Shown here piece after piece: positions 1 to 64,000 of a stretch of 64,000 bases of DNA. The notes under the pieces are model-generated. The model ran no database searches, was not told the origin of the DNA, and worked only from the letters and a program-made list of their open reading frames with translations. The position numbers and the translations under genes were made by a program. Source of the stretch: Prevotella sp. (GTDB lineage Bacteria; Bacteroidota; Bacteroidia; Bacteroidales; Bacteroidaceae); contig JAGAPR010000003.1 of NCBI GenBank assembly GCA_017623155.1, positions 143,093 through 207,092 on the forward strand, read 5' to 3'. Numbering within the stretch: the stretch's first letter is position 1; every line of letters begins with the position of its first letter.

Positions 1-982
1 CATGGCGGGATATGCCTATAAACTGTATGTGGGTGACGGAAAATGCGTGAATTTCGCCGATGCCAATATCAACACGATGGCTCTCCAACTAAATGTAGCA
101 TACCCGTTCGGGCTCTATACCGGCGACCGCACAATGACAGCTTTCGCCGCGCACATTGCCCACGATAAAGATTTCGCGCGCCATGCCGCCGACATTTACG
201 ACCGGAGCGGCAACTGGCCTGCGCTCGCACGTGAGCTTTTCATGCTCCGCAATGTCACAAGACTAATGGCCGAAACGCCCGGCGAGCCGCTGCTTGCAGA
301 TGTATGGCTGCCGAACTTGCAGATAATGACCGCCCGGCGGGCCGCCACTTACGTGGCGATGAAAGGCGGAACAAACGGCGAGAGCCACAATCACAACGAT
401 GTGGGCAGCTTCATAGTCTACGGCGGCGGCAAGCCCGTAATCGTTGATCCCGGCGTGGGCAGCTACACGGCAAAGACTTTCGGCCGCGACCGCTACTCCA
501 TCTGGACGATGCAATCGCAATATCACAACCTGCCGATAATAAACGGAACGGGGCAGCGCGACGGCGCGAAATATGCCGCATCGGGCGTGAAACACGCGCA
601 TGGACGAATGACTCTCGACATCGCCGGAGCATATCCGCCGGAAGCGGGAGTGCGACGGTGGACGCGCGACGTGCGGGTGGAGCGTTCGGGGCGAGTGAAC
701 ATCACCGAAGACTACGAGCTTGCAGAGTGCCGCGTACCGCCGTGTGTGGTGCTCATGACGGCCTTGCGACCCGACATTTCGGTGCCCGGCAGGATATCGC
801 TCGGAGCGCATGCCGTGAGCTACGACCCGTCGCAGCTCACAGTCGAGACGCAATCCGTGTCGCCGTTGCTCGACGACAAGCTGCGCGAAGTGTGGAAAGA
901 CAATCTCCACAGGATTGTGTTCACCGTGAAACGGGCATCGTCAAAGGGAACAATAAAGTACTCTGTATCAATAAACAAATGA
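1..982 (+). CDS. Heparinase II/III-like protein, C-terminal part (cut by window edge)
   Basis: The frame is open to the left edge, so the Met at base 2 is probably internal and at least half of the usual 600-residue protein is missing. The visible 326 residues carry the heparinase II/III signature HNHNDVGSFIVY (about residues 127-138), then a beta-sandwich-like C-terminal half. Family members are periplasmic or secreted polysaccharide lyases that cleave uronic-acid-containing glycans by beta-elimination. The stop TGA is followed 4 bp later by the ATG of the M16 peptidase gene, so the two are probably co-transcribed. The exact glycan cannot be told from this part. Family assignment is firm; lyase activity is inferred. 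Confidence 0.85.
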   Translation, partial: MAGYAYKLYVGDGKCVNFADANINTMALQLNVAYPFGLYTGDRTMTAFAAHIAHDKDFARHAADIYDRSGNWPALARELFMLRNVTRLMAETPGEPLLADVWLPNLQIMTARRAATYVAMKGGTNGESHNHNDVGSFIVYGGGKPVIVDPGVGSYTAKTFGRDRYSIWTMQSQYHNLPIINGTGQRDGAKYAASGVKHAHGRMTLDIAGAYPPEAGVRRWTRDVRVERSGRVNITEDYELAECRVPPCVVLMTALRPDISVPGRISLGAHAVSYDPSQLTVETQSVSPLLDDKLREVWKDNLHRIVFTVKRASSKGTIKYSVSINK

Positions 983-986
983 CATC

Positions 987-2216
987 ATGACATACAACAC
1001 AGCAATTCTTCCATGCGGCCTGCGGGTAATTCACCGGCAGACCGACTCGCCGGTGCTGTACTGCGGATATGCGGTGAACGCCGGCACGCGCGACGAACGG
1101 CCGGAAGAACCGGGCATGGCGCACTTCTGCGAGCACCTCACATTCAAGGGAACTGAACGCCGCGGAGCGATAAAAATCATCAACGCCCTTGAATGTGTGG
1201 GCGGCGAACTGAACGCCTTTACCACAAAGGAACACACGGTATACTATTCGGCGGTGCTGAAAGACCACTTCGCCAAGGCCGTCGACCTGCTCACCGACAT
1301 AGTGTTTCACAGCACATACCCGCAAACAGAAATCGACAAGGAGGTGGAGGTGATATGCGACGAGATTGAGAGCTACAACGACTCGCCCGCCGAACTGATA
1401 TACGACGAGTTTGAGAGTCTGCTCTTCGACAATCATCCGCTGGGACGCAACATTCTCGGCGAGGCGGCACGACTGCGCGAATACACCACGGCCGACGCGC
1501 GACGCTTCGCATCAGAGCACTACCGGCCGGCAAACGCGGTGTTTTTCGCCTACGGAAATGTCGACTTCAAGCGGCTCACGTCACTGCTGCGACGGGCCAC
1601 AAAAGATATGCCCGATGGCGAGCCGCTAATCCGCAAGCCCGCCGATAGCGGACTGCCGCCATACACTCCCGCCAACGTGACGCTCAACAAAGCCACGCAT
1701 CAGGCACACGTGATGATCGGCAACCGGGCATACGGCATGCACGACCCGCGCCGAATGGCTCTCTATCTGCTCAACAACATACTCGGCGGACCGGGCATGA
1801 ACGCGCGACTGAACATGTTGCTCCGCGAACGTCACGGCCTTGTGTACACCGTGGAGAGCACCATGGCGAGCTATCGCGACACGGGAGTGTGGAGCGTATA
1901 CTTCGGGTGCGACCCCGGCGACGTGCGGCGGTGCCGGCGGCTCGTGCTCCACGAACTGAAACGAATAGCGGCACAGCCGCTCAGCAACTATCAGCTCGAA
2001 GCCGCCAAGCGACAAATAAAGGGACAGATAGCCATCGCCTGCGACAACCGCGAGGGATTTGCACTCGACATAGGACGCACATATCTCAACTTCGGCACGG
2101 AGAAAGATGTCGACAAACTGTTTGCCCGCATCGACGCCATCACGCCAAACGACATAACAGCCGTGGGCACCGAAGTGTTCGCGCCCGACAAACTGACAAC
2201 GCTGGTTATTAAATAA
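987..2216 (+). CDS. M16 family zinc metallopeptidase
   Basis: A 409-residue M16B (mitochondrial processing peptidase-like) peptidase. The inverted zinc motif HxxEH is seen as HFCEH near residues 47-51 (context MAHFCEHLTFKG), with the distal zinc-ligand Glu in the following helix (VEVICDEIESYNDSPAEL). A second, non-catalytic M16 domain follows (GGPGMNARLNMLLRERHGLVY, the R/Y-containing substrate-binding segment). Length fits single-chain bacterial M16B enzymes. No signal peptide is seen, so a cytoplasmic location is likely. It lies 4 bp behind the heparinase-like gene. Substrate unknown. Confidence 0.93.
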   Translation: MTYNTAILPCGLRVIHRQTDSPVLYCGYAVNAGTRDERPEEPGMAHFCEHLTFKGTERRGAIKIINALECVGGELNAFTTKEHTVYYSAVLKDHFAKAVDLLTDIVFHSTYPQTEIDKEVEVICDEIESYNDSPAELIYDEFESLLFDNHPLGRNILGEAARLREYTTADARRFASEHYRPANAVFFAYGNVDFKRLTSLLRRATKDMPDGEPLIRKPADSGLPPYTPANVTLNKATHQAHVMIGNRAYGMHDPRRMALYLLNNILGGPGMNARLNMLLRERHGLVYTVESTMASYRDTGVWSVYFGCDPGDVRRCRRLVLHELKRIAAQPLSNYQLEAAKRQIKGQIAIACDNREGFALDIGRTYLNFGTEKDVDKLFARIDAITPNDITAVGTEVFAPDKLTTLVIK

Positions 2217-2250
2217 GGAGCCCCTCCCAACCTCACCCAAGGGGAGGAGA
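2215..2250 (+). repeat. GGAG-type short palindromic repeat, copy 1
   Basis: About 34 bp of the form AGGAGCCCCTCCC / AAGGGGAGGAGA, which can fold back on itself. It begins at the stop codon of the M16 gene. Related copies occur at 3131, 17937, 22122, 48993 and 55276. A degenerate copy follows at about 2318-2378. Confidence 0.75.
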
Positions 2251-2257
2251 ATGGAAA

Positions 2258-2311
2258 AGTGCAGAGTTATAATTACTTTCATGTCGTGAAAGCATATCAT
2301 AACTCTGCACT
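2258..2311. repeat. Hairpin AGTGCAGAGTTAT / ATAACTCTGCACT
   Basis: Perfect 13-bp inverted repeat (2258-2270 and 2299-2311) with an inner CTTTC/GAAAG pair. It lies between the convergent M16 and DUF3332 genes and could terminate both. It belongs to the word-array hairpins described in the findings; the same AGAGTTAT word recurs at 20.6 kb. Confidence 0.7.
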
Positions 2312-2380
2312 CCGTTTCTCCCCTTTGAGGAAATTAAGAGGGTCTCCTCCCTTTCGGGGAGAGCAAGAGGAGCATCCCCC

Positions 2381-2926
2381 CTATCGCGCGGCGAAGAACA
2401 TACCGTCGTTCACGGCCATGCGCAAGTCGTATACTCCGGCCTCATCCGGAGTGACATCAATATGGCGGCCGTCGGGCAGACAGGCTCTTATCGTGCCGTC
2501 GTCATTAAAACGGAAAATCTCTGTCTCACTGCCGTTGACCTCCAACATCCATGAGTCGGTGCTGCTGTCGTGGGTGAAAAGCACTTTCTCGCCGGTGGGC
2601 TTGGTTATCTCATACCCGTCTTTCAGCGTCTTCACGGCATACTGTCGGCCGTCCTGTCCCCACACATTCTCCACATGTCCCACTTTTGCGAGAGGCGACT
2701 TGCCGCTCCAGAACTCGATACTGTTGAGCACAAGCAGGTCGGCCACACCGAAAAGGGCATATACCGGCGACGCCACGATGAACACCAGCTCGTTTACAAA
2801 CTTGTTGCTCAAATTCTTGTTCCAATTCAGCGTCTTGTTGAACAACGGGAACGATCCGATACACGAACTCGTCAGCACGGCACCCGCCATGAGACACGCA
2901 AACACGCTAATGGTAATCTTTCTCAT
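2381..2926 (-). CDS. DUF3332 family lipoprotein
   Basis: 181 residues. The N-terminus MRKITISVFACLMAGAVLTSSCIGSF (given here in parts: MRKITISVFACLMAG, then AVLTSSCIGSF) is a signal peptide ending in a lipobox with the acylated Cys near residue 22. The segment FNKTLNWNKNLSNKFVNELV, followed by a hydrophobic stretch (FIVASPVYALFGVADLLVLN) and SIEFWSGK, is characteristic of DUF3332 proteins of Bacteroidota. A second half, rich in beta-strands, contains TGEKVLFTHDS. Function is unknown; membrane attachment is inferred. A TATATTTG -7 element (3002-3009, minus strand) lies 76 bp upstream. Confidence 0.88.
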   Translation of the reverse strand: MRKITISVFACLMAGAVLTSSCIGSFPLFNKTLNWNKNLSNKFVNELVFIVASPVYALFGVADLLVLNSIEFWSGKSPLAKVGHVENVWGQDGRQYAVKTLKDGYEITKPTGEKVLFTHDSSTDSWMLEVNGSETEIFRFNDDGTIRACLPDGRHIDVTPDEAGVYDLRMAVNDGMFFAAR

Positions 2927-3001
2927 AATCTTTTTCCTTTTACATTGTTATTACTCGATGGCAAAACGCCGCGCAAATGTCATCGCGAACTGCCAACGGT
3001 G

Positions 3002-3009
3002 CAAATATA
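3002..3009 (-). promoter_or_regulatory. Promoter -7 element TATATTTG for the DUF3332 gene
   Basis: Matches the Bacteroidota TAnnTTTG consensus in the right orientation, 76 bp before the ATG. No clear TTTG -33 element is seen. Confidence 0.55.
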
Positions 3010-3130
3010 GCAATTGCGCCTTATAAAACAGTATATATGCCCGCAATTTTACTTTATTTTAGGAGTTTTTTATTTAGGAGTTTATTTAGGAGCTGATGGA
3101 GCACCGCGAGCGATAACTCCCTTAACTAAT

Positions 3131-3164
3131 TCTCCTCCCCTTGGGGAGGTCGGGCGGGGCTCCT
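3131..3164 (-). repeat. GGAG-type short palindromic repeat, copy 2
   Basis: TCTCCTCCCCTTGGGGAGG followed by TCGGGCGGGGCTCCT: a clear inverted-orientation copy of the GGAG repeat. It directly abuts the left end of the 450-bp dispersed element. Confidence 0.8.
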
Positions 3165-3167
3165 TTT

Positions 3168-3616
3168 TCTTAATTTATCTTAACGCCGTTAACATCTCTG
3201 ATATTATATTTACAAAACAAGGCCTCATAATTGCGTTCTTTTCAAAAAATAATTTCCTCGGCGAAAAAAACGCATTTTCAGAGCATTTCGCGTAAAACGT
3301 TATCTGTCAGCCTCTTACTTACAAAATCTACCTCCCCTACTCCCCCTACAACTCCTCTCGTTTTCCAATTAGGCCGTAATTGCATTCCAATTAGGCCGTA
3401 ATTGGAACGCAATAAGGCCGTAAATGCAATGCAATTACGGCCTTTTTGCAGAGCAAAAACACCCGAAAATCACGCTCAACCCCGAATAATTGCATCCCAA
3501 CCCTCAAATAATGACACGAAAATGTCAATTTAAATTCTCGGCTTTTTCTAAACGGTGACTTCAAGTCGCACTTTTTACGTTTAACAATTGCCTCCCGATT
3601 TTTACAATATTTAAAG
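3168..3616 (+). repeat. 450-bp dispersed non-coding element, copy A
   Basis: Begins near TTAACATCTCTGATATTA and ends near GATTTTTACAATATTTAAA. It holds, in order: an AT-rich arm with AAGGCCTCATAATTGCG; CTCGGCGAAAAAAACGCA; a C/T-rich stretch; the palindromic AATTAGGCCGTAATTG core (3364-3449); and a right arm with GTGACTTCAAGTCGCAC. No conserved reading frame is seen. Copies B (20.7 kb) and C (48.0 kb) are inverted relative to this one; copy D (63.7 kb) has the same orientation. Confidence 0.93.
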
Positions 3617-3734
3617 ATTAAACAGCTCTCTAACTTCCTGTCACCGACACAGGCTTTTCATTCCTATCGGCTCAAATACCCTCTAAAAATGGCATTTATC
3701 GGCTCAATATGAGCCTATTTTCCGCGGATTTTAG

Positions 3735-3742
3735 TAACTTTG
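3735..3742 (+). promoter_or_regulatory. Promoter -7 element TAACTTTG
   Basis: Bacteroidota TAnnTTTG match 20 bp before the ATG of the HTH relic and about 190 bp before the DUF2264 gene. It may now drive the latter. Confidence 0.5.
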
Positions 3743-3762
3743 AGCCGATAAAGCATATCTGT

Positions 3763-3885
3763 ATGACTAAAGAAATCGAAATACAGCAGTTTCTGCATTA
3801 TAATCCGGAGGCTTAAAGAACCGATATTGCCTCTGCGTTATCGGCCATTTTAAAGTCAGGCAACTCTGAAACGCAGGAACAATAA
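3763..3885 (+). pseudogene. Remnant of a small HTH-type gene with in-frame stop
   Basis: ATG at 3763 reads MTKEIEIQQFLHYNPEA, stop, and the same frame continues RTDIASALSAILKSGNSETQ to a second stop at 3885. The two parts look like one N-terminal helix-turn-helix segment of the kind found at the start of Bacteroidota Fic/ATPase or regulator proteins, broken by a stop and truncated. A TAACTTTG promoter precedes it. The family assignment is a guess from the pattern; a functional 17-residue peptide is not excluded. Confidence 0.35.
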
Positions 3886-3934
3886 ACAAACCGAAAAAAC
3901 ATTATATTTACTATCACAAAAAACCTATACGCCC

Positions 3935-5194
3935 ATGATAAAAAAACTGATGTCGATAATCGTTCTGCTCGCTCTCGCGGCACAGCCCTGCGCCGCCAAA
4001 AAGCATAAACCGCAGACAGACCGCGAATACTGGTGCTCATTAGCCTACAAGACGGCACGGCCGGTGCTCGAGAAGATGGCCGGCGGACGCTTGCAGGCGG
4101 AAATGCAGGTAGAGGTAAGTCCCACATGGGACGGCCGCGACAGGCGTGTGACATACATGGAATGCTTCGGCCGCCTGATGGCCGGCATCGCCCCATGGCT
4201 CGCCCTGCCCGACGACGACACGGCCGAGGGCGCACAACGGCGGCAGTTGCGCCGGTGGGCACTGGCAAGTTACAGGAATGCCGTCGACCCGAAATCACCC
4301 GACTATCTGCTGTGGCGCAAGGAGGGGCAGACTCTCGTGGACGCCGCCTATGTGGCAGAAAGTTTCGTGCGCGGTTACGACGCGCTGTGGATGCCGCTCG
4401 ACAGCATCACCAAAGCCCGATATATAGAGGAGTTCACCCGCCTCAGACGGGTAGACCCGCCATACACAAACTGGTTTCTCTTCTCGTCGATGATAGAGAG
4501 TTTTCTCGCCAAGGTGAAAGCGCCGTTCGACATGTTCCGCGTGAACACGGCCATCCGCAAGGTAGAAGAGTGGTATGTGGGCGACGGATGGTACTCCGAC
4601 GGGCCCGACTTCGCTTTCGACTACTATTCGAGCTACGTGTTTCACCCGATGTACCTCGAAACGCTCGGCAACATGATCGACTCGAAACGGGGCTCGCGCA
4701 TCGACTATCCGAAATATTATGAGCGTGAATTGCGCCGCGCACAGCGCTTCGGCATCATCCTCGAACGGTTTGTTTCGCCCGAAGGCACGTTCCCCGTATT
4801 CGGCCGTTCGATGACCTACCGCACGGCAGCCTTGCAGCCGCTCGCCCTGCTCGCACGCATGGAACGGCTGCCGAAAGAGCTGACACCGGCACAGACACGG
4901 TGCGCACTTACGGCCGTGCTCCACCGGATGTATGACAATCACGACAACTTCAACGCAGGAGGGTATCTCACGCTGGGCTTCTGCGGCAGCCAGCCCGGCA
5001 TCTCCGACCGATACACAAACAACGGAAGCCTGTACATGGCAGCTCTGGTATTCCTGCCGCTCGGCCTACCCGCCGACAACATTTTCTGGACTTCGCCCGC
5101 CGAGCCGTGGACCCAGAAAAAGGCATGGGGCGGCGACCCGTTCGACAGAGACCACTCATGGAAAGACGAGATACGCACGAAAGACAAGTACTGA
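3935..5194 (+). CDS. DUF2264 domain-containing secreted protein
   Basis: 419 residues. A signal peptide (MIKKLMSIIVLLALAAQPCAA) is followed by an alpha-helical fold resembling an (alpha/alpha) toroid. Features typical of DUF2264 are YMECFGRLMAGIAPWLALP near residues 70-90, TNWFLFSSMIESFL, VGDGWYSDGPDFAFDYYSS, and the C-terminal LYMAALVFLPLGLPA. Related proteins sit in polysaccharide utilisation loci and resemble glycoside hydrolase/lyase toroids, but no reaction is established here. The start gives a clean signal peptide. It is isolated: the RNA promoter of the next cassette starts about 46 bp after its stop. Confidence 0.88.
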   Translation: MIKKLMSIIVLLALAAQPCAAKKHKPQTDREYWCSLAYKTARPVLEKMAGGRLQAEMQVEVSPTWDGRDRRVTYMECFGRLMAGIAPWLALPDDDTAEGAQRRQLRRWALASYRNAVDPKSPDYLLWRKEGQTLVDAAYVAESFVRGYDALWMPLDSITKARYIEEFTRLRRVDPPYTNWFLFSSMIESFLAKVKAPFDMFRVNTAIRKVEEWYVGDGWYSDGPDFAFDYYSSYVFHPMYLETLGNMIDSKRGSRIDYPKYYERELRRAQRFGIILERFVSPEGTFPVFGRSMTYRTAALQPLALLARMERLPKELTPAQTRCALTAVLHRMYDNHDNFNAGGYLTLGFCGSQPGISDRYTNNGSLYMAALVFLPLGLPADNIFWTSPAEPWTQKKAWGGDPFDRDHSWKDEIRTKDKY

Positions 5195-5239
5195 CAAATC
5201 ATTTAAGACGCATCGGCATGTCGTTTTTCGCCGAATATT

Positions 5240-5270
5240 TTTGATACATCGGTTTAATGTAGTATCTTTG
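5240..5270 (+). promoter_or_regulatory. Promoter of structured RNA 1 (TTTG-N19-TATCTTTG)
   Basis: TTTG at 5240-5243 and TATCTTTG at 5263-5270, spaced exactly 19 nt, a textbook Bacteroidota promoter. The whole segment is nearly identical to 8695-8725 upstream of RNA 2, showing the promoter is part of the duplicated unit. Confidence 0.85.
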
Positions 5271-5275
5271 CCGTT

Positions 5276-5525
5276 GTAAAAAAGAGTGAAAACAAAGAAA
5301 ACAGCGGAAAAGCGTTTCCCCGCTCTTTACTTATTATAGAAGATATCAGGACTAAAGTCCTTGTTCTCTCAACTCGAATAACCGCCAAAATATTCATATA
5401 CGAGAACAAGTGATGACAGGTCTGTGTCCCTTTGGGGCGCGGACCGCTCATACTTGTTTGTATATGCGGTTTGCTTGGCGGTTAACCGGAGTTGAAGACG
5501 AGTATGTAGTGGGCCCGCCTTTTTT
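5276..5525 (+). ncRNA. Structured RNA 1 (paralogue of RNA 2), upstream of HTH gene
   Basis: Predicted transcript of about 250 nt from the TATCTTTG promoter to a T-run (5520-5525). Elements: stem AAAGAG/CTCTTT (5281-5286/5323-5328) enclosing a GCGG/CCGC hairpin; a small GGAC/GTCC hairpin (5349-5360); then one long irregular hairpin. Its stems are CAACTC/GAGTTG (5370-5375/5489-5494), AACCGCCAA/TTGGCGGTT (5380-5388/5475-5483), CATATAC/GTATATG (5395-5401/5460-5466), CAAGTG-(A)-TGA/TCATACTTG (5407-5416/5448-5456) and an apical 12-bp stem (5419-5430/5434-5445). RNA 2 keeps every stem with compensated changes. It was not matched to a known family; a 6S-like or regulatory leader role is possible. It ends about 90 nt before the HTH gene. 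Confidence 0.8.
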
Positions 5526-5615
5526 CGTTATACTTCACTTGAAAACCCAACATCTCCGCACACTTCTGCCGACGGCACGGCCGCAGGCAGATGGCGGAGC
5601 ATAACGAAAAAGAGC

Positions 5616-5852
5616 ATGATAAGCATCGGACAACGCATCAAAGAAGAACTCGACCGGCAGGAACGCAGCATCAGCTGGCTCGCACGAAATCTCAACCGCG
5701 ACCGCACCGTCGTGTACCGCATCATACGAGGCAACAGCATCGACACCGCACTGCTGGCAAGCATCTCGCGAATACTACGTCACGACTTCTTCACCGACCT
5801 CTCTGAAGACCTCGGAGGCCCCGACTGTGACATAAACGCTACAGATTTGTAG
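5616..5852 (+). CDS. Small HTH (XRE-like) DNA-binding protein, copy 1
   Basis: 78 residues: MISIGQRIKEELDRQERS, then a helix-turn-helix SWLARNLNRDRTVVYRIIRG, then NSIDTALLASISRILRHDFF. This arrangement (GQRIKEEL, WLARNLN, RTxVYRI, SIDTxLLxxISRIL-HDFF) is a common small Bacteroidota regulator form. It is about 75% identical to the copy at 9030. Start: ATG at 5616 gives the same N-terminus as the paralogue. It follows structured RNA 1 by about 90 nt and precedes an envelope-protein gene with its own promoter. It probably regulates its own cassette; this is inferred from position only. Confidence 0.85.
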   Translation: MISIGQRIKEELDRQERSISWLARNLNRDRTVVYRIIRGNSIDTALLASISRILRHDFFTDLSEDLGGPDCDINATDL

Positions 5853-5896
5853 CATTTACGACACACCTTTTACAGCCGCCTTGCATGAAAAAGGCA

Positions 5897-5904
5897 TATC
5901 TTTG
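5897..5904 (+). promoter_or_regulatory. Promoter -7 element TATCTTTG for the beta-propeller gene
   Basis: Lies 55 bp before the ATG in the segment GAAAAAGGCATATCTTTGCA, which is homologous to 9303-9322 in copy 2. No good TTTG -33 element is visible, suggesting an activated promoter. Confidence 0.6.
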
Positions 5905-5958
5905 CATCGAGAATTAAACACAAATGTATTTACAATTTACTAAAAACATTACACCCCG

Positions 5959-6930
5959 ATGAAAAAGATGTTAGCGGCTTTCGGTGCATTGCTCATGGCG
6001 GTACCGTCGACGGCACAGGTAGATTACTCCGTGGTGTCGGTAAACGAAGAGTCCGGAATGGAGTTTACACGCATAACCTCCGAGAACGACTATGTGTGCA
6101 TGCCGGAAGTGCACCGCTCGGGAAGCACGGTCAACTGGCTGTCGAACCGTATACTCGACATCTCCACCGACGGCACGCAGCTGGCCTATCTGTCGGCCCG
6201 CAACAACACGACAAACATATTTATAAAGGATATCGGGAAGCAGGGCAGCAGCGTGCAGCGCACCAACAGGCAGGCCGTGCTCGACTTCTCGTACTCTCCC
6301 GACGGCAAATACATCTGCTTCTCGGAGCAGAGCGGCCGCTATAACCAGATATTCCAGACCGGAGCACGCGCCGGATACGTCTGCCGGCAGATAACAGGCA
6401 ATAATAAAGACTATTCTCCCGTGTACTCGGCCGACATGAAAAACATATTCTTCGCACGGCAGGAAACCAACGGTGTGAGCGTGTGGAGCTACAACATATC
6501 AAACAATTTCCTCTCGAGCTACACCAAAGGCATGAACCCGTGCCCCGTGTCAGGGCAGACATCGATACTCTGCACGCGGATAAACGCGCAAGGCAACGGC
6601 GAGATATGGCGCGTGGACTACTCCACCGGAATGGAAGAGTGCATACTCTCCGACCCCAACCGCAGCTTCACGTCACCGACATTGTCGCCCGACGGACGGT
6701 GGATACTCGCCGTGGGAAGCAACGTTCTCTCTGCCGGCACATTCATGTATGCCAACACCGACATCTTCGTATGCCGCACCGACGGCACACAGCTCACCCA
6801 GCTCACATATCATGCGGCCGACGACCTCAGTCCCGTGTGGAGCCGCGACGGACGGTATATATACTTCATCTCGCAGCGCGGAAGCGCCGAGGCCGCCGCG
6901 AACGTGTGGCGCATGACATTCGCGTATTGA
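5959..6930 (+). CDS. TolB-like PD40 beta-propeller protein, secreted
   Basis: 323 residues with a signal peptide (MKKMLAAFGALLMAVPSTAQ). The body has successive PD40 (TolB-type WD40-like) blades: STDGTQLAYLSARNNTTNIF (about 70-90), LDFSYSPDGKYICFSEQSGR (about 108-128), YSADMKNIFFAR (about 155-166), LSPDGRWILAVGS (about 242-254) and WSRDGRYIYFISQRGS (about 297-312). It probably acts as a periplasmic or surface protein-interaction platform; no catalytic residues are seen. It lies between the HTH gene and the first outer-membrane protein, 45 bp upstream of the latter, so the two are probably one operon. The second cassette copy has no equivalent, only a 29-codon frame at this position. Confidence 0.88.
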   Translation: MKKMLAAFGALLMAVPSTAQVDYSVVSVNEESGMEFTRITSENDYVCMPEVHRSGSTVNWLSNRILDISTDGTQLAYLSARNNTTNIFIKDIGKQGSSVQRTNRQAVLDFSYSPDGKYICFSEQSGRYNQIFQTGARAGYVCRQITGNNKDYSPVYSADMKNIFFARQETNGVSVWSYNISNNFLSSYTKGMNPCPVSGQTSILCTRINAQGNGEIWRVDYSTGMEECILSDPNRSFTSPTLSPDGRWILAVGSNVLSAGTFMYANTDIFVCRTDGTQLTQLTYHAADDLSPVWSRDGRYIYFISQRGSAEAAANVWRMTFAY

Positions 6931-6975
6931 CACATATAAAGCTAAATACAGTATTAATTTAAACATTAGGAAAAC

Positions 6976-7719
6976 ATGAAAATGACTAAATTGTTTATCG
7001 CCGCAGCAATGTTGGCAGTGAGTGCTACGGCGTCAGCCCAGTTTACTAACACAGCGAAGACCGGCTCTTCATCGGCAGTGGACACCAACGGATGGGGAAC
7101 GTTCTACTTGCAATGGAACCCGAGTACCATAAAAATAGATGTCAATGGCATTGATGACCAGTCGTTTACCGGATTTTCGGTTGGTTACAACCATGCGTTC
7201 GGCATCGTAAAGAACACGCCTTTGTTCATTGAAACAGGTGTTGCGCTTCAGTATTCGTTCTATACGGTTAATTGGAAGGATGATTTAAAAACAACAGTAC
7301 CAAACTGCGATCCGGAGGATAAATATAATATGTTGTCGGCCAAAGTTCCGGTTAATTTAATATACAAATTCAACATTCCCAACAGCAATGTGGCCATCGC
7401 TCCATATTTTGGCGCAAATCTCCGTTTTAATATATCCGGAAAGAGCAAGACTGAGTTTAACGAAGATGCGGGATATGAGATAGACAAAGAGTATTGGGAA
7501 AATAAATATAACAAAATAGAGAAAGATTTATTTGATAAAAAAGACATGGAAAGCAAGGACGCGACATGGAAACGATTCCAGATTGGCTGGCAAATAGGCG
7601 TGAACGCTCACTTCGGAGAGAACTTCCTATTGGGTATCTCTTACGGTTCCGACTTCTCGGAATTGTATAAAAAGGCTAAGATCAACACTACGTCGATTAC
7701 TCTTGGATACAAATTTTGA
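6976..7719 (+). CDS. Outer-membrane beta-barrel protein, copy 1
   Basis: 247 residues. A signal peptide (MKMTKLFIAAAMLAVSATASAQ) precedes alternating amphipathic strands of a small beta-barrel such as TGFSVGYNHAFGI, ALQYSFYTVNW, KVPVNLIYKFNIPNSNVAIA, FQIGWQIGVNAHFGENFLLG and the C-terminal TTSITLGYKF, which ends in Phe as outer-membrane barrels do. It resembles the porin-family/OmpW-sized proteins of Bacteroidota. It is roughly 55-60% identical to the protein at 9489; differences concentrate in loops rich in Asp, Glu and Lys. Ligand or pore role unknown. Confidence 0.85.
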   Translation: MKMTKLFIAAAMLAVSATASAQFTNTAKTGSSSAVDTNGWGTFYLQWNPSTIKIDVNGIDDQSFTGFSVGYNHAFGIVKNTPLFIETGVALQYSFYTVNWKDDLKTTVPNCDPEDKYNMLSAKVPVNLIYKFNIPNSNVAIAPYFGANLRFNISGKSKTEFNEDAGYEIDKEYWENKYNKIEKDLFDKKDMESKDATWKRFQIGWQIGVNAHFGENFLLGISYGSDFSELYKKAKINTTSITLGYKF

Positions 7720-7763
7720 TTTGTTAAAGCAACCGAATGTTACACATTAAGTTTTAAATAATA

Positions 7764-8489
7764 ATGATTAAGACAATAAGATATTTTTTGATTATACTTC
7801 TTTGTTGCAACATCTTCATGTGTTGCAGTGATGATGATGATAATAATAACGGTACCGAAACATCCTTGTCTGCACTTGTTGGAAAATGGCGTCAGTCTTA
7901 TTATGACGGATATATCGAGATGACTTTTAATAAAGACGGTAGTGGTACGGAGTACGAAGAAGGCTACGCCCCCGGCGGATATTTAACTCATTTTGACTGG
8001 ACTTATAATGAACGAACCCGGAAACTCACGATAAAATACATTGACGATGATGAACTTGATACAGAAGTATATATCGTTAAAAGTATATCCCAAAGCCGTA
8101 TGATTCTTGAAGATGAAGATGGTGACACTCAGATTTGGGAAAGATACAGTTATGGAGACGAAGATGATGACAATAACGACGGAAACAAGTATTCTTCCGG
8201 CATAGTTGGAACATGGAGATACAGCTATGAGTCAAGCCATGGCGCAATGGAAGGGTATGTATTTATGACGTTTAATTCAAATGGAACCGGCGTTATGCGC
8301 GAGCAAGACGGTTCGTTCAGTGACGAATTGCGCTTTACCTATACTTATTCCAAGTCCACAGGCTCACTCATTTTGGATTACACAGACGGAGAACGGGAAA
8401 AATATACCGTTTTAAGTATCACATCAAATGAGATGAAAGTCTTGGATGAATACGGTGATTTAACGGTTCTGAAAAGAGTGAGACAATAA
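7764..8489 (+). CDS. Lipocalin-like lipoprotein with two repeated domains
   Basis: 241 residues. N-terminus MIKTIRYFLIILLCCNIFMC is a lipoprotein signal, followed by CSDDDDNNNG, an Asp/Asn-rich linker typical of surface-exposed lipoproteins. Two similar domains follow: LVGKWRQSYYDGYIEMTFNK (about residues 35-115) and IVGTWRYSYESSHGAMEGYV (about 150-240), each with G-W-R, a MTFN-(K/S)-x-G-(S/T)-G strand, and a closing IWERY or VLKRV strand. This is the lipocalin-like fold common in Bacteroidota. The acidic EDDDNNDGN linker joins them. Located 45 bp after the outer-membrane protein, probably same operon; absent from the second cassette copy. Binding partner unknown. Confidence 0.82.
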   Translation: MIKTIRYFLIILLCCNIFMCCSDDDDNNNGTETSLSALVGKWRQSYYDGYIEMTFNKDGSGTEYEEGYAPGGYLTHFDWTYNERTRKLTIKYIDDDELDTEVYIVKSISQSRMILEDEDGDTQIWERYSYGDEDDDNNDGNKYSSGIVGTWRYSYESSHGAMEGYVFMTFNSNGTGVMREQDGSFSDELRFTYTYSKSTGSLILDYTDGEREKYTVLSITSNEMKVLDEYGDLTVLKRVRQ

Positions 8490-8500
8490 AATACGATAAA

Positions 8501-8521
8501 ATCAGGACATTACATCCTGAT
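8501..8521 (+). terminator. Hairpin terminator after the lipocalin-like gene
   Basis: ATCAGGA/TCCTGAT stem with a 7-nt loop, 12 bp after the stop codon. Confidence 0.55.
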
Positions 8522-8553
8522 AAAAAAGACTGTTGTGAAACAGATTTTTCCTT

Positions 8554-8604
8554 CCTCCGGCCGACGATTAATAATTGAGTTTTTATCTGATACGCGGCCG
8601 GAGG
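8554..8604 (+). terminator. Conserved CCTCCGGCCG/CGGCCGGAGG hairpin, cassette copy 1
   Basis: Perfect 10-bp stem (8554-8563/8595-8604) around an AT-rich loop. Stem and loop are repeated almost unchanged at 10281-10331 after the second outer-membrane gene, marking the right end of each duplicated cassette. A further inverted repeat (AACACAG/CTGTGTT, about 8612-8676) ends in a T-run before cassette 2. Confidence 0.8.
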
Positions 8605-8694
8605 TTCTTTATAACACAGGCACATGCACCCATGTATCGCTGTCACTGCAAGGCAGTCGTATTCATGGGCTGTGTTGTTTTTTCGCCGAATATT

Positions 8695-8725
8695 TTTGAT
8701 ACATCGGTTTAATATAGTATCTTTG
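8695..8725 (+). promoter_or_regulatory. Promoter of structured RNA 2 (TTTG-N19-TATCTTTG)
   Basis: TTTG at 8695-8698 and TATCTTTG at 8718-8725 with a 19-nt spacer, the same as for RNA 1. Confidence 0.85.
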
Positions 8726-8730
8726 CCGTT

Positions 8731-8982
8731 GTAAAAAAGAGTGAAAACAAAGAAAACAGCGGAAAAGCGTTTCCCCGCTCTTTACTTATTATAGAAGATT
8801 TGGGACTTGAAGTCCTTGTTCTCACAAGTCGAATAACCGCCAAACTATTCAATACACGAGAACAAGTGACGAATTGGTCGGTGTCCTTATTGGGCGCGGT
8901 CTGCTCGTGCTTGTCGGTGTATTGCGGTTTACTTGGCGGTTGACCGGACTTGAAATAAGCAAGCGGTGGACCGGCCTTTTTT
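8731..8982 (+). ncRNA. Structured RNA 2 (paralogue of RNA 1), upstream of HTH gene
   Basis: About 252 nt, ending in the T-run 8977-8982. The 5' third is nearly identical to RNA 1. The long hairpin is kept although the sequence differs: CAAGTC/GACTTG (8825-8830/8947-8952), AACCGCCAA/TTGGCGGTT (8835-8843/8933-8941), AATACAC/GTGTATT (8851-8857/8917-8923), and the upper stem with the same single bulged A (8862-8873/8905-8914). At least four base pairs differ from RNA 1 on both sides at once. The HTH gene starts 47 nt downstream. Confidence 0.8.
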
Positions 8983-9029
8983 GTTGTTTCCCGACAAACG
9001 GAAATACCGTAACACTAACAACAAAGACA

Positions 9030-9245
9030 ATGATAAATATAGGACAGCGCATAAAAGAAGAGCTTGACAGGCAGGAAAGAAGCGTGAGCTGGCTGGCACG
9101 CAACCTCAACAGAAACCGTACGGCGGTATATCGCATACTGCACGGCAACAGCATCGACACCACTACACTGGCAAGCATATCTCGAATACTGGGCCACGAC
9201 TTTTTCAAAGAATTGTCGGACGATATCAACGGATGCGGATTGTAA
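9030..9245 (+). CDS. Small HTH (XRE-like) DNA-binding protein, copy 2
   Basis: 71 residues: MINIGQRIKEELDRQERSVS followed by WLARNLNRNRTAVYRILHGN and SIDTTTLASISRILGHDFF. It is the paralogue of the protein at 5616 and shares its helix-turn-helix. The frame is open further upstream, through RNA 2, but the ATG at 9030 matches the paralogue start; the extension would translate the RNA hairpin and is rejected. It sits in the order RNA, HTH, outer-membrane protein, as in copy 1. Confidence 0.85.
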   Translation: MINIGQRIKEELDRQERSVSWLARNLNRNRTAVYRILHGNSIDTTTLASISRILGHDFFKELSDDINGCGL

Positions 9246-9312
9246 CAAAAACGGTACATATATGTCGCGCTTTTGATACACTGTTTTTTATCCCGTTTGT
9301 ATGAAAAAGAGA

Positions 9313-9320
9313 TACCTTTG
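9313..9320 (+). promoter_or_regulatory. Promoter -7 element TACCTTTG, cassette copy 2
   Basis: Homologous to the TATCTTTG at 5897. It lies upstream of the 29-codon frame and the second outer-membrane gene. Confidence 0.6.
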
Positions 9321-9368
9321 CATCGGTAATTTAATAGTATTTATCATTTATTAAAACATAAGAAACCG

Positions 9369-9458
9369 ATGCAAAGATATTCAACGGCACTAATTCTGTT
9401 TCTCGCGGCCTGCCTGACGTTGATAAATATTCATATTATACAATACAAAACAGTTTAG
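9369..9458 (+). CDS. 29-codon hydrophobic ORF at the position of the lost beta-propeller gene
   Basis: Reads MQRYSTALILFLAACLTLIN then IHIIQYKTV, stop: a short hydrophobic, signal-peptide-like peptide. It starts where the beta-propeller gene starts in cassette copy 1 (both begin ...CCGATG after a homologous promoter and leader) and ends 30 bp before the outer-membrane gene. It may be the left-over signal-peptide region after a deletion, a leader peptide, or chance. Confidence 0.3.
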   Translation: MQRYSTALILFLAACLTLINIHIIQYKTV

Positions 9459-9488
9459 TTCAACAATTAATCAAAAACTTAAAGGATT

Positions 9489-10232
9489 ATGAAAACAATG
9501 AAATCTATTCTCGTCGCCCTGCTTTTAGCAGTGAGCGCAACAGCTTCGGCGCAGTTTACAAACACACACAAGAGAAGCTCATCGAAAACAGTTAAAACCG
9601 CCGGATGGGATTATTTCTACGTGCAATGGAACCCGAGTTCGTTTAATTTCGATATTGACGATGTCGACAATCAGTCGTTCACAGGCTTCTCAATAGGTTA
9701 CAACAAAGCGTTCGGTATCGCCAACAAAACTCCGTTGTTCCTCGAAGTGGGCGCTGCGCTGCAATATTCGCATTATACTGAAGACGGAAAAGTGCTGATG
9801 TATTTCTATGATGAAGATTATGAAGATATCGAATACGACGTTGTTGACGGCGAGGAAAAGTTCAACATGTTCTCCGTCAAAGTGCCGGTAAACCTTCTTT
9901 ATAAATTTGATATCCCCAACAGCTCGGTATCTTTGCTTCCTTTCGTGGGTGCGACCCTGCGTGGTAATATAAGCGCGAAGAAAAAAGTATGCGTTACGGA
10001 CGATGACTATGATTTGGATGGAATAGAGGATACGGAGTATGATTTGTTCGACAAGAAGGATATGGGAAGCAAAGAGAAATGGAAGCGTTTTCAGATTGGA
10101 TGGCAAATTGGCGTGAACGCGCACTTCGGCGAGAGCTTCCTTGTTGGCCTTTCTTACGGTTCCGACTTTTCGGAAATATGCCGGAAAACGAAAATCAACA
10201 CCACATCCGTCACTCTCGGATATCGTTTCTGA
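9489..10232 (+). CDS. Outer-membrane beta-barrel protein, copy 2
   Basis: 247 residues, the same length as the copy at 6976. Signal peptide MKTMKSILVALLLAVSATASAQ. Shared barrel strands include FYVQWNPSSFNFDIDDVDNQ, SFTGFSIGYNKAFGI, KVPVNLLYKFDIPNSSVSL, WKRFQIGWQIGVNAHFGESF and TTSVTLGYRF with a terminal Phe. Acidic loops (EDYEDIEYDVVDGEE and TDDDYDLDGIEDTEYD) replace different acidic loops of copy 1. It has an AAGGATT ribosome-binding-like stretch before ATG. It is followed by the duplicated CCTCCGGCCG terminator. Function unknown beyond an outer-membrane barrel. Confidence 0.85.
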   Translation: MKTMKSILVALLLAVSATASAQFTNTHKRSSSKTVKTAGWDYFYVQWNPSSFNFDIDDVDNQSFTGFSIGYNKAFGIANKTPLFLEVGAALQYSHYTEDGKVLMYFYDEDYEDIEYDVVDGEEKFNMFSVKVPVNLLYKFDIPNSSVSLLPFVGATLRGNISAKKKVCVTDDDYDLDGIEDTEYDLFDKKDMGSKEKWKRFQIGWQIGVNAHFGESFLVGLSYGSDFSEICRKTKINTTSVTLGYRF

Positions 10233-10280
10233 TATGGTAAATATCTGTAAATAGAACTGTCGTGAGACAGATTTTTCCTT

Positions 10281-10331
10281 CCTCCGGCCGTCGATTAATA
10301 ATTGAGTTTTTATCTGATACGCGGCCGGAGG
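10281..10331 (+). terminator. Conserved CCTCCGGCCG/CGGCCGGAGG hairpin, cassette copy 2
   Basis: Same stem (10281-10290/10322-10331) and loop as 8554-8604, followed by TTATTATTTTT. It ends the second cassette. Confidence 0.8.
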
Positions 10332-10383
10332 TTATTATTTTTCATACAGGAGCATTATCATATTTCACTCAAAGAGATGCACC

Positions 10384-10442
10384 AAGCGGCACACAAAGAG
10401 CGGCGGACGACAGTGGCCGACAATTCTCCGTGCCGCTTTTTA
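10384..10442. terminator. Inverted repeat AAGCGGCAC/GTGCCGCTT with T-run
   Basis: 9-bp stem (10384-10392/10430-10438) closing a 37-nt GC-rich loop and followed by TTTTTAT. Either a second terminator or the end of a short RNA. Confidence 0.55.
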
Positions 10443-10464
10443 TATGAACAAACACAGTAAAAAT

Positions 10465-10549
10465 CACAAATAACCGAACAAAACGCTCACAAATAACCGA
10501 ATAAAACGCTCACAAATAACCGAACAAAACGTTCACAAATAACCGAATT
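10465..10549. repeat. Tandem 23-bp repeat upstream of the DUF4143 ATPase gene
   Basis: 3.7 direct copies of CACAAATAACCGAA followed by CAAAACGCT, at 10465, 10488, 10511 and 10534 (partial). An inverted half-site, GGTTATT, lies at 10565-10571 within the promoter. It looks like an operator array for a DNA-binding protein, possibly self-regulation by the ATPase. Confidence 0.85.
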
Positions 10550-10561
10550 TCTATGTAAAAC

Positions 10562-10593
10562 GTTGGTTATTAGATTTTTTATAACTATCTTTG
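10562..10593 (+). promoter_or_regulatory. Promoter of the DUF4143 ATPase gene (GTTG-N20-TATCTTTG)
   Basis: GTTG at 10562-10565 and TATCTTTG at 10586-10593. The 23-bp repeats end 12 bp upstream. Confidence 0.7.
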
Positions 10594-10611
10594 CAAAGTA
10601 AAACAAGTATT

Positions 10612-11886
10612 ATGGCAGAGTATAAAAGGAGAATAGCAGACATACTGTTGGAGCATAAGATGCTTGGCAAAGGAGCCGTGTTGATAGAAGGTCCCAAATG
10701 GTGCGGCAAAACAACCACTGCAAAGCAATTGGCTAAGAGTGTATTGGATTTGGGAGACTCGGCGGTTTTGATACAAAGTCGGCAGATGATAGAGATAAGT
10801 CCGGGCATGCTCTTGAACGGTGATACACCGCGCCTTATTGACGAGTGGCAGGCCCTTCCCACAATATGGGACTCTATACGCAGCGAAGTAGACCGCCGCG
10901 GACTTCCCTCCCAATTCATTCTCACAGGCTCATCGGTACTTCCCAATGCCAATGAGACAGTACATAGCGGCACCGGCCGCTTCGCCCATATCATGATGCG
11001 CCCCATGAGTCTGTTCGAGTCCGGTGAATCATCAGGAACAATCAGTCTGCGCTCATTATTCGATGGCGAGGAAATCACCCCGCAAGAAAACCATCTTGAA
11101 GTTGAAGATATTGCCTATCTGACATGCCGTGGTGGATGGCCGTGGGCAACATTGATACCCGAAAAGGTAGCTCTCGATCAGGCATCCGACTATTATACTT
11201 CCGTCACAGATCGCGACATACAGCGTGTAGACAATATAAGGCGGAGTCCGGATCGTGCCCGGGCGTTGCTGCGTTCATACGCACGAAATATATCTCAGCA
11301 GGTGTCATACGCCACAATCCGCAAGGATATGTTGGCCAACGACACAAGCACTCTGGATGAAGACACCGTGGCCGACTATATACAGGCATTGAAAAAACTG
11401 TTTGTCATAGAAGACTTGAAAGCATGGAGCCCCAATATCAGGAGCAAAGCAGCGATACGTACCGGCGACACGAGACATTTCGTAGACCCAAGTATTGGCA
11501 TTGCAGCATTGGGGTTAGGTCCAAAAGACCTGATAAGCGATCTTCAGACATTTGGACTTTTCTTTGAATCCATGGCCGTGCGCGACCTTCGTGTATACGC
11601 CGAGGCTCTTGACGGAGAGCTTTATCATTACAGAGACAGTAGCGGGTTGGAGTGCGACACGGTGTTACACAGACACAACGGCACCTATGCGCTTCTTGAA
11701 GTAAAACTCGGCGGAGAACAGCGAATAGAAGAAGGAGCAACCTGCATGAAAGCTCTTGCCAATAAAATAGACACGAAACAAATGAAATCTCCGGCATTTA
11801 TGGCCATTATCACCGGTGTGGGGAAATATGCTTATCGACGCAAAGACGGGGTTTTCGTCATACCTATCGGATGCCTAAAAGACTAA
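10612..11886 (+). CDS. AAA+ ATP-binding protein with C-terminal DUF4143
   Basis: 424 residues from ATG 10612; a longer frame from a TTG at 10591 overlaps the promoter and is rejected. N-terminal ATPase domain with Walker A GPKWCGKTTTAK (about 25-36), Walker B-like LIDEWQALP (about 76-84) and sensor-like FILTGSS (about 102-108). The C-terminal DUF4143 domain holds DTVLHRHNGTYALLEVKLGG, a restriction-endonuclease-like core. Such proteins are widespread, often multi-copy, in gut Bacteroidota and their role is not established. A 23-bp operator-like array sits just upstream. No partner gene is seen. Confidence 0.92.
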   Translation: MAEYKRRIADILLEHKMLGKGAVLIEGPKWCGKTTTAKQLAKSVLDLGDSAVLIQSRQMIEISPGMLLNGDTPRLIDEWQALPTIWDSIRSEVDRRGLPSQFILTGSSVLPNANETVHSGTGRFAHIMMRPMSLFESGESSGTISLRSLFDGEEITPQENHLEVEDIAYLTCRGGWPWATLIPEKVALDQASDYYTSVTDRDIQRVDNIRRSPDRARALLRSYARNISQQVSYATIRKDMLANDTSTLDEDTVADYIQALKKLFVIEDLKAWSPNIRSKAAIRTGDTRHFVDPSIGIAALGLGPKDLISDLQTFGLFFESMAVRDLRVYAEALDGELYHYRDSSGLECDTVLHRHNGTYALLEVKLGGEQRIEEGATCMKALANKIDTKQMKSPAFMAIITGVGKYAYRRKDGVFVIPIGCLKD

Positions 11887-11954
11887 ATGACAACCATACT
11901 CCACTTTCTAATGCAAAAATGCAAAAGCATTTTTTTGCCGATAAAAGCAATAAA

Positions 11955-11988
11955 AAAATGCCGAACGACAACTGTCGTTCGGCATTTC
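11955..11988. terminator. Hairpin AAATGCCGAACGACA / TGTCGTTCGGCATTT
   Basis: Strong GC stem with CT loop, preceded by an A-run and followed by TTCCCTTT. It can terminate the ATPase gene and the opposing tRNA transcript. Confidence 0.85.
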
Positions 11989-11998
11989 CCTTTGACGG

Positions 11999-12072
11999 TG
12001 GGCCATCTAGGGCTTGAACCTAGGACCTCCAGATTATGAGTCTGTTGCTCTAACCAACTGAGCTAAAAGCCC
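11999..12072 (-). tRNA. tRNA with CAT anticodon (Ile2 or Met)
   Basis: Reverse strand begins GGGCTTTTAGCTCAGTTGGT. It folds into a cloverleaf: acceptor GGGCTTT with ATGGCCC, D-arm GCTC/GAGC, anticodon stem CAGA/TCTG with loop CTCATAA, T-arm CTAGG-TTCAAGC-CCTAG, discriminator A. CCA is not encoded. The acceptor start GGGCTTTTAGCTCAG resembles tRNA-Ile2 (lysidine-modified) more than elongator Met, but the choice needs identity analysis. Confidence 0.93.
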
Positions 12073-12105
12073 GACAAAATCATATTAGTGTTCTGATTTC
12101 GGGTG

Positions 12106-12137
12106 CAAAGGTACGTTTAATAAATTAAATATGCAAA
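12106..12137 (-). promoter_or_regulatory. Promoter of the tRNA gene (TTTG-N20-TACCTTTG)
   Basis: On the reverse strand TTTG (12134-12137), 20-nt spacer, TACCTTTG (12106-12113), about 34 bp from the tRNA 5' end. Confidence 0.8.
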
Positions 12138-12199
12138 TTTTTTATGTAAAAAGAAACTAAATATTTTTGCAATGGGCTGTTGTTACGTCCTTTTTTAAC

Positions 12200-12207
12200 T
12201 ACCTTTG
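12200..12207 (+). promoter_or_regulatory. Promoter -7 element TACCTTTG for the Ca2+ ATPase operon
   Basis: Divergent from the tRNA promoter, 30 bp before the ATG at 12237. It probably serves the run of genes to 20.6 kb. Confidence 0.65.
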
Positions 12208-12236
12208 CACTATCTTTCACGATAAGAATAACTTGC

Positions 12237-14843
12237 ATGACGAATAGGATGCGAACTAATTTGGATGATATTGATATGAGAAAAAACGGACTGACGGCTG
12301 CCGAAGTGGCGGAAAGTCGCGCCAAACACGGTGAGAACATACTCACCCCTCCCACCCGTGTATCACTCTGGCGGCTATATTTGGATAAGTATAACGACCC
12401 TATAATAAAGATATTGCTCGTCGCAGCGGCCGTTTCCTTGGGCTTGGCCTTTGTGGAAGGCAACTTCGCCGAGACGGCAGGAATATTCCTCGCCGTATTT
12501 CTTGCCACCACGGTGGGTTTTTATTTCGAGCGCGACGCGGCACGAAAATTTGACGTACTTACGGCCATCGGTGAGGAACAACCGGTGAAAGCCGTGCGCG
12601 AAGACACCGTATGCGAGATTGCCCGCCGCGATGTGGTGGTTGGAGACGTGATAATAATAGAGACAGGCGACGAAGTTCCGGCAGACGGCATACTGTTTGA
12701 AGCCACCGACTTGCAGATGGATGAGTCGGCACTGACAGGTGAGCCGATGGCCTATAAGAACACGGAGGCAGGCGAAGACAATGCCGCTTACCCGGCAAAT
12801 GTGGTGCTTCGCTCAACCATGGTGATGGGCGGCAGCGGCCGAATGACGGTGACGGCTGTCGGTGACAACACCGAAATAGGACACGTTGCCGGCCGGTCGA
12901 CGGAGATGACAGCCGTGAAAACACCGCTTAACACGCAGCTCGACAAGCTTGCTTCATTAATAAGTAAAGTGGGAACAGGCGTTGCGTTGTCCGCCCTCGT
13001 GATATTCCTGACACACGACATACTGACAAACCCGCTGTGGCACACATCCGACTACATCGGCATGACGGGCGTGGTGCTCAAATATTTCATGATGGCCGTC
13101 ACACTGATAGTAATGGCCGTGCCCGAGGGACTGCCCATGGCTGTGACACTCGCACTCGCACTTAATATGAGACGGATGCTCAAAAGCAACAATCTCGTGC
13201 GCAAGTTGCACGCTTGCGAGACGATGGGCGCGGTGACAGTGATATGCACCGACAAAACGGGAACACTGACACAGAACAAGATGCAGGTGGCAGAAATGGT
13301 GCAATCAGCCAATGACGAAACTGCACCGGACCTGTCGTTGGCCATCGCGGGGAACACCACCGCCGAACTGAACGGCGGCCGGGGAATAGGCAATCCCACG
13401 GAAATAGCTTTATTGTTATGGCTTGACGGGAACGGAGAGGATTATACCTCGCTGAGAAAAAACATCAATATCATCGAACGTCTTCCTTTCTCCACCGAAC
13501 GCAAATACATGGCCACGCTTTGCGATATAGGCGGCACGAGATGGCTGTTTGTCAAGGGTGCGCCGGAGATTGTGATGAGCCGATGCGCCATGACAGACGA
13601 GAAACGCACGGAAATGACAACCCGCCTCACGGCATTTCAGAACAAAGCGATGCGCACTCTGGCTTTCGCCTGCAAGAAAACCACGATGATGGATGTCGAG
13701 AACATGACTCTGCAAGGCATCGCCGCCATCAGCGATCCGTTGCGCCATGAGGTGCCAGATGCCGTGCGACGATGCGGCGATGCCGGCATTTCGGTGAAAA
13801 TCGTGACCGGAGATACGGCAGCCACGGCTGTCGAGATAGCACGGCAGATAGGAATAGTGGCGAGAAACAACGATGACAACCCCATAAACGAGAGGGAGAT
13901 AATCACCGGACAGGAGTTTGCCGCACTGTCCGACGAAGAGGCTTACGGGCGCACCGAAGAGATAAAAGTAATGAGCCGTGCGCGCCCTACGGACAAGATG
14001 CGCCTTGTAGACCTGCTTCAAAAGCGCGGTGAAGTGGTGGCCGTCACGGGCGACGGCACCAACGACTCACCGGCTCTCAACCACGCCCATGTGGGATTAT
14101 CGCTCGGCTCGGGCACTGCCGTGGCCAAGAACGCGAGCGACATGACACTGCTCGACGACTCGTTCGACAGTATTGTGAAAGCCGTTCAATGGGGACGCTC
14201 TCTCTATCGCAACATACAACGCTTCGTGTTTTTCCAGCTTATCGTCAACATCACGGCCCTGCTGCTTGTGCTCGGCGGCTCGCTGGTGGGCACCGAACTT
14301 CCCCTCACTATCCCGCAAATGTTGTGGGTAAACCTTATAATGGATACATTAGCGGCGATGGCTCTTGCCTCGCTGCCACCCGAAAGCGACGTGATGGACG
14401 AGCGTCCGCGAAGCCGCGATGCGTTCATCATAAGCCGGCCGATGGGTCGTGCGATTATCATCGTCGGCGTGCTGTTCTTTGCCGTGATGCTGACCATGCT
14501 CTACTACTTCGAGGTTGTGGCGGGTGTCTCGCCGGAAGAACTCACTGTTTTCTTCACCGTTTTCGTGATGCTGCAATGGTGGAACCTGTTTAATGCCAAG
14601 GCATGGGGCACATGCGAGTCGGCTTTCCGTGGTTTCAAAAAAGACAAAGGTCTTCTGCTTGTGCTCGCAATAGTGCTCGCAGGTCAATGGATAATAGTGA
14701 CATTCGGCGGCGAGATGTTCCGCACCGTACCGCTGTCGCCTGCCACATGGCTCGCCATAATGGCCGCCACGTCGCCCGTGATGATAGTAGGTGAACTGGC
14801 GCGAATGACAAACAAAAGAAAAATATCGTGTAAGTGCCTGTAA
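12237..14843 (+). CDS. Calcium-translocating P-type ATPase, PMCA type
   Basis: 868 residues from ATG 12237 (MTNRMRTNLDD); the longer frame from a TTG at 12180 spans the promoter. Cation ATPase N-terminal segment RKNGLTAAEVAESRAKHGEN; actuator motif LTGEP; membrane Ca2+ site PEGLP near residue 296; phosphorylation motif DKTGTLTQ near 338; nucleotide domain KGAPE; hinge TGDGTNDSPAL; and the M6 motif NLIMDTLAAMALASLPPE, all as in PMCA-type pumps. About ten membrane spans. It would export Ca2+ (or a similar divalent cation) from the cytoplasm using ATP. The ribF gene starts 30 bp after its stop, so it heads a likely operon. Ion specificity is inferred from family. Confidence 0.93.
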   Translation: MTNRMRTNLDDIDMRKNGLTAAEVAESRAKHGENILTPPTRVSLWRLYLDKYNDPIIKILLVAAAVSLGLAFVEGNFAETAGIFLAVFLATTVGFYFERDAARKFDVLTAIGEEQPVKAVREDTVCEIARRDVVVGDVIIIETGDEVPADGILFEATDLQMDESALTGEPMAYKNTEAGEDNAAYPANVVLRSTMVMGGSGRMTVTAVGDNTEIGHVAGRSTEMTAVKTPLNTQLDKLASLISKVGTGVALSALVIFLTHDILTNPLWHTSDYIGMTGVVLKYFMMAVTLIVMAVPEGLPMAVTLALALNMRRMLKSNNLVRKLHACETMGAVTVICTDKTGTLTQNKMQVAEMVQSANDETAPDLSLAIAGNTTAELNGGRGIGNPTEIALLLWLDGNGEDYTSLRKNINIIERLPFSTERKYMATLCDIGGTRWLFVKGAPEIVMSRCAMTDEKRTEMTTRLTAFQNKAMRTLAFACKKTTMMDVENMTLQGIAAISDPLRHEVPDAVRRCGDAGISVKIVTGDTAATAVEIARQIGIVARNNDDNPINEREIITGQEFAALSDEEAYGRTEEIKVMSRARPTDKMRLVDLLQKRGEVVAVTGDGTNDSPALNHAHVGLSLGSGTAVAKNASDMTLLDDSFDSIVKAVQWGRSLYRNIQRFVFFQLIVNITALLLVLGGSLVGTELPLTIPQMLWVNLIMDTLAAMALASLPPESDVMDERPRSRDAFIISRPMGRAIIIVGVLFFAVMLTMLYYFEVVAGVSPEELTVFFTVFVMLQWWNLFNAKAWGTCESAFRGFKKDKGLLLVLAIVLAGQWIIVTFGGEMFRTVPLSPATWLAIMAATSPVMIVGELARMTNKRKISCKCL

Positions 14844-14873
14844 GAAAGAAAGGAATTAAAAGACATCCATATT

Positions 14874-15827
14874 ATGAAAGTCGTTAGATATAACAATGTT
14901 GACGATACCTCCGCACCCTGTGTGGTCACCGTGGGCTTCTTTGACGGAGTGCATCGGGGGCATCGCTATCTGATAAAACAGGTGACAGACGAGGCTCGCC
15001 GACTCGGAACAGAGTCGGTGGTAGTGACTTTCGACCGCCATCCCCGGCAGGTACTCGGATGTGATTACCGCCCGAGAATGCTCAACACTCTTGAAGAGAA
15101 AACGGCTTTATTAGCCTCAACAGGCATCGACCGTTGTGTGATATTGCCTTTCGACGAGGCCATGTCGCGCCTTACGGCCAGCGAGTTCATGAGCACCGTG
15201 CTGCGCGACAAGATAGGAGCGCGGGCTCTCGTGACGGGTTACGACAACAGATTTGGGCGCAATCGCAGCGATGGCTTTGACGATTATGTGCGCTATGGCG
15301 ATGAAATCGGCATGGCGGTAATCAAGGCCAAACCGCTTGTCTTGAACGGAGTGAGCGTCAGCTCGTCTGTGATACGGTCGTTCATCGAAGCCGGCGAGGT
15401 AGAGATGGCCGCGCTGTGCCTCGAAAGCCACTACACACTGGCAGGGCGTGTGGTTGCTGGCGAGCATGTAGGTAGCGGCATGGGCTACCCCACCGCAAAC
15501 ATAGAGCCCGACAATGCCGACAAGTTAATACCCGCGACAGGCGTTTATGCCGTATGGGTCGATATAGAGGGGGTTACCGGTCGATGTCATGCAATGATGA
15601 ATATCGGCTTCCGACCGACATTCGGCGGCACTCGCAAAACACTCGAAGTACACATATTAAACTTCTCCGGCGACATCTACGGGCGGCGTATCACGGTATC
15701 GTTCGTGGGGCATCTGCGCACAGAACGCAAGTTCCGCGGAGCTTCGGAACTCGCAAATCAACTGCACGAAGATGCCCGCATGGCGATTGAGATACTTGAA
15801 GAAGACATAAAAAAAACAAAAGAATAG
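14874..15827 (+). CDS. ribF: Bifunctional riboflavin kinase / FAD synthetase
   Basis: 317 residues. The N-terminal FAD synthetase (nucleotidyltransferase) domain shows TVGFFDGVHRGHRYLI near residues 20-35, TFDRHPRQVL and the SSSVIRSFIEAGEVE motif. The C-terminal riboflavin kinase domain has GRVVAGEHVGSGMGYPTAN and NIGFRPTFGG. It phosphorylates riboflavin to FMN and adenylates it to FAD in the cytoplasm. Length is normal. It lies 30 bp behind the Ca2+ ATPase and 9 bp before the CPBP protease gene. Flavin supply fits the several flavoproteins in this window (FrdA, MnmG, DusB, flavodiiron), but no regulatory link is seen. Confidence 0.96.
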   Translation: MKVVRYNNVDDTSAPCVVTVGFFDGVHRGHRYLIKQVTDEARRLGTESVVVTFDRHPRQVLGCDYRPRMLNTLEEKTALLASTGIDRCVILPFDEAMSRLTASEFMSTVLRDKIGARALVTGYDNRFGRNRSDGFDDYVRYGDEIGMAVIKAKPLVLNGVSVSSSVIRSFIEAGEVEMAALCLESHYTLAGRVVAGEHVGSGMGYPTANIEPDNADKLIPATGVYAVWVDIEGVTGRCHAMMNIGFRPTFGGTRKTLEVHILNFSGDIYGRRITVSFVGHLRTERKFRGASELANQLHEDARMAIEILEEDIKKTKE

Positions 15828-15836
15828 CATACGATT

Positions 15837-16622
15837 ATGAAGAAAGCATTGGTATATCTGTTCGTGTTCGTCGGCCTGCAAATAGGCGTGAGCACGGTGA
15901 TAATGTTGATAATGAAACTCATCGGCGAGCCCGGGCCCCTGTCGGCCACACCACTTATCATCTCCATGGCCGCTTCGAGTGTTATTGCCGGAGCCGTTTT
16001 CCTGCTCGCACGATGGGGCAAAGTGTCGGGCGAATATGTGCGTTCCCGCCCTTGGGGCGTGCTGTTCTGGTGCGTTTTGGCCGCCATCGGCATGGTGATA
16101 CCGTCCGTATGGTTTCAAGAACAGTTGCCCGATTTGCCCAATTTGCTCAACGAACAGTTTGCCATGATAATGAAAAACCGCTACGGATATTTTGTCGTCG
16201 GCCTGCTTGTACCGCTTGTCGAGGAGCTTGTTTTCCGCGGAGCGATACTCCGCGCGCTGCTTGCCGGGATGAAAAAACATTGGTATGCCATTGCCATATC
16301 GGCCTTGTTGTTTGCCCTTGTGCACGGAAATCCGGCACAGATGCCTCATGCCTTCATCGTGGGACTGCTGCTCGGATGGATGTATTACCGCACGGGCAGC
16401 ATCGTGCCGGGTGTGGCTTTCCACTGGATAAACAACACGATAGCCTATATCCTGTATAACATAATGCCCGACCCGGACATTCCTCTCATCGTGATATTCG
16501 ACGGAAACACACGCGCCATGCTCTCAAGCGTGCTCTTCTCGCTGTGCATCCTCCTGCCGGCGATATACCAGTTGAACCTCAGGATGAAGAGAATTGACAA
16601 CGGGGAAAGCGATTTACGATAA
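15837..16622 (+). CDS. CPBP family intramembrane glutamic protease (CAAX-type)
   Basis: 261 residues, about eight membrane spans (the first: KKALVYLFVFVGLQIGVSTV). The ABI/CPBP motifs are present: VEELVFRG (EExxxR, near 131-138), FALVHGNPAQMPHAF (FxxxH) and the third motif with GVAFHWINN. Family members cleave within membranes or process prenylated or signal-like peptides; substrate unknown here. It lies within the run ribF-CPBP-DUF2851 with a 9-bp gap upstream and 24 bp downstream, indicating co-transcription. Confidence 0.93.
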   Translation: MKKALVYLFVFVGLQIGVSTVIMLIMKLIGEPGPLSATPLIISMAASSVIAGAVFLLARWGKVSGEYVRSRPWGVLFWCVLAAIGMVIPSVWFQEQLPDLPNLLNEQFAMIMKNRYGYFVVGLLVPLVEELVFRGAILRALLAGMKKHWYAIAISALLFALVHGNPAQMPHAFIVGLLLGWMYYRTGSIVPGVAFHWINNTIAYILYNIMPDPDIPLIVIFDGNTRAMLSSVLFSLCILLPAIYQLNLRMKRIDNGESDLR

Positions 16623-16646
16623 GCGAAACATGAAACAACCGGCATC

Positions 16647-18053
16647 ATGGAACAACTCCTGCATTACGTTTGGCGACACCGTCTGATACCCGCAGCATTG
16701 ACAACGACAGACAATCGGGCGGTGGAGATTATCGACCCGGGGCTTCCCAACAACGGTGCCGGACCCGATTTCTTCAATGCCAAAGTGAAAATCGACGGCA
16801 CGCTGTGGGTCGGCAATGTAGAAATTCACGACCGTTCGACAGACTGGGAAGTGCACGGACATCATCGTGACAGGGCATACGATAATGTTGTGCTGCATGT
16901 GGCGGGAGATGTCGACTGTGACGTTATCGACTCGCAAGGACGCTCCATTCCGCAGATAAGGCTCGAAGTGCCGCGCCATGTGCTTGAAAACTACGCCGAG
17001 TTGTCGCATGAAGACAGATATCCTCCGTGCCGGCGCATCATAAAATCGCTGCCGCGGCTCACTGTCCACTCATGGATGGCCGCCTTACAGACGGAGCGTC
17101 TCGAACGGAAAACGGCCGATATAAGGCGCAGGGCGGAGCTTCGGGGCGGCGACTGGGAAGATGCCTGCTTCATAACATTGGCCCGCAACTATGGCTTCGG
17201 AGTCAATGGAGATGCCTTTGAGCAATGGGCATGCCGCGTGCCGTTAGCCGCCGTGGCTCACCATCGCGACGATTTGTTTCAGATTGAAGCCATTTTTATG
17301 GGACAGGCGGGACTGCTCGACCCGATGTCCATACCCGAACGATACCGCGCACAAGCGCTTGCCGATGATTATTACAAACGCTTATGCACCGAATATACTT
17401 ATCTTTCGCATAAGTTCAATCTTTCACCCATGGATTATAAACAGTGGAAATTTCTGCGGCTGAGGCCTCAGAACTTCCCGCATATACGCATTTCCCAACT
17501 GGCAAACCTGTATCACGGGCGGCGGATGGGACTGCGGGCACTCACCGAATGCGACACCGTCGACGCACTGCGAGACATGATGCGCACGCACGTCACGCCC
17601 TATTGGGAGACCCATTACACGTTTGCATCGGAGAGTTTTAAGAACGAAAAGCAGATGTCACCATTCTCATTAAACCTTCTTCTGATAAATACCGCCATCC
17701 CGATGATATTCGCTTACGGGCGACATACGTCGGACGAGCGGTTGTGCGAGCGCGCCGGCGACATGCTCGACAGTCTAAAACCGGAGGGCAACCACATCAT
17801 ACGGATGTGGCGCGAGTGTGGTCTTGACGTGCGCTCGGCCAGCGACACGCAGGCATTGATACAGTTGAAAAACGAGTATTGCGACCGCAAAGACTGCTTG
17901 CGGTGCCGCTTCGGATATGAGTATTTGAAGAGGGGGAAGGAGCCCCTCCCGACCTCCCCAAGGGGAGGAGAAGTGAAGAGTGAAGATTACCAACAAGTAT
18001 TCCCCGAGAACTCCGAGCCCTCCGAGAGCTCCGATAACTCCGATAACTCCTAA
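16647..18053 (+). CDS. DUF2851 family protein with repeat-derived C-terminal tail
   Basis: 468 residues. The family core spans about residues 1-430: MEQLLHYVWRHRL, IDPGLPNNGAGPDFFNAKVK, WVGNVEIHDRSTDW, HVAGDVDCDV, and the Cys-rich end CDRKDCLRCRFGYEYLKR. The fold resembles a nuclease, but function is unknown. From about residue 431 the sequence EPLPTSPRGGEVKSED and a Glu/Ser/Asp/Asn-rich tail are translated from the dispersed GGAG palindromic repeat (17937-17972) and an adjoining CTCCGATAA word array. The tail is therefore an acquired extension, not part of the family. The next gene starts 12 bp downstream. Confidence 0.93.
   Translation: MEQLLHYVWRHRLIPAALTTTDNRAVEIIDPGLPNNGAGPDFFNAKVKIDGTLWVGNVEIHDRSTDWEVHGHHRDRAYDNVVLHVAGDVDCDVIDSQGRSIPQIRLEVPRHVLENYAELSHEDRYPPCRRIIKSLPRLTVHSWMAALQTERLERKTADIRRRAELRGGDWEDACFITLARNYGFGVNGDAFEQWACRVPLAAVAHHRDDLFQIEAIFMGQAGLLDPMSIPERYRAQALADDYYKRLCTEYTYLSHKFNLSPMDYKQWKFLRLRPQNFPHIRISQLANLYHGRRMGLRALTECDTVDALRDMMRTHVTPYWETHYTFASESFKNEKQMSPFSLNLLLINTAIPMIFAYGRHTSDERLCERAGDMLDSLKPEGNHIIRMWRECGLDVRSASDTQALIQLKNEYCDRKDCLRCRFGYEYLKRGKEPLPTSPRGGEVKSEDYQQVFPENSEPSESSDNSDNS
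17937..17972 (+). repeat. GGAG-type short palindromic repeat, copy 3 (inside a coding region)
   Basis: AAGGAGCCCCTCCC, GACCTCC, then CCAAGGGGAGGAGAAG: the best-preserved copy in the window. It is translated as part of the DUF2851 C-terminus. Confidence 0.88.
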
Positions 18054-18065
18054 ATAAATAAAATT

Positions 18066-18452
18066 ATGAATTATCAGTTTGAAACAAAGATGGAAGTTCG
18101 CGACTATGAGTGCGACATCGAAGGTATAGTGAACAATGCCAACTACCTGCATTACGCCGAGCATACCCGCCATTTGTACTTGAAAGCGCGGGGACTGAGC
18201 TTCGCCGAGATGCACCGCCGCGGCATCGACGCCGTCGTCGCGCGGATGAACTTGCAGTATAAGGCGGCACTCAGATGCGATGATGAGTTCATCTCGCGCC
18301 TGTTTGTGGAGAAAGTGGGGTTGCGATATGTATTTCATCAAGACTTCTATCGCCTGCCCGACGAGCGGCTTTGCTTCAAGGCTGTAACGGAAGTGGTGTG
18401 CCTCGTAGACGGAAAGATGGCGGCATGCGATGAATACGACTCGATATTATGA
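18066..18452 (+). CDS. Acyl-CoA thioesterase, 4-hydroxybenzoyl-CoA/YbgC type
   Basis: 128 residues, single hotdog fold. VRDYECDIEGIVNNANYLHY near residues 11-30 is the catalytic-loop region of this family (Asp/Glu with G-x-V-N-N-A-x-Y), followed by the helix HTRHLYLKARGLSFAEM. Members hydrolyse acyl-CoA thioesters; the acyl group here is unknown. Its stop overlaps the dprA start by 4 bp (ATGA), indicating coupled translation. Cytoplasmic. Confidence 0.92.
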   Translation: MNYQFETKMEVRDYECDIEGIVNNANYLHYAEHTRHLYLKARGLSFAEMHRRGIDAVVARMNLQYKAALRCDDEFISRLFVEKVGLRYVFHQDFYRLPDERLCFKAVTEVVCLVDGKMAACDEYDSIL

Positions 18453-19585
18453 GCGATATACAAAATACGATATACGCCATGGCGCTCACGCGCATCAGTC
18501 ATTTCAACTGTGCGGTGGCGCTCGCTCTGCACAGGGAATTGGGCAGCGCACGCGCCATTTACGAGCATCGTGCCGACATCGGCGACATCATCGAGGGCTG
18601 CCCGCCAAGGCTGACGGCTGCACTCGCATGCTGGGATGAGCCGTTACGGCGTGCCGAAGCGGAAATGGAATTCATGCGGAAGCACGACATCAGGGCACTC
18701 ACCATCGACGACAACGACTATCCGCAGCGACTGAAAGAGTGCGACGACGCGCCCACCGTGCTTTATTACCGGGGCACGGCCGACCTTAACGCCCGACGGG
18801 TGGTGAGCATTGTGGGCACCCGCCGATGCACCGTTTACGGACAGGACCTGATAAGCCGCTTCACGACAGAGCTCGAAAAGCTGTGCCCCGACACGCTTAT
18901 CGTCAGCGGACTGGCATACGGTGTGGACATCTGTGCCCATCGTAACGCTCTCGCACACAAACTCGACACCGTGGCCGTGCTGGCTCACGGACTCGACACC
19001 ATATATCCCGCCTCGCACAGAGACACGGCTGTAAGGATGCTAAACCATGGCGGACTGCTCACCGAATTCATGTCGGCGACAAACGCTGACAAGGTTAATT
19101 TCGTGAGGCGCAACCGCATCGTAGCAGGTATTGCCGATGCCACCGTCGTAGTGGAGTCGGCAGCCAAGGGCGGAAGCCTCATCACGGCAGGCATCGCCCG
19201 CAGCTATTCGAGAGATGTCTTTGCCTTTCCCGGGGCGGTGGGAGCATGTTATTCAGAGGGTTGCAACAACCTGATACGCGACAACGGAGCGGCTCTCGTC
19301 ACCTCTGCCGACGATTTCGTGCATGCCATGGGCTGGGAAAATGATGCCACCTTGCGCCGCGCCAAGGAAGCGGGAATAGAACGCTCGCTCTTTCCCGACA
19401 TCTCCGACGAGGAGCTCACCGTGGTCAATCTGTTGCAGACGGCAAACGATCTGCAGGTGAACATCATCGCAGCGAAAACCAACATGCCGATAAACCGGGT
19501 CACGGCTCTGCTCTTTCAACTCGAAATGAAAGGCGTGGTGAAGCCGCTCGCCGGAGGAATGTATCATTTGCTGTTAAGAAGTTGA
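18449..19585 (+). CDS. dprA: DNA-processing protein DprA (Smf)
   Basis: 378 residues. Order: N-terminal helical (SAM-like) region, Rossmann core with VSIVGTRRCTVYGQDL (about 115-130), SGLAYGVDICAHRNAL, GSLITAGIARSYSRDVFAFPG (the family signature, in the 240-260 region) and a C-terminal winged-helix-like domain (NDLQVNIIAAKTNMPINRVT). DprA loads RecA on incoming single-stranded DNA in transformation; in Bacteroidota it is conserved even where natural competence is not shown. It overlaps the upstream thioesterase gene by 4 bp. Confidence 0.96.
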   Translation: MSDIQNTIYAMALTRISHFNCAVALALHRELGSARAIYEHRADIGDIIEGCPPRLTAALACWDEPLRRAEAEMEFMRKHDIRALTIDDNDYPQRLKECDDAPTVLYYRGTADLNARRVVSIVGTRRCTVYGQDLISRFTTELEKLCPDTLIVSGLAYGVDICAHRNALAHKLDTVAVLAHGLDTIYPASHRDTAVRMLNHGGLLTEFMSATNADKVNFVRRNRIVAGIADATVVVESAAKGGSLITAGIARSYSRDVFAFPGAVGACYSEGCNNLIRDNGAALVTSADDFVHAMGWENDATLRRAKEAGIERSLFPDISDEELTVVNLLQTANDLQVNIIAAKTNMPINRVTALLFQLEMKGVVKPLAGGMYHLLLRS

Positions 19586-19613
19586 CTCCTTAACTCCCCA
19601 AAGAATATAGAAC

Positions 19614-20636
19614 ATGAAAATAGGTAATATAGATTTCGGACCGCGGCCGGTGTTTCTCGCGCCGATGGAAGACGTGACAGACATTGGTTTCCGAATGCTT
19701 TGCAAGCGTTTCGGGGCATCCATGGTTTACACCGAGTTCGTAAGTGCCGAGGCACTGGTGCGCTCGGTGAAGTCTACGATGAACAAACTGACGATAAGCG
19801 ATGACGAACGCCCCGTGGGAATACAGATATACGGCCGCGACACGGAGTCGATGGTCGAGGCGGCGCGCATCGTGGAGCAGGCACAACCCGACGTGATAGA
19901 CATCAATTTCGGTTGCCCGGTGAAGAAAGTGGCGGGCAAAGGCGCCGGAGCCGGCATGCTGCAAAACATTCCGCTGATGCTCGACATCACACGCGAGGTG
20001 GTCAAGGCGGTGAACGTGCCCGTCACGGTGAAGACACGCTTGGGGTGGAACAGCGACCAACTTGTCATCGTCGACCTCGCCGAGCGGTTGCAGGATTGCG
20101 GCATCCAAGCCCTGACAATCCACGGACGCACACGCGCACAGATGTATACCGGCACGGCCGACTGGACGCTGATAGGCGAGGTGAAACGCAACCCGCGAAT
20201 GCACATCCCCATAATAGGCAACGGCGACATCACCACGCCGGAAGAAGCGCACACGGCTTTCGAACGCTACGGGATCGACGCGATAATGATAGGCCGCGCC
20301 ACATTCGGCCGACCGTGGATATTCAAGGAGATTAAAGACCACTTCGCACGTCTCGACGGCACGACATCCGAGACTGCCGAACTGTCGCTCGACGACAAGA
20401 TAGACATCCTCGAAGAGCAACTCCGCATCAACGTAGAGCGCATAGACGAGTATCGGGGCATACTGCACACGCGCCGGCATCTTGCCGCCACGCCGATATT
20501 CAAGGGCATTCCCGATTTCAGACAGACGCGCATCGCCATGCTGCGGGCGGCAAATGTGGACGAGCTGACGGGAATACTGGAAGACGTGAGGAAAAAACTT
20601 GGGGGGAGCCCCAAATTGAGTGAAGAGTTTTTTTGA
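19614..20636 (+). CDS. dusB: tRNA-dihydrouridine synthase DusB
   Basis: 340 residues. FMN-binding TIM barrel with APMEDVTDIGFRMLCKRFGA (about 16-35), the catalytic motif INFGCPVKKVAGKGAGAGML (Cys near residue 102), IHGRTRAQMYTG, GNGDITTPEEA and IMIGRATFGRPWIF. It reduces uridines in tRNA D-loops using NADPH and FMN. The last residues (GGSPKLSEEFF) are read from a degenerate GGAG/word repeat, so the natural C-terminus has been replaced or extended by a few residues. It ends the operon that starts at the Ca2+ ATPase. Confidence 0.95.
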   Translation: MKIGNIDFGPRPVFLAPMEDVTDIGFRMLCKRFGASMVYTEFVSAEALVRSVKSTMNKLTISDDERPVGIQIYGRDTESMVEAARIVEQAQPDVIDINFGCPVKKVAGKGAGAGMLQNIPLMLDITREVVKAVNVPVTVKTRLGWNSDQLVIVDLAERLQDCGIQALTIHGRTRAQMYTGTADWTLIGEVKRNPRMHIPIIGNGDITTPEEAHTAFERYGIDAIMIGRATFGRPWIFKEIKDHFARLDGTTSETAELSLDDKIDILEEQLRINVERIDEYRGILHTRRHLAATPIFKGIPDFRQTRIAMLRAANVDELTGILEDVRKKLGGSPKLSEEFF

Positions 20637-20648
20637 GTGCAGAGTGCA

Positions 20649-20703
20649 GAGTGTAGAGTTATGATTACCTTCAAGACTTATTGGTTATCATAACTCTACA
20701 CTC
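20649..20703. terminator. Word-array hairpin GAGTGTAGAGTTATGAT / ATCATAACTCTACACTC
   Basis: 21-bp stem with one mismatch (20649-20669/20683-20703). The left arm is preceded by further GAGTGCA words. Probable terminator of the dusB operon. Confidence 0.75.
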
Positions 20704-20719
20704 AATTTTGGCTCCTTAT

Positions 20720-21168
20720 TTTTAATAAATGTAAAAATCGTGAGGTAATTGTTAAACGCAAAAAGTGCGACTTGAAGTCACCGTTTAGAAAAAGCCGAGA
20801 ATTTAAATTGACATTTTTATATCATTATTTGATGCTTGAGCTACAATTATTCGGGGTCGGGCATGATTTTCGGGTGTTTTTGCTCTGCAATAAGGCCGTA
20901 ATTGCATTGCATTTACGGCCTTATTGCGTTCCAATTACGGCCTAATTGGAATGCAATTACGGCCTTATTGGAAAACGGTAGGGGTTGTAGGGAGTATAGG
21001 GAAGGTAGATTTTATAGATAAGAGACTGATATACAACATTTTACGCTAAATACTCTGAGAATGCGTTTTTTTCGCCGAGGAAATTATTTTTTGAAAAGAA
21101 CGCAATTATGAGGCCTTATTTTGTAAATATAATATCAGAGATGTTAAAGGGATTAAGATATATTAAGA
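20720..21168 (-). repeat. 450-bp dispersed non-coding element, copy B (inverted)
   Basis: Full-length reverse-orientation copy of the element at 3168. The core inverted repeat GCAATAAGGCCGTAA / TTACGGCCTTATTGC (20887-20927) is intact. It extends to TATATTAAG, matching copy A beyond the TTAACATCTCTG end. Between 21170 and 21350 only a degenerate GGAGGAG motif and AT-rich sequence are seen. Confidence 0.93.
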
Positions 21169-21326
21169 AACCCACCCCCCAAAAAAAAGAGGAGGAGAAG
21201 TGAAGAGTTATGAACAACAATAACTTATAACATATTATGTTTATCACTCGAAAATATCGGATAAACCAAATTACTGTCAAACAATCACATTTTTCGACAG
21301 TGATTGAGCTTTAAGGCCGATACACA

Positions 21327-21357
21327 TTGGCCGTGCCGATGTTTTTTATTATATTTG
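21327..21357 (+). promoter_or_regulatory. Promoter (TTG-N20-TATATTTG) of the small lipoprotein gene
   Basis: TTG at 21327-21329 and TATATTTG at 21350-21357, 45 bp before the ATG at 21403. Confidence 0.65.
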
Positions 21358-21402
21358 CAACCGATAAAAACCAAAAAAATTAAACTCAAACAATTGTTAT
21401 TT

Positions 21403-22002
21403 ATGAAAAAATTAAAGTTTTTGGCAATGCTCATGTTTGCCATGTCAGCTTGTTTTACGTTTACGGCTTGCAGTGATGATGACGATGAAGGCGGTAACGG
21501 AGGAAACAAAGGAAACGGCGTTTTCTCTGTTGTCAACGGCACATCGAAGTCGGGGTTCAACTATGGTACCTGGCATATAGAGGAAAGTGGAACGCAGAAT
21601 GCCTTTTATAGCATGGAGTTTTATACGTTTGATATATACTCGGCATGCATGAATGGCGATTTCAGCATTATGGGCCGTGGATTTTCTGTAGTATATATAG
21701 ACCTTAATGTGCCGGTTTCATCCGCATCGCTGCCTACCGGAGAGTTCGCCCCGGGAGATTATAGTGTATACAGTGCGTTCAATATATCGGCATCGGTAAC
21801 AGAAGGTTCAAACCAGTATGAGAAGGTGTCAGGCACAGGAAACGGCAATCTTGTCATAACGGAGAACGGCGGGAAGTATACCGTCAGCATAGCCAATATG
21901 AAGGTTGTGGATAATAATGGCGACAGCAACACTTTCTATTCGGGCTCATTCTCGTTTACCGGCACGATGCGTAAGTTTGATCCCAACGAATATGGAGAGT
22001 AA
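21403..22002 (+). CDS. Lipoprotein of unknown function with acidic linker
   Basis: 199 residues from ATG 21403; the upstream frame crosses the promoter. Signal MKKLKFLAMLMFAMSACFTF ends in the lipobox TAC, then SDDDDEGGNGGNKGNG, the acidic/Gly linker typical of outer-membrane-exposed Bacteroidota lipoproteins. The rest is beta-rich (TSKSGFNYGTWHIEESGTQN, FYSGSFSFTGTM) and not recognised. It stands alone between a repeat copy and the convergent M6 protease gene; a shared hairpin terminator follows. Confidence 0.75.
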   Translation: MKKLKFLAMLMFAMSACFTFTACSDDDDEGGNGGNKGNGVFSVVNGTSKSGFNYGTWHIEESGTQNAFYSMEFYTFDIYSACMNGDFSIMGRGFSVVYIDLNVPVSSASLPTGEFAPGDYSVYSAFNISASVTEGSNQYEKVSGTGNGNLVITENGGKYTVSIANMKVVDNNGDSNTFYSGSFSFTGTMRKFDPNEYGE

Positions 22003-22029
22003 CGGAGCGGCCAAGTTTACTTCGTGAAA

Positions 22030-22076
22030 AGTAAGAGCCGTGTCAGTCCCGCTTGCGGGCGACACGGCTCTTTCTT
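22030..22076. terminator. Bidirectional terminator AAGAGCCGTGTC / GACACGGCTCTT
   Basis: 12-bp stem with an inner CCCGC/GCGGG hairpin, followed by TTCTTTTTA, between two convergent genes. Confidence 0.88.
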
Positions 22077-22121
22077 TTTAATGCCTTTGTGTTTTTATCT
22101 TAATAGAAGCTCTATGGTCCG

Positions 22122-22166
22122 GCGTTTCTCCTCCCATTCGTGGAGGTCGCGGGAGGGGCTCCCCCC
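22122..22166 (-). repeat. GGAG-type short palindromic repeat, copy 4 (diverged)
   Basis: TTTCTCCTCCCATTCGTGGA, then GGTCGCGGGAGGGGCTCCCC; it abuts the stop codon of the M6 protease gene. Confidence 0.7.
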
Positions 22167-24893
22167 CTATTTCACTATCTTGCCTTTGCCCGGCACGATG
22201 TATATCCCTTTCTTATGATTGCCCTTCGATACCTTTCTTCCCGACAGGTCGTAGAGGTCGGTATTGCGGTCGGCATCATTGCGAATGTCGGCGATGCCGC
22301 TGGTGTTGCCCGATGTCACGACGACGCTCTCGGCCGATGGCAGCGACCGGCGGCCGGACGACGTGGCCGAAACGCGCAGGCCGTAGGTGGCGTTATGGTC
22401 GAGAGATCTGAACGTGAACGACTGCACGTTGCCCGTTTGCAGGCCGTTGTAGGCCTCAACCGGCGTGCGCACGGTTCCGAGAACGCTCGCTTTCACATCG
22501 TCGACGAGCAGGAAACCGCTCTCGCGGGCAAATCTCACTCTCACCCGTTCGGCCGGTTCAAATGCGGCTTCGGCCGTGCCTCCCGCCGTTTCCGGCGTTA
22601 TCACGGAGGCTTCCACCCACTGTCCGTCGACGAGACGGTCGATACATACGCTTCCCTTTCCGTTTCTCATCCGGCACCAAAGCGACAGACCGTTAATCAT
22701 ACTGTCGGGATAAGCGATTTCGAGACAATCGCCGTCGGCCGACATTCGCAGCGACGGAGCAGCCTCGCCATAGTATCCGCTGATGGAATAAAACGATGTT
22801 CCGGCGGTCGACCACAGCTCGGGCATGCCCTCGGCGAGTTCTCCGAAGTCATAACCGGAAGTCTCGGCGTTGGCAGACAGCGAGTGTTTGCAGAGGCTTA
22901 CGACATATCCGTCGGCACCGTCAACGGCATCCCATGCGGCGGTAAAGCCGTCGGAATACAGTTCGGCGACCATCAATCCCGTGGGAATGACCTTTTCAAA
23001 GGCCAGTTCGAGCGTTGTCACGACTGCCGTTCGCGGCTCCGAGCGATAGCTGCCGAAGCCCGCCACTACGCTGACGGTATACTCCGTGGCCGGCAGAAGG
23101 CCCGTCACGGCCACGCTTTGCGCCCCGCCATACTCGGCGTTGTCGAAGCCCGGTACAGGCGTTTGCGTGCCGTCGGCTCCCGTCGTGCTCACATTCACGA
23201 TATAATATGCCGCGGAAGGCACCTCGCTCCACGCCATCACAAAACTGCTGTCGGCCGTTTCCGTTATCGAGACAGCCTCGGGAGCCGGTTGCTTATAGCC
23301 GGTGTTGGCAAACGCGAAACGTATCGTCTCGGCGCGCTCCACGACATCATCGAGCGCGAGCAGCGTGCTGCCGTCCCATGCTTTCATGTCAAACTGCCTT
23401 ATATTGTCCGTTCCGGGGAACGGGTCGGCCTTGCGCGTGCCGGTATTTCTCACCCCGTCGGCGGGCACAATGTCCACTCTCTGGTGATTGGCGATTGTGT
23501 TCACCGTGTTGTTTGTCCATGCATCCCTGTCCATGTCAATGTGCCATACGAGCATGCCGTGGCCGGGGAGAAAAGCGTCCCAGCCCGTCTGCTGACGGTT
23601 CTCGAATATGAAATACTCGTTTTCGTTGCCCGGCACGGTGACGCGGAATGCCGCGTTGGCCTGTTTCAGGTCGGCAAGCGTCTTCACTCCCGCCTCGTCC
23701 GGCGCGATGTCGGTATACGACAGCCAGCCGAGTTCGGCACGCTCAAAGGCCGAGAACACCGGCGGAGTGTTGCCGTCGTTGTTATATGAGCCTGTGGCCA
23801 TGGTGTCCCACTCGCCCACGGTGAATGTTCGCGAGTCGGCGGAATCGTAGTGATCGGCAAGTCCGAGCACGTGGCCGAACTCATGAACGAACGTACCTAT
23901 GCCGGCGGGGATTTTTTTCGTGGGATGATAACGCACCTCGTTGCTGCACGCATAATGGTTTATTCTCTTGCCGTCGCATGCCAACTCCACGCCCCGGTCG
24001 GCCAATTCGGCCGAATGGGGCCATATAGACAGCGTGGCTCCGGGACTGTCGGCCTGTCCGGGACCGGCGTAGAAACAGTATATATTGTCCACATATCCGT
24101 CGCCGTCGCCGTCAAACTGAGTGAAATCCACGGTTTCATCGATGGCTTTACACGCTTCCACAATCATCTCGTGGGCATAATAATCCATGCCGGGATAGTC
24201 GCCGCCGTAGTAATCGGCCGACTTTTCCAGCTTTATCGGGCCCACAACGACAAACTCGGGGTCGAACAAACCGTTTGAACTCGCAAGGTAAAAGTCGCGC
24301 GCGCTGCCCGTCGCCCCATTGTCATACGTGAAACCTTCCTCGTTGAGCATGCGGGTATAGAAGTCGTGCGGGTTGTATGTCGTGGTGAAAGCGAGGTCGT
24401 CGAACTCCACAAGCACCACGAGGGTTTTCTGCTTTCCTGTTGTCGGGAAGTCGGTGAGCTTTATGCGTTGCATCTTGTCTGCCCCGCTTCCGGCTCCAGC
24501 TGCGCCCTGCGACGCATTGCCCGCCGTGCCGTTTTTCATTGTCGTGGCGAGCGCGGCACGCTCTATCCGCGCTATGTCGAGCGTGCCGATATATGCCTTT
24601 GCCCTGCTGTCGCGCTGCCGTGCGTCGGCCGCCGATATGCCGCTGCCCTCAAATCGGCCGTCGGCAGAGAGGCGGGCATACTCGAAATTGCGCGTGGCGG
24701 CATTGTAATAAAGCGGAATGCCGTCGGCCGTCAGTGTGACATGCGCGTGCTCGTCGCCCGCCATGACCACAGTGATATAGCTTCCGTCGGCCTGTCGCAC
24801 GAGCTTGGGACGCGGATCGGCCGGCACGGCCACGGCCGTTTGCGACAGAGTGACTGCCGCCATTACGGTGAGTGTAAGTTGTTTTATGTTCAT
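22167..24893 (-). CDS. M6 family metalloprotease with fibronectin-like domains and T9SS sorting domain
   Basis: 908 residues from ATG 24893, which gives the signal peptide MNIKQLTLTVMAAVTLSQTA; the longer frame adds 44 residues with no signal. Catalytic domain with zinc motif HEFGHVLGLADHYD (about 335-350) and the downstream Met-turn WDTMATGSYN, as in immune-inhibitor-A-type M6 peptidases. Central beta-sandwich domains (EAVSITETADSSFVMAWSEV; LLPATEYTVSV) look like fibronectin type III. The C-terminus LYDLSGRKVSKGNHKKGIYI is a type A T9SS sorting domain, so the protein is secreted across the outer membrane and probably surface-attached. Its neighbour at 25062 is a second large T9SS cargo. Confidence 0.92.
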   Translation of the reverse strand: MNIKQLTLTVMAAVTLSQTAVAVPADPRPKLVRQADGSYITVVMAGDEHAHVTLTADGIPLYYNAATRNFEYARLSADGRFEGSGISAADARQRDSRAKAYIGTLDIARIERAALATTMKNGTAGNASQGAAGAGSGADKMQRIKLTDFPTTGKQKTLVVLVEFDDLAFTTTYNPHDFYTRMLNEEGFTYDNGATGSARDFYLASSNGLFDPEFVVVGPIKLEKSADYYGGDYPGMDYYAHEMIVEACKAIDETVDFTQFDGDGDGYVDNIYCFYAGPGQADSPGATLSIWPHSAELADRGVELACDGKRINHYACSNEVRYHPTKKIPAGIGTFVHEFGHVLGLADHYDSADSRTFTVGEWDTMATGSYNNDGNTPPVFSAFERAELGWLSYTDIAPDEAGVKTLADLKQANAAFRVTVPGNENEYFIFENRQQTGWDAFLPGHGMLVWHIDMDRDAWTNNTVNTIANHQRVDIVPADGVRNTGTRKADPFPGTDNIRQFDMKAWDGSTLLALDDVVERAETIRFAFANTGYKQPAPEAVSITETADSSFVMAWSEVPSAAYYIVNVSTTGADGTQTPVPGFDNAEYGGAQSVAVTGLLPATEYTVSVVAGFGSYRSEPRTAVVTTLELAFEKVIPTGLMVAELYSDGFTAAWDAVDGADGYVVSLCKHSLSANAETSGYDFGELAEGMPELWSTAGTSFYSISGYYGEAAPSLRMSADGDCLEIAYPDSMINGLSLWCRMRNGKGSVCIDRLVDGQWVEASVITPETAGGTAEAAFEPAERVRVRFARESGFLLVDDVKASVLGTVRTPVEAYNGLQTGNVQSFTFRSLDHNATYGLRVSATSSGRRSLPSAESVVVTSGNTSGIADIRNDADRNTDLYDLSGRKVSKGNHKKGIYIVPGKGKIVK

Positions 24894-24983
24894 AACATTG
24901 CCTGTTTTTATTGTCCGGCGGCATGCGGTGACAACCGGGATATGTCCGGTCACAGCGTCACGGCCGCCCTTTTTCGTTAAAAC

Positions 24984-25038
24984 AAAAGCGGGACGGAGCG
25001 CCGTTGCCTTTCGGCCCCGTTGCATCCGCCCCGCTTTT
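24984..25038 (-). terminator. Terminator AAAAGCGGG / CCCGCTTTT after the GLUG protein gene
   Basis: Near-perfect 14-bp stem with an inner GC-rich hairpin, 24 bp past the stop of the GLUG gene. It insulates the M6 gene, whose own leader (24894-24983) has a GTGAC/GTCAC hairpin. Confidence 0.8.
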
Positions 25039-25061
25039 ATCGGTTGTCGATTATCGTTTTG

Positions 25062-28000
25062 TTATTTGATGATAAACTTGCTTGTCGTCGTGTTGCCTGC
25101 GGCATCGGTGGCGGTAACCACATATATGCCCTTGGTTAGGCCTGCGGTTGCCACTGTTGAGCCGGCATTGCCTGCCACAATCTGACCGTTGATGTTGTAA
25201 AGAGCAATCTTGGAGGCTCCGGCAGCTGTTATCTCGCCACCGCGGAACGTGATTGTCAGCCTGTCGCTGTCGGCTGTTATATCATCGATAGCGGTGGTAA
25301 CACCGTTTATCAGGCATGTGGCGGTGAGGTCGCCGGCTGTCACCGTGATTGTGGCAACACCCGTTTTCTTGCACTTAACCTCTATCGTCACGTTGTTGTC
25401 GCCCTCTTCCACGATTACGGCCTCGGCCACGCTGTTGTCGGAAGACACTGCTTCTATCAGGCTCGGGTCGGCTCCGTAGAGTGTGGCAATGATGCGCACG
25501 CTCTCGTTTTCAACCACATTGACAGCCGTTTGGCTCAGTGTCAGCACCATGGGGATGTTCTCGTAATAGAGAACGGGCATGCTCTCGGCCTCTTTCCACG
25601 GTGTTGCCGCATTGTTGCCGTATGCGAAACCGAGACCTTTGAGGAAGTCGGTGGTAATGTCGGCAACGGCTTTCGTGGCGCCTTCAACGCTCTTGTCGTC
25701 GGTATACTCAACGGCTGCATCGTTCCATTTCACGCCTGTCGTGGCGTAGTTCTTGTCGAGTCCTGCGAGCTCTACCGTCGTTCCGTATTCCTCCGCGGCG
25801 TTTACCACTGTGTATCCGGCTATGCGGTGAACGCTCTTCATGGCCTTTGCGGTGAGGTCTGTCTCCTCGTTTGTATCGGGATCGACGGTCACGTTAGGTT
25901 CGGCTTTTACCGTAATGTCGGCATTCATGACGTTTCCGACGATTGTATCGCCGTTCTCCACAATCTCGCCGATGATACCGCCGACAGCGAATTTGCCCCA
26001 ACGTGTGGGAGCGTCGGCATCGATGGTTCCGTTTACTATACAGTTGAGTATCTTGCCTTTGTTGTTGCTTACGCCGGCGATACCGCCCACGGTGTTACCG
26101 GCTTTGATGGCAGCATCGACACGACAGTTGGTCACCGAGGCATCTTTTTCCTTGTCGCCGGCAATACCTCCGAGAGTGGTGGCGGCTGTCAGCGAGCCTG
26201 TCACGGCACCGTTGTTAACGGTTGTACCGGTACGCATGTTACCGACAATACCTCCTACGGTAGATCCTGTCGGCAAATCGATTACTCCGTCAAACGAGCT
26301 TGACTCGATGGCTGTGTGCATCGTGCCCTGACCGAGCAATCCGCCGATGCAATCCACCGATGCACTTTGGCTCTCGATGCGCGCGCCATATACATGAACG
26401 TTTGACAAAGAGCTTTGTGTCGCCGTTCCGGATACCAGTCCGGCGTATGAATTTCTGTCGTTTACAACCAATGTCGGGTCGCTGATGATGAGGTTCTTGA
26501 CCTGTGAACCGACCTCGGAGTGGCCGAACAGTCCGGTTCTTGTGCCGATGTTGTCGTCTATCACGAAGTTCATCAGTTTGTGACCGTCGCCATCAAGCGT
26601 ACCGCCGAATGTCTCAACGGGTGTCCATGTGCTTATATTGTTCTTCATGTCGATGTCTGCCACCAGCTTATAAGAAGCTTTCGGCTCAACCTGTATCTGC
26701 TGCATGTCGCCGAGAGTGGATATGAGGTACGGGTTGGCTGCCGTTCCGTCGCCGCCTTTCGCGAACTTGTTGAAAGGCAACTTATAGTATTCCAAGATGT
26801 ATTCGCCCGTGTTATTGTCCTGATAACCCACGAGGAATGTCGAGTTATCGGTCTTGTTGTCGAGTATCGTTCCTGTCACCATCTTTATATTGTCGTTGCC
26901 CACGAACTTGCGGATAAACTCTCCGTTCTCTTTCGCTATGACAATCATGTTGTCGAGCGCCTCGCTGTCATCGCGCTTTATTTTTGCCATGAAGCAATAT
27001 TCACGCTCTTCATCGGTGTCGAATGTATACGGATCCATCGTATCCATGTCGAGAAGCGGTGTGAAGTACTGCGCGTTGGGACCGAGGTTGAACTTGGTGA
27101 AGTGATCGAGTTTAAGGTCGGTGGTGTACCATCCGAGCAATGCTATCACGTTTTTGTCGTCATCTCCTTCGGCATATGACATCTTAATGACATACTGATA
27201 TGTGTCTCCCACCGGCGCGCGGTTGAAGTCCATCGTTATCTTGTTGCCGTCGATAGACGAAGGTATGCACGTTTTCTTCTCGCAAGAGGGCAGGTCCACC
27301 ATCTGGATAAAATTGTCGTTGCCTATCTGTTGCAGGAAAGCGTACTGCTCGCTGTGTCCCTTTATCGAAGCCAGCTTGAAGTAGTTGTCTTTCACGTTGT
27401 CGCAGATGGTGTTCACGTATTTGCCTTCCGAGTATACGTTGAAGTAGTATCTGTAACTGTCGCTCGACTTGATGTAGTCGTAGAATATAATTACATGATT
27501 TAATTTTCCGTCGCCGGTGAAGTATCCTTCCGAAAAATCATCATAAGAGAATTCGCCAAACTTTGCGAATGCCGGCCACAGAGCGTCGGCAGATTTCTCG
27601 AGAGGCACGGCCAAAGAGTCGATGCGATTGAAGTTCTTGTCGTATGTCTCTATCACGTAAGAGTTGTTCTCCGTGGGGATGGGGTCGAGTTCCAGTCCGC
27701 TGTCGGGGTCTATCTGATATCCCGATACCCACGGCTTGTCGTAGTGGGTGATAAGATAATAGGGCGTGCCGTTCACGTCGTATGCGTGGAACGCTGCGCC
27801 ATCGGAGTAGTTGATTCTATCGAAATCAATCTTGAAAGTATGCTCCAACTCGGGTGTCGTGCCGTTCCATCCGGCCGGTTTGTACACATCCACCTGTATG
27901 TAGGGGGCTTCCCCACTTATATACGAGTTGGTGATGAGCAGACGCTGATACACGTCCCAAGAGTTTTTCGCAGACTCGGTTATCTGACCGGCGCCTTTAA

Positions 28001-28586
28001 ACGCGGCCACTTTCTTGCCTTCCATGTTGTAGGCGAATGTCGAGTCGACGTTTACTCCCGGCTTCGGCACTTCATGATAGTATAATTGCAACTCAAACGT
28101 CTTGTCGTTCTTGTCGAACAATTTGCTCGTTATCTGTCCGTAAGGCTCAAGCGCATTGACAATCTTACCCTCGGGGATATCGATGTTTATGCGGCCGCGC
28201 TCCTTGTGGTAATTGTCGTATACCACGACCTCCACGGCTCCATAATAGTATTTTTCGCGCGGCGTTATCTTGCGGGTATACATCCATACCGTATGGTCTG
28301 GACCCTCGAGATAACCGAAATCCTCGCCTTTCAATGTGAAAACGGGGTCGTTTGATGCCGCTACACGCTTGGGGGCGTATGATATAGAGGCAGGAGCGAA
28401 CCCGGCCTTTTCAAGACGTTTGGCAACCGGCTGATTTACCAATTGTCCCTTGTTGTGTACTGCCACGAAGTTGCGACCGGCGTTATCAAAACGCTTCAAG
28501 CCGTTCGCAGCCTTGCCCTGAGCACCTGCGTCGACAGCCACACCTGCCAACAATAATGACAGGGCTAAAAGTTTGAACTTTCTCAT
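25062..28586 (-). CDS. Very large secreted protein with GLUG-like repeats and T9SS sorting domain
   Basis: 1174 residues from ATG 28586 (MRKFKLLALSLLLAGVAVDA, signal peptide). The N-terminal half (about 1-600) is beta-rich and not recognised. Around residues 640-900 there are repeated units of GLUG type: LGGTLDGDGHKLMN-like, GLFGHSEVGSQVKNLIISDP, CIGGLLGQGTM, TVGGIVGNMRTGTTVNNGAV, LGGIAGDKEKDASVTNCRVD, TVGGIAGVSNNKGKILNCIV. Such repeats form right-handed beta-helices found in adhesins and proteases. A Big2-like Ig domain (SQTAVNVVENESVRIIATLY) precedes the C-terminal IALYNINGQIV / LTKGIYVVTATD sorting domain. Likely surface adhesin or glycan-binding; function inferred. Confidence 0.82.
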   Translation of the reverse strand: MRKFKLLALSLLLAGVAVDAGAQGKAANGLKRFDNAGRNFVAVHNKGQLVNQPVAKRLEKAGFAPASISYAPKRVAASNDPVFTLKGEDFGYLEGPDHTVWMYTRKITPREKYYYGAVEVVVYDNYHKERGRINIDIPEGKIVNALEPYGQITSKLFDKNDKTFELQLYYHEVPKPGVNVDSTFAYNMEGKKVAAFKGAGQITESAKNSWDVYQRLLITNSYISGEAPYIQVDVYKPAGWNGTTPELEHTFKIDFDRINYSDGAAFHAYDVNGTPYYLITHYDKPWVSGYQIDPDSGLELDPIPTENNSYVIETYDKNFNRIDSLAVPLEKSADALWPAFAKFGEFSYDDFSEGYFTGDGKLNHVIIFYDYIKSSDSYRYYFNVYSEGKYVNTICDNVKDNYFKLASIKGHSEQYAFLQQIGNDNFIQMVDLPSCEKKTCIPSSIDGNKITMDFNRAPVGDTYQYVIKMSYAEGDDDKNVIALLGWYTTDLKLDHFTKFNLGPNAQYFTPLLDMDTMDPYTFDTDEEREYCFMAKIKRDDSEALDNMIVIAKENGEFIRKFVGNDNIKMVTGTILDNKTDNSTFLVGYQDNNTGEYILEYYKLPFNKFAKGGDGTAANPYLISTLGDMQQIQVEPKASYKLVADIDMKNNISTWTPVETFGGTLDGDGHKLMNFVIDDNIGTRTGLFGHSEVGSQVKNLIISDPTLVVNDRNSYAGLVSGTATQSSLSNVHVYGARIESQSASVDCIGGLLGQGTMHTAIESSSFDGVIDLPTGSTVGGIVGNMRTGTTVNNGAVTGSLTAATTLGGIAGDKEKDASVTNCRVDAAIKAGNTVGGIAGVSNNKGKILNCIVNGTIDADAPTRWGKFAVGGIIGEIVENGDTIVGNVMNADITVKAEPNVTVDPDTNEETDLTAKAMKSVHRIAGYTVVNAAEEYGTTVELAGLDKNYATTGVKWNDAAVEYTDDKSVEGATKAVADITTDFLKGLGFAYGNNAATPWKEAESMPVLYYENIPMVLTLSQTAVNVVENESVRIIATLYGADPSLIEAVSSDNSVAEAVIVEEGDNNVTIEVKCKKTGVATITVTAGDLTATCLINGVTTAIDDITADSDRLTITFRGGEITAAGASKIALYNINGQIVAGNAGSTVATAGLTKGIYVVTATDAAGNTTTSKFIIK

Positions 28587-28651
28587 AAACAATTATTTAC
28601 ATTAAAATGATTTATATCACGATTTTTACAATATCGTATAATTCCAACTTG

Positions 28652-28659
28652 CAAAGTTA
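28652..28659 (-). promoter_or_regulatory. Promoter -7 element TAACTTTG for the GLUG protein gene
   Basis: Reverse-strand TAnnTTTG match 66 bp before the ATG. Confidence 0.6.
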
Positions 28660-28749
28660 ATCATTTATCGCCACATACATTGTTTATATGGCATTTATAG
28701 CCGGTTTTTAACGCTTTTTATTGACATGACGATTGAAACAAACAAAAAT

Positions 28750-28790
28750 CGTATCCTCTTTCCCGATGATTTCACGGGAAAAAGGATACG
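28750..28790 (-). terminator. Terminator CGTATCCTTTTTCCCG / CGGGAAAGAGGATACG
   Basis: 16-bp stem with one G-T pair, followed on the reverse strand by ATTTTTGTTT; about 90 bp past the DUF4878 gene. Confidence 0.82.
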
Positions 28791-28881
28791 AAAAACATTT
28801 TTATCACGATAGATATATCATGACATGCCGGCTTCTTCATACCGGCAACCGGCAGGAGTATGCTTTCCGGCCGGCAATCGT

Positions 28882-29289
28882 TTACTTGCCGATGTCAAGC
28901 CGCCAGTCGCCGCTGTCGTTCTTCATGAGCTTCACTTTCGACTTCTCGGTATCGCCGTTTCCGAAAGTTATCTCCATATTCACCACAGCGCTCTTGCCGT
29001 CTTCGGCTATCTCCTCGCTCAGAACTTTATATGACGCGATGCCGTCATTCTTCTCAACCTTTTTCGACAGCTTGCTTTCGAGCAGCCCAGCAAGTTCCTC
29101 GCGAGCCTTGTCTACATCCATGTCTTCTTTCTTCTGAAATTCCACCAAGTCGGCATAGCCCTTATAGTCTTTGTCTTTAAGGCATTTCACGGCTTTCTCG
29201 GCAACATCGCCCGGAGTGCTTCCGCCGCTGCATGCCGCCATCACAAACATCACCACTACGAGTGACAATAGTCCTAATAATTTCTTCAT
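28882..29289 (-). CDS. DUF4878 domain lipoprotein
   Basis: 135 residues. Lipoprotein signal MKKLLGLLSLVVVMFVMAAC with lipobox MAAC, followed by SGGSTPGDVAEKAVKCLKDK DYKG (shown in two parts), the DUF4878/NTF2-like pattern in which a helix precedes a cone-shaped beta-sheet (SAVVNMEITFGNGD, SKVKLMKNDSGDWRLDIGK). Such small lipoproteins are common in Bacteroidota and their role is unknown. It is monocistronic, with a strong terminator downstream and the cysteine hydrolase gene 46 bp upstream in the same direction. Confidence 0.88.
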   Translation of the reverse strand: MKKLLGLLSLVVVMFVMAACSGGSTPGDVAEKAVKCLKDKDYKGYADLVEFQKKEDMDVDKAREELAGLLESKLSKKVEKNDGIASYKVLSEEIAEDGKSAVVNMEITFGNGDTEKSKVKLMKNDSGDWRLDIGK

Positions 29290-29335
29290 AATCGCTAATT
29301 GTTTTTGGTTAATAATGTTGTTTTATAAGAATATG

Positions 29336-29950
29336 CTAAAATTCGGCAATCACCCTCAATCGCGGCGAGCGCACGAAATCAGACGGATACATGACGCTGT
29401 CGTATCGGAAACCGGGCATTTCCACTTTGTGACGCACGCCGCCGGTAAGAGGACGGCCCGCAGCGGAGTAGACATGCTCCACCAATTCGCAACAGTACAT
29501 CCTCACGGTATCGGCATCATCGTAGTCATGGTCGAAACCGGTGCCACGCCTGTAAACCGCCACGGCCGCACGTGCCGCCCTCGATGCCGCCGCACTGTCG
29601 GCCGTACGCATCACCAAACCGGCTCCGGCATTCATCGACGAGAAGAATTTTTCGGGCCGTTCCATCTTCACACGGTCGGAATCGCCGGGAAAATCATGCT
29701 CGTCGGGCACGGCGTGCACTATCATCTTCGTGCCGGCCGAATCGACAACGATACCAAGATGCGAATATGTGCCGCCACGATCGGCGAACATCACGGCATG
29801 ACTCGTAATCCCGCCACCCTGTCTGAACACCACATCGCCGGCCTTGAGCTCCACCGTCGGCGGCAATATGCACCGCTCGCCCCGCCTGCCGATGCAGCAA
29901 ACGGACAGTATCGCAAAAGCCGCTGCCGCGACATGCTTTACCCGTATCAT
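29336..29950 (-). CDS. YiiX/YebB-like NlpC/P60-type cysteine hydrolase
   Basis: 204 residues from ATG 29950 (MIRVKHVAAAAFAILSVCCI, a signal or lipoprotein signal); Met codons 4 and 10 codons further up are also possible. Circularly permuted papain-like (LRAT/NlpC) features: LKAGDVVFRQGGG, SHAVMFADRGGTYSHLGIVV with the catalytic His near residue 70, and the downstream MYCCELVEHVYSAAG with the catalytic Cys. YiiX-like proteins may hydrolyse peptidoglycan or lipid amide bonds; substrate unknown. No transmembrane helix beyond the N-terminus. Confidence 0.85.
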   Translation of the reverse strand: MIRVKHVAAAAFAILSVCCIGRRGERCILPPTVELKAGDVVFRQGGGITSHAVMFADRGGTYSHLGIVVDSAGTKMIVHAVPDEHDFPGDSDRVKMERPEKFFSSMNAGAGLVMRTADSAAASRAARAAVAVYRRGTGFDHDYDDADTVRMYCCELVEHVYSAAGRPLTGGVRHKVEMPGFRYDSVMYPSDFVRSPRLRVIAEF

Positions 29951-29990
29951 AGTTTGCGCCATACGTTTTCTTGCCGACAATATACGAAAA

Positions 29991-30018
29991 AAAGCGATAC
30001 CGCACCGTGTACCGCTTT
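29991..30018 (-). terminator. Terminator AAAGCGGTA / TATCGCTTT after the DEAD-box helicase
   Basis: Imperfect 9-bp stem followed on the reverse strand by TTTTTTCG, about 50 bp past the helicase stop. Confidence 0.7.
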
Positions 30019-30067
30019 CCTATTTAATTATTTTTAACTACTTGAGCACCGATATACGCGGCATTCA

Positions 30068-31981
30068 TCATTTCTTCTTGGGTTTGCGGCGTGCCCATCC
30101 CTCCTCGCTGAAATCGGGCTCCTCGCCTATCAGCTGCACGTCGTGGCCTTGAAAGAACTGCCGCCAGTCGTTGGTGTCGCCACTCTCGGGGCGCGCTTCC
30201 GACTGTCCGCGACCCTTGCCGTTTTTCTTTTTCTTGAACGGCTCGGCATCGCCAAACGCCTTCCGCCCTTTACCGCCGGTGTTTCTGTCGCCGCGCGCAT
30301 CGCCTCGCGAGCCGCCGCGGCCACCCTGTGCGCCACGCTCGTCGGCATCGTTGCAGCGCACTTCGCGCCCTTTATAGCGCGTACCGTCGAGCGCACGCAT
30401 CACCTTATTGGCATCGGCCTCGGGCACTTCGATATACGAGAACTTGCTGAGCAAGTCTATATGACCTATCTCCTGCCGCCCCTGCACGTGCTTGTTGATA
30501 TACTGCATCACCTCGCCGGGATAAAATCCGTCGGCCTTGCCGAGGTTGATGAACAGTCGGCGATAACCGCTCTCGGCGCGACGTTTGCCGCCCTGCGCTT
30601 TCCTTGTGCCGCGGCCTTCGCCTTTGTCGTTTCTTTTCTCCTTGCTTCTGCCCGTCACCGGCTCTATCTCGGGGGCATCGGCATAGTATGCGAGAAAGCG
30701 TCCGAACTCGCGACTGACGATTTTCTTTATCACGTCTTCCTTGTCGATGTACTCAAAGTGGCGGTTTATCTCCGTCATGAACGGAGCTATCTCGTCCTCG
30801 TTGACATCGACTTTCACAATCTCGTCCATCACTTTGTAGAGCTGTTTGGTGCATATCTCCTGCGGAGTGGGTATCACGCCGACGGCAAACTGCTTGCCTA
30901 TGACTTTCTCCACGGCTTTTATCTTGCCGCGCTCACGGCTGTGCACAATCGAGATAGACGTGCCTTTCTTGCCGGCACGACCGGTACGGCCGCTACGATG
31001 GGTATAGCTCTCTATGTCGTCGGGCATACCGAAGTTTATCACATGGCTCAAATCGTCGACGTCGAGACCGCGCGCAGCAACGTCGGTGGCCACGAGCAGC
31101 TGCGTCATGTGCTGGCGAAACTTCTGCATCGTCAGGTCGCGCTGCTGCTGACTGAGGTCACCGTGGAGCGACTCGGCGTTGTATCCGTCGTGTATCAGCT
31201 TGTCGGCAATCTCCTGAGTCTCGCGCTTCGTGCGGCAGAAAATGATGGCGAAGATGCGCGGATAGTAGTCGACAACACGTTTGAGGGCAAGATACTTGTC
31301 CCTGGCGTTCACCATATAGTATACGTGATTTACGTTCTCGGCACCCTCATTGCGGCTGCCCACGACAATCTCCTTGTGGTCGTGAAGATAGTTTTTGGCT
31401 ATTTTCTCCACCTCGCGGCTCATCGTGGCCGAGAAAAGCAGCGTGTTACGGTCTTCGGGCACGCCCTCGAATATGGCGTTGATACTGTCCGAAAAACCCA
31501 TGTTGAGCATCTCGTCGGCCTCGTCGAGCACCACGTTTCGCACGGCATCGAGCTTAGCCTTGCCGCGATTCATCAGGTCGATGAGACGGCCCGGAGTGGC
31601 CACGATAATCTGTGCGCCATGATGCAGCGAGCGGATTTGGGTCTCGATAGACGCACCTCCGTATACGGCCACGATATTGATACCGGGCATGTATTTGGAA
31701 AAATCTTTCAGGTCATCGGCTATTTGCAGGCACAACTCGCGCGTGGGACTGAGCACCAAGGCCTGAGTCTCGCGGCTGCCGGCATCGATGCGCTGCAAAA
31801 CGGGTATACCGAAAGCGGCAGTCTTTCCCGTTCCTGTCTGCGCAAGCGCTATGACATCGTTTTTATTACCAAGTAAATAAGGGATTACTTCTTCCTGTAC
31901 GGGCATGGGATGCTCAAATCCGAGCTCCTCGATGGCGCGGCGAATCTCTTCGCTTACGCCCAATTCTTCAAATGTCTTCAA
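30068..31981 (-). CDS. DEAD-box ATP-dependent RNA helicase (DeaD/CsdA type)
   Basis: 637 residues if started at the TTG at 31981 (L/MKTFEELGVSEEIRRAIEEL), where homologous proteins begin; the frame stays open for 46 more codons upstream but reads as unrelated sequence. Motifs in order: Q motif GFEHPMPVQ, Walker A AQTGTGKTA (near 50), PTRELCLQIADDL, DEAD box as LDEADEMLNMGF (near 155), SATM, and the C-terminal HRSGRTGRAGKKG. A DbpA-type RNA-binding domain (YRRLFINLGKADGFYPGEVM) and a Gly/Arg/Lys-rich tail follow. It unwinds structured RNA in ribosome assembly or cold adaptation. It has a leader of about 160 nt. Confidence 0.94.
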   Translation of the reverse strand: MKTFEELGVSEEIRRAIEELGFEHPMPVQEEVIPYLLGNKNDVIALAQTGTGKTAAFGIPVLQRIDAGSRETQALVLSPTRELCLQIADDLKDFSKYMPGINIVAVYGGASIETQIRSLHHGAQIIVATPGRLIDLMNRGKAKLDAVRNVVLDEADEMLNMGFSDSINAIFEGVPEDRNTLLFSATMSREVEKIAKNYLHDHKEIVVGSRNEGAENVNHVYYMVNARDKYLALKRVVDYYPRIFAIIFCRTKRETQEIADKLIHDGYNAESLHGDLSQQQRDLTMQKFRQHMTQLLVATDVAARGLDVDDLSHVINFGMPDDIESYTHRSGRTGRAGKKGTSISIVHSRERGKIKAVEKVIGKQFAVGVIPTPQEICTKQLYKVMDEIVKVDVNEDEIAPFMTEINRHFEYIDKEDVIKKIVSREFGRFLAYYADAPEIEPVTGRSKEKRNDKGEGRGTRKAQGGKRRAESGYRRLFINLGKADGFYPGEVMQYINKHVQGRQEIGHIDLLSKFSYIEVPEADANKVMRALDGTRYKGREVRCNDADERGAQGGRGGSRGDARGDRNTGGKGRKAFGDAEPFKKKKNGKGRGQSEARPESGDTNDWRQFFQGHDVQLIGEEPDFSEEGWARRKPKKK

Positions 31982-32148
31982 ATTAAAAAATGTCTTTATA
32001 AAATAACTAACAGCCCCGAAACATGTCAAAAACCAAATGTATGACCGGGACACACAGCCGCTAAAAGACATTAAAACGAACGCAGTGAAAAGCTGAAAAA
32101 TCACTCGCTCGCCCTCCAACCCATGCCTGAATGCGGCTTTTACGGCTG

Positions 32149-32156
32149 CAAAGGTA
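32149..32156 (-). promoter_or_regulatory. Promoter -7 element TACCTTTG for the DEAD-box helicase
   Basis: Reverse-strand match; it places the transcript start near 32144, about 160 nt before the TTG start codon. Confidence 0.65.
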
Positions 32157-32283
32157 ATGAAAATAAATGACTTATGATAAGCTACAAGACAATTATTTTA
32201 CCGCAAGCCGCAAAACAACGCAAAGTTCACGATATCATAAAACACGACGAAAAGTCAATAATCGGCGTATTGCCAATATATCT

Positions 32284-32604
32284 TTACTCGATTGTCACGG
32301 CCGTACCCGTCACTGTAACCATCAGCATGCTGCCCGAAGCGCCCACCGTCTCATAATCGAAATCCACGCCCACGACAGCGTTGGCACCTGTCTCATGGGC
32401 TTGTTCCTGCATCTCTTGCATAGCGGTTTGCTTGGCTTTGCGCAACACTTTCTCATAACTGCCACTGCGTCCGCCCACTATATCGCGTATGCCGGCAAAA
32501 AAATCTTTCATGAAGTTCGCGCCTACTATCGTCTCACCGGAGACTATGCCATGATAAGCCACAATCCGCTTACCTTCTATCGTTGGTGTTGTTGTTACTA
32601 TCAT
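32284..32604 (-). CDS. YbjQ/UPF0145 family protein (heavy-metal-binding-like)
   Basis: 106 residues. [60 protein letters not shown] and [16 protein letters not shown] are the recognised YbjQ/DUF74 pattern. These form pentameric rings; some are annotated as metal-binding, but no function is established. Cytoplasmic, no signal peptide. It stands alone between the helicase and the IS relic. Confidence 0.93.
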
Positions 32605-32760
32605 TGTCGTTGATATATTATAAATTCGATAATTTTACACTGATTACAAATACCTGACGGTGAGCCCGATGAATTGTAACCGTCCGGGAATTTGATGATT
32701 GGCGAAAATTATTGTAACTTTAAGATATTGAAACTTAACAGATTACAAACAATAACCGCT

Positions 32761-32900
32761 ATGCTTACCGATGACAAAGTTACTGAAATTTTCTGTATTG
32801 CGGATGATTTCAGCAAAGTTTTTTTGATGTACAGATGAAAAAACATACACTGAAAAATTATTCAAAAACACAATTTATAATACATCTCCAAATGTTTTGT
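32761..32900 (+). pseudogene. N-terminal remnant of an IS982-like transposase
   Basis: MLTDDKVTEIFCIADDFSKV is the typical start of Bacteroidota IS982-family transposases. After FLMYR a stop appears; shifting frame restores FFDVQMKKHTLKN, as expected for the family (FDAxMxKxTL). So there is one frameshift, and everything after about 45 codons is gone, replaced by the 22-bp tandem array. No terminal inverted repeats could be identified. Confidence 0.6.
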
Positions 32901-33004
32901 ACTCGGATTACAAACGTCTTGTACTCGGATTACAAACGTCTTGTACTCGGATTACAAATGCCTTGTACTCGGATTACAAATGTCTTGTACTCCGAATACA
33001 AACA
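32895..33004. repeat. Five tandem 22-bp repeats with internal TTGTA/TACAA palindrome
   Basis: Units start at 32895, 32917, 32939, 32961 and 32983. Each carries TTGTACTCGGATTACAA (last unit TTGTACTCCGAATACAA), an inverted repeat TTGTA-N7-TACAA. The array has no spacers, so it is not CRISPR. It lies between the IS982 relic and the GH127 promoter. Confidence 0.9.
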
Positions 33005-33094
33005 AATGCCGTTCATCCGATATTGTGATATTACCGAAATCATGCCGGCTGCGACAAATTTCCATAAAACGGATTTTATCTTCCCGTTTTTTCT

Positions 33095-33102
33095 TATCTT
33101 TG
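33095..33102 (+). promoter_or_regulatory. Promoter -7 element TATCTTTG for the GH127 gene
   Basis: 62 bp before the ATG and 90 bp after the tandem array. Confidence 0.65.
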
Positions 33103-33163
33103 CGGATAGAAGACCTATATAACATACGGAACGATTAAAAACCTGATAAAATACGACAACGAC

Positions 33164-35197
33164 ATGAGAAAAAGCATTATCACAATGACTTTCGTATTGA
33201 CGGCGTGCGGTGTGACGGCACAAGACAACAAGTACGGCTATCCCAACACACCGGTGCCTTTCACGGCCGTGAAAATAGCCCCAGCGACTTTCTGGGGCGA
33301 CCGCATCAAGGCCGTGCGCGAGACCACCATCCCGCTGGCTTTCGGCAAATGCGAGAGCGAGGGACGATACGCCAACTTCGTGAAAGCGGCCAATCCGGGC
33401 GACGACTATGACGTAAAGACATTCATGGGCTTCTCGTTTGATGATACCGATGTATACAAGACCATCGAAGGGGCAAGCTATCTGTTGCAAACATATCCCG
33501 ACAAGCGACTGGAACAATACATAGACAGCGTGCTCGACATCGTTGCCGCGGCACAGGAACCCGACGGATATCTGTATACGGCACGCACCATCAACCCAAA
33601 GAAGCCGCATCCGTGGGCAGGCAACAAGCGCTGGGTGGCCGAAGAAAACCTGAGCCACGAGCTGTATAACCTCGGACACATGGCCGATGCCGCCTGCGCA
33701 CACTATCAGGCCACGGGCAGCAGCAAATTTCTCGATATAGTGAAACGCTATGCCGATTGCGTGATACGCGAGGTGGGACCGGCCGACGGACAGGCGCACG
33801 TGGTGCCGGGGCATCAGATTGCCGAGATGGCACTGGCCCGCATGTACGTGCTCACGGGCAACAGGAGCAATCTCGACGAGGCAAAGTTTTTCCTCGACAG
33901 GCGCGGCAGGACAAAGCGCAAGAACGCTTACAGCCAAAGCCACAAGCCCGTCACCGAGCAGGACGAGGCCGTGGGGCATGCCGTGAGAGCAGGATACATG
34001 TATGCCGGAATGGCCGACGTGGCGGCACTTACGGGCGACAGCTCGTACATCAAGGCCATCGACCGCATCTGTGAAAACATAATCGGCAAAAAATATTATA
34101 TCACCGGAGGCGTGGGAGCACGCCATGCCGGCGAGTCGTTCGGCGCAAACTACGAGCTGCCCAACCTCACGGCATACAACGAGACATGTGCCGCCATATC
34201 AATGGTATACCTGTTTCACCGAATGTTTCTCTTCCGCGGTGAGAGCAAATACATCGACTGTCTCGAACGAACATTGTACAATGGAGTGATAAGCGGCATG
34301 TCGGTAGACGGCGGACGCTTCTTCTATCCCAACCCGCTGGCATCGGACGGCAAGTATGCTTTCAATGCCGACGGCAACACCACACGGCAACCTTGGTTCG
34401 GATGCGCATGCTGTCCGAGCAACATCAGCCGCTTCATTCCGTCGCTGCCGGGATATATCTATGCCGTGAAAGGCAAGAACCTGTATGTCAATCTCTTTGC
34501 CGCCAACACGGCAACGATGAGTGTGGGCGGCGGAAAGGTGACACTGCAACAGGAGACGCAATACCCATGGAACGGCGACATCACCATCCGTGTGCTGAAA
34601 AGCAAGGCCAAGGATTTCACGATAAAGGTGCGCATACCGGGATGGGTACGCGGACAAGTCGTGCCGAGCGACCTCTACAGCTACGCCGACGACGTGAAGA
34701 CGGCATACACCATAACTGTGAACGGCGAAGAGGTGAAAGGCAGACCGACAGCCGACGGATATGTATCCCTCAACAGGCGCTGGAAACACGGCGACGTGGT
34801 GCGCGTAAACTTCGACATGCAGCCGCGTGTGGTAAAGGCCAACGCCAAGGTTGCCGACGACCGCGGCAAGATTGCCATAGAGCGCGGACCGCTTGTTTAC
34901 TGCGCCGAGCAGGCCGACAACAAGGGCTTCGACAGCCACCACGTGCTGCTGAGCCGCAAACCGAAATTCACGGTCTCAGACGGCCACGAAATCATCAATA
35001 CGGAAAATGGCAACCGGCCTTTCCACGTAACCAAGATAACAATAGACAACGCCCAATGCGCATCTATCGGCACCGACGGCACGCTGACCTCGAAAAATGT
35101 CGCTCTCACGCTCATTCCTTACTACGCATGGAACCATCGCGGAGCGGGACGCATGGACGTATGGATGGCGGAAGACTTCAACGGACTGGAAGAATAA
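33164..35197 (+). CDS. GH127 family glycoside hydrolase (beta-L-arabinofuranosidase-like)
   Basis: 677 residues with a signal peptide (MRKSIITMTFVLTACGVTAQ). The (alpha/alpha)6 toroid region contains YLYTARTINPKKPHPWAGNK, GHMADAACAHYQATG and HVVPGHQIAEMALARMY. The zinc/nucleophile site known from HypBA1 (Glu-x-Cys and Cys-Cys) is present: AYNETCAAISM and FGCACCPSNISRF. Beta-sandwich domains follow (IKVRIPGWVRGQ; RGPLVYCAEQ). GH127 enzymes remove beta-L-arabinofuranose from plant glycoproteins or arabinans. Periplasmic or surface location. It stands alone, not in a SusCD locus, behind a 22-bp repeat array. Confidence 0.93.
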   Translation: MRKSIITMTFVLTACGVTAQDNKYGYPNTPVPFTAVKIAPATFWGDRIKAVRETTIPLAFGKCESEGRYANFVKAANPGDDYDVKTFMGFSFDDTDVYKTIEGASYLLQTYPDKRLEQYIDSVLDIVAAAQEPDGYLYTARTINPKKPHPWAGNKRWVAEENLSHELYNLGHMADAACAHYQATGSSKFLDIVKRYADCVIREVGPADGQAHVVPGHQIAEMALARMYVLTGNRSNLDEAKFFLDRRGRTKRKNAYSQSHKPVTEQDEAVGHAVRAGYMYAGMADVAALTGDSSYIKAIDRICENIIGKKYYITGGVGARHAGESFGANYELPNLTAYNETCAAISMVYLFHRMFLFRGESKYIDCLERTLYNGVISGMSVDGGRFFYPNPLASDGKYAFNADGNTTRQPWFGCACCPSNISRFIPSLPGYIYAVKGKNLYVNLFAANTATMSVGGGKVTLQQETQYPWNGDITIRVLKSKAKDFTIKVRIPGWVRGQVVPSDLYSYADDVKTAYTITVNGEEVKGRPTADGYVSLNRRWKHGDVVRVNFDMQPRVVKANAKVADDRGKIAIERGPLVYCAEQADNKGFDSHHVLLSRKPKFTVSDGHEIINTENGNRPFHVTKITIDNAQCASIGTDGTLTSKNVALTLIPYYAWNHRGAGRMDVWMAEDFNGLEE

Positions 35198-35268
35198 ATC
35201 ATCAATTATCCGCGATTTGGCCAATCATGCCAAACCGGAAACAAGCATAAACAAACAATTACGGAATT

Positions 35269-35787
35269 ATGAAGATATGTATTTTTTGCTCGGCCAACAG
35301 CGATATCGACCCGGATTTCTTCACCGCCACCGAAGAGTTGGGACGCCGCGCGGCCGAAATGGGGCACACGATAGTATTCGGCGGATGTGACTTGGGACTC
35401 ATGGAGTGCATCGGGCGCGCCACACGGGAACACGGCGGGCGCACGATAGGTGTCGTGCCGTCGAAAGTGGAGGAACGGGGCCGCACAAGCCGACACATGG
35501 ACGTGCACATACCATGCGACAACCTTAGCGACCGCAAGGACCTCATGATGGCACAAAGCGACATGTTCGTGGCTTTGCCGGGCGGCATCGGCACGCTCGA
35601 CGAGATATTCACCGTGGCGGCATCGGCCACAATAGGATATCACTCGAAGCCCGTCGTGCTTTTTAATATCAAGGGATTTTGGGATAAACTCATCGCCACG
35701 CTCGATGATTTACAGTGCCGGGGCTTCATCCGCGGCAACTGGCGTAATGTCATCAGGGTGGCAAACTCGGTGGAAGAGATTTTTTAA
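35269..35787 (+). CDS. LOG family (TIGR00730) Rossmann-fold protein
   Basis: 172 residues. N-terminal KICIFCSANSDIDPDFFTAT, central GRRAAEMGHTIVFGGCDLGLM, and the family signature PGGIGTLDEIFTV (about 104-116). Related proteins are cytokinin-riboside monophosphate phosphoribohydrolases or nucleotide-binding proteins; here the activity is inferred. Its last 78 bp overlap, on the opposite strand, the 3' end of the flavodiiron protein gene. Confidence 0.92.
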   Translation: MKICIFCSANSDIDPDFFTATEELGRRAAEMGHTIVFGGCDLGLMECIGRATREHGGRTIGVVPSKVEERGRTSRHMDVHIPCDNLSDRKDLMMAQSDMFVALPGGIGTLDEIFTVAASATIGYHSKPVVLFNIKGFWDKLIATLDDLQCRGFIRGNWRNVIRVANSVEEIF

Positions 35788-36978
35788 CGCCTCTGCCATG
35801 GTGCGTCCGAGCTCCCGGCATTGGGCGGCGGTAACATCGTCGAGGCTCTGTTTTATCTCGACAACAGGCCCCACATGCTCGAAGTGAAGGTGGTCGTTGT
35901 TCCACTTTTCTATCTTTGCCACGGCCTTGCTTGCCCACGCATAACTGCCGAACCAGCCTATGAGATGGTTTTTTATGTCTCTGCCGGCAAGCTCACTGAG
36001 CAGCACATCCATCTCGTGATACAGTCCGGTGTTGTATGTCGGGGCACCCACTATCAGTCCGCGGTAGCGGAACACGTCGCGGATGATATACGAATGATGT
36101 GTCTTCGAGACGTTATACATCACTATGTTTCTCACTCCCGCCTCGCTCGCCGCACGTGCAATCTCCTCTGCCGCACGCTCGGTATTGCCGTACATCGTGC
36201 CGTAACAGATTACAAGTCCCGGCTCGGTGGCATACCGGCTCATGCCGTCGTACATGCCGACGACACGCTTTATGTTCTCATGCCACACCGGACCGTGGGT
36301 GGAACAGATGTAATCGAGGTTCACGCCGGCGAGCTTTTTCAGCGCGTTCTGCACCGGCACGCCGTATTTTCCGACGATATTCGAGTAGTAACGCACCATT
36401 TCGAGCCAGAAATGAGAGCAGTCGATGCGCGAGTCTGTGATGCCGCCGTTGAGTGCTCCGAAGCATCCGAAAGCGTCGCCGGAGAACAAAACGGTCTGCA
36501 TCCGGCCGACATCCGGCACGCTTGCAAGCGTCATCATCGTCTCTGGCCAGTGCACCATGGGCGTCATGACGAAGCTGAGCGTGGTTTGGCCGAGGCTTAT
36601 AGTGTCGCCGTTCTTCACCTCCACGCATCCGTCGCCGATGCCATAAAAGCCCTCCATCATGCCGAATGTCTTTTTATTGCCCACTATCCGCGCGTCGGGA
36701 TAGTACTTCTTTATCAGCGAAAGAGAGCCGCTGTGGTCGGGCTCCATGTGATTTATCACGATATAGTCTATCTGCCGGTCGCCGAGCACCGCGCGTATGT
36801 TTTCGATATACTGTGTGAAGAACGCGGCATCAACGGTATCCACGAGACACACTTTGTCGTCGACAATCAGGTAGGAGTTGTAAGACACTCCGTCGGGCAG
36901 CGGCCAAAGCCCTTCGAAAAGATGCTTGTTACGGTCGTTCACGCCTACATAATAGATATTGTTTGTTATTTTTTGCAT
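35710..36978 (-). CDS. Flavodiiron protein (A-type flavoprotein, O2/NO reductase)
   Basis: 422 residues. Metallo-beta-lactamase-like domain with the diiron ligand motif HMEPDHSGS (H-x-E-x-D-H, near residues 79-87), the later His in PMVHWPE and the Asp in FSGDAFG, plus HGPVWH. The C-terminal flavodoxin domain begins near 255 with ICYGTMYGNTERAAEEIA and has VGAPTYNTGLYHEMDVLL and GSYAWASKA. These cytoplasmic enzymes reduce O2 to water or NO to N2O and protect anaerobes. Start ATG 36978. The 3' end overlaps the convergent LOG gene by 78 bp, unusual but both C-termini look normal. Confidence 0.95.
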   Translation of the reverse strand: MQKITNNIYYVGVNDRNKHLFEGLWPLPDGVSYNSYLIVDDKVCLVDTVDAAFFTQYIENIRAVLGDRQIDYIVINHMEPDHSGSLSLIKKYYPDARIVGNKKTFGMMEGFYGIGDGCVEVKNGDTISLGQTTLSFVMTPMVHWPETMMTLASVPDVGRMQTVLFSGDAFGCFGALNGGITDSRIDCSHFWLEMVRYYSNIVGKYGVPVQNALKKLAGVNLDYICSTHGPVWHENIKRVVGMYDGMSRYATEPGLVICYGTMYGNTERAAEEIARAASEAGVRNIVMYNVSKTHHSYIIRDVFRYRGLIVGAPTYNTGLYHEMDVLLSELAGRDIKNHLIGWFGSYAWASKAVAKIEKWNNDHLHFEHVGPVVEIKQSLDDVTAAQCRELGRTMAEALKNLFHRVCHPDDITPVAADEAPAL

Positions 36979-37026
36979 AGTCTTTTTGATGTTTTTATGG
37001 TTTTTCTTTATCGGAGGACTAAGTTC

Positions 37027-37980
37027 TCATAGAGTTCCTTCCAACGCCATCTCGCGGCGCATCTCAGCCCCGAACTCCTTGTCCACCGAGTTGCTTATGC
37101 TCTTGCAACAGTTTGCCGAGAACCGCTGCGCGCAGCCGATGAGTCTGTCCCACTGCTCTTCGGCGAGACCGCGCTCTATCATGTCGCGTGTGATGCCGTA
37201 GCGTATCAGGCCGTAAACAAAGCCCGCATTGAAGTTGTCGCCCGCCCCTATGGTGCTCACGGTGTCGGTTTTCAGCACCGGATACGACTTGGCGAAATCG
37301 CCGTCGGCACGCAGTTCCACCGACTTGGAGCCTTGCGTGCAGATGAATTTTTTTGTATAGAAAGCTATCTCGCTGCGGTAAATCACATCGGGGTCGGTCT
37401 TGCGAAACATTATGTCAAAGTCTTCATTGCTGCCCCGCACGATATCGGCGTATTCAAGATTTTCGAGAATGTTGGGTGTCAACTTCATCACCTCGCCGCG
37501 ATGCGAAGCCCGATAGTTGACATCATAATACAGGATTGCTCCCCGCTCGCGGGCATATTCCAGAAAGCCGGCAACCTGCGGGCGTATAACGGGGTTGACG
37601 GCATAGTATGACCCGAACATCACGACGTCATCGCGCCGCACATCGGGATATGCGAAATCGAGCCGGTCGTGCGGATGATCTTTATAAAAGATATACTCGG
37701 CGTCGTTGTTCTCGTTGAGAAATGCAAGCGAGATTGGCGATTTGCTGTCGGGATACATATTAATGTTATCAGCATTCACGCCATTGTCTTTCAGGAAGTC
37801 GACTATCGTGCGGCCCACCCTGTCGTTGCCCGTCTCGCTTATGAACGTGGCGTTCACGCCCGAACGGCCGAGCGATATCACTCCGTTGAACACCGATCCG
37901 CCGGGCACCGCACCCACCGGGACATCGTTTTTGAATATTATGTCGAGCACAGTCTCGCCTATTCCTATTACTTTTCGCAT
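37027..37980 (-). CDS. PfkB family carbohydrate kinase
   Basis: 317 residues from ATG 37980 (MRKVIGIGETVLDIIFKND); the frame extends 131 codons upstream but that part crosses the promoter and is unrelated. PfkB motif 1: GGSVFNGVISLGRSGVNATF. Motif 2 with catalytic Asp: DTVSTIGAGDNFNAGFVYGL (near 253-272). Ribokinase fold; substrate probably fructose or another sugar or nucleoside. A TACCTTTG element lies at 38004-38011. It precedes the flavodiiron gene in the same direction with a 48-bp gap. Confidence 0.94.
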   Translation of the reverse strand: MRKVIGIGETVLDIIFKNDVPVGAVPGGSVFNGVISLGRSGVNATFISETGNDRVGRTIVDFLKDNGVNADNINMYPDSKSPISLAFLNENNDAEYIFYKDHPHDRLDFAYPDVRRDDVVMFGSYYAVNPVIRPQVAGFLEYARERGAILYYDVNYRASHRGEVMKLTPNILENLEYADIVRGSNEDFDIMFRKTDPDVIYRSEIAFYTKKFICTQGSKSVELRADGDFAKSYPVLKTDTVSTIGAGDNFNAGFVYGLIRYGITRDMIERGLAEEQWDRLIGCAQRFSANCCKSISNSVDKEFGAEMRREMALEGTL

Positions 37981-38003
37981 GTCGTTATTTCGTTTTATTG
38001 TCG

Positions 38004-38011
38004 CAAAGGTA
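38004..38011 (-). promoter_or_regulatory. Promoter -7 element TACCTTTG for the PfkB kinase gene
   Basis: Reverse-strand match 24 bp before the ATG. Confidence 0.6.
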
Positions 38012-38084
38012 GGCATTTTTTGAGTGATAAAGAGAGAGAAAAAACGTTTTTTAGCTAAAAAAAACTTACCCGGCTTCCGAAAAA

Positions 38085-39431
38085 TCACCCGGCACTGCCC
38101 CGCATCTGCCTGCGATATATCAGATAATACAACACTCCTGCGGTGGTGAGACACACGGGAAAAGCATACCACAGCCCCACAAGGCCGTAGCCGAGACGGA
38201 TGCCGAGCAGCCAGCTGAGGGGCAGCGAGACGATGAAATAGGAAAAGAACGCGGCATACATCATAGGCCGCACGCACGACATGCCGCGCAGAGCATTGGC
38301 AAAAGTGCACTGCAACCCGTCGCCAAACTGATATAATATCAGCGGGATGATGGTCTGCGAGACGAGCAGGCATACCTCGACACTGTCGTTAAACCACAGG
38401 CTTACCGTGCCGCGCAGCAGGAAAATTGGCACAGCCACAACCGCCGCCACAAGAATAATCATGCGGAAACCGGCTGCCGTCGTGGTGCGGATGGCTCCCA
38501 TGTCGCCCTGTCCGTGGAAATAGCTCACGCGCACCGATACCGCGGCGGCGAGGCCGTAGTAGACCATAAAGAACAATTGCGACACGGTGAGCATTATCTG
38601 ATGGGCGGCAAGAGACACTGTCCCCATCCACCCGACAAAGACAGCCGTGAGCGAAAAGGCAGCCGTCTCCATCCCCATCTGCGCCGCTATCGGCCAGCCG
38701 AGGGCGTTAAGCCGGCGGAACACGACGCCGTCGAAACGCGAGCGGCGGAAGCCCCGGCCGTAGACACGGTAGCGACGGGCACGGAAGAACAACGTGGCAA
38801 AGACGGCAAACATCACCATCCGCGAGAACATCGTGGATATTCCGGCACCGAGAAGCCCCATTTCGGGAAATCCGAACGCGCCATATATCAGCACATAGTT
38901 GCCCGAAATATTGAGAATGTTGCCCCCGACGAGCACATACATCGGTGTTTTGGTGTCGCCGATGGTATCGTAAAACTGCTTGAAAGTGTTCTGCCAGCAG
39001 ACAAACGGCAGCGAGACGATGTTCACAAGCAGATAAGGCCGCATCAGCGGAAGCAGCTCACCGGGCTGTCCGAGACGGTCGAGAAACAGGTAAAGCACCG
39101 ATACCACGACAAGTATAAGCGCGGCAAGCATCGTGTTTGCCGCCATCGCCGTGCGCATCACGCCGCCTATGCGGTCGTGCTCGCCACGCCCCACAAGATT
39201 GCCCACCACGGGAGTGAGCCCGTATGAGAATCCGAGCGCGAAGATAATGACAAGTATCAATATGTTGTTCACGAAACTGGCGGCTGCCAGTTCCACCGTG
39301 CTGTGATGCCCGATCATGAGCGTATCGGCAAAATTAAGAACGATTGTTCCTATCTGTCCGATGATTATCGGCACACCGAGACCGAGCAGCGCAGTGTAAT
39401 GACCTTTCCTTGTATCAGACGACTGTTTCAT
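38085..39431 (-). CDS. MATE family multidrug/organic cation efflux transporter
   Basis: 448 residues from ATG 39431 (MKQSSDTRKGHYTALLGLGV); an ATG two codons upstream is possible. Twelve membrane spans in two MatE halves: first half GLGVPIIIGQIGTIVLNFAD and TLMIGHHSTVELAAASF, second half with LNALGWPIAAQMGMETAAFS and VSLAAHQIMLTVSQLFFM. It would extrude cationic drugs or metabolites using Na+ or H+. The -7 element TACCTTTG (39454-39461) gives a very short leader. Confidence 0.94.
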   Translation of the reverse strand: MKQSSDTRKGHYTALLGLGVPIIIGQIGTIVLNFADTLMIGHHSTVELAAASFVNNILILVIIFALGFSYGLTPVVGNLVGRGEHDRIGGVMRTAMAANTMLAALILVVVSVLYLFLDRLGQPGELLPLMRPYLLVNIVSLPFVCWQNTFKQFYDTIGDTKTPMYVLVGGNILNISGNYVLIYGAFGFPEMGLLGAGISTMFSRMVMFAVFATLFFRARRYRVYGRGFRRSRFDGVVFRRLNALGWPIAAQMGMETAAFSLTAVFVGWMGTVSLAAHQIMLTVSQLFFMVYYGLAAAVSVRVSYFHGQGDMGAIRTTTAAGFRMIILVAAVVAVPIFLLRGTVSLWFNDSVEVCLLVSQTIIPLILYQFGDGLQCTFANALRGMSCVRPMMYAAFFSYFIVSLPLSWLLGIRLGYGLVGLWYAFPVCLTTAGVLYYLIYRRQMRGSAG

Positions 39432-39453
39432 AATCATTAGCCTATTGGGAATG

Positions 39454-39461
39454 CAAAGGTA
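39454..39461 (-). promoter_or_regulatory. Promoter -7 element TACCTTTG for the MATE gene
   Basis: Reverse-strand match 23 bp before the chosen ATG. From here to 39660 there is an AATTATGAATTACG word array (39470-39500) and otherwise nothing recognised. Confidence 0.6.
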
Positions 39462-39660
39462 GTGAATTTAATTATGAATTACGAATTATGAATTATGAAC
39501 TCGCAGCAAATGACAAGTTTCGGAGTGATAACAATTAATCATTGTAAAGTAATATAGTATTTAACTCGGAAACTGTCAAGTAAAACCAGTACCATACACC
39601 GCAGACAAAACGCTTAATCATACATGCCTGAAAGAGATTTGAAAGAGGCTGATAATAATA

Positions 39661-39698
39661 AAAAAGGGGGCCGCGACTCACATCGCAACCCCCTTTAC
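39661..39698 (-). terminator. Terminator of the fumarate reductase operon
   Basis: AAAGGGGGTTGCGATG / CATCGCGGCCCCCTTT-type stem: reverse strand AAAGGGGGTTGCGA, loop, TCGCGGCCCCCTTTTT, with a closing T-run; 30 bp past the frdB stop. Confidence 0.88.
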
Positions 39699-39726
39699 AA
39701 GTATTTAAATAACTATTAAAATAATA

Positions 39727-40482
39727 TCAATCGGCCAGTTTTGCCTTGATAAACTCGCGGTTCAAGCGGGCGATATTGGCGATAGATTCGTTCTTCGGAC
39801 ACTCGGCCTCGCAGGCACGGGTGTTCGTACAGTTACCGAAACCGAGCTCTTCCATCTTCATAACCATGGCCTTGGCACGCTTGGCTGCCTCGGGACGGCC
39901 TTGGGGAAGAAGTGCAAGCTGGCTCACCTTGGAACTTACGAAGAGCATGGCCGAGCCGTTCTTGCATGCGGCAACGCACGCTCCGCAACCGATACATGTG
40001 GCGCAGTCCATGGCCTCGTCGGCATTTTCCTTGGGTATGAGAATGGCATTGGCATCCTGTGCCTGTCCGGTGCGCACGCTTGTGTAGCCGCCGGCCTGAA
40101 TAATCTTGTCAAACGCAGAGCGATCCACCATACAATCCTTTATCACGGGATATGCGGCCGAGCGCCACGGCTCCACCGTTATCACGTCGCCGTCGTTGAA
40201 GCGGCGCATGTAAAGCTGGCATGTGGTGGCTCCCGTTGCCGGTCCGTGGGGATGACCGTTGATGTATAGCGAGCACATACCGCAGATACCCTCGCGGCAG
40301 TCGTGGTCAAACACGAACGGTTCGCTGCCCTCGCTGATAAGCTCTTCGTTGAGGATGTCGAGCATTTCGAGAAACGATGTGTCGTCGGGAATGTTCTTCA
40401 TCTCGCGTGTATCGAAATGGCCTTCGTCTTTCGGGCCGTTCTGCTTCCAATATTTCAGTGTGAAACTTATATTCTTAGCCAT
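39727..40482 (-). CDS. frdB: Fumarate reductase / succinate dehydrogenase iron-sulfur subunit
   Basis: 251 residues. [2Fe-2S] ligands in [18 protein letters not shown] and the later TTC (about 57-87); [4Fe-4S] motif [14 protein letters not shown] (about 150-163); [3Fe-4S]/[4Fe-4S] motif [12 protein letters not shown] (about 206-217). It passes electrons between the flavoprotein and the membrane cytochrome b. It is the third gene of the operon, 4 bp after frdA, and is followed by a strong terminator. In Bacteroidales this complex mainly works as fumarate reductase in the succinate/propionate pathway. Confidence 0.97.
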
Positions 40483-40486
40483 ATTC

Positions 40487-42469
40487 TTAGTTCTTATAAT
40501 TACGTGTTTGTACCTTTATTGCCTCATATTCGAGCGGCTCTTTGATGAGCTCGGGAGCTTTCTCGTCGCTTCCCTGATACTCCCAACAGCCTACATAGAA
40601 GAAGTTTTCGTCGTCGCGCTTGGCCTCGCCTTCCTCCGTCTGGTGCTCCTCGCGGAAGTGTCCGCCGCAGCTTTCCTCACGGTGCAGGGCGTCGTAAGCT
40701 ATCAGTTCGCCCATTGTGATGAAGTCGCGCAGGTGGATAGCCTTGTCGAGTTCGATGTTGAGACCGTCTTTGCTGCCGGGGATGAAGAGGTTTGTTTCAA
40801 ACTCCTTGCGCACGTCTTTGATGAGTTTCAAGCCCTCTTCGAGTCCTGCCTTGGTGCGACCCATGCCCACATGCTCCCACATGATGTGACCGAGTTCCTT
40901 GTGGATGGAGTCTACCGAGCGTTTGCCCTTGATGTTCATGAGCTTGTCTATGCCTGCGGCAACGGCTTTCTCGGCCTCTTCAAATTCGGGAAGGTCGGTT
41001 GAAAGGCGCGGCCAGATGTCTTGATCGGCAAGGTAGTTCTGTATGGTATAAGGCAAAACGAAATAGCCGTCGGCCAGTCCCTGCATGAGGGCGGATGCTC
41101 CGAGACGGTTGGCTCCGTGGTCGGAGAAGTTGCATTCGCCGATAGCGAAGAGTCCGGGGATGGTGGTCATCAACTCGTAATCTACCCAGATACCGCCCAT
41201 CGTGTAGTGTACTGCGGGGAATATCATCATCGGGTTGTAGTATTTCACGCCGTTAATCTCGTTGGCAAGCTCGCCGGGATTGACGTCGGTAATCTCCTCA
41301 TACATATCGAAGAGGTTGCCATAACGCTGCATAATCTGGTCTATGCCGAGACGGTTGATAGACTCGGAGAAGTCGAGGAACACAGCAAGACCGGTGTTGT
41401 TGACACCATAACCGTGGTCGCAACGCTCTTTGGCGGCGCGTGAAGCCACGTCGCGGGGCACGAGATTACCGAAAGCGGGATAGCGACGCTCCAGATAATA
41501 GTCGCGGTCTTCCTCGGGAATGTCGGAGCCTTTGATTTCGCCGGACTGCAATTTCTTTGCGTCTTCAAGTTTCTTGGGCACCCAGATACGGCCGTCGTTA
41601 CGCAGAGATTCCGACATAAGTGTCAGCTTCGACTGCTTGTCGCCGTGCACCGGAATACATGTCGGGTGTATCTGAACGTAAGAGGGGTTTGCGAAATAAG
41701 CTCCCTTACGGTAACAAGCCATTGCCGCCGAGCAGTTGCAACCCATGGCGTTTGTCGAGAGGAAATAAGCGTTTCCGTATCCGCCGGTGGCTATTACGAC
41801 TGCGTTCGCGCTGAAACGCTCGAGTTTTCCGGTCACGAGGTTCTTTGCGATGATACCGCGTGCACGGCCGTCTACTATCACGAGGTCTTCCATCTCATAA
41901 CGGGCGAAGAGCTTTACCTTGCCGGCTTTAATCTGTGCGCTGAGCGAAGAGTATGCTCCGAGAAGGAGCTGCTGGCCTGTCTGGCCCTTTGCATAGAACG
42001 TACGTGACACCTGCGCGCCGCCGAACGAACGATTGGCGAGCATTCCGCCGTACTCACGGGCAAAGGGAACACCCTGTGCCACGCACTGGTCGATGATATC
42101 GTTAGACACCTCGGCAAGGCGGTATACGTTTGCCTCACGGGCACGGTAGTCACCGCCTTTGACTGTATCATAGAACAAACGGTATACCGAGTCACCGTCG
42201 TTCTGATAATTCTTGGCTGCGTTGATACCTCCCTGAGCGGCAATCGAGTGCGCGCGACGGGGAGAATCCTGTATGCAGAAGTTATAAACGTTGAAGCCCA
42301 TCTCGCCGAGTGAGGCGGCGGCAGACGCTCCCGCAAGACCCGTTCCCACAACGATGACGTCGAGCTTGAGCTTGTTCTTCGGGTTTACGAGACGCTGATG
42401 AGCTTTATAGTTGGTCCATTTCTCGGCCACGGGGCCTTCCGGTATTCTGGAATTTAATGTCTTTGCCAT
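40487..42469 (-). CDS. frdA: Fumarate reductase / succinate dehydrogenase flavoprotein subunit
   Basis: 660 residues, the long Bacteroidota/epsilonproteobacterial form. FAD-binding [20 protein letters not shown] (about 38-57); the flavinylation region [20 protein letters not shown]; active-site segment HPTCIPVHG; and the late [20 protein letters not shown]. The complex reduces fumarate with menaquinol electrons. It lies between the cytochrome b and iron-sulfur genes (43-bp and 4-bp gaps). Confidence 0.97.
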
Positions 42470-42512
42470 AATATTCTTTTCTTAAAATGAATTTATTTTG
42501 AACATGAGTGGT

Positions 42513-43199
42513 TTATCCGACACAGCATCCGAGACACGGACGGATGGCGAAATACAACACAACCACGAGGAAACCGAGGATGAGCAGAGTGGAGTAAGCA
42601 ATGCCTATCACTTTCCAACGGCAGAACCACACCTTGCCATTCCATCCCAATGTGTGCATGGCACTCCAGAAACCGTGTGAGAGATGGAACCAAATGGCAA
42701 CCAGCCACACGACGTAAAGCACGGCAAACACCGGATTGGCGAATGTTTCCTGAATATAACCATAACCGTTTGCCGGGTCACCGAGCGGGTCGGCGATGTG
42801 GAACAACTCGGCAAACATCATGTTATACCAGAAGTTAAACAAGTGAAGAAGCAAGCCGAGCACGATGATTATTCCCAGCACGAGCATGTTCTGAGACGCC
42901 CACTCCACCTTAGCGGGGCGAGCCGTAACGGCATAACGCTCGGCACCGCGGGCACGACGATTCTGCATCGTAAGCAGAAAAGCATAGACGATGTGAGCAA
43001 CTGCAAGCGCAGCCAGACCCAATGTCGCCACAACCGCATACCAGTTGGCACCGAGGAACTCGCAAATCATGTTGTAAGCATCACCGGAAAACAGCGCGAC
43101 AATGTTCATGGACATGTGGAACGTCAGGAACAGAATGAGCGCGACGCCGGTGACAGACATCACAACCTTTCGACCAATAGATGAATTAAATAACCACAT
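42513..43199 (-). CDS. frdC: Fumarate reductase / succinate dehydrogenase cytochrome b subunit
   Basis: 228 residues, five membrane spans (for example VVMSVTGVALILFLTFHMSM). It is the single-anchor, di-heme cytochrome b of the type-B SQR/QFR family. Candidate heme ligand His residues lie in LFLTFHMSMN, VAHIVYAF, LLLHLFNFWY and WFHLSHGFWS. It anchors FrdA/FrdB in the inner membrane and oxidises menaquinol. First gene of the operon; its promoter (43388-43418) implies a leader of about 183 nt. Confidence 0.95.
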   Translation of the reverse strand: MWLFNSSIGRKVVMSVTGVALILFLTFHMSMNIVALFSGDAYNMICEFLGANWYAVVATLGLAALAVAHIVYAFLLTMQNRRARGAERYAVTARPAKVEWASQNMLVLGIIIVLGLLLHLFNFWYNMMFAELFHIADPLGDPANGYGYIQETFANPVFAVLYVVWLVAIWFHLSHGFWSAMHTLGWNGKVWFCRWKVIGIAYSTLLILGFLVVVLYFAIRPCLGCCVG

Positions 43200-43387
43200 A
43201 AATGATTGAAATTAAATTATTTAAAAGTTAGAATTAAAATTATTCGAAACCGATACGGCGTGCCAGACACACCCCGAGACGAACGTGTCGGCCACATACG
43301 AGACCGACGCAAACAAGGCGCAGACATGTCGTTTCCGATACATGGCGACCGGACACGCAAGTCTTCACATCATTATTATATAGGCGG

Positions 43388-43418
43388 CAAAATTACAATA
43401 AATTAATGATAACTCAAA
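43388..43418 (-). promoter_or_regulatory. Promoter of the fumarate reductase operon (TTTG-N19-TAATTTTG)
   Basis: On the reverse strand TTTG (43415-43418), 19-nt spacer, TAATTTTG (43388-43395). The start would be near 43382, leaving about 183 nt of GC-rich leader before frdC. Confidence 0.8.
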
Positions 43419-43465
43419 GTTTTTAAAGTAAAAATCAATTTTTATGCGTAATTTTGCGGGTAATT

Positions 43466-45337
43466 ATGAAAATGAATTACGACGTATTGGTAATCGGCGG
43501 CGGACACGCAGGATGCGAAGCCGCAGCAGCGGCGGCCAACATGGGCGCCAAAACATGCCTCGTGACGATGGACATGAACAAAATCGCCCAGATGAGTTGC
43601 AACCCTGCGGTGGGCGGAATAGCCAAAGGGCAAATCGTAAGAGAGATAGACGCGCTCGGAGGACAGATGGGACTCGTGACGGATGCCACGGCGATACAGT
43701 TCAGAATGCTCAACCGCAGCAAGGGACCGGCCGTATGGAGCCCGCGCGCGCAGTGCGACCGGGAGCGGTTTATATGGCAATGGCGAACCACGCTCGACGC
43801 TACCGACAACCTCGATATATGGCAAGACCAAGCCGACGAGCTGCTCGTCGAGAACGGCCGGGCCGTCGGCGTACGAACGATATGGGGCGCGGAACTGCGG
43901 GCCGGAAGCGTGGTCGTCACCGCCGGAACATTCCTCAACGGACTGATGCACATCGGACGGAAGATGGTACGCGGCGGACGGATAGCAGAACCGGCCGTAA
44001 CGGGATTTACCGAGAGCATTACAAGACACGGAATAACGGCCGGAAGGATGAAAACCGGTACGCCGGTGAGGATAGACCGACGCTCGGTACACTTCGAAGA
44101 CATGGAAATTCAAGACGGAGAGACCGACTACCACCGTTTCAGCTTTATGGGAACGGGGCGCGTTCTGAAACAATTGCCGTGCTGGACATGCTACACCAAC
44201 CGCGAGGTGCACGACACTCTGCGCAGCGGACTGGCCGACTCCCCACTATATAACGGGCAGATACAGAGCATCGGACCGCGCTACTGTCCATCCATAGAGA
44301 CAAAACTCGTGACTTTTCCCGACAAAGACCTACACCCGCTCTTCCTCGAACCGGAAGGCGAAAACACCAACGAAATGTATTTAAACGGCTTCTCTTCATC
44401 GCTGCCGATGGATATCCAGATTGCCGCTTTGCGCCATATCCCCGCATTCAGGGATATAAAAGTCTATCGCCCGGGATACGCGATAGAGTATGATTTCTTC
44501 GATCCCACCCAACTGAAACATTCTCTCGAATCGAAAATAATAAGCCGACTGTTCTTCGCCGGACAGGTAAACGGAACCACCGGATACGAAGAAGCCGGCG
44601 GACAAGGACTCGTTGCCGGCGTGAACGCGGCCATGGCATGCGGTGGCGGCAACCCGTTCGTGATGCACCGCGACGAGAGTTACATCGGAGTTCTCATCGA
44701 CGACCTTGTCACCAAGGGTGTCGACGAGCCTTACCGGATGTTCACTTCGAGAGCCGAATTCCGCATATTGCTGCGCCAAGACGATGCCGACGCACGACTT
44801 ACGGAACGTGCCTACGAACTCGGACTGGCAAAAAGAGAACGTTACGACCACTGGAAAAAGAAGCAGGAATACATCGAACGCATCGAAAGCTTCTGCAAAA
44901 ACACTCCCGTAAAGACACAGGATATAAACCCGGCACTTGAAAAACTCGGCACCACCCCACTCCGCGAAGGATGCAAACTGGCAGATCTCATCAGCCGGCC
45001 GCAACTGAGCATTCAAGCACTTGCCGACATACTGCCGGCATTCAAAGCCGTACTTGACACACCGGCCGACAGAAAAGAAGAAATAGCAGAGGCCGTCGAG
45101 ATAAGAATAAAATACAAGGGCTACGTGGAACGGGAACGAATGGTGGCCGAAAAGATGCACCGACTCGAGAACATAAAAATCAAAGGTCGCTTCAAATACT
45201 CCGAGATGCAGCAACTGTCTACCGAAGCCCGACAGAAGTTGCAAGCCATCGACCCCGAGACTCTGGCTCAAGCGAGCCGCATCCCCGGCGTCTCACCAAG
45301 CGACATAAACGTGATGCTCGTGCTCATGAAACGATAG
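43466..45337 (+). CDS. mnmG: tRNA uridine-5-carboxymethylaminomethyl modification enzyme MnmG
   Basis: 623 residues from ATG 43466 (MKMNYDVLVIGGGHAGCEAA); the ATG at 43472 is an alternative. FAD-binding GGGHAGCEAAAAAANMG, then MSCNPAVGGIAKGQIVREID and GALGG-type DALGGQMG, catalytic-region GTFLNGLMHIG, GMKTGTP-type RMKTGTPVRID, GQVNGTTGYEEAGGQGLVAG, and a C-terminal helical domain ending IPGVSPSDINVMLVLMKR. With MnmE it modifies the wobble uridine of several tRNAs. A TAATTTTG element ends only 10 bp before the ATG, so the mRNA may be nearly leaderless. A parS-like site follows the stop. Confidence 0.97.
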   Translation: MKMNYDVLVIGGGHAGCEAAAAAANMGAKTCLVTMDMNKIAQMSCNPAVGGIAKGQIVREIDALGGQMGLVTDATAIQFRMLNRSKGPAVWSPRAQCDRERFIWQWRTTLDATDNLDIWQDQADELLVENGRAVGVRTIWGAELRAGSVVVTAGTFLNGLMHIGRKMVRGGRIAEPAVTGFTESITRHGITAGRMKTGTPVRIDRRSVHFEDMEIQDGETDYHRFSFMGTGRVLKQLPCWTCYTNREVHDTLRSGLADSPLYNGQIQSIGPRYCPSIETKLVTFPDKDLHPLFLEPEGENTNEMYLNGFSSSLPMDIQIAALRHIPAFRDIKVYRPGYAIEYDFFDPTQLKHSLESKIISRLFFAGQVNGTTGYEEAGGQGLVAGVNAAMACGGGNPFVMHRDESYIGVLIDDLVTKGVDEPYRMFTSRAEFRILLRQDDADARLTERAYELGLAKRERYDHWKKKQEYIERIESFCKNTPVKTQDINPALEKLGTTPLREGCKLADLISRPQLSIQALADILPAFKAVLDTPADRKEEIAEAVEIRIKYKGYVERERMVAEKMHRLENIKIKGRFKYSEMQQLSTEARQKLQAIDPETLAQASRIPGVSPSDINVMLVLMKR

Positions 45338-45348
45338 ACGCCGCACAA

Positions 45349-45364
45349 AGTTTCACGTGAAACA
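45349..45364. other. parS-like ParB-binding site 1
   Basis: AGTTTCACGTGAAACA: 15 of 16 bases of the parS consensus TGTTTCACGTGAAACA, with the central CACGTG palindrome intact. It is intergenic, between mnmG and apt. Confidence 0.75.
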
Positions 45365-45398
45365 GTATAATTAAAAACATAATAATAAACTATTGAGT

Positions 45399-45929
45399 AT
45401 GAACAACAAAACACTTATCGAGAATTTACGTTGCATTCCGGATTTTCCGCAAAAAGGAATAATGTTTCGCGACGTGACAACACTGTTCAAAAGCAACAAA
45501 TGTTTGAACATAATGGTCGATGAACTCTACGAAATTTACAAAGACAAGGGTATCACCAAGATTGTAGGAATAGAAAGTCGTGGCTTTGTATTGGCCTCTG
45601 CCCTTGCCATCCGATTGGGAGCGGGAGTCATCTTATGCCGCAAACCGGGCAAGCTGCCGGCCGAAACAGTACAGGAGAGCTACACAAAAGAATATGGAAG
45701 CGACACCATTGAAATACATAAAGACGCCATTTCATCAGACGATGTCGTGTTGCTCCACGATGATTTATTGGCTACCGGCGGAACAATGAAAGCTGCATAC
45801 AACCTCGTTCGCAAGTTTAATCCGAAAGACATAATGGTGAATTTCATCATAGAGATAACCGATGAAGGACTGCACGGACGCGATATTTTCGACAAAGAGA
45901 CCGAAGTAACCACACTGATAACGGTTTAA
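45399..45929 (+). CDS. apt: Adenine phosphoribosyltransferase
   Basis: 176 residues from ATG 45399. PDFPQKGIMFRDVTTLF is the N-terminal Apt signature; VGIESRGFVLASALAIRLGA and the PRPP-binding motif VVLLHDDLLATGGTMKAA (near 118-135) confirm the family. It salvages adenine to AMP using PRPP, in the cytoplasm. Its codons are less GC-rich than those of neighbouring genes. It lies between two parS-like sites and is followed by a very long hairpin. Confidence 0.96.
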   Translation: MNNKTLIENLRCIPDFPQKGIMFRDVTTLFKSNKCLNIMVDELYEIYKDKGITKIVGIESRGFVLASALAIRLGAGVILCRKPGKLPAETVQESYTKEYGSDTIEIHKDAISSDDVVLLHDDLLATGGTMKAAYNLVRKFNPKDIMVNFIIEITDEGLHGRDIFDKETEVTTLITV

Positions 45930-45932
45930 TTA

Positions 45933-46063
45933 AATGAAGAATGAAGAGTGAAGAATGAAGAATTTGCTACCGCGGTGACCTTTTTTGTAATCTAAAAAAA
46001 ATAGATATACAGAGTCATCGCGGTAGCAAATTCTTCATTCTTCACTCTTCATTCTTCATTTTC
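45933..46063. repeat. Long word-array hairpin (GAAGAAT words), possible terminator
   Basis: Two arms of about 44 bp (45933-45977 and 46015-46063) form a nearly perfect stem. Each arm is several GAAGAATGAAGAGTGAAGAA-type words plus a unique inner TTTGCTACCGCG segment. The loop is about 37 nt and AT-rich. It lies directly after apt. Confidence 0.9.
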
Positions 46064-46071
46064 CCCACTTC

Positions 46072-46088
46072 TCGTTTCACGTGAAACT
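46072..46088. other. parS-like ParB-binding site 2
   Basis: CGTTTCACGTGAAACT: the 14-bp palindrome GTTTCACGTGAAAC (46074-46087) is perfect; only the outermost bases differ from consensus. Intergenic, between apt and uvrC. Confidence 0.75.
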
Positions 46089-46126
46089 TTAACCGATAAA
46101 CATCCTGTAAATAAACAAGTTAAGGC

Positions 46127-47953
46127 ATGACAAAGAAAGAGAACGAGCAAAGGTTAGCGCGACTGAAAGCAATAGTCAGCAGCATGCCGGGCAAGCCGGG
46201 CAGCTACCAGTACTACGATGAAAATGGAACCATAATATATGTGGGCAAGGCAAAAAACTTAAAAAACCGCGTCTCGTCTTATTTCCACACCGAGGTAGAC
46301 CGTTTCAAGACCAAGGTACTCGTAAGCAAGATACACGATATATCCTACACTGTGGTGAACACCGAGGAAGATGCGCTGCTACTCGAGAACAGTCTAATCA
46401 AGAAATACAATCCCCGCTACAATGTTTTACTGAAAGACGGCAAGACATATCCGAGCATCTGCGTGACAAACGAGCCGTTTCCCCGCATATTCAAAACCCG
46501 CAACATCAACAAGTCGTGGGGCACATTCTACGGGCCCTACTCGCACCTCGGGTCGATGTATGCCGTGCTCGACCTGATAAAAAAGCTCTGCCGGCCGCGC
46601 ACTTGCCGCATGCCGATGACCGAAGAGGGCATCAGGCAGCATAAATACGACGTGTGTCTCGAGTATCACATCAAGAATTGCGGCGGACCGTGCATCGGCC
46701 GCCAAACAGCCGATGAATACCGCAAAAACATTGCCCGGGCCCGGGAGATACTTAAAGGAAACACCCGCGGCGTGCTCCGCGACATGCGGGCAGAGATGGA
46801 AAGCCTTGCCAATGAGTTGCGTTTCGAGGAGGCGGAAGAGATAAAAAAGAAATATCTGCTGATAGAAAGTTTCCGAACAAAGAGTGAAGTGGTGAGCCAT
46901 GTCATCGACAATGTGGACGTTTTCTCGATCACAAGCGACGAGAAGACGGCTTTCATCAACTATATCCACGTCACGGCCGGCAGCATCAACCAGTCGTTTA
47001 CTTTCGAATATCGCAAGCGTCTCGATGAAACCGACGAGGAACTGCTCGCCCTCGGCATTGTGGAGATGCGCGAACGGTTTGGCAGCACATCGCGCGAGAT
47101 TGTTCTTCCGTCGATTATCGACCTGCCGCTCGAAGGCGTGACACTCACCGTCCCGCAGCGCGGCGACCGCAAGACACTGCTCGAGCTCTCGGTAATGAAC
47201 TGCCGCCAGTATCGGTTTGACCGCCTGAAACAGGCCGAAAAGCTCAATCCCGAGCAAAAATCCGTGAGGCTCATGAAAGAGATACAAGACTGTCTCAAAC
47301 TGCCTAAACTGCCGTATCAGATTGAGTGTTTCGACAATTCAAACATCAGCGGCACCGATGCCGTGGCTGCCTGTGTAGTGTTTAAAAAGATGCGGCCGAG
47401 CAAACGCGACTACCGCAAGTACAACATAAAGACCGTCACCGGCCCCGATGACTACGCTTCGATGCAGGAGGTGGTGCGGCGACGCTACGGCCGGCTCGTG
47501 GAAGAGGGCTCTCCCCTGCCCGACCTCATCATCACCGACGGTGGCCGCGGCCAGATGGAGGTGGTGCGCGAGGTTATCGAAGACGAGTTGGGCCTGCAAA
47601 TACCCATTGCCGGACTGGCAAAAGACGACCGCCACCGCACTAACGAGCTTCTATACGGCTTTCCGCCTGTTACCGTGGGAATGAAAACCGACAGCGAACT
47701 GTTCCGTCTGCTAACGCAAATACAGGACGAGGTGCACCGTTTTGCCATCACCTTTCACCGCGACAAACGCTCCAAACATGCCCTGCACAGCGAACTTGAC
47801 GACATACGGGGCATCGGTCCGAAGACGAAAGACGCGCTGCTGAAAGAGCTTAAAAGCGTGAAACAGATAAAGGCAGCATCGGAAGAGACGCTCGCCGGCA
47901 TCGTCGGTGCGGCGAAAGCAAAGATAATATGTGAGTATTTCAGCCACTCTTAA
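46127..47953 (+). CDS. uvrC: Excinuclease ABC subunit C
   Basis: 608 residues. N-terminal GIY-YIG nuclease (PGKPGSYQYYDENGTIIYVG KAKNLKNRVSSYF, shown in two parts, about 20-52), a UvrB-interacting UVR motif near 200-235 (LANELRFEEAEEIKKKY), an RNase H-like 5' nuclease domain (IECFDNSNISGTDAVAACVV; DLIITDGGRGQMEV) and C-terminal helix-hairpin-helix motifs (IRGIGPKTKDALLKEL). It makes both incisions in nucleotide excision repair with UvrAB. Length is normal. Confidence 0.97.
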   Translation: MTKKENEQRLARLKAIVSSMPGKPGSYQYYDENGTIIYVGKAKNLKNRVSSYFHTEVDRFKTKVLVSKIHDISYTVVNTEEDALLLENSLIKKYNPRYNVLLKDGKTYPSICVTNEPFPRIFKTRNINKSWGTFYGPYSHLGSMYAVLDLIKKLCRPRTCRMPMTEEGIRQHKYDVCLEYHIKNCGGPCIGRQTADEYRKNIARAREILKGNTRGVLRDMRAEMESLANELRFEEAEEIKKKYLLIESFRTKSEVVSHVIDNVDVFSITSDEKTAFINYIHVTAGSINQSFTFEYRKRLDETDEELLALGIVEMRERFGSTSREIVLPSIIDLPLEGVTLTVPQRGDRKTLLELSVMNCRQYRFDRLKQAEKLNPEQKSVRLMKEIQDCLKLPKLPYQIECFDNSNISGTDAVAACVVFKKMRPSKRDYRKYNIKTVTGPDDYASMQEVVRRRYGRLVEEGSPLPDLIITDGGRGQMEVVREVIEDELGLQIPIAGLAKDDRHRTNELLYGFPPVTVGMKTDSELFRLLTQIQDEVHRFAITFHRDKRSKHALHSELDDIRGIGPKTKDALLKELKSVKQIKAASEETLAGIVGAAKAKIICEYFSHS

Positions 47954-47987
47954 TCTCCAATTTGGGTAGATTAAGAGTATCCTTTTA

Positions 47988-48434
47988 TTTAATAAATGTA
48001 AAAATCGAGAGGCAATTGTTAAACATAAAAAGTGCGACTTGAAGTCACCATTTAGAAAAAGCCGAGAATTTAAATTGACATTTCCTTATCATTATTTGAT
48101 GGTTGGGGTGCAATTATTCGGGGTTAAAGGTGCTTTTGGGTCGTTTTTGCCTTGCAATAAGGCCGTAATTGCATTGCATTTACGGCCTTATTGCGTTCCA
48201 ATTACGGCCTAATTGGAATGCAATTACGGCCTAATTGGAAAACGGGAGGGATTGTAGGGGTGGTAGGGAAGGTGGGGTTTGTAGGTAAGCGACTGACAGA
48301 CAACGTTTTGCGCAAAACGCCTCAAAACTCGCGTATTTTCGCCAAAATATTTTTTCGTGAATTTAAATCGATTCTCAGAGCACTTATTCGAATAAATGTC
48401 CACAAAAATTTAACATTATTAAGATATATTCAAG
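47988..48434 (-). repeat. 450-bp dispersed non-coding element, copy C (inverted)
   Basis: Same orientation as copy B. The right arm and core (48150-48240) are well conserved. The left arm (48300-48434) is more diverged, and the AAGGCCTCATAATTGCG segment is not recognisable. It fills the gap between uvrC and dtd. Confidence 0.9.
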
Positions 48435-48495
48435 ATTCGGATTTGTAATTCTAAACTCTTCATCCAAAAATCGCCGTTATGTCTGAAAAAATATG

Positions 48496-48503
48496 TAAGT
48501 TTG
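48496..48503 (+). promoter_or_regulatory. Promoter -7 element TAAGTTTG for dtd
   Basis: TAnnTTTG match 38 bp before the ATG of dtd. Confidence 0.6.
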
Positions 48504-48541
48504 CATATCGGTATGTCAAACGAAACAATTAGGATAAAAGC

Positions 48542-48994
48542 ATGAGATTAGTAATACAGCGCGTGGCGCACGCATCGGTGACAATCGACGGGCAGGTGAA
48601 GTCGGCAATAGGTCGCGGACTGCTCATATTTGTCGGCGTGTGCTCCGACGATACGAGTGAAGATGTGGCGTGGCTCGTGAGAAAAACGGCCGCACTGAGA
48701 ATTTTCGAAGACGACAACGGTGTGATGAACCGCCCGATAACCGACATCGGCGGCGAAGCACTGGTTATCAGTCAGTTTACCCTCATGGCATCGTACAAGA
48801 AAGGCAATCGCCCGTCGTGGATACGCGCTGCGGGGCACGACATTGCCGTTCCGCTGTACGAAGAGTTCTGCGCGCTGCTTGGCGAAGCCATAGGGCGGCC
48901 GGTAGGCACCGGTGAGTTTGGCGCAGACATGAAAGTAGAGCTGCTCAACGACGGCCCCGTGACCATCTGCATGGACTCGAAACATCCGGAATAG
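48542..48994 (+). CDS. dtd: D-aminoacyl-tRNA deacylase
   Basis: 150 residues. MRLVIQRVAHASVTIDGQVK at the N-terminus, the catalytic-site SQFTLMA (near 78-84), and the C-terminal cross-subunit Gly-Pro motif in FGADMKVELLNDGPVTI (near 124-140). It hydrolyses D-amino acids from mischarged tRNA as a homodimer. Length is normal. It is followed at its stop by a degenerate GGAG repeat and then the MazG-like gene. Confidence 0.97.
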   Translation: MRLVIQRVAHASVTIDGQVKSAIGRGLLIFVGVCSDDTSEDVAWLVRKTAALRIFEDDNGVMNRPITDIGGEALVISQFTLMASYKKGNRPSWIRAAGHDIAVPLYEEFCALLGEAIGRPVGTGEFGADMKVELLNDGPVTICMDSKHPE

Positions 48995-49024
48995 GAGCAC
49001 CCGCCGACTCCCCAAGGGAAGAGA
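48993..49024 (+). repeat. GGAG-type short palindromic repeat, copy 5 (degenerate)
   Basis: AGGAGCACCCGCCGACTCCC followed by CAAGGGAAGAGA, starting at the dtd stop codon. Confidence 0.6.
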
Positions 49025-49075
49025 TTGCGCAGAACGACCGGAAGACAAAAGGACATTGATATTGAATATCTGACA

Positions 49076-49474
49076 ATGAAGAAAGAAAACGATATGCCGG
49101 CAGAACCTCGTTCCGATGCCGGGAAGCCGGAGAAAGAGGCTCCGGAGATAACCATCCGCGAGGCGCAAGAGCTTGTGGACAAATGGATTAAGACATTCGG
49201 CGTGCGCTATTTCAGCGAACTGACAAACATGGCCGTGCTCACCGAGGAAGTGGGCGAGATGGCACGGGTGATGGCACGGCGCTACGGCGAGCAGAGCTTC
49301 AAGCCCGGCGACAAGGATAATCTCGGCGACGAGATGGCCGATGTGCTGTGGGTATTGCTCTGCATAGCCAACCAGACGGGCACCGACCTCACCGAAGAGC
49401 TGCGGCGAAACATCGCCAAAAAGACTGCCCGAGACAAGGAAAGGCACGTAAACAACAAGAAATTAAAGCATTAG
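49076..49474 (+). CDS. MazG-like nucleotide pyrophosphohydrolase
   Basis: 132 residues from ATG 49076; a start at 49025 would add residues derived from repeat sequence. The all-alpha MazG core has VLTEEVGEMARVMARRYGEQ and NLGDEMADVLWVLLCIANQT, giving the EExxE...ExxD metal ligands. The family hydrolyses (d)NTPs to monophosphates and pyrophosphate, cleaning the nucleotide pool. It follows dtd and precedes deoC by 28 bp in one direction, probably an operon. Confidence 0.92.
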   Translation: MKKENDMPAEPRSDAGKPEKEAPEITIREAQELVDKWIKTFGVRYFSELTNMAVLTEEVGEMARVMARRYGEQSFKPGDKDNLGDEMADVLWVLLCIANQTGTDLTEELRRNIAKKTARDKERHVNNKKLKH

Positions 49475-49502
49475 CAAATCATAACTTAAAAACAAATATA
49501 AT

Positions 49503-50438
49503 ATGACAGACAATCATTCCCACCACGATGAGCACGCACACAGCCATGCTCACGGCATGAACAAAATCGAAGAGGCGTTTAAAAAATACGACCTTTCCGC
49601 AAACGATGAAAGCGTACGCGAAGCCGTAAAACGCATCATCGCCGAGAAAGTGCACGAAAACGACACGCCCGAAGTGAAGAAATTTCTCATGGGCAGCATC
49701 GAGCTCACCACGCTGAAAACGACCGACTCTCCGGAGAGTGTGATGGCATTCACCGAACGCGTGAACGAATTTGACAACACCTACCCCGACCTACCCCACG
49801 TAGCCACAATCTGCGTATACCCGTGTTTTGCCGACGTAGTGAGCCAGACACTCGAAGTAGACGGCGTTGAAGTGGCCTGCGTGTCAGGCAGTTTCCCGTC
49901 GTCTCAGGCGGTGATAGAGGTCAAGGTGGCCGAGACGGCGCTCGCGGTGAAAGACGGCGCCACAGAGATAGACATCGTCATGTCGGTAGGCAAGTTTCTC
50001 AGCGGCGACTACGAGACAGTTGCCGACGAGATAAACGAGCTGAAACAGGTGTGCGGCGACAAGAAAATGAAGGTTATTCTCGAAACAGGATGCCTCAAAA
50101 CAGCGTCAAACATCAAGAAAGCATCAATCCTCGCGATGTATGCCGGAGCCGACTACATCAAGACTTCCACCGGCAAGCTCGACCCGGCAGCCACCCCTGA
50201 AGCGGCTTACGTGATGTGTCAAGCCATCAAGGAATACTACGATGAAACGGGCATTCAGATAGGTTTCAAGCCCGCCGGCGGCATCAACAGCGTGATGGAC
50301 GCGCTGATATACTACACGATAGTAAAGGAAGTGCTGGGCGAGAAGTGGCTCACCAACCAATGGTTCCGCCTCGGCACGAGCCGACTGGCCAACATGCTGC
50401 TGAGCGAAATCACGGGCGAGGAAACGAATTTCTTTTAA
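49503..50438 (+). CDS. deoC: Deoxyribose-phosphate aldolase with His-rich N-terminus
   Basis: 311 residues. After an unusual leader of the form HSHHDEHAHSHAHG (residues 5-18), the aldolase barrel shows VATICVYPCFADVV, EIDIVMSVGKFLSGDYETV, KVILETGCL, the Schiff-base lysine in ADYIKTSTGKLDP (near 222) and the second lysine in GFKPAGGINS. It cleaves 2-deoxyribose-5-phosphate to glyceraldehyde-3-phosphate and acetaldehyde in nucleoside catabolism. The His-rich leader could bind metal ions; it is not part of the usual family. Confidence 0.96.
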   Translation: MTDNHSHHDEHAHSHAHGMNKIEEAFKKYDLSANDESVREAVKRIIAEKVHENDTPEVKKFLMGSIELTTLKTTDSPESVMAFTERVNEFDNTYPDLPHVATICVYPCFADVVSQTLEVDGVEVACVSGSFPSSQAVIEVKVAETALAVKDGATEIDIVMSVGKFLSGDYETVADEINELKQVCGDKKMKVILETGCLKTASNIKKASILAMYAGADYIKTSTGKLDPAATPEAAYVMCQAIKEYYDETGIQIGFKPAGGINSVMDALIYYTIVKEVLGEKWLTNQWFRLGTSRLANMLLSEITGEETNFF

Positions 50439-50445
50439 GGGAAAT

Positions 50446-50506
50446 GGGAGATGATGGGAGACAATGGGAGATAATGGGAGATATTTGAATATCTTCGTTA
50501 TCTCCC
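50446..50506. terminator. Convergent terminator built from GGGAGATAA words
   Basis: GGGAGATAA/TTATCTCCC (50466-50474/50498-50506) with an inner AGATATT/AATATCT stem; the left side has four tandem ATGGGAGA words. It lies between the convergent deoC and polyprenyl synthase genes. Confidence 0.75.
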
Positions 50507-50512
50507 GGGGTC

Positions 50513-51490
50513 TCACTTCCTCCGCTCTATTACGAAATCAAGATATGCCGTAAGGGCGGCTTTTATGCTTTCGTCGGTCACATTCCCGTCGATGAAAGCG
50601 ACACACTCACTCCGCAATTCGGCCATACGGCGCTCGGCATACTCTATTCCGCCGTTTGCTTTCGCAAAATCTATCAGCATACTTATCTCATCTGCCGTGG
50701 CCGTGCGGTTTCTCACCCTCATGGCAAGGCCGCGCATGACTTCATCGCCCGTCACTTTCAGCGCATGTATCACAGGTAGAGTGAGCTTGCCCTCGGCCAT
50801 GTCGTTGCCCGTGGGCTTGCCTATCTCGGGCGATTGATAATAGTCGAATATATCGTCGCGTATCTGAAATATTATTCCGAGATTGCGGCCGAACATCTTT
50901 GCCGCCTCGATATCGGCCTCGGAGGCTCCCGCCGACATCACTCCCATAGCGCAACAGGCCTCGAACAGAGCTGCCGTCTTTTGCTTTATCACCTGATAAT
51001 AAACCGTTTCCGATATCTCTTCATTATGCGTCGCGGCCAGTTGCAATATCTCTCCGCTCGCCAATATCCGCCCGAGCTGCGACAGATATTCCACTATCGC
51101 CACGTTTCTTGTGCATGCCACGCGGAGCAAGGCTGTGGAAAGCAGATAGTCGCCCACGAGCACCGCCACCTTATTGTCGTATGCGGCATTCACCGATGCC
51201 TGTCCGCGCCGCTTGTCACTCTCGTCCACCACGTCGTCGTGCACGAGACTCGCGGTGTGCAACAGCTCCAATCCCACGGCGGCATTGAGCGTCACATCGG
51301 TCACAAGCCCGTAGTTTTTCGCCATCAGCAATATCAGCATCGGGCGCATCTGCTTGCCCGTGCGGCGGCGAATATACTCCAAAGCCTGCGAAAGAAGCCC
51401 GTCGGTATGCGTGAGCGACTCGTTGAACAATCCGATGAAATCGCTCAATTCGGTTTCTATTGGTGTCTTTATCAGTGATAAATAGTCCAT
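50513..51490 (-). CDS. Polyprenyl synthetase (octaprenyl/nonaprenyl-type trans-prenyltransferase)
   Basis: 325 residues from ATG 51490 (MDYLSLIKTPIETELSDF). All-alpha isoprenoid synthase fold with the first Asp-rich motif HTASLVHDDVVDESDKRRG (near 80-95) and the second, IIFQIRDDIFDYYQ (near 210-222). GKQMRPMLILLMAKNYG matches the IPP-binding region. It extends allylic diphosphates with IPP, probably for the menaquinone side chain. It is divergent from polA, with a TACTTTTG element at 51508-51515. Confidence 0.94.
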   Translation of the reverse strand: MDYLSLIKTPIETELSDFIGLFNESLTHTDGLLSQALEYIRRRTGKQMRPMLILLMAKNYGLVTDVTLNAAVGLELLHTASLVHDDVVDESDKRRGQASVNAAYDNKVAVLVGDYLLSTALLRVACTRNVAIVEYLSQLGRILASGEILQLAATHNEEISETVYYQVIKQKTAALFEACCAMGVMSAGASEADIEAAKMFGRNLGIIFQIRDDIFDYYQSPEIGKPTGNDMAEGKLTLPVIHALKVTGDEVMRGLAMRVRNRTATADEISMLIDFAKANGGIEYAERRMAELRSECVAFIDGNVTDESIKAALTAYLDFVIERRK

Positions 51491-51507
51491 CGAATTTAAT
51501 TTAAGCA

Positions 51508-51515
51508 CAAAAGTA
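51508..51515 (-). promoter_or_regulatory. Promoter -7 element TACTTTTG for the polyprenyl synthetase gene
   Basis: Reverse-strand TAnnTTTG match 18 bp before the ATG. A TAATTTTA element near 51549-51556 could serve polA in the other direction. Confidence 0.55.
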
Positions 51516-51577
51516 CTGATTTTTATCGGTATACTGATTATTTTTTAGTAATTTTACAATTAAATTTAAATAGAATT

Positions 51578-54346
51578 ATGGATAAACTGTTTCTCATAGA
51601 CGCTTATGCGTTGATATACCGCTCCTACTACGCCCTCATACGCAATCCGAGGATAAACTCGAAAGGCTTCAACACATCGGCCGTGATGGGATTTGTAAAC
51701 ACTCTGCACGAAGTAATCACCAAAGAGAAGCCCACACACATCGGAGTGGCATTCGACCCGGCCGGACCCACATTCCGACACGAGGCTTATCCGGAGTATA
51801 AGGCGCAGCGCGAGGCTTGTCCCGAAGACATAAAAGCATCCGTACCTATAATAAAAGACATTCTCGCCGCATTCAACATACCAATCATCGAGGCCGCGGG
51901 ATATGAGGCCGACGACGTCATAGGCACGCTCGCCGTGAAAGCATCCGGGGCCGGCGTGACCACATACATGCTCACTCCCGACAAGGATTACGGACAACTC
52001 ATCCGCCCGAATGTATACATGTATCGCCCGAGACACGGCAATGCGGGATACGAAATACTGGGCGAAGCCGAGGTGGAAGCCAAGTATGGCATCGCATCGC
52101 CGCTGCAAGTGATAGACCTGCTCGGACTGATGGGCGACTCGTCGGACAACATTCCGGGCTGTCCGGGCGTCGGAGAGAAAACCGCCGTGAAACTGATCAA
52201 CGAGTTCGGAAGCATCGAAAACCTGCTCGAAAACACCGACCGGCTGAAAGGTGCGATGAAAAAGAAAGTGGAAGACAACCGTGAGAAAATCACGTTCTCG
52301 AAATTCCTCGCCACCATCAAAACCGATGTTCCGGTTGAACTCGATCTCAATGCTCTCGCGATTGCCGAACCGAATGAAGACGAACTGCGAAAAATCTTTG
52401 ACGAATTGGAATTCAAGAGCTTTGCAAGCAGAATTCTAAAAAAAACTGAAAATAAGCAAAAAAACGACAATGTTCAGCTCGATTTATTTGCAAAAAATAC
52501 GCCCGAGGACACAGTTGATGAAAAATTTTCAAGTTATGAGAGCCTAAAAACGACCCTTCACGACTATCAACTCATTGATAATGAGAATGATATGCGCAAA
52601 ATTTATGACTATTTTATTACAAAACAAAATCTCAGTTTAGACACAGAAACGACCTCAACGAACACAATTGACGCCGAATTGGTGGGTTTGAGCTTCGCAG
52701 TCGAGGAAAAAGAGGCTTTTTATGTGCCCGTGCCGGCAAATCGTGAAGAAGCTCAAAGAATTGTTAATATATTTAAACCGTTATACGAAAACGACAAAAT
52801 AACCAAGATAGGGCAAAACATCAAGTACGATTATGAAGTGTTGTCCAACTACGGCGTGAAGCTCGCCGGCCCGATGTTCGACACGATGATAGCCCATTAT
52901 CTCATCCAACCGGAGCTGCGCCACAACATGGACTACATGGCAGAGACATACCTCCGCTACAAAACCATACACATAGACGAACTTATCGGGCAGAAAGGAA
53001 AGAACCAAAAAAACATGCGCGACCTGTCGCCCGCCGAGGTATATGAGTATGCCGCCGAAGACGCCGACATCACACTGAGACTGAAAAACAAGCTCGAACC
53101 GGAATTAAAGAAATATGGTGCCGAGCGACTTTTCCACGAAATAGAGATGCCGCTCATGCCCGTACTGGCCGAAATGGAGATGAACGGCGTGCTGATAGAC
53201 ACACGGTCGCTGGCCGAGACTTCATCCATACTCACCGCACGGATGGAAGAACTCGAACGGCGGATATACGAACTGGCAGGCAGGCAATTCAACATAGCAT
53301 CGCCGCGGCAGGTGGGCGACATTCTGTTCGGCGAACTCAAAATCATCGAAAAGCCCAAGAAGACAAAGACGGGACAGTATGTCACAAGCGAGGAGGTGCT
53401 CCAGACACTGAAAGGTAAACACGAAATCGTGGCCGACATACTGGCACACAGGGGGCTGAAGAAACTGCTCGGCACATACGTAGACGCACTCCCGAAGCTC
53501 ATCAACCCGCGAACGGGACGGATACACACGTCGTTCAACCAGACGGTGACGGCCACGGGACGGCTCTCGTCGAGCGACCCCAACCTGCAAAACATACCCG
53601 TGCGGGGCGAGGACGGCAAGGAAATACGCCGCGCTTTCATTCCCGAGCCGGGCAGCCTGTTCTTCTCTGCCGATTACAGTCAGATAGAACTGCGTGTCAT
53701 GGCCCACCTCAGCGGCGATAAAAACATGATAGAAGCATTCCGCGAGGGGCACGACATACACGCCGCCACGGCCGCAAAGATATACAAGGAGACCATCGAC
53801 AGCGTGACGCGCGACCAGCGCACAAAGGCCAAACGGGCCAACTTCGGTATAATATACGGCATCACCGTGTGGGGACTGGCCGACAGGCTGAACATCGGCC
53901 GCGACGAAGCCAAGCAGCTGATAGACGGATATTTCGAAACATTCCCCCACGTGCACGACTACATGGAGCAGGCCAAAGAGACGGCGCGCGCCCGCGGATA
54001 TGTGGAGACACTGTTCGGACGACGCCGCTATCTGCCCGACATCAACTCGCGCAACGCCACCGTGCGCGGCTTCGCCGAGCGAAACGCCATCAACGCACCG
54101 ATACAGGGCACGGCCGCCGATATCATCAAGGTGGCGATGATACGCATCGCGCGGCGTTTCAAAGCCGAGGGAGTGCGCGCCAAAATGATACTTCAAGTAC
54201 ACGACGAACTGAATTTCAGCGTGCCGACAGACGAGAAAGAACTCGTGGAACGCATCGTGCTCGAAGAGATGCAAAGCGCATTCGACATGCAGGTGCCGCT
54301 CACCGCCGACTGCGGATGGGGCGCCAACTGGCTCGAAGCACATTAG
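51578..54346 (+). CDS. polA: DNA polymerase I
   Basis: 922 residues, three domains. 5'-3' exonuclease (about 1-290) with DAYALIYRSYYA, GYEADDVIGTLA and NIPGCPGVGEKTAVKLI. The 3'-5' exonuclease (about 330-520) keeps the DxE pair in LSLDTETTST, the IGQNIKYDYEVL segment and YAAEDADITLRL, so proofreading should be active. Polymerase (about 560-922) with motif A SADYSQIELRVMAHLSGD, motif B RAKRANFGIIYGITVWG and motif C LQVHDELNF. Codons between about 52430 and 52800 are clearly AT-richer than the rest. A parS-like site follows the gene. Confidence 0.97.
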   Translation: MDKLFLIDAYALIYRSYYALIRNPRINSKGFNTSAVMGFVNTLHEVITKEKPTHIGVAFDPAGPTFRHEAYPEYKAQREACPEDIKASVPIIKDILAAFNIPIIEAAGYEADDVIGTLAVKASGAGVTTYMLTPDKDYGQLIRPNVYMYRPRHGNAGYEILGEAEVEAKYGIASPLQVIDLLGLMGDSSDNIPGCPGVGEKTAVKLINEFGSIENLLENTDRLKGAMKKKVEDNREKITFSKFLATIKTDVPVELDLNALAIAEPNEDELRKIFDELEFKSFASRILKKTENKQKNDNVQLDLFAKNTPEDTVDEKFSSYESLKTTLHDYQLIDNENDMRKIYDYFITKQNLSLDTETTSTNTIDAELVGLSFAVEEKEAFYVPVPANREEAQRIVNIFKPLYENDKITKIGQNIKYDYEVLSNYGVKLAGPMFDTMIAHYLIQPELRHNMDYMAETYLRYKTIHIDELIGQKGKNQKNMRDLSPAEVYEYAAEDADITLRLKNKLEPELKKYGAERLFHEIEMPLMPVLAEMEMNGVLIDTRSLAETSSILTARMEELERRIYELAGRQFNIASPRQVGDILFGELKIIEKPKKTKTGQYVTSEEVLQTLKGKHEIVADILAHRGLKKLLGTYVDALPKLINPRTGRIHTSFNQTVTATGRLSSSDPNLQNIPVRGEDGKEIRRAFIPEPGSLFFSADYSQIELRVMAHLSGDKNMIEAFREGHDIHAATAAKIYKETIDSVTRDQRTKAKRANFGIIYGITVWGLADRLNIGRDEAKQLIDGYFETFPHVHDYMEQAKETARARGYVETLFGRRRYLPDINSRNATVRGFAERNAINAPIQGTAADIIKVAMIRIARRFKAEGVRAKMILQVHDELNFSVPTDEKELVERIVLEEMQSAFDMQVPLTADCGWGANWLEAH

Positions 54347-54357
54347 TTTTAGCACGA

Positions 54358-54373
54358 TGTTTCCCGTGAAACA
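54358..54373. other. parS-like ParB-binding site 3
   Basis: TGTTTCCCGTGAAACA: 15 of 16 bases match TGTTTCACGTGAAACA; the single change is in the central CACGTG. Intergenic, 12 bp after the polA stop. Confidence 0.65.
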
Positions 54374-54409
54374 ACGACTTGAAAACCACGGAAAAGTAAA
54401 TAAAAGACA

Positions 54410-54583
54410 ATGATTAAGCAAGCAATAAAGTTCGTCGCGGCGCTCTTCGGCGGCATGCTATCGTGCGACAAAATCCCAATCTTCGCTTTCCACCTATTAT
54501 TATTCACGGCCGTCACCGGCTTCTTCTTTGCCGCCCTCAACGGCATCCCTATGAAGATGAACGGTGCCACCAACGACGGTTAA
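54410..54583 (+). CDS. Hypothetical 57-residue membrane peptide
   Basis: Reads [20 protein letters not shown], then [37 protein letters not shown], stop. It has one hydrophobic stretch (about 24-43) and is preceded by AAAAGACA. No family recognised. It sits between polA and the MetY remnant and could be chance or debris. Confidence 0.3.
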
Positions 54584-54723
54584 AACATCATGCTGAGCCG
54601 CCGCAACATGCTGAGCCGCAAGCTCTTTGCAAACCAGCTGCGCATCAACGCCATGATTCAAGACGGCACGCGGCCGAGGCACGCCGCATATACGGCGAGA
54701 TGGAGGCCGGCCGAGACAGATAC

Positions 54724-55254
54724 ATGATGCAGGGCGAGGCGGAGATGGACCTCGCGCTGGTCCGCGCCGTCATCCTGCGCGACACCGGTGCCGCCATCTC
54801 GCCCTTCAACGCATGGATTCTCCTCCAGGGTCTTGAGACGCTGAGCCTGCGCGTGGAGCGTCACGCCGCCAACACGCGACGCATCGTCGATTTCCTCGCC
54901 GCCCACCCGAGGGTGACCCGTGTGAACCATCCGCAGCTGCCGTCGCATCCCGACCACGCGCTCTACACGAGGCTCTTCCCGAACGGCGGCGGCTCCATCT
55001 TCACCTTCGAGATTGCCGGCGGCGAGAGGGAGGCATGGGCATTCATCGACAGTCTTGAGATATTCTCGCTGCTGGCGAACGTCGCCGACGTGAAGAGTCT
55101 CGTCATACACCCCGCCACCACCACCCACTCGCAGCTCTCGCCGGAGGAGCTCGAGCAGCAGGGCATCCACCCGTCGACCATCCGCCTGAGCATCGGCACC
55201 GAGCACGTGGACGACCTTATAGAGGATATAGCGCAGGTGCTGGAGAGGGTGTAG
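54724..55254 (+). pseudogene. C-terminal remnant of O-acetylhomoserine (thiol)-lyase / MetY-type PLP enzyme
   Basis: 176 residues in frame after the ATG at 54724. The part [100 protein letters not shown] and [20 protein letters not shown] is the C-terminal domain of Cys/Met metabolism PLP enzymes (full length about 425). The PLP-lysine half is missing. Upstream (54590-54720) the frame reads unrelated sequence. GC-rich codons differ from polA. A truncated pseudogene is most likely. Confidence 0.75.
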
Positions 55255-55275
55255 GAAGCAAGGCCCCACCCCGCA

Positions 55276-55342
55276 TGGCCTCTCCTCCCCTTGGGGAGGT
55301 CGGGAGGGGCCTGAGGTTGCTTCGGGAGGGGCTCCCTTTTTC
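55276..55342 (-). repeat. GGAG-type short palindromic repeat, copy 6, with partial duplication
   Basis: CCTCTCCTCCCCTTGGGGAG, then GTCGGGAGGGGCC; a second half-copy CGGGAGGGGCTCCC ends at 55338 and runs into CTTTTTCTAAAA, as a terminator would. Confidence 0.8.
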
Positions 55343-55354
55343 TAAAAAAATCAC

Positions 55355-55362
55355 TATCTTTG
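55355..55362 (+). promoter_or_regulatory. Promoter -7 element TATCTTTG for the ThiF/MoeB gene
   Basis: 24 bp before the ATG at 55387. Confidence 0.65.
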
Positions 55363-55386
55363 CAACCGGATAGATACCCAATCGAT

Positions 55387-56157
55387 ATGAACGGACTGAC
55401 AGAAGAAGAACTGAAACGCTACAACCGGCACATCATCCTGAAAGACATCGGACTGCCGGGACAGATGAAGATAAAGGCCGGGCGCGTGCTCGTGATAGGC
55501 GCCGGAGGCCTCGGCTCGCCGGTGCTGATGTATCTCGCGGCGGCCGGAGTGGGCACGATAGGCGTTGCCGACGGCGACGTCATAGACATAAGCAACCTCC
55601 AGCGCCAGGTGATACACTCCACACGGGGCATCGGCAGCAGCAAGGCCGAGTCGGCAAAAAGGCGCATGCTCGAGATAAACCCAAACGTCGACGTTATCCT
55701 CTACAAGGAGTTTCTCGACGAAAAGAGCATCGCCGGCATCGCCGCCGGCTACGACTTCATCGTCGACGGCACTGACAACTTCGCCGCAAAACTGCTCATC
55801 AACGACACCTGCACGGCCCTCGGCAAGCCCTTCTCGCACGGCGCGATATTCGAGTTCGAGGGCCACACCTTCACCCACACCCCCGGCTCAGCCTGCTACC
55901 GCTGCATCTTCGGCGCCGCCCCGCCGCCCGAGGTGATGCCGGCAAAAGCCGGTGCCGGCCTCTTCGGCGCCATCGCCGGGATGCTCGGCACGATACAGGC
56001 CGCCGAGGCCCTGAAGTATCTCACCGGCACGGGCACCCTGCTGACCGACAGCCTCCTCCGCTTCGACGCCCGCACGATGGACTTCATCAAGCTGAAAGTA
56101 AGAAAAGACCCGGAGTGCCCCGCCTGCGGCGGCAAACACAGCCAAACATATATATAG
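55387..56157 (+). CDS. HesA/MoeB/ThiF family adenylyltransferase (E1-like)
   Basis: 256 residues from ATG 55387 (MNGLTEEELKRYNRHIILKD). ATP-binding VLVIGAGGLGSPVLMYLAAA (near 34-53), ISNLQRQVIHSTRGIG, DGTDNF (near 119-124), zinc ligands CYRC and CPAC near the C-terminus. It should adenylate the C-terminus of a ubiquitin-like sulfur carrier (ThiS or MoaD) for thiamine or molybdopterin synthesis; which one is unclear because no carrier gene is near. No rhodanese domain is present. Confidence 0.93.
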   Translation: MNGLTEEELKRYNRHIILKDIGLPGQMKIKAGRVLVIGAGGLGSPVLMYLAAAGVGTIGVADGDVIDISNLQRQVIHSTRGIGSSKAESAKRRMLEINPNVDVILYKEFLDEKSIAGIAAGYDFIVDGTDNFAAKLLINDTCTALGKPFSHGAIFEFEGHTFTHTPGSACYRCIFGAAPPPEVMPAKAGAGLFGAIAGMLGTIQAAEALKYLTGTGTLLTDSLLRFDARTMDFIKLKVRKDPECPACGGKHSQTYI

Positions 56158-56167
56158 AAACAGCACG

Positions 56168-56205
56168 ACAAAGAGCAAAAAAGCCGCTTTTATTTTGCTC
56201 TTTGT
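56168..56205. terminator. Terminator CAAAGAGCAAAA / TTTTGCTCTTTG
   Basis: 12-bp perfect stem between the ThiF/MoeB and ychF genes. Its right arm overlaps the TTTG of the ychF promoter. Confidence 0.75.
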
Positions 56206-56224
56206 CATATTTGAACTACCTTTG
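56194..56224 (+). promoter_or_regulatory. Promoter of ychF (TTTG-N19-TACCTTTG)
   Basis: TTTG at 56194-56197 and TACCTTTG at 56217-56224, 34 bp before the ATG. Confidence 0.8.
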
Positions 56225-56257
56225 CAGACAAAAGATTTAAACGTTTAAGATTAAGAT

Positions 56258-57361
56258 ATGGCTTTAAAATGTGGTATCGTGGGACTGCCCAACGTGGGCA
56301 AATCCACGCTTTTCAACTGTCTGTCGAGCGCTAAGGCACAGGCAGCCAACTTTCCTTTCTGTACGATAGAGCCCAATGTGGGCGTCATCACCGTGCCCGA
56401 CGAGCGACTGACACGACTCGCCGAGATTGTGCATCCCGGACGGATAGTGCCGGCGACATGCGAAATAGTGGACATCGCAGGCCTCGTAAAAGGTGCGTCG
56501 AAAGGTGAAGGCCTCGGAAACAAATTCCTCGGAAACATCCGCGAGACGGATGCCATAATACATGTGCTGCGCTGTTTCGACGACGATAACATCACACACG
56601 TGGACGGTACGATAGACCCGATACGCGACAAGGAGATAATCGACACCGAACTGCAACTCAAAGACCTCGAAACAATAGAGGCACGACTGCAAAAACAGGC
56701 CAAGGTGGCAGCCGTGGGAGGCAACAAAGAGGCCAAGATAGAAGTGGGAGTGCTCGAAGCTTACAAGGCCGCACTGGAACAAGGCAAGAACGCCCGCACC
56801 GTGGAATTCGAGAGCAAAGACGAACAAGAGGCCGCCCGCAACTTGTTTCTGCTCACCGCCAAACCTGTGCTATATGTATGTAATGTGGACGAGACGGCCG
56901 CAAAGACGGGCAACGACATGACCCGCCGCGTGGAAGAACTGGCCCGCGAAGAGGGTGCCGAGACAATGGTGATAGCGGCAAAGACCGAGGAAGACATCGC
57001 CGAACTGGAGTCGTATGAAGACAAACAGATGTTTCTCGACGAGCTGGGACTGGAAGAAAGCGGCGTGAACCGACTGATAAAAAAGGCTTATTCGCTGCTC
57101 AATCTCGAGACATTCATCACCGCCGGCGAGATGGAGGTGAAAGCATGGACATACCGCAAAGGCTGGAAAGCACCGCAATGTGCCGGCGTTATCCACACGG
57201 ATTTCGAGAAAGGATTTATCCGTGCCGAGGTCATCAAATATGAAGACTATATACAATACGGTTCGGAAGCCGCCGTGCGCGAGGCCGGAAAGTTAGGTAT
57301 CGAGGGCAAGGAATACGTCGTTCAGGACGGCGACATCATGCACTTCCGGTTTAATGTGTGA
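56258..57361 (+). CDS. ychF: Redox-regulated ATPase YchF (Obg family)
   Basis: 367 residues. P-loop [20 protein letters not shown] (near 8-27), G3 region [20 protein letters not shown], a coiled-coil insertion ([20 protein letters not shown]), the altered G4 motif NVDE, and a C-terminal TGS-like domain ([32 protein letters not shown], shown in two parts). It binds ATP rather than GTP and associates with ribosomes; the role in stress adaptation is known from other bacteria. Length is normal. Confidence 0.97.
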
Positions 57362-57371
57362 TTTTTAGGAG

Positions 57372-57503
57372 TTAAGAAGTTAAGGAGTTAAGGAGTTAAG
57401 CCAAATGCTTTTAATGCGGATATATAGTGATGAGTACAGATATAACCATATTTTCTACACCAAAAAGCATTTGGCTTAACTCCTTAACTCCTTAACTTCT
57501 TAA
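57372..57503. repeat. Long word-array hairpin (AGTTAAGG words)
   Basis: Arms 57372-57411 and 57463-57503, about 40 bp and essentially perfect. Each consists of GAAGTTAAGGAGTTAAGGAG-type words plus a unique inner CCAAATGCTTTT segment; the loop is about 50 nt. It lies between ychF and lgt. Confidence 0.9.
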
Positions 57504-57541
57504 AGAACCCTTCTTAACTCCCATATAATAAAAAAACGACA

Positions 57542-58357
57542 ATGAACATACTGAATTACATCGTCTGGAACCCCGAGCTCACCGCCTTCCTCGGCATACG
57601 CTGGTACTCCCTGTGCTGGGTTGTGGGATTGGCGGCGGCATATCTCATCGTGAGAAAGCTCTACATGCAGCAGAAAATAAAGGAAGAGCTGTTCGACCCG
57701 CTGTTCTTTTACTGCTTCGTGGGCATACTCGCAGGCGCCCGTTTAGGGCATTGTCTCTTTTATCAGCCCGATTATTTTCTCACGTCGGTGCCGCATTTCA
57801 TCGAGATGTTGCTACCCATCCACTTCCTCCCCGACGGCGGATGGAAGTTCACAGGCTATGAAGGGCTTGCAAGCCACGGCGGAACGCTCGGCCTCATGCT
57901 CGCCCTGTGGCTCTATGTAAGGAAGACAGGGATAAAGTTATGGACCGTGCTCGACAACATCGCCATAGCAACGCCCGTCACGGCATGCTTCATCCGGCTC
58001 GGAAACCTGATGAATTCGGAAATCATCGGCAAGATTACCGACGTGCCGTGGGCATTCATCTTCGAGCGTGTAGACAGCATGCCGCGTCACCCCGGACAGC
58101 TTTATGAGGCGATAGCCTACGCCGTTCTCTTCTTTATCGGCTGGGCACTGTATCGCAAATACCCGCAAAAAGTGGGCACAAGCTTCTTCTTCGGCCTCTG
58201 TCTGACGTACATATTCACTTTCCGCTTCTTCATCGAATACACCAAAGACATACAGGAAGCTTTCGAAGCCGACATGATACTGAACATGGGACAGCTGCTC
58301 AGCATCCCGTTCATCGTGCTCGGAGTGGTGTGCATGGCAAGGAGCAGAAAAGGCTGA
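57542..58357 (+). CDS. lgt: Prolipoprotein diacylglyceryl transferase
   Basis: 271 residues, about seven membrane spans. [36 protein letters not shown], the Lgt signature around [15 protein letters not shown], and [19 protein letters not shown] with the essential residues of the HPxQLYE motif. It transfers diacylglycerol from phosphatidylglycerol to the lipobox Cys, the first step in making the lipoproteins encoded elsewhere in this window. Length is normal. Confidence 0.97.
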
Positions 58358-58381
58358 ACACCATCGGGAAAAGCATAAAAA

Positions 58382-58430
58382 GCAAGGAAATTAGGGGAAA
58401 TTTACGGTAAATTTCCCCTAATTTCCTTTT
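58382..58430. terminator. Terminator AAGGAAATTAGGGGAAATTT / AAATTTCCCCTAATTTCCTT
   Basis: 20-bp perfect stem with a small ACGGT loop and a following T-run, after lgt and facing the convergent 58507 gene. Confidence 0.92.
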
Positions 58431-58506
58431 ATTTTTAGGAGTTATTGGAGTTATAACAGGCTATGCCTATTGGAGTTAAAGACAATAGCTTTAAAGATAT
58501 GAATAC

Positions 58507-58761
58507 TTATAATGTCGTTTCTGTAAAGTCCAAACTGTATATCACCGAGCCGTCATTATCTTTCCTAAAAAGTGCCACACCTATAAGCTCCGGCACATCT
58601 TTCGTCCAACAAGGTACGGAAACAGCGGTATGTTCTGGTACTTTCAGGGTTTTCGTCAGTGCCTCAGCCTCTTTTTCACACAACTCTTTCAACTTCTCAA
58701 AACTGTCTGTTGTCTTGCCACATTTAATGCTAATGTAATGCTCTTGGTTTTCTTTTCTCAT
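58507..58761 (-). CDS. Hypothetical 84-residue protein
   Basis: Reads MRKENQEHYISIKCGKTTDS FEKLKELCEKEAEALTKTLK (two parts), then VPEHTAVSVPCWTKDVPELI, and ends YSLDFTETTL. A predicted beta-helix-beta arrangement with a Lys/Glu-rich helix; no signal peptide and no family recognised. It lies 19 bp after the secreted protein gene at 58781 in the same direction, so the two are probably co-transcribed. Lower GC than neighbours. Confidence 0.65.
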   Translation of the reverse strand: MRKENQEHYISIKCGKTTDSFEKLKELCEKEAEALTKTLKVPEHTAVSVPCWTKDVPELIGVALFRKDNDGSVIYSLDFTETTL

Positions 58762-58780
58762 AGTTTTATTTATTTATGTA

Positions 58781-59338
58781 TTATAAATCCTCGCCGTTAG
58801 CCTCGTTATAACCGTTCTCGTAGAACATAGCTATACGATAATCACCATAAAGTTCGTTTATCATAAACCAGACTAATCGATTTGAAGGGTCATCATTTTC
58901 TGTTCCAATTCTTTGAAAAAAAGAGGCTTGATAGCGTTTTTTATTTATTAAAATTTCATGCTGGATATTCTCATCATCCGGTATAAAATAACCATCTAAT
59001 GCCGCTCTGGAATATTTAGTGTTTCTATCAAATTGCCTACAAAGCTCATTAAACCGTATTTTTATATTCGTTTCATCAATTCCATTTACATCTGATACTA
59101 TTATCCTCCACACTTTGTTGTTATTTGTTTGAATACTGATTGTTACTTTTTTACCGTTAAACTCCCCTGTTAAACAATCATAAGTGGCATTATATGCATA
59201 CCCCTTTGCTTTTAATTTCTGTATCATAGCCTGCTTACTGCCATCCACAGGAATGCCAAGAAACTTTGTAACGTCTTTCTGTCCGTATGCAACAACTGAT
59301 AGAAAGACAACCAACATAACCGATAATACCTTTTTCAT
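58781..59338 (-). CDS. Hypothetical secreted protein
   Basis: 185 residues from ATG 59338; an ATG two codons upstream is also possible. Signal peptide MKKVLSVMLVVFLSVVAYGQ, then KDVTKFLGIPVDGSKQAMIQ, KLKAKGYAYNATYDCLTGEF NGKKVTISI (parts) and a beta-rich rest. Similar small secreted proteins with the FLGIPVDGSK start are frequent in Bacteroidales, without known function. It precedes the 84-residue gene by 19 bp. The 6S-like RNA lies just upstream in the same direction. Confidence 0.75.
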   Translation of the reverse strand: MKKVLSVMLVVFLSVVAYGQKDVTKFLGIPVDGSKQAMIQKLKAKGYAYNATYDCLTGEFNGKKVTISIQTNNNKVWRIIVSDVNGIDETNIKIRFNELCRQFDRNTKYSRAALDGYFIPDDENIQHEILINKKRYQASFFQRIGTENDDPSNRLVWFMINELYGDYRIAMFYENGYNEANGEDL

Positions 59339-59387
59339 AATCATAAATTTAGCTCCTCAGACCAAATAAGAGCGGTTTAATTATATA

Positions 59388-59603
59388 TAAAAGAGCGTGG
59401 CCTGCCATGCGCCACGTCTTAAAGTGCAGGCCCTGAGAAAACCTTAATAGACAGATATGGTGACAACAGCCCACGCTATAACGTGGGAACTGTCATGCCA
59501 ACTCTTGTCTATTAGTGATAAAGTTTCTCAGGCTTCGCACTTACAAGATGAGGACATAACGCTCCTTTTTTAAAAGATCAACGGCAAAAACAAATTTAAC
59601 CGC
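59388..59603 (-). ncRNA. 6S-like long-hairpin RNA (candidate)
   Basis: Predicted transcript of about 215 nt on the reverse strand, from a TATCTTTG element (59608-59615) to a strong terminator (59391-59420). One extended hairpin: AAGTGC/GCACTT (59422-59427/59537-59542), CCTGAGAAA/TTTCTCAGG (59432-59440/59524-59532), an asymmetric bubble of 5 and 10 nt, AATAGACA/TGTCTATT (59446-59453/59506-59513), TGACA/TGTCA, and an apical CCCACG/CGTGGG stem. A long hairpin with a central bubble is the layout of 6S RNA; identity is inferred, not proven. Confidence 0.7.
59391..59420 (-). terminator. Terminator of the 6S-like RNA
   Basis: Reverse strand AAGACGTGGC / GCCACGCTCTT stem (one bulged C) followed by TTATATATAA. 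Confidence 0.8.
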
Positions 59604-59607
59604 ACCG

Positions 59608-59615
59608 CAAAGATA
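59608..59615 (-). promoter_or_regulatory. Promoter -7 element TATCTTTG of the 6S-like RNA
   Basis: Reverse-strand match; a TTTG lies at 59633-59636 with a shorter than usual 17-nt spacer. Confidence 0.65.
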
Positions 59616-59646
59616 ATAAAAATAATATATAACAAATAAAAAATCT

Positions 59647-59682
59647 GCCGTTTTCATCAATTTTTTTTATGATGAAAACGGC
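59647..59682 (-). terminator. Terminator GCCGTTTTCATCA / TGATGAAAACGGC
   Basis: Perfect 13-bp stem with an AT loop, about 110 bp past the mutS stop; it separates mutS from the 6S-like RNA promoter. Confidence 0.8.
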
Positions 59683-59794
59683 AAACTGTATCGTGATATG
59701 TACCGCTTTAAAAAAATCCTACTTCGGCGAAAAAATAATGTGTCAAATCCTTGACTTTTATTTTATTTTCAGTCACGCCACGCGTTTTTTACCT

Positions 59795-62404
59795 TTACTT
59801 CCCGCTCACTATCTTCTTTATCTCATTCAGTTTGTTGAGTGCTTCCACGGGGGTGAGGTTGTTGATGTCGAGTCCGAGGATTTCGTCGCGTATCTGGCAG
59901 AGCACGGGATCGTCAAGCCGGAAGAAGTTAAGCTGCGTGTCGGCTGCCGGATTGGCGAGCGTAATGGTGGGTTTTCCTGCCGAACCAACAGAAGAGTTGT
60001 CGTCTTCGAGCTGCTTCAGGATGGTGTTCGCACGCTTGACAATGCTCTTCGGCATGCCGGCAATCTCTGCAACGTGAATACCGAACGAGTGTTCCGAGCC
60101 GCCGCGGGCGAGCTTGCGCAGGAAGATTACCTTGCCGTCGGCCTCGCGCACGCTCACATTATAGTTCTTGATGCGCGAGAAATTCTTTTCCATCTCATTC
60201 AACTCGTGGTAGTGGGTGGCAAAGAGCATGCGTGCCCGGGCACGCGGATTTTCGTGCATATACTCCACGATGGCCCATGCTATGCTTATTCCGTCGTATG
60301 TGCTCGTGCCGCGACCGAGCTCGTCGAAGAGCACGAGCGAGCGCGACGACACGTTGTTCAGTATGTTTGAAGCCTCGGTCATCTCGACCATGAATGTCGA
60401 TTCGCCGAGCGATATGTTGTCCGACGCGCCCACACGGGTGAATATCTTGTCCACCAGACCTATTCTCGCGCTTTCTGCCGGCACGAAACAGCCTGTCTGG
60501 GCGAGTAGCACTATGAGCGCGGTCTGGCGCAGCAGTGCCGACTTTCCTGCCATGTTGGGACCTGTTATTATCATTATCTGCTGCTTGTCGCTGTCGAGAT
60601 ATATGTCGTTTGGCACGAAATCCTCGCCCGGCGGCAGCTGCCGTTCTATCACGGGGTGGCGTCCCTGCCTGATATCTATCACGTCGGTGGTGTCTATAAT
60701 CGGCCTGATGTAGTTGTTTTCCTCGGCTGTCTTGGCAAACGACAGCAGGCAATCGAGATGTGCCACGATGCCGGCGTTTATCTGTATTTGCGGTATAAAC
60801 TCCTGCATGTCCATGACAAGGTCGCCGAACAGCTTTGTCTCGAGAGCGAGAATACGGTCTTCGGCTCCGAGAATTTTCTCCTCATATTCTTTCAATTCCT
60901 GTGTGATGTAGCGCTCGGCGTTGGCCAGTGTCTGCTTGCGCACCCACCCTTCGGGCACCCGCTCCTTGTGTGTGTTGCGCACTTCGAGGTAGTATCCGAA
61001 CACGTTGTTGTATCCTATTTTCAGACTTGCGATGCCTGTTGCCTCTGTCTCGCGCTCCTGTATCTTCAGCAGATAGTCTTTTCCGCTGTATGCTATGCTG
61101 CGAAGCTCGTCGAGTTCCGGGTTCACTCCGCTGCGTATTACGCCGCCCTTGTTCACGAGTTGCGGGGCGTCGGGCTCTATCTCGCGCTCTATCCTGTCGC
61201 GGAGCGACTCGCAGAGGTTTATTCTCTCCCCCACCCCGCGCAGCGATTTGTCGCTTGCCGACAGGCATGCCGTCTTTATCGGCAGCAATGATTGCAATGC
61301 TATGCGCAGCTGAACAACCTCGCGGGGCGACACGCGGCCCACGGCCACTTTCGACATGATGCGCTCCAAGTCGCCAATACGGTGCAACTGCTCGTCGATG
61401 CAGCAGCGGAAATCGGGCCGGCGGAAGAAATAATCCACCATGTCGAGACGCTCGTTTATCGGCTTTTCGTCTTTCAACGGGAACAGCAGCCACCGCCGCA
61501 GCATGCGCCCGCCCATCGGCGACACCGTGCGGTCTATCACATCGAGCAGCGACGAGCCGTCGTCCTGCATCGGACTGATGAGTTCGAGGCTGCGCACGGT
61601 AAACTTGTCGAGCCTCACGTAGCGCTCTTCCTCGATGCGCGCAATGCCCGTTATGTGGTTGATATGTGTGTGCTGGGTCATCTCGAGATACTGCAATATG
61701 GCACCGGCGGCTATCACTCCGCTTTCGAGATGGTCCACGCCGAAGCCTTTGAGACTCTTGACACCGAAATGCCTGAGCAGCTTCTGGCGCGCGCTCTGGT
61801 CGGTAAACACCCAGTCGTCGAGCTCGAACGTGAAATAACGGTTGCCGAAATATCGCTCGAAATCGTCTTTGCGCGCACGGTCGTGCAGTATTTCTTTTGG
61901 CGAGAAGTTGCCGATGAGCTTCTCCACATAGTCGTATGTGCCCTGCCCCGTGAGAAATTCGCCGGTCGAAATGTCGAGAAAGGCCACTCCGCAAGCGGCT
62001 TTCCCGAAATGAACGGCAGCCAGAAAGTTGTTTTCCTTATAGTTGAGCACGTTGTCGGCAAGGGCTACTCCGGGCGTTACAAGTTCGGTGATGCCGCGCT
62101 TGACGAGCTTCTTGGTCAGCTTGGGGTCTTCGAGCTGGTCGCAGATGGCCACCCGCTTGCCGGCACGCACGAGCTTCGGCAGATAAGTGTCGAGGGCATG
62201 GTGCGGAAATCCGGCCATCTCGGTGCCGCCGTTGCTGCGCCGTGTGAGCGTGATACCGAGTATCTGCGACGCCGTGACGGCATCTTCGCAATATGTTTCG
62301 TAGAAGTCTCCGCAACGAAAAAGCAGCACCGCGTCGGGGTGTTTGGCTTTGAGCTCGAAAAACTGCTTCATCATCGGGGTCAGTTCCTTGTCGTTTTTCG
62401 CCAT
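59795..62404 (-). CDS. mutS: DNA mismatch repair protein MutS
   Basis: 869 residues from ATG 62404 ([20 protein letters not shown]); the 12 upstream codons cross the promoter. The mismatch-recognition motif FYE is at 34-36 (RCGDFYETY). Lever/clamp region in the middle; ABC-type ATPase with Walker [20 protein letters not shown] (near 610), [11 protein letters not shown], Walker [19 protein letters not shown] and [13 protein letters not shown]-terminal tail follows. It recognises mismatches and recruits MutL. The promoter TTTG-N19-TACCTTTG is clear. Confidence 0.97.
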
Positions 62405-62426
62405 TGTCTGTATTCCTATTTTACCG

Positions 62427-62457
62427 CAAAGGTACGTCAAAAGGGATTAAAAACAAA
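62427..62457 (-). promoter_or_regulatory. Promoter of mutS (TTTG-N19-TACCTTTG)
   Basis: On the reverse strand TTTG (62454-62457), 19-nt spacer, TACCTTTG (62427-62434), 23 bp before the ATG. Confidence 0.82.
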
Positions 62458-62493
62458 ATCAAAGATTGTTTTTTAGAACACAGAGGCACAAAA

Positions 62494-62523
62494 AAGGGCG
62501 GAAACGCATGTCGCTTCCGCCCT
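62494..62523 (-). terminator. Terminator AGGGCGGAA / TTCCGCCCT
   Basis: 9- to 10-bp GC stem followed on the reverse strand by TTTTTTGTG, 23 bp past the stop of the 62546 gene. Confidence 0.88.
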
Positions 62524-62545
62524 ACCCTGTTTTGTTGCCGCGTGT

Positions 62546-63514
62546 TTATTTCACTACATATTTCTTGCCGTTGATGATGTTGATGCCTTTCTGCATCTTC
62601 TCCATGCGCTGTCCGGCGAGGTTGTAGATCGCACCGTCTTTCGCTGCCTTGTCGGCAATAACATCGTTGATGCCTGTTGTGATTGAATAGATTTTGCTGC
62701 CCTGAGCAATCTGGTTTGTACCGTTATAGTTCATCAGTTTACCGTAAACGATAACCGCGTCGCCCACATTTATCTGTCCCTCGGCCGTGAATTTATCGCC
62801 GTTGAGATAGTAACCGCGGTACACTTTCAACGGATTTTCACCCGTAGCGTCGTCGCAAATTGTGTAAGTGGCATTGCCATACTGGGTTGAAAGCTCGCTG
62901 ATGGCGTATATGATACCCTTTACGTAAACTTCGGTATCAAGTCCCACGCCCTTTGCTATGATGGCGTTTGCCTCTGCAACGGTGTAAGCTGTCTCCGGAG
63001 TGTTCTCGATGCTCTTTATCTCCTCGCCCTCGAGAGCCACCGTGATAGTGCTTATCTGGGTGTTCTTAGCCACCTTGAATACTATCGTATTGGCGTTTCC
63101 TTCCCATGTTTTGCCTGTCAGCGTACCTGTCTCGGTGCTCAGGTTGAAGTTCTTTTCATGCCCCGAGAACTCTATTTTCTGCATGTTCTTGCCTGCGGGA
63201 GCGGTGATTGTCAGCGTACCGCTATACATACGGAGACGCGGAGAAGAACTCCAGATGCGGTTTGCATTTGACTGTCCCTCCTCTTTCGGCGAAACGGTGA
63301 GGGTTATTCCGTCTACGGGAGCCGAAGTTGTGATCTCCGTAAAATCACCGTCCGACGATGCCGGTTTATCACCCGATGCCGATGATGACACGCCTTTTAG
63401 TGTCGGAAACAGCGTGGCATAGTCTGCATCTATGTTGAAAACAGACTGGGCGTTTACTCCCGCAACGAGCGACAGCAACGCGCATGAAATGAAATAACGT
63501 AAATTTTTAATCAT
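62546..63514 (-). CDS. Secreted protein with C-terminal T9SS-like sorting sequence
   Basis: 322 residues from ATG 63514 (MIKNLRYFISCALLSLVAGV NAQ, signal peptide). N-terminal half is beta-rich with repeated DGITLTVSPKEEG and GTLTITAPAGKNMQKIEF segments. The central part, AEANAIIAKGVGLDTEVYVK GIIYAISELS then TYTICDDATGENPLKVYRGY and VGDAVIVYGKLMNYNG, looks like an OB-fold domain seen in many secreted Bacteroidota proteins. The end, GAIYNLAGQRMEKMQKGINI, is a type A-like sorting domain. Surface or secreted; function unknown. A TAAATTTG element lies at 63556-63563. Confidence 0.78.
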   Translation of the reverse strand: MIKNLRYFISCALLSLVAGVNAQSVFNIDADYATLFPTLKGVSSSASGDKPASSDGDFTEITTSAPVDGITLTVSPKEEGQSNANRIWSSSPRLRMYSGTLTITAPAGKNMQKIEFSGHEKNFNLSTETGTLTGKTWEGNANTIVFKVAKNTQISTITVALEGEEIKSIENTPETAYTVAEANAIIAKGVGLDTEVYVKGIIYAISELSTQYGNATYTICDDATGENPLKVYRGYYLNGDKFTAEGQINVGDAVIVYGKLMNYNGTNQIAQGSKIYSITTGINDVIADKAAKDGAIYNLAGQRMEKMQKGINIINGKKYVVK

Positions 63515-63555
63515 AATCATACTTTTTAAATTGTTAATAATTATACTACTGTATG

Positions 63556-63563
63556 CAAATTTA
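63556..63563 (-). promoter_or_regulatory. Promoter -7 element TAAATTTG for the 62546 gene
   Basis: Reverse-strand TAnnTTTG match 42 bp before the ATG. Confidence 0.55.
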
Positions 63564-63705
63564 CAGAAAATATATCATTCGCTCAAACTTTTTCCACCTT
63601 ATTTTCATAATGAAACATAAAATTAAAACCGGCAATTGCATACAATGACGTGCATCGGAATAAAATTTGAGAATTATATCGAAATTTATGTTAAATACGA
63701 TGGTT

Positions 63706-64000
63706 GAAAATTAACAATTCTGATATTATGTTTACAAAATAAGGCCTCATAATTGCGTTCTTTTCAAAAAATAATTTCCTCGGCGAAAAAAACGCATTCT
63801 CAGAGCATTTTGCGTAAAACGTTATCTGTCAGTCTGTTACCTACAAAACCTACCGTTCCTACTCCCCTTACAACCCCTACCCTTTTCCAATTAGGCCGTA
63901 ATTGCATTCCAATTAGGCCGTAATTGGAACGCAATAAGGCCGTAAATGCAATGCAATTACGGCCTTATTGCAGAGCAAAAACACCCGAAAATCATGCTCA
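63706..64000 (+). repeat. 450-bp dispersed non-coding element, copy D (cut by window edge)
   Basis: Same orientation as copy A and the closest to it: TTCTGATATTATGTTTACAA, AAGGCCTCATAATTGCG, CTCGGCGAAAAAAACGCA and the AATTAGGCCGTAATTG core are all present. It reaches the last base of the window. 63565-63705 shows only AT-rich sequence. Confidence 0.93.

Follow-up and report, generated by a model that had tools for sequence, protein, structure and literature searches.

A phylum-wide Bacteroidota RNA family with two likely mutually exclusive folds, a candidate transcription attenuator upstream of small HTH and other genes

Introduction

The trp/TRAP and ribosomal-protein leaders are protein-dependent attenuators, in which a terminator competes with an antiterminator in the leader. 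In Bacteroidota, 6S-Flavo and Bacteroidales-1 are structured RNAs, and Rfam includes Flavo-1 as a family. Many communities of the gut and rumen are dominated by this phylum; to our knowledge, few RNA regulators have been described for it.

The RNA family reported here is most readily compared with transcription-terminating riboswitches. It resembles them in its probable leader position, in its putative alternative folds with a common strand, in a terminator-like stem with a U-run before the start codon, and in the apparent absence of a leader peptide. It differs from typical members in that nearly the whole RNA would rearrange, and from the known riboswitches in having neither an Rfam match nor a known ligand and in preceding very diverse genes. 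The likeness to the trp/TRAP and ribosomal-protein leaders is that here, too, a terminator would compete with an alternative fold, and that the downstream gene, here for a small HTH protein, may encode the binder; unlike those leaders, many members precede non-HTH genes, and the binder and its site are putative.

A survey of human microbiomes reported 3161 candidate structured RNAs and named HTH_XRE as the domain most often found directly downstream of them, with 15 candidates in the potential 5′ UTR (PMC8040213). The candidates for which we saw a length measure 40-132 bp, and pieces of the present RNA may be among the 3161. Structured 5′ transcribed regions and Flavo-1 have been reported in Flavobacterium psychrophilum, which belongs to the same phylum, and the sections of that report consulted here do not describe the fold presented below (PMC9723704).

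Results

Two RNAs and a remote third member in the window

The window, i.e. the whole stretch of DNA that was analysed, comprises 64,000 nt of a Prevotella sp. genome (GCA_017623155.1, contig JAGAPR010000003.1, positions 143,093-207,092 of the forward strand). The initial annotation had described two RNAs with a common promoter layout, a conserved 5′ third and T-runs followed by HTH genes 90 and 47 nt on, and all of these features were found at the positions given there (Table 1). The promoter boxes, TTTG and TATCTTTG, are near-identical in the two copies; from the consensus for this phylum we take them to be a Bacteroidota-type promoter. The window also contains a third, remote member of the family on the minus strand, which the initial annotation did not list. 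Its H2-type duplex reaches -31.0 kcal/mol and its H1-type duplex only -7.8 kcal/mol.

Table 1. Features of the RNA family in the window (H1, H2, P2 to P5, helices; helix strands separated by a slash; R1 and R2, family models).
Feature	Position	Strand	Remarks
Copy 1 promoter, presumably Bacteroidota-type	5240..5270	+	TTTG 5240-5243, TATCTTTG 5263-5270
Copy 1, putative switch RNA	5276..5525	+	Estimated start to U-run end; R1 150.5 bits, R2 143.4 bits over 5298-5525
Copy 1 P2 hairpin	5349..5360	+	Common to folds A and T
Copy 1 H1, fold T	5361..5409	+	UUGUUCUC 5361-5368 with GAGAACAA 5402-5409
Copy 1 long hairpin, fold A	5370..5494	+	Family covariation in 99 sequences
Copy 1 P3a	5370-5375/5489-5494	+	
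Copy 1 P3b	5381-5388/5475-5482	+	
Copy 1 P4	5395-5401/5460-5466	+	
Copy 1 P5	5419-5429/5435-5445	+	
Copy 1 H2, putative terminator stem, fold T	5435..5520	+	5435-5460 with 5495-5520; 23 bp, -33.0 kcal/mol
Copy 1 U-run	5520..5525	+	Foot of H2
Copy 1 second hairpin	5524..5608	+	In the stretch from U-run to HTH gene; -34.2 kcal/mol, z -5.22
Small HTH gene 1	5616..5852	+	78 aa, predicted Cro/CI-type fold
Copy 2 promoter	8695..8725	+	TTTG 8695-8698, TATCTTTG 8718-8725
Copy 2, putative switch RNA	8731..8982	+	R1 134.6 bits, R2 124.7 bits over 8753-8982
Copy 2 H1	8816..8865	+	8816-8823 with 8858-8865
Copy 2 hairpin, fold A	8825..8952	+	
Copy 2 P3a	8825-8830/8947-8952	+	
Copy 2 P3b	8836-8843/8933-8940	+	
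Copy 2 P4	8851-8857/8917-8923	+	
Copy 2 P5	8876-8886/8892-8901	+	
Copy 2 H2, putative terminator stem	8892..8977	+	8892-8915 with 8954-8977; 21 bp, -28.4 kcal/mol
Copy 2 U-run	8977-8982	+	
Small HTH gene 2	9030..9245	+	71 aa from its ATG
Third, remote family member	59389..59619	-	R2 51 bits, E 2.8e-7
187-aa ORF	58781..59344	-	Signal-peptide-like start, 44 nt behind third member

Members of the family across the phylum

Copies 1 and 2 belong to a large RNA family that spans the phylum Bacteroidota and matches no Rfam family. A model built from 37 sequences found members in at least 133 of 299 genomes of the genus and at least 100 of 393 genomes of the order to which the window belongs, and a broader model found them in at least 61 of 395 genomes across the phylum, other classes included; all of these are lower bounds, as the searches scored 5-7 candidates per genome. 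The source genome holds 8 family loci, and up to 19 were found in a single genome. Within -200 to +30 nt of the model start, 68 of 98 members carry a TAnnTTTG box (10.1 expected from mononucleotide shuffles). Pattern matches in genome contigs numbered 43, comprising 35 members, 7 chance matches in other taxa and one locus (L019) that resembles a member but is truncated at the end of the stored sequence. For set A3, the corresponding stretch of L004 was used instead of locus L039. A model search gave 156 matches, 150 of which were aligned; removal of 46 that overlapped a better match from the same source, mostly opposite-strand echoes, left 104 sequences, with one locus present twice (L067/L092).

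The initial annotation could not assign the RNA to a named family, and searches of Rfam agree. At gathering thresholds, no family, 6S-Flavo and Bacteroidales-1 included, matched the RNA in the whole window or in 37 further loci; the matches above threshold were tRNAs and one Acido-Lenti-1, which lies outside the RNA (L022). In 20 loci scanned with Rfam, tRNAs were the sole matches, so Flavo-1 was unmatched as well. A permissive search of positions 5200-9050 and six loci gave matches at chance level, such as L20_leader and RmaA on the minus strand with E above 1, and Plastid-ycf2 (E 0.0073), which was placed opposite a tRNA; all were rejected as the identity of the RNA. Among the open-access papers searched, none was found that names this RNA.

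Fold A, a long hairpin

Both RNAs of the window fold better than all of 200 dinucleotide shuffles (z -7.05 for copy 1 and -4.30 for copy 2). Fold A is a single long hairpin, P3a-P3b-P4-P4b-P5. All the compensated pairs that had been noticed between the two copies are present: CAACTC/GAGTTG versus CAAGTC/GACTTG is helix P3a, CATATAC/GTATATG versus AATACAC/GTGTATT is helix P4, and the TGA/TCA versus CGA/TCG set sits between helices P4b and P5. Across 99 sequences, both-side changes occur in 38 of 39 hairpin pairs, a count that is favoured by the fitting of the alignment to a model containing most of the fold A helices. The selection on RNA structure proposed from two copies is supported. Pairing is 94.7%, and it falls to 34-42% when the partner strand is slid by 1-3 columns. 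Because G-U cells (309) far outnumber A-C cells (21), selection acts on the plus-strand RNA and not on the DNA. In one genome (UBA4361), four copies differ from one another at P3a and P4 through compensated changes. The long hairpin of the initial annotation is real. The annotation is incomplete in that part of the strands involved also covary in another fold, incompatible with the first.

Fold T and the strand conflict

This second fold, fold T, consists of an early hairpin, H1, and a stem, H2, in which the 3′ arm of P5 pairs with the 3′ tail and which ends at the U-run. The loop of H1 encloses the 5′ strand of each helix of P3 and P4, which in copy 1 are P3a, P3b and P4. In fold T, which was absent from the model used for alignment, both-side changes occur in 24 of 33 pairs (19 of 28 without P2). 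Its pairing is 86.4%, against 42-55% in slid controls, with the caveat that shuffles alone yield 79.7% paired cells. Pairing reaches just 75.5% for lower H2 in fixed columns; a small GG/CC helix (75.9% paired) has zero double changes. G-U cells number 316 and A-C cells 69. The cells of H1 are 96.8% paired, with both-side changes in 6 of 8 pairs, 3 of these in a single sequence.

Duplexes formed by a sequence's own strands were compared with cross-paired ones in 98 sequences, by permutations that ignore phylogeny. The z values were -11.6 for the H1 strands, -14.5 for upper H2 and -14.4 for the P5 3′ arm with the tail, and for none of the three was any of 1000 permutations as good. The control pairings gave -0.4 (P5 5′ arm with tail), 0.2 (A3-E3) and -1.1 (A5-E5), and an additional pairing, A3-E5, gave a weak signal (-4.1 overall, 0.2 in the better-scoring half). 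In unsupervised covariation, pairs of both folds rank high and non-pair columns appear too. For the strongest H2 duplex the medians are 19 bp and -24.15 kcal/mol, and in 95 of 102 sequences the first U follows the stem at 0 nt.

P5 and H2 have one strand in common, so they cannot coexist. The covariation supports two mutually exclusive folds, one of which is likely a transcription stop signal. Covariation and energies together point to the combination expected of a riboswitch, namely two exclusive folds with a common strand and an intrinsic-terminator stem. The equilibrium probability of H1 is 0.98-0.99 in the 134- and 146-nt transcripts of copy 1, and 0.98-1.00 over the 134-146-nt transcripts of copy 1 and the 135-176-nt transcripts of copy 2. 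In equilibrium snapshots H1 is gone by 197-200 nt, before the tail exists, which counts against fold T. At full length, fold A is the more stable by nearest-neighbour energies, the median difference being 15.1 kcal/mol (5-95%: 4.4 to 23.8), so that fold T would depend on an effector or on kinetic trapping. Members of the Prevotella-type clade have a stem P1 that joins the lead to the tail (z -11.0) and likewise reaches down to the U-run; fold A combined with P1 might therefore terminate by itself.

Downstream genes

Of 86 members, 78 are followed within 100 nt by the start of a same-strand ORF of at least 60 aa. The mirror test at the 5′ end gives 10 of 86, and random positions would give 24.8. 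For ORFs of at least 120 aa, the figures are 56, 3 and 14.6. At seven HTH genes (L125, L129, L131, L132, L133, L135 and L141) the gap between RNA and gene is 0-2 nt, which leaves no space for a second promoter.

The association with HTH genes that had been seen at the two window copies extends beyond the genus, with 34 of 42 examined small-HTH loci preceded by the RNA in eight genomes that were chosen for carrying it. It concerns part of the family only: in the same genomes just 22 of the 45 RNAs counted precede such a gene. HTH genes account by eye for 19 of 94 downstream proteins, a set that omits L067, five ORF-less members and four whose ORF starts beyond 160 nt. Many other members precede BspA-like or other secreted proteins, and the downstream genes are too varied to indicate one metabolite.

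The model of HTH protein 1 (pLDDT 85.7, pTM 0.72) has five helices and thus predicts a Cro/CI-type HTH fold. Its best matches in the PDB were SinR and others, the best E being 7.8e-3 and none below 1e-3. Neither HTH protein of the window matches a Pfam family at E 0.001, and their NCBIfam matches are below the cut-off. A leader peptide was also considered; an ATG-started sORF begins upstream of P5 in 42 of 102 sequences, well below the 76.5 obtained from mononucleotide shuffles, which speaks against it.

Discussion

A cis-acting, riboswitch-like attenuator is the best reading of this RNA, which is probably the 5′ leader of the next gene and attenuates its transcription through two global folds that exclude each other. 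H1 would form first during RNA synthesis. If it lasts, because an effector stabilises it or because displacement comes too late, P4 and P3 would be blocked, the tail would capture the 3′ arm of P5, and H2 would form and stop the polymerase before the gene. If P4 and P3 instead displace H1, fold A would hold the 3′ arm of P5 and transcription could continue. The second hairpin between the U-run and the start codon of copy 1 counts against this attenuator. The effector is most likely a small molecule or signalling nucleotide read by P2/H1 or the P3 core, in which case the family would be an orphan riboswitch class; within the same mechanism, the main alternative is a protein, perhaps the encoded HTH protein in the HTH-type copies.

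Three roles had been suggested for the RNA at the outset, and cis-regulation of the downstream gene is favoured among them by the link to the downstream ORF and by the very short gaps. A 6S-like role is not supported, given up to 19 loci per genome, most of them tied to a downstream gene, and the absence of an Rfam match; the multi-copy, gene-linked character of the family likewise sets it apart from 6S-Flavo and Bacteroidales-1. The terminated products may in addition act in trans. That the RNA is instead a free-standing sRNA acting in trans on mRNAs or a protein, with its own promoter and terminator and with the gene expressed by incidental read-through or from elsewhere, would agree with the upstream promoter-like box, the strong terminator-like stem with its U-run and the many divergent copies per genome. 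An independent sRNA, however, would need neither the nearby ORF nor the 0-2 nt gaps, and the P3a and P4 strands vary between copies and so suggest no common seed; we regard this explanation as unlikely.

H1 and upper H2, which both covary, could alternatively form pseudoknots with the P3/P4 hairpin and so coexist with it. The RNA would then have a single fold and act as a protein-binding or mRNA-stabilising leader, in which the tail pairs with the P5 3′ arm only as an ordinary terminator or processing signal. A reading with pseudoknots alone ranks behind the two-fold reading because the arm-tail pairing covaries and is nested with upper H2. P5 and the arm-tail stem use one strand and both covary, which is impossible in one fold, and each helix set is nested when taken separately; a single pseudoknotted fold is thus quite improbable. 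Least plausible, and very improbable indeed, is a mobile or repeat element, a MITE-like or attC-like DNA structure that stands ahead of genes by chance. The copy number per genome would suit such an element, as would the position of 12 of 19 copies within 600 nt of a contig end in one fragmented genome (a raw count with no null). The excess of G-U over A-C cells in both folds indicates selection on one-strand RNA rather than on DNA pairing, and the four UBA4361 copies diverge with compensation. An origin in phages or plasmids was likewise rejected: a loose filter removed 37 of the 42 pattern matches in viral contigs, none of the 5 others, which were inspected, was a member, and distant blastn of copy 1 against plasmids and phages gave no match.

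If the attenuator reading is extended to the whole family, the RNA may represent a new, phylum-wide riboswitch class, in which a single metabolite or second messenger, as the common signal, would set the expression of small Cro/CI-type regulators and surface proteins in parallel through as many as 19 leaders per genome. We propose this tentatively and with some doubt. If true, it would amount to an RNA-based regulon of cell-surface make-up, comprising BspA-like leucine-rich repeat proteins, lipoproteins and receptors, within a phylum that is dominant in gut and rumen. The two folds lead to precise predictions that can be checked, and the HTH-linked copies offer a compact system in which to search for the trigger. 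A bistable leader as widespread as this would be a common form of RNA control in Bacteroidota and could place surface proteins under the same signal as small HTH regulators.

Results

RNA copies in the window

The two RNAs proposed in the initial annotation are real and lie where it placed them, and they have in common the conserved 5' third that it described. By sequence reading, a Bacteroidota-type promoter lies immediately 5' of both, and each folds better than 200/200 shuffles. The annotation had named no family for them, and none in Rfam 15 matched copy 1, copy 2 or the scanned relatives. A third, remote member precedes an ORF whose protein start is similar by eye to those of the proteins 3' of two other loci (L094 and L099). 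Copies 1 and 2 belong to a duplicated unit of RNA, small HTH gene and outer-membrane beta-barrel gene; the first unit also holds genes for a PD40 beta-propeller and a lipocalin-like lipoprotein. Each copy has a further hairpin, strong in copy 1 and weak in copy 2, after the U-run and before the HTH start codon.

Table. Features of the RNA family in the window (H2, terminator stem)
Feature	Position	Strand	Remarks
Copy 1	5276-5525	+	H2 23 bp, -33.0 kcal/mol
Copy 2	8731-8982	+	H2 21 bp, -28.4 kcal/mol
Third member	59389-59619	-	H2 -31.0 kcal/mol
ORF after third member	58781-59344	-	
Duplicated unit	5240-10232		
Second hairpin, copy 1	5524-5608		-34.2 kcal/mol, z -5.22
Second hairpin, copy 2	8981-9024		-9.4 kcal/mol, z -2.16
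Beta-barrel gene, first unit	6976-7719		similar by eye to that of second unit
Beta-barrel gene, second unit	9489-10232		

Two covarying folds

The long hairpin of the initial annotation corresponds to helices P3a, P3b, P4, P4b and P5 (fold A), and its covariation extends to 99 sequences. Both-sided changes occur in at least one sequence for 38/39 pairs, and 94.7% of cells are paired (34-42% in slid structures), counts that are biased towards fold A because the alignment was fitted to R1, a covariance model holding most of its helices. Five measures were each reached by 0/500 shuffles. All four Watson-Crick types occur in P3a and in P4; P3b, which is ACCGCCAA/UUGGCGGU in the window, is invariant in most copies and shows compensated changes in distant ones. 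Fold A contains 309 G-U versus 21 A-C cells, so the structure is selected as plus-strand RNA.

Strands unpaired in fold A covary too, although the alignment model left them unpaired. They are part of fold T, which consists of an early hairpin, H1, and the stem H2, besides the common P2 hairpin. H1 pairs UUGUUCUC, just 5' of P3a, with GAGAACAA, between P4 and P4b; it is 96.8% paired, with both-sided changes in 6/8 pairs, 3 of these 6 in a single sequence. H2 pairs the P5 3' arm and the strand following it with the 3' tail. Among 98 sequences, own-pair duplexes were stronger than cross-pairs for the P5 3' arm with the tail (-20.16 versus -16.10 kcal/mol, z -14.4), the upper part of H2 (z -14.5; the segment sets of the two H2 parts overlap slightly) and H1 (z -11.6). 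Control pairings in the same sequences gave no signal (P5 5' arm/tail, z -0.4; segments A3/E3, z 0.2; A5/E5, z -1.1), and A3 with E5 gave a weak one (z -4.1). In fixed columns, 86.4% of fold T cells are paired (shuffles 79.7%, slid structures 42-55%), with both-sided changes in 24/33 pairs, or 19/28 without P2; lower H2 is only 75.5% paired, and a small inner GG/CC helix has zero double changes. The median length of the best H2 duplex is 19 pairs, and in 95/102 sequences the duplex begins at the U-run.

Position and downstream genes

In 99/104 members a same-strand ORF starts within 400 nt downstream, and the distance is at most 100 nt in 91 and at most 30 nt in 61; for three members the sequence ends <300 nt downstream. 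Of the 86 members whose two flanks each extend to 600 nt or more, 78 are followed within 100 nt by the start of an ORF of ≥60 aa (10 in a mirror test at the 5' end, 24.8 at random positions), and 56 by that of an ORF of ≥120 aa (mirror 3, random 14.6). Near the RNA start, a TAnnTTTG box occurs in 68/98 versus 10.1 expected, and the fuller TTTG/TAnnTTTG pattern in 28/98 versus 0.5. The 94 downstream proteins include 20 matching the BspA-type leucine-rich repeat family and, by eye, 19 small HTH proteins as in the window and many with secreted-protein or lipoprotein-like starts; single cases include a DNA methylase, a RhuM-family protein and one protein that carries a chemoreceptor signalling domain.

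Eight genomes, picked as RNA carriers, were searched with one small HTH protein, giving 46 loci. In 22 of them the matched stretch starts 1-106 nt 3' of an RNA found by R1 or by R2, a second covariance model. Of the remaining 24, 20 were examined and 12 have a same-strand upstream R2 match (E 9.1e-14 to 0.015, rough values with filters off). The proposed succession of RNA and HTH gene thus holds from the gene side, at 34/42 examined HTH loci in these genomes chosen for carrying the RNA, but from the RNA side at only 22/45 loci (4/4 and 5/5 in two genomes, 0/5 in another). The first window HTH protein is a predicted five-helix HTH of Cro/CI type (pLDDT 85.7); its nearest PDB chains, SinR and restriction controller proteins among them, match weakly (best E 7.8e-3, none below 1e-3).

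Spread of the family

A blastn search with copy 1 across the genome of the window and 59 relatives (60 genomes in total) returned both copies plus three partial matches. A short pattern derived from these matches hit 43 stretches in genome contigs, of which 35 are members and have a P3b partner strand downstream. Their record titles are Prevotella, Prevotellaceae, Paraprevotella, Palleniella, Bacteroidaceae, Bacteroidales and Candidatus Equimonas, plus one MAG titled Roseburia, whose contig (L026) is probably misbinned Bacteroidales.

R1 (built from 37 sequences) matched in at least 133/299 genomes of the window's genus, at least 50/131 of those with ≥90% completeness and ≤5% contamination, and at least 100/393 genomes and 66/206 genera of its order. 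R2 (99 sequences) matched in at least 61/395 genomes and 32/170 genera of the phylum, 20 of the 61 genomes lying outside the window's class; all these counts are lower bounds, since 5-7 candidates were scored per genome. HTH genes also follow very divergent versions at L278, L284, L285 and L290 (E 4.9e-7 to 2.5e-4, filters off) and, by eye only, L293 (E 2.5), which suggests that the family is wider than the reach of R2.

R2 finds 8 loci (E ≤6e-5) in the genome from which the window comes, three inside the window. The fragmented genome G051 has 19 separate loci (L144-L147 and L206-L220; 129 candidates scored); 12 lie <600 nt from a contig end, a raw count that may point to repeats close to the copies. 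At L149, L152, L211 and L212 RNA-gene units are paired or tandem, with related genes in L211/L212, as though leader and gene were duplicated as one unit.

Discussion

H1 and H2 are mutually nested, as are P3, P4 and P5, but the two sets cross, and one strand is common to P5 and H2. The simplest reading of these sequence patterns is that the RNA would adopt two alternative global folds, one being an intrinsic terminator. Such transcription attenuators, riboswitch-like, are already known as a kind; our literature search found no paper naming this family. In PMC8040213, HTH_XRE is reported as the commonest domain directly downstream of candidate structured RNAs, and pieces of the family may be within its candidate list.

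Truncated window transcripts were folded at equilibrium, not kinetically. For H1 this gives a probability of 0.98-1.00 in copy 1 transcripts of 134-146 nt and copy 2 transcripts of 135-176 nt; H1 is gone at 197-200 nt, ahead of the P3b 3' strand, and P3b reaches 1.00 from 209-212 nt. At full length fold A is ahead by a median of 15.1 kcal/mol, so fold T must form under kinetic control or with assistance. A leader peptide mechanism is unlikely, and we regard transcription attenuation through exclusive folds as fairly probable. If H1 is retained, the P5 3' arm would be available to the tail and the terminator could form; if P4 and P3 form, the arm would stay within P5. An effector, somewhat more likely a small molecule than a protein, would set read-through by stabilising either state.
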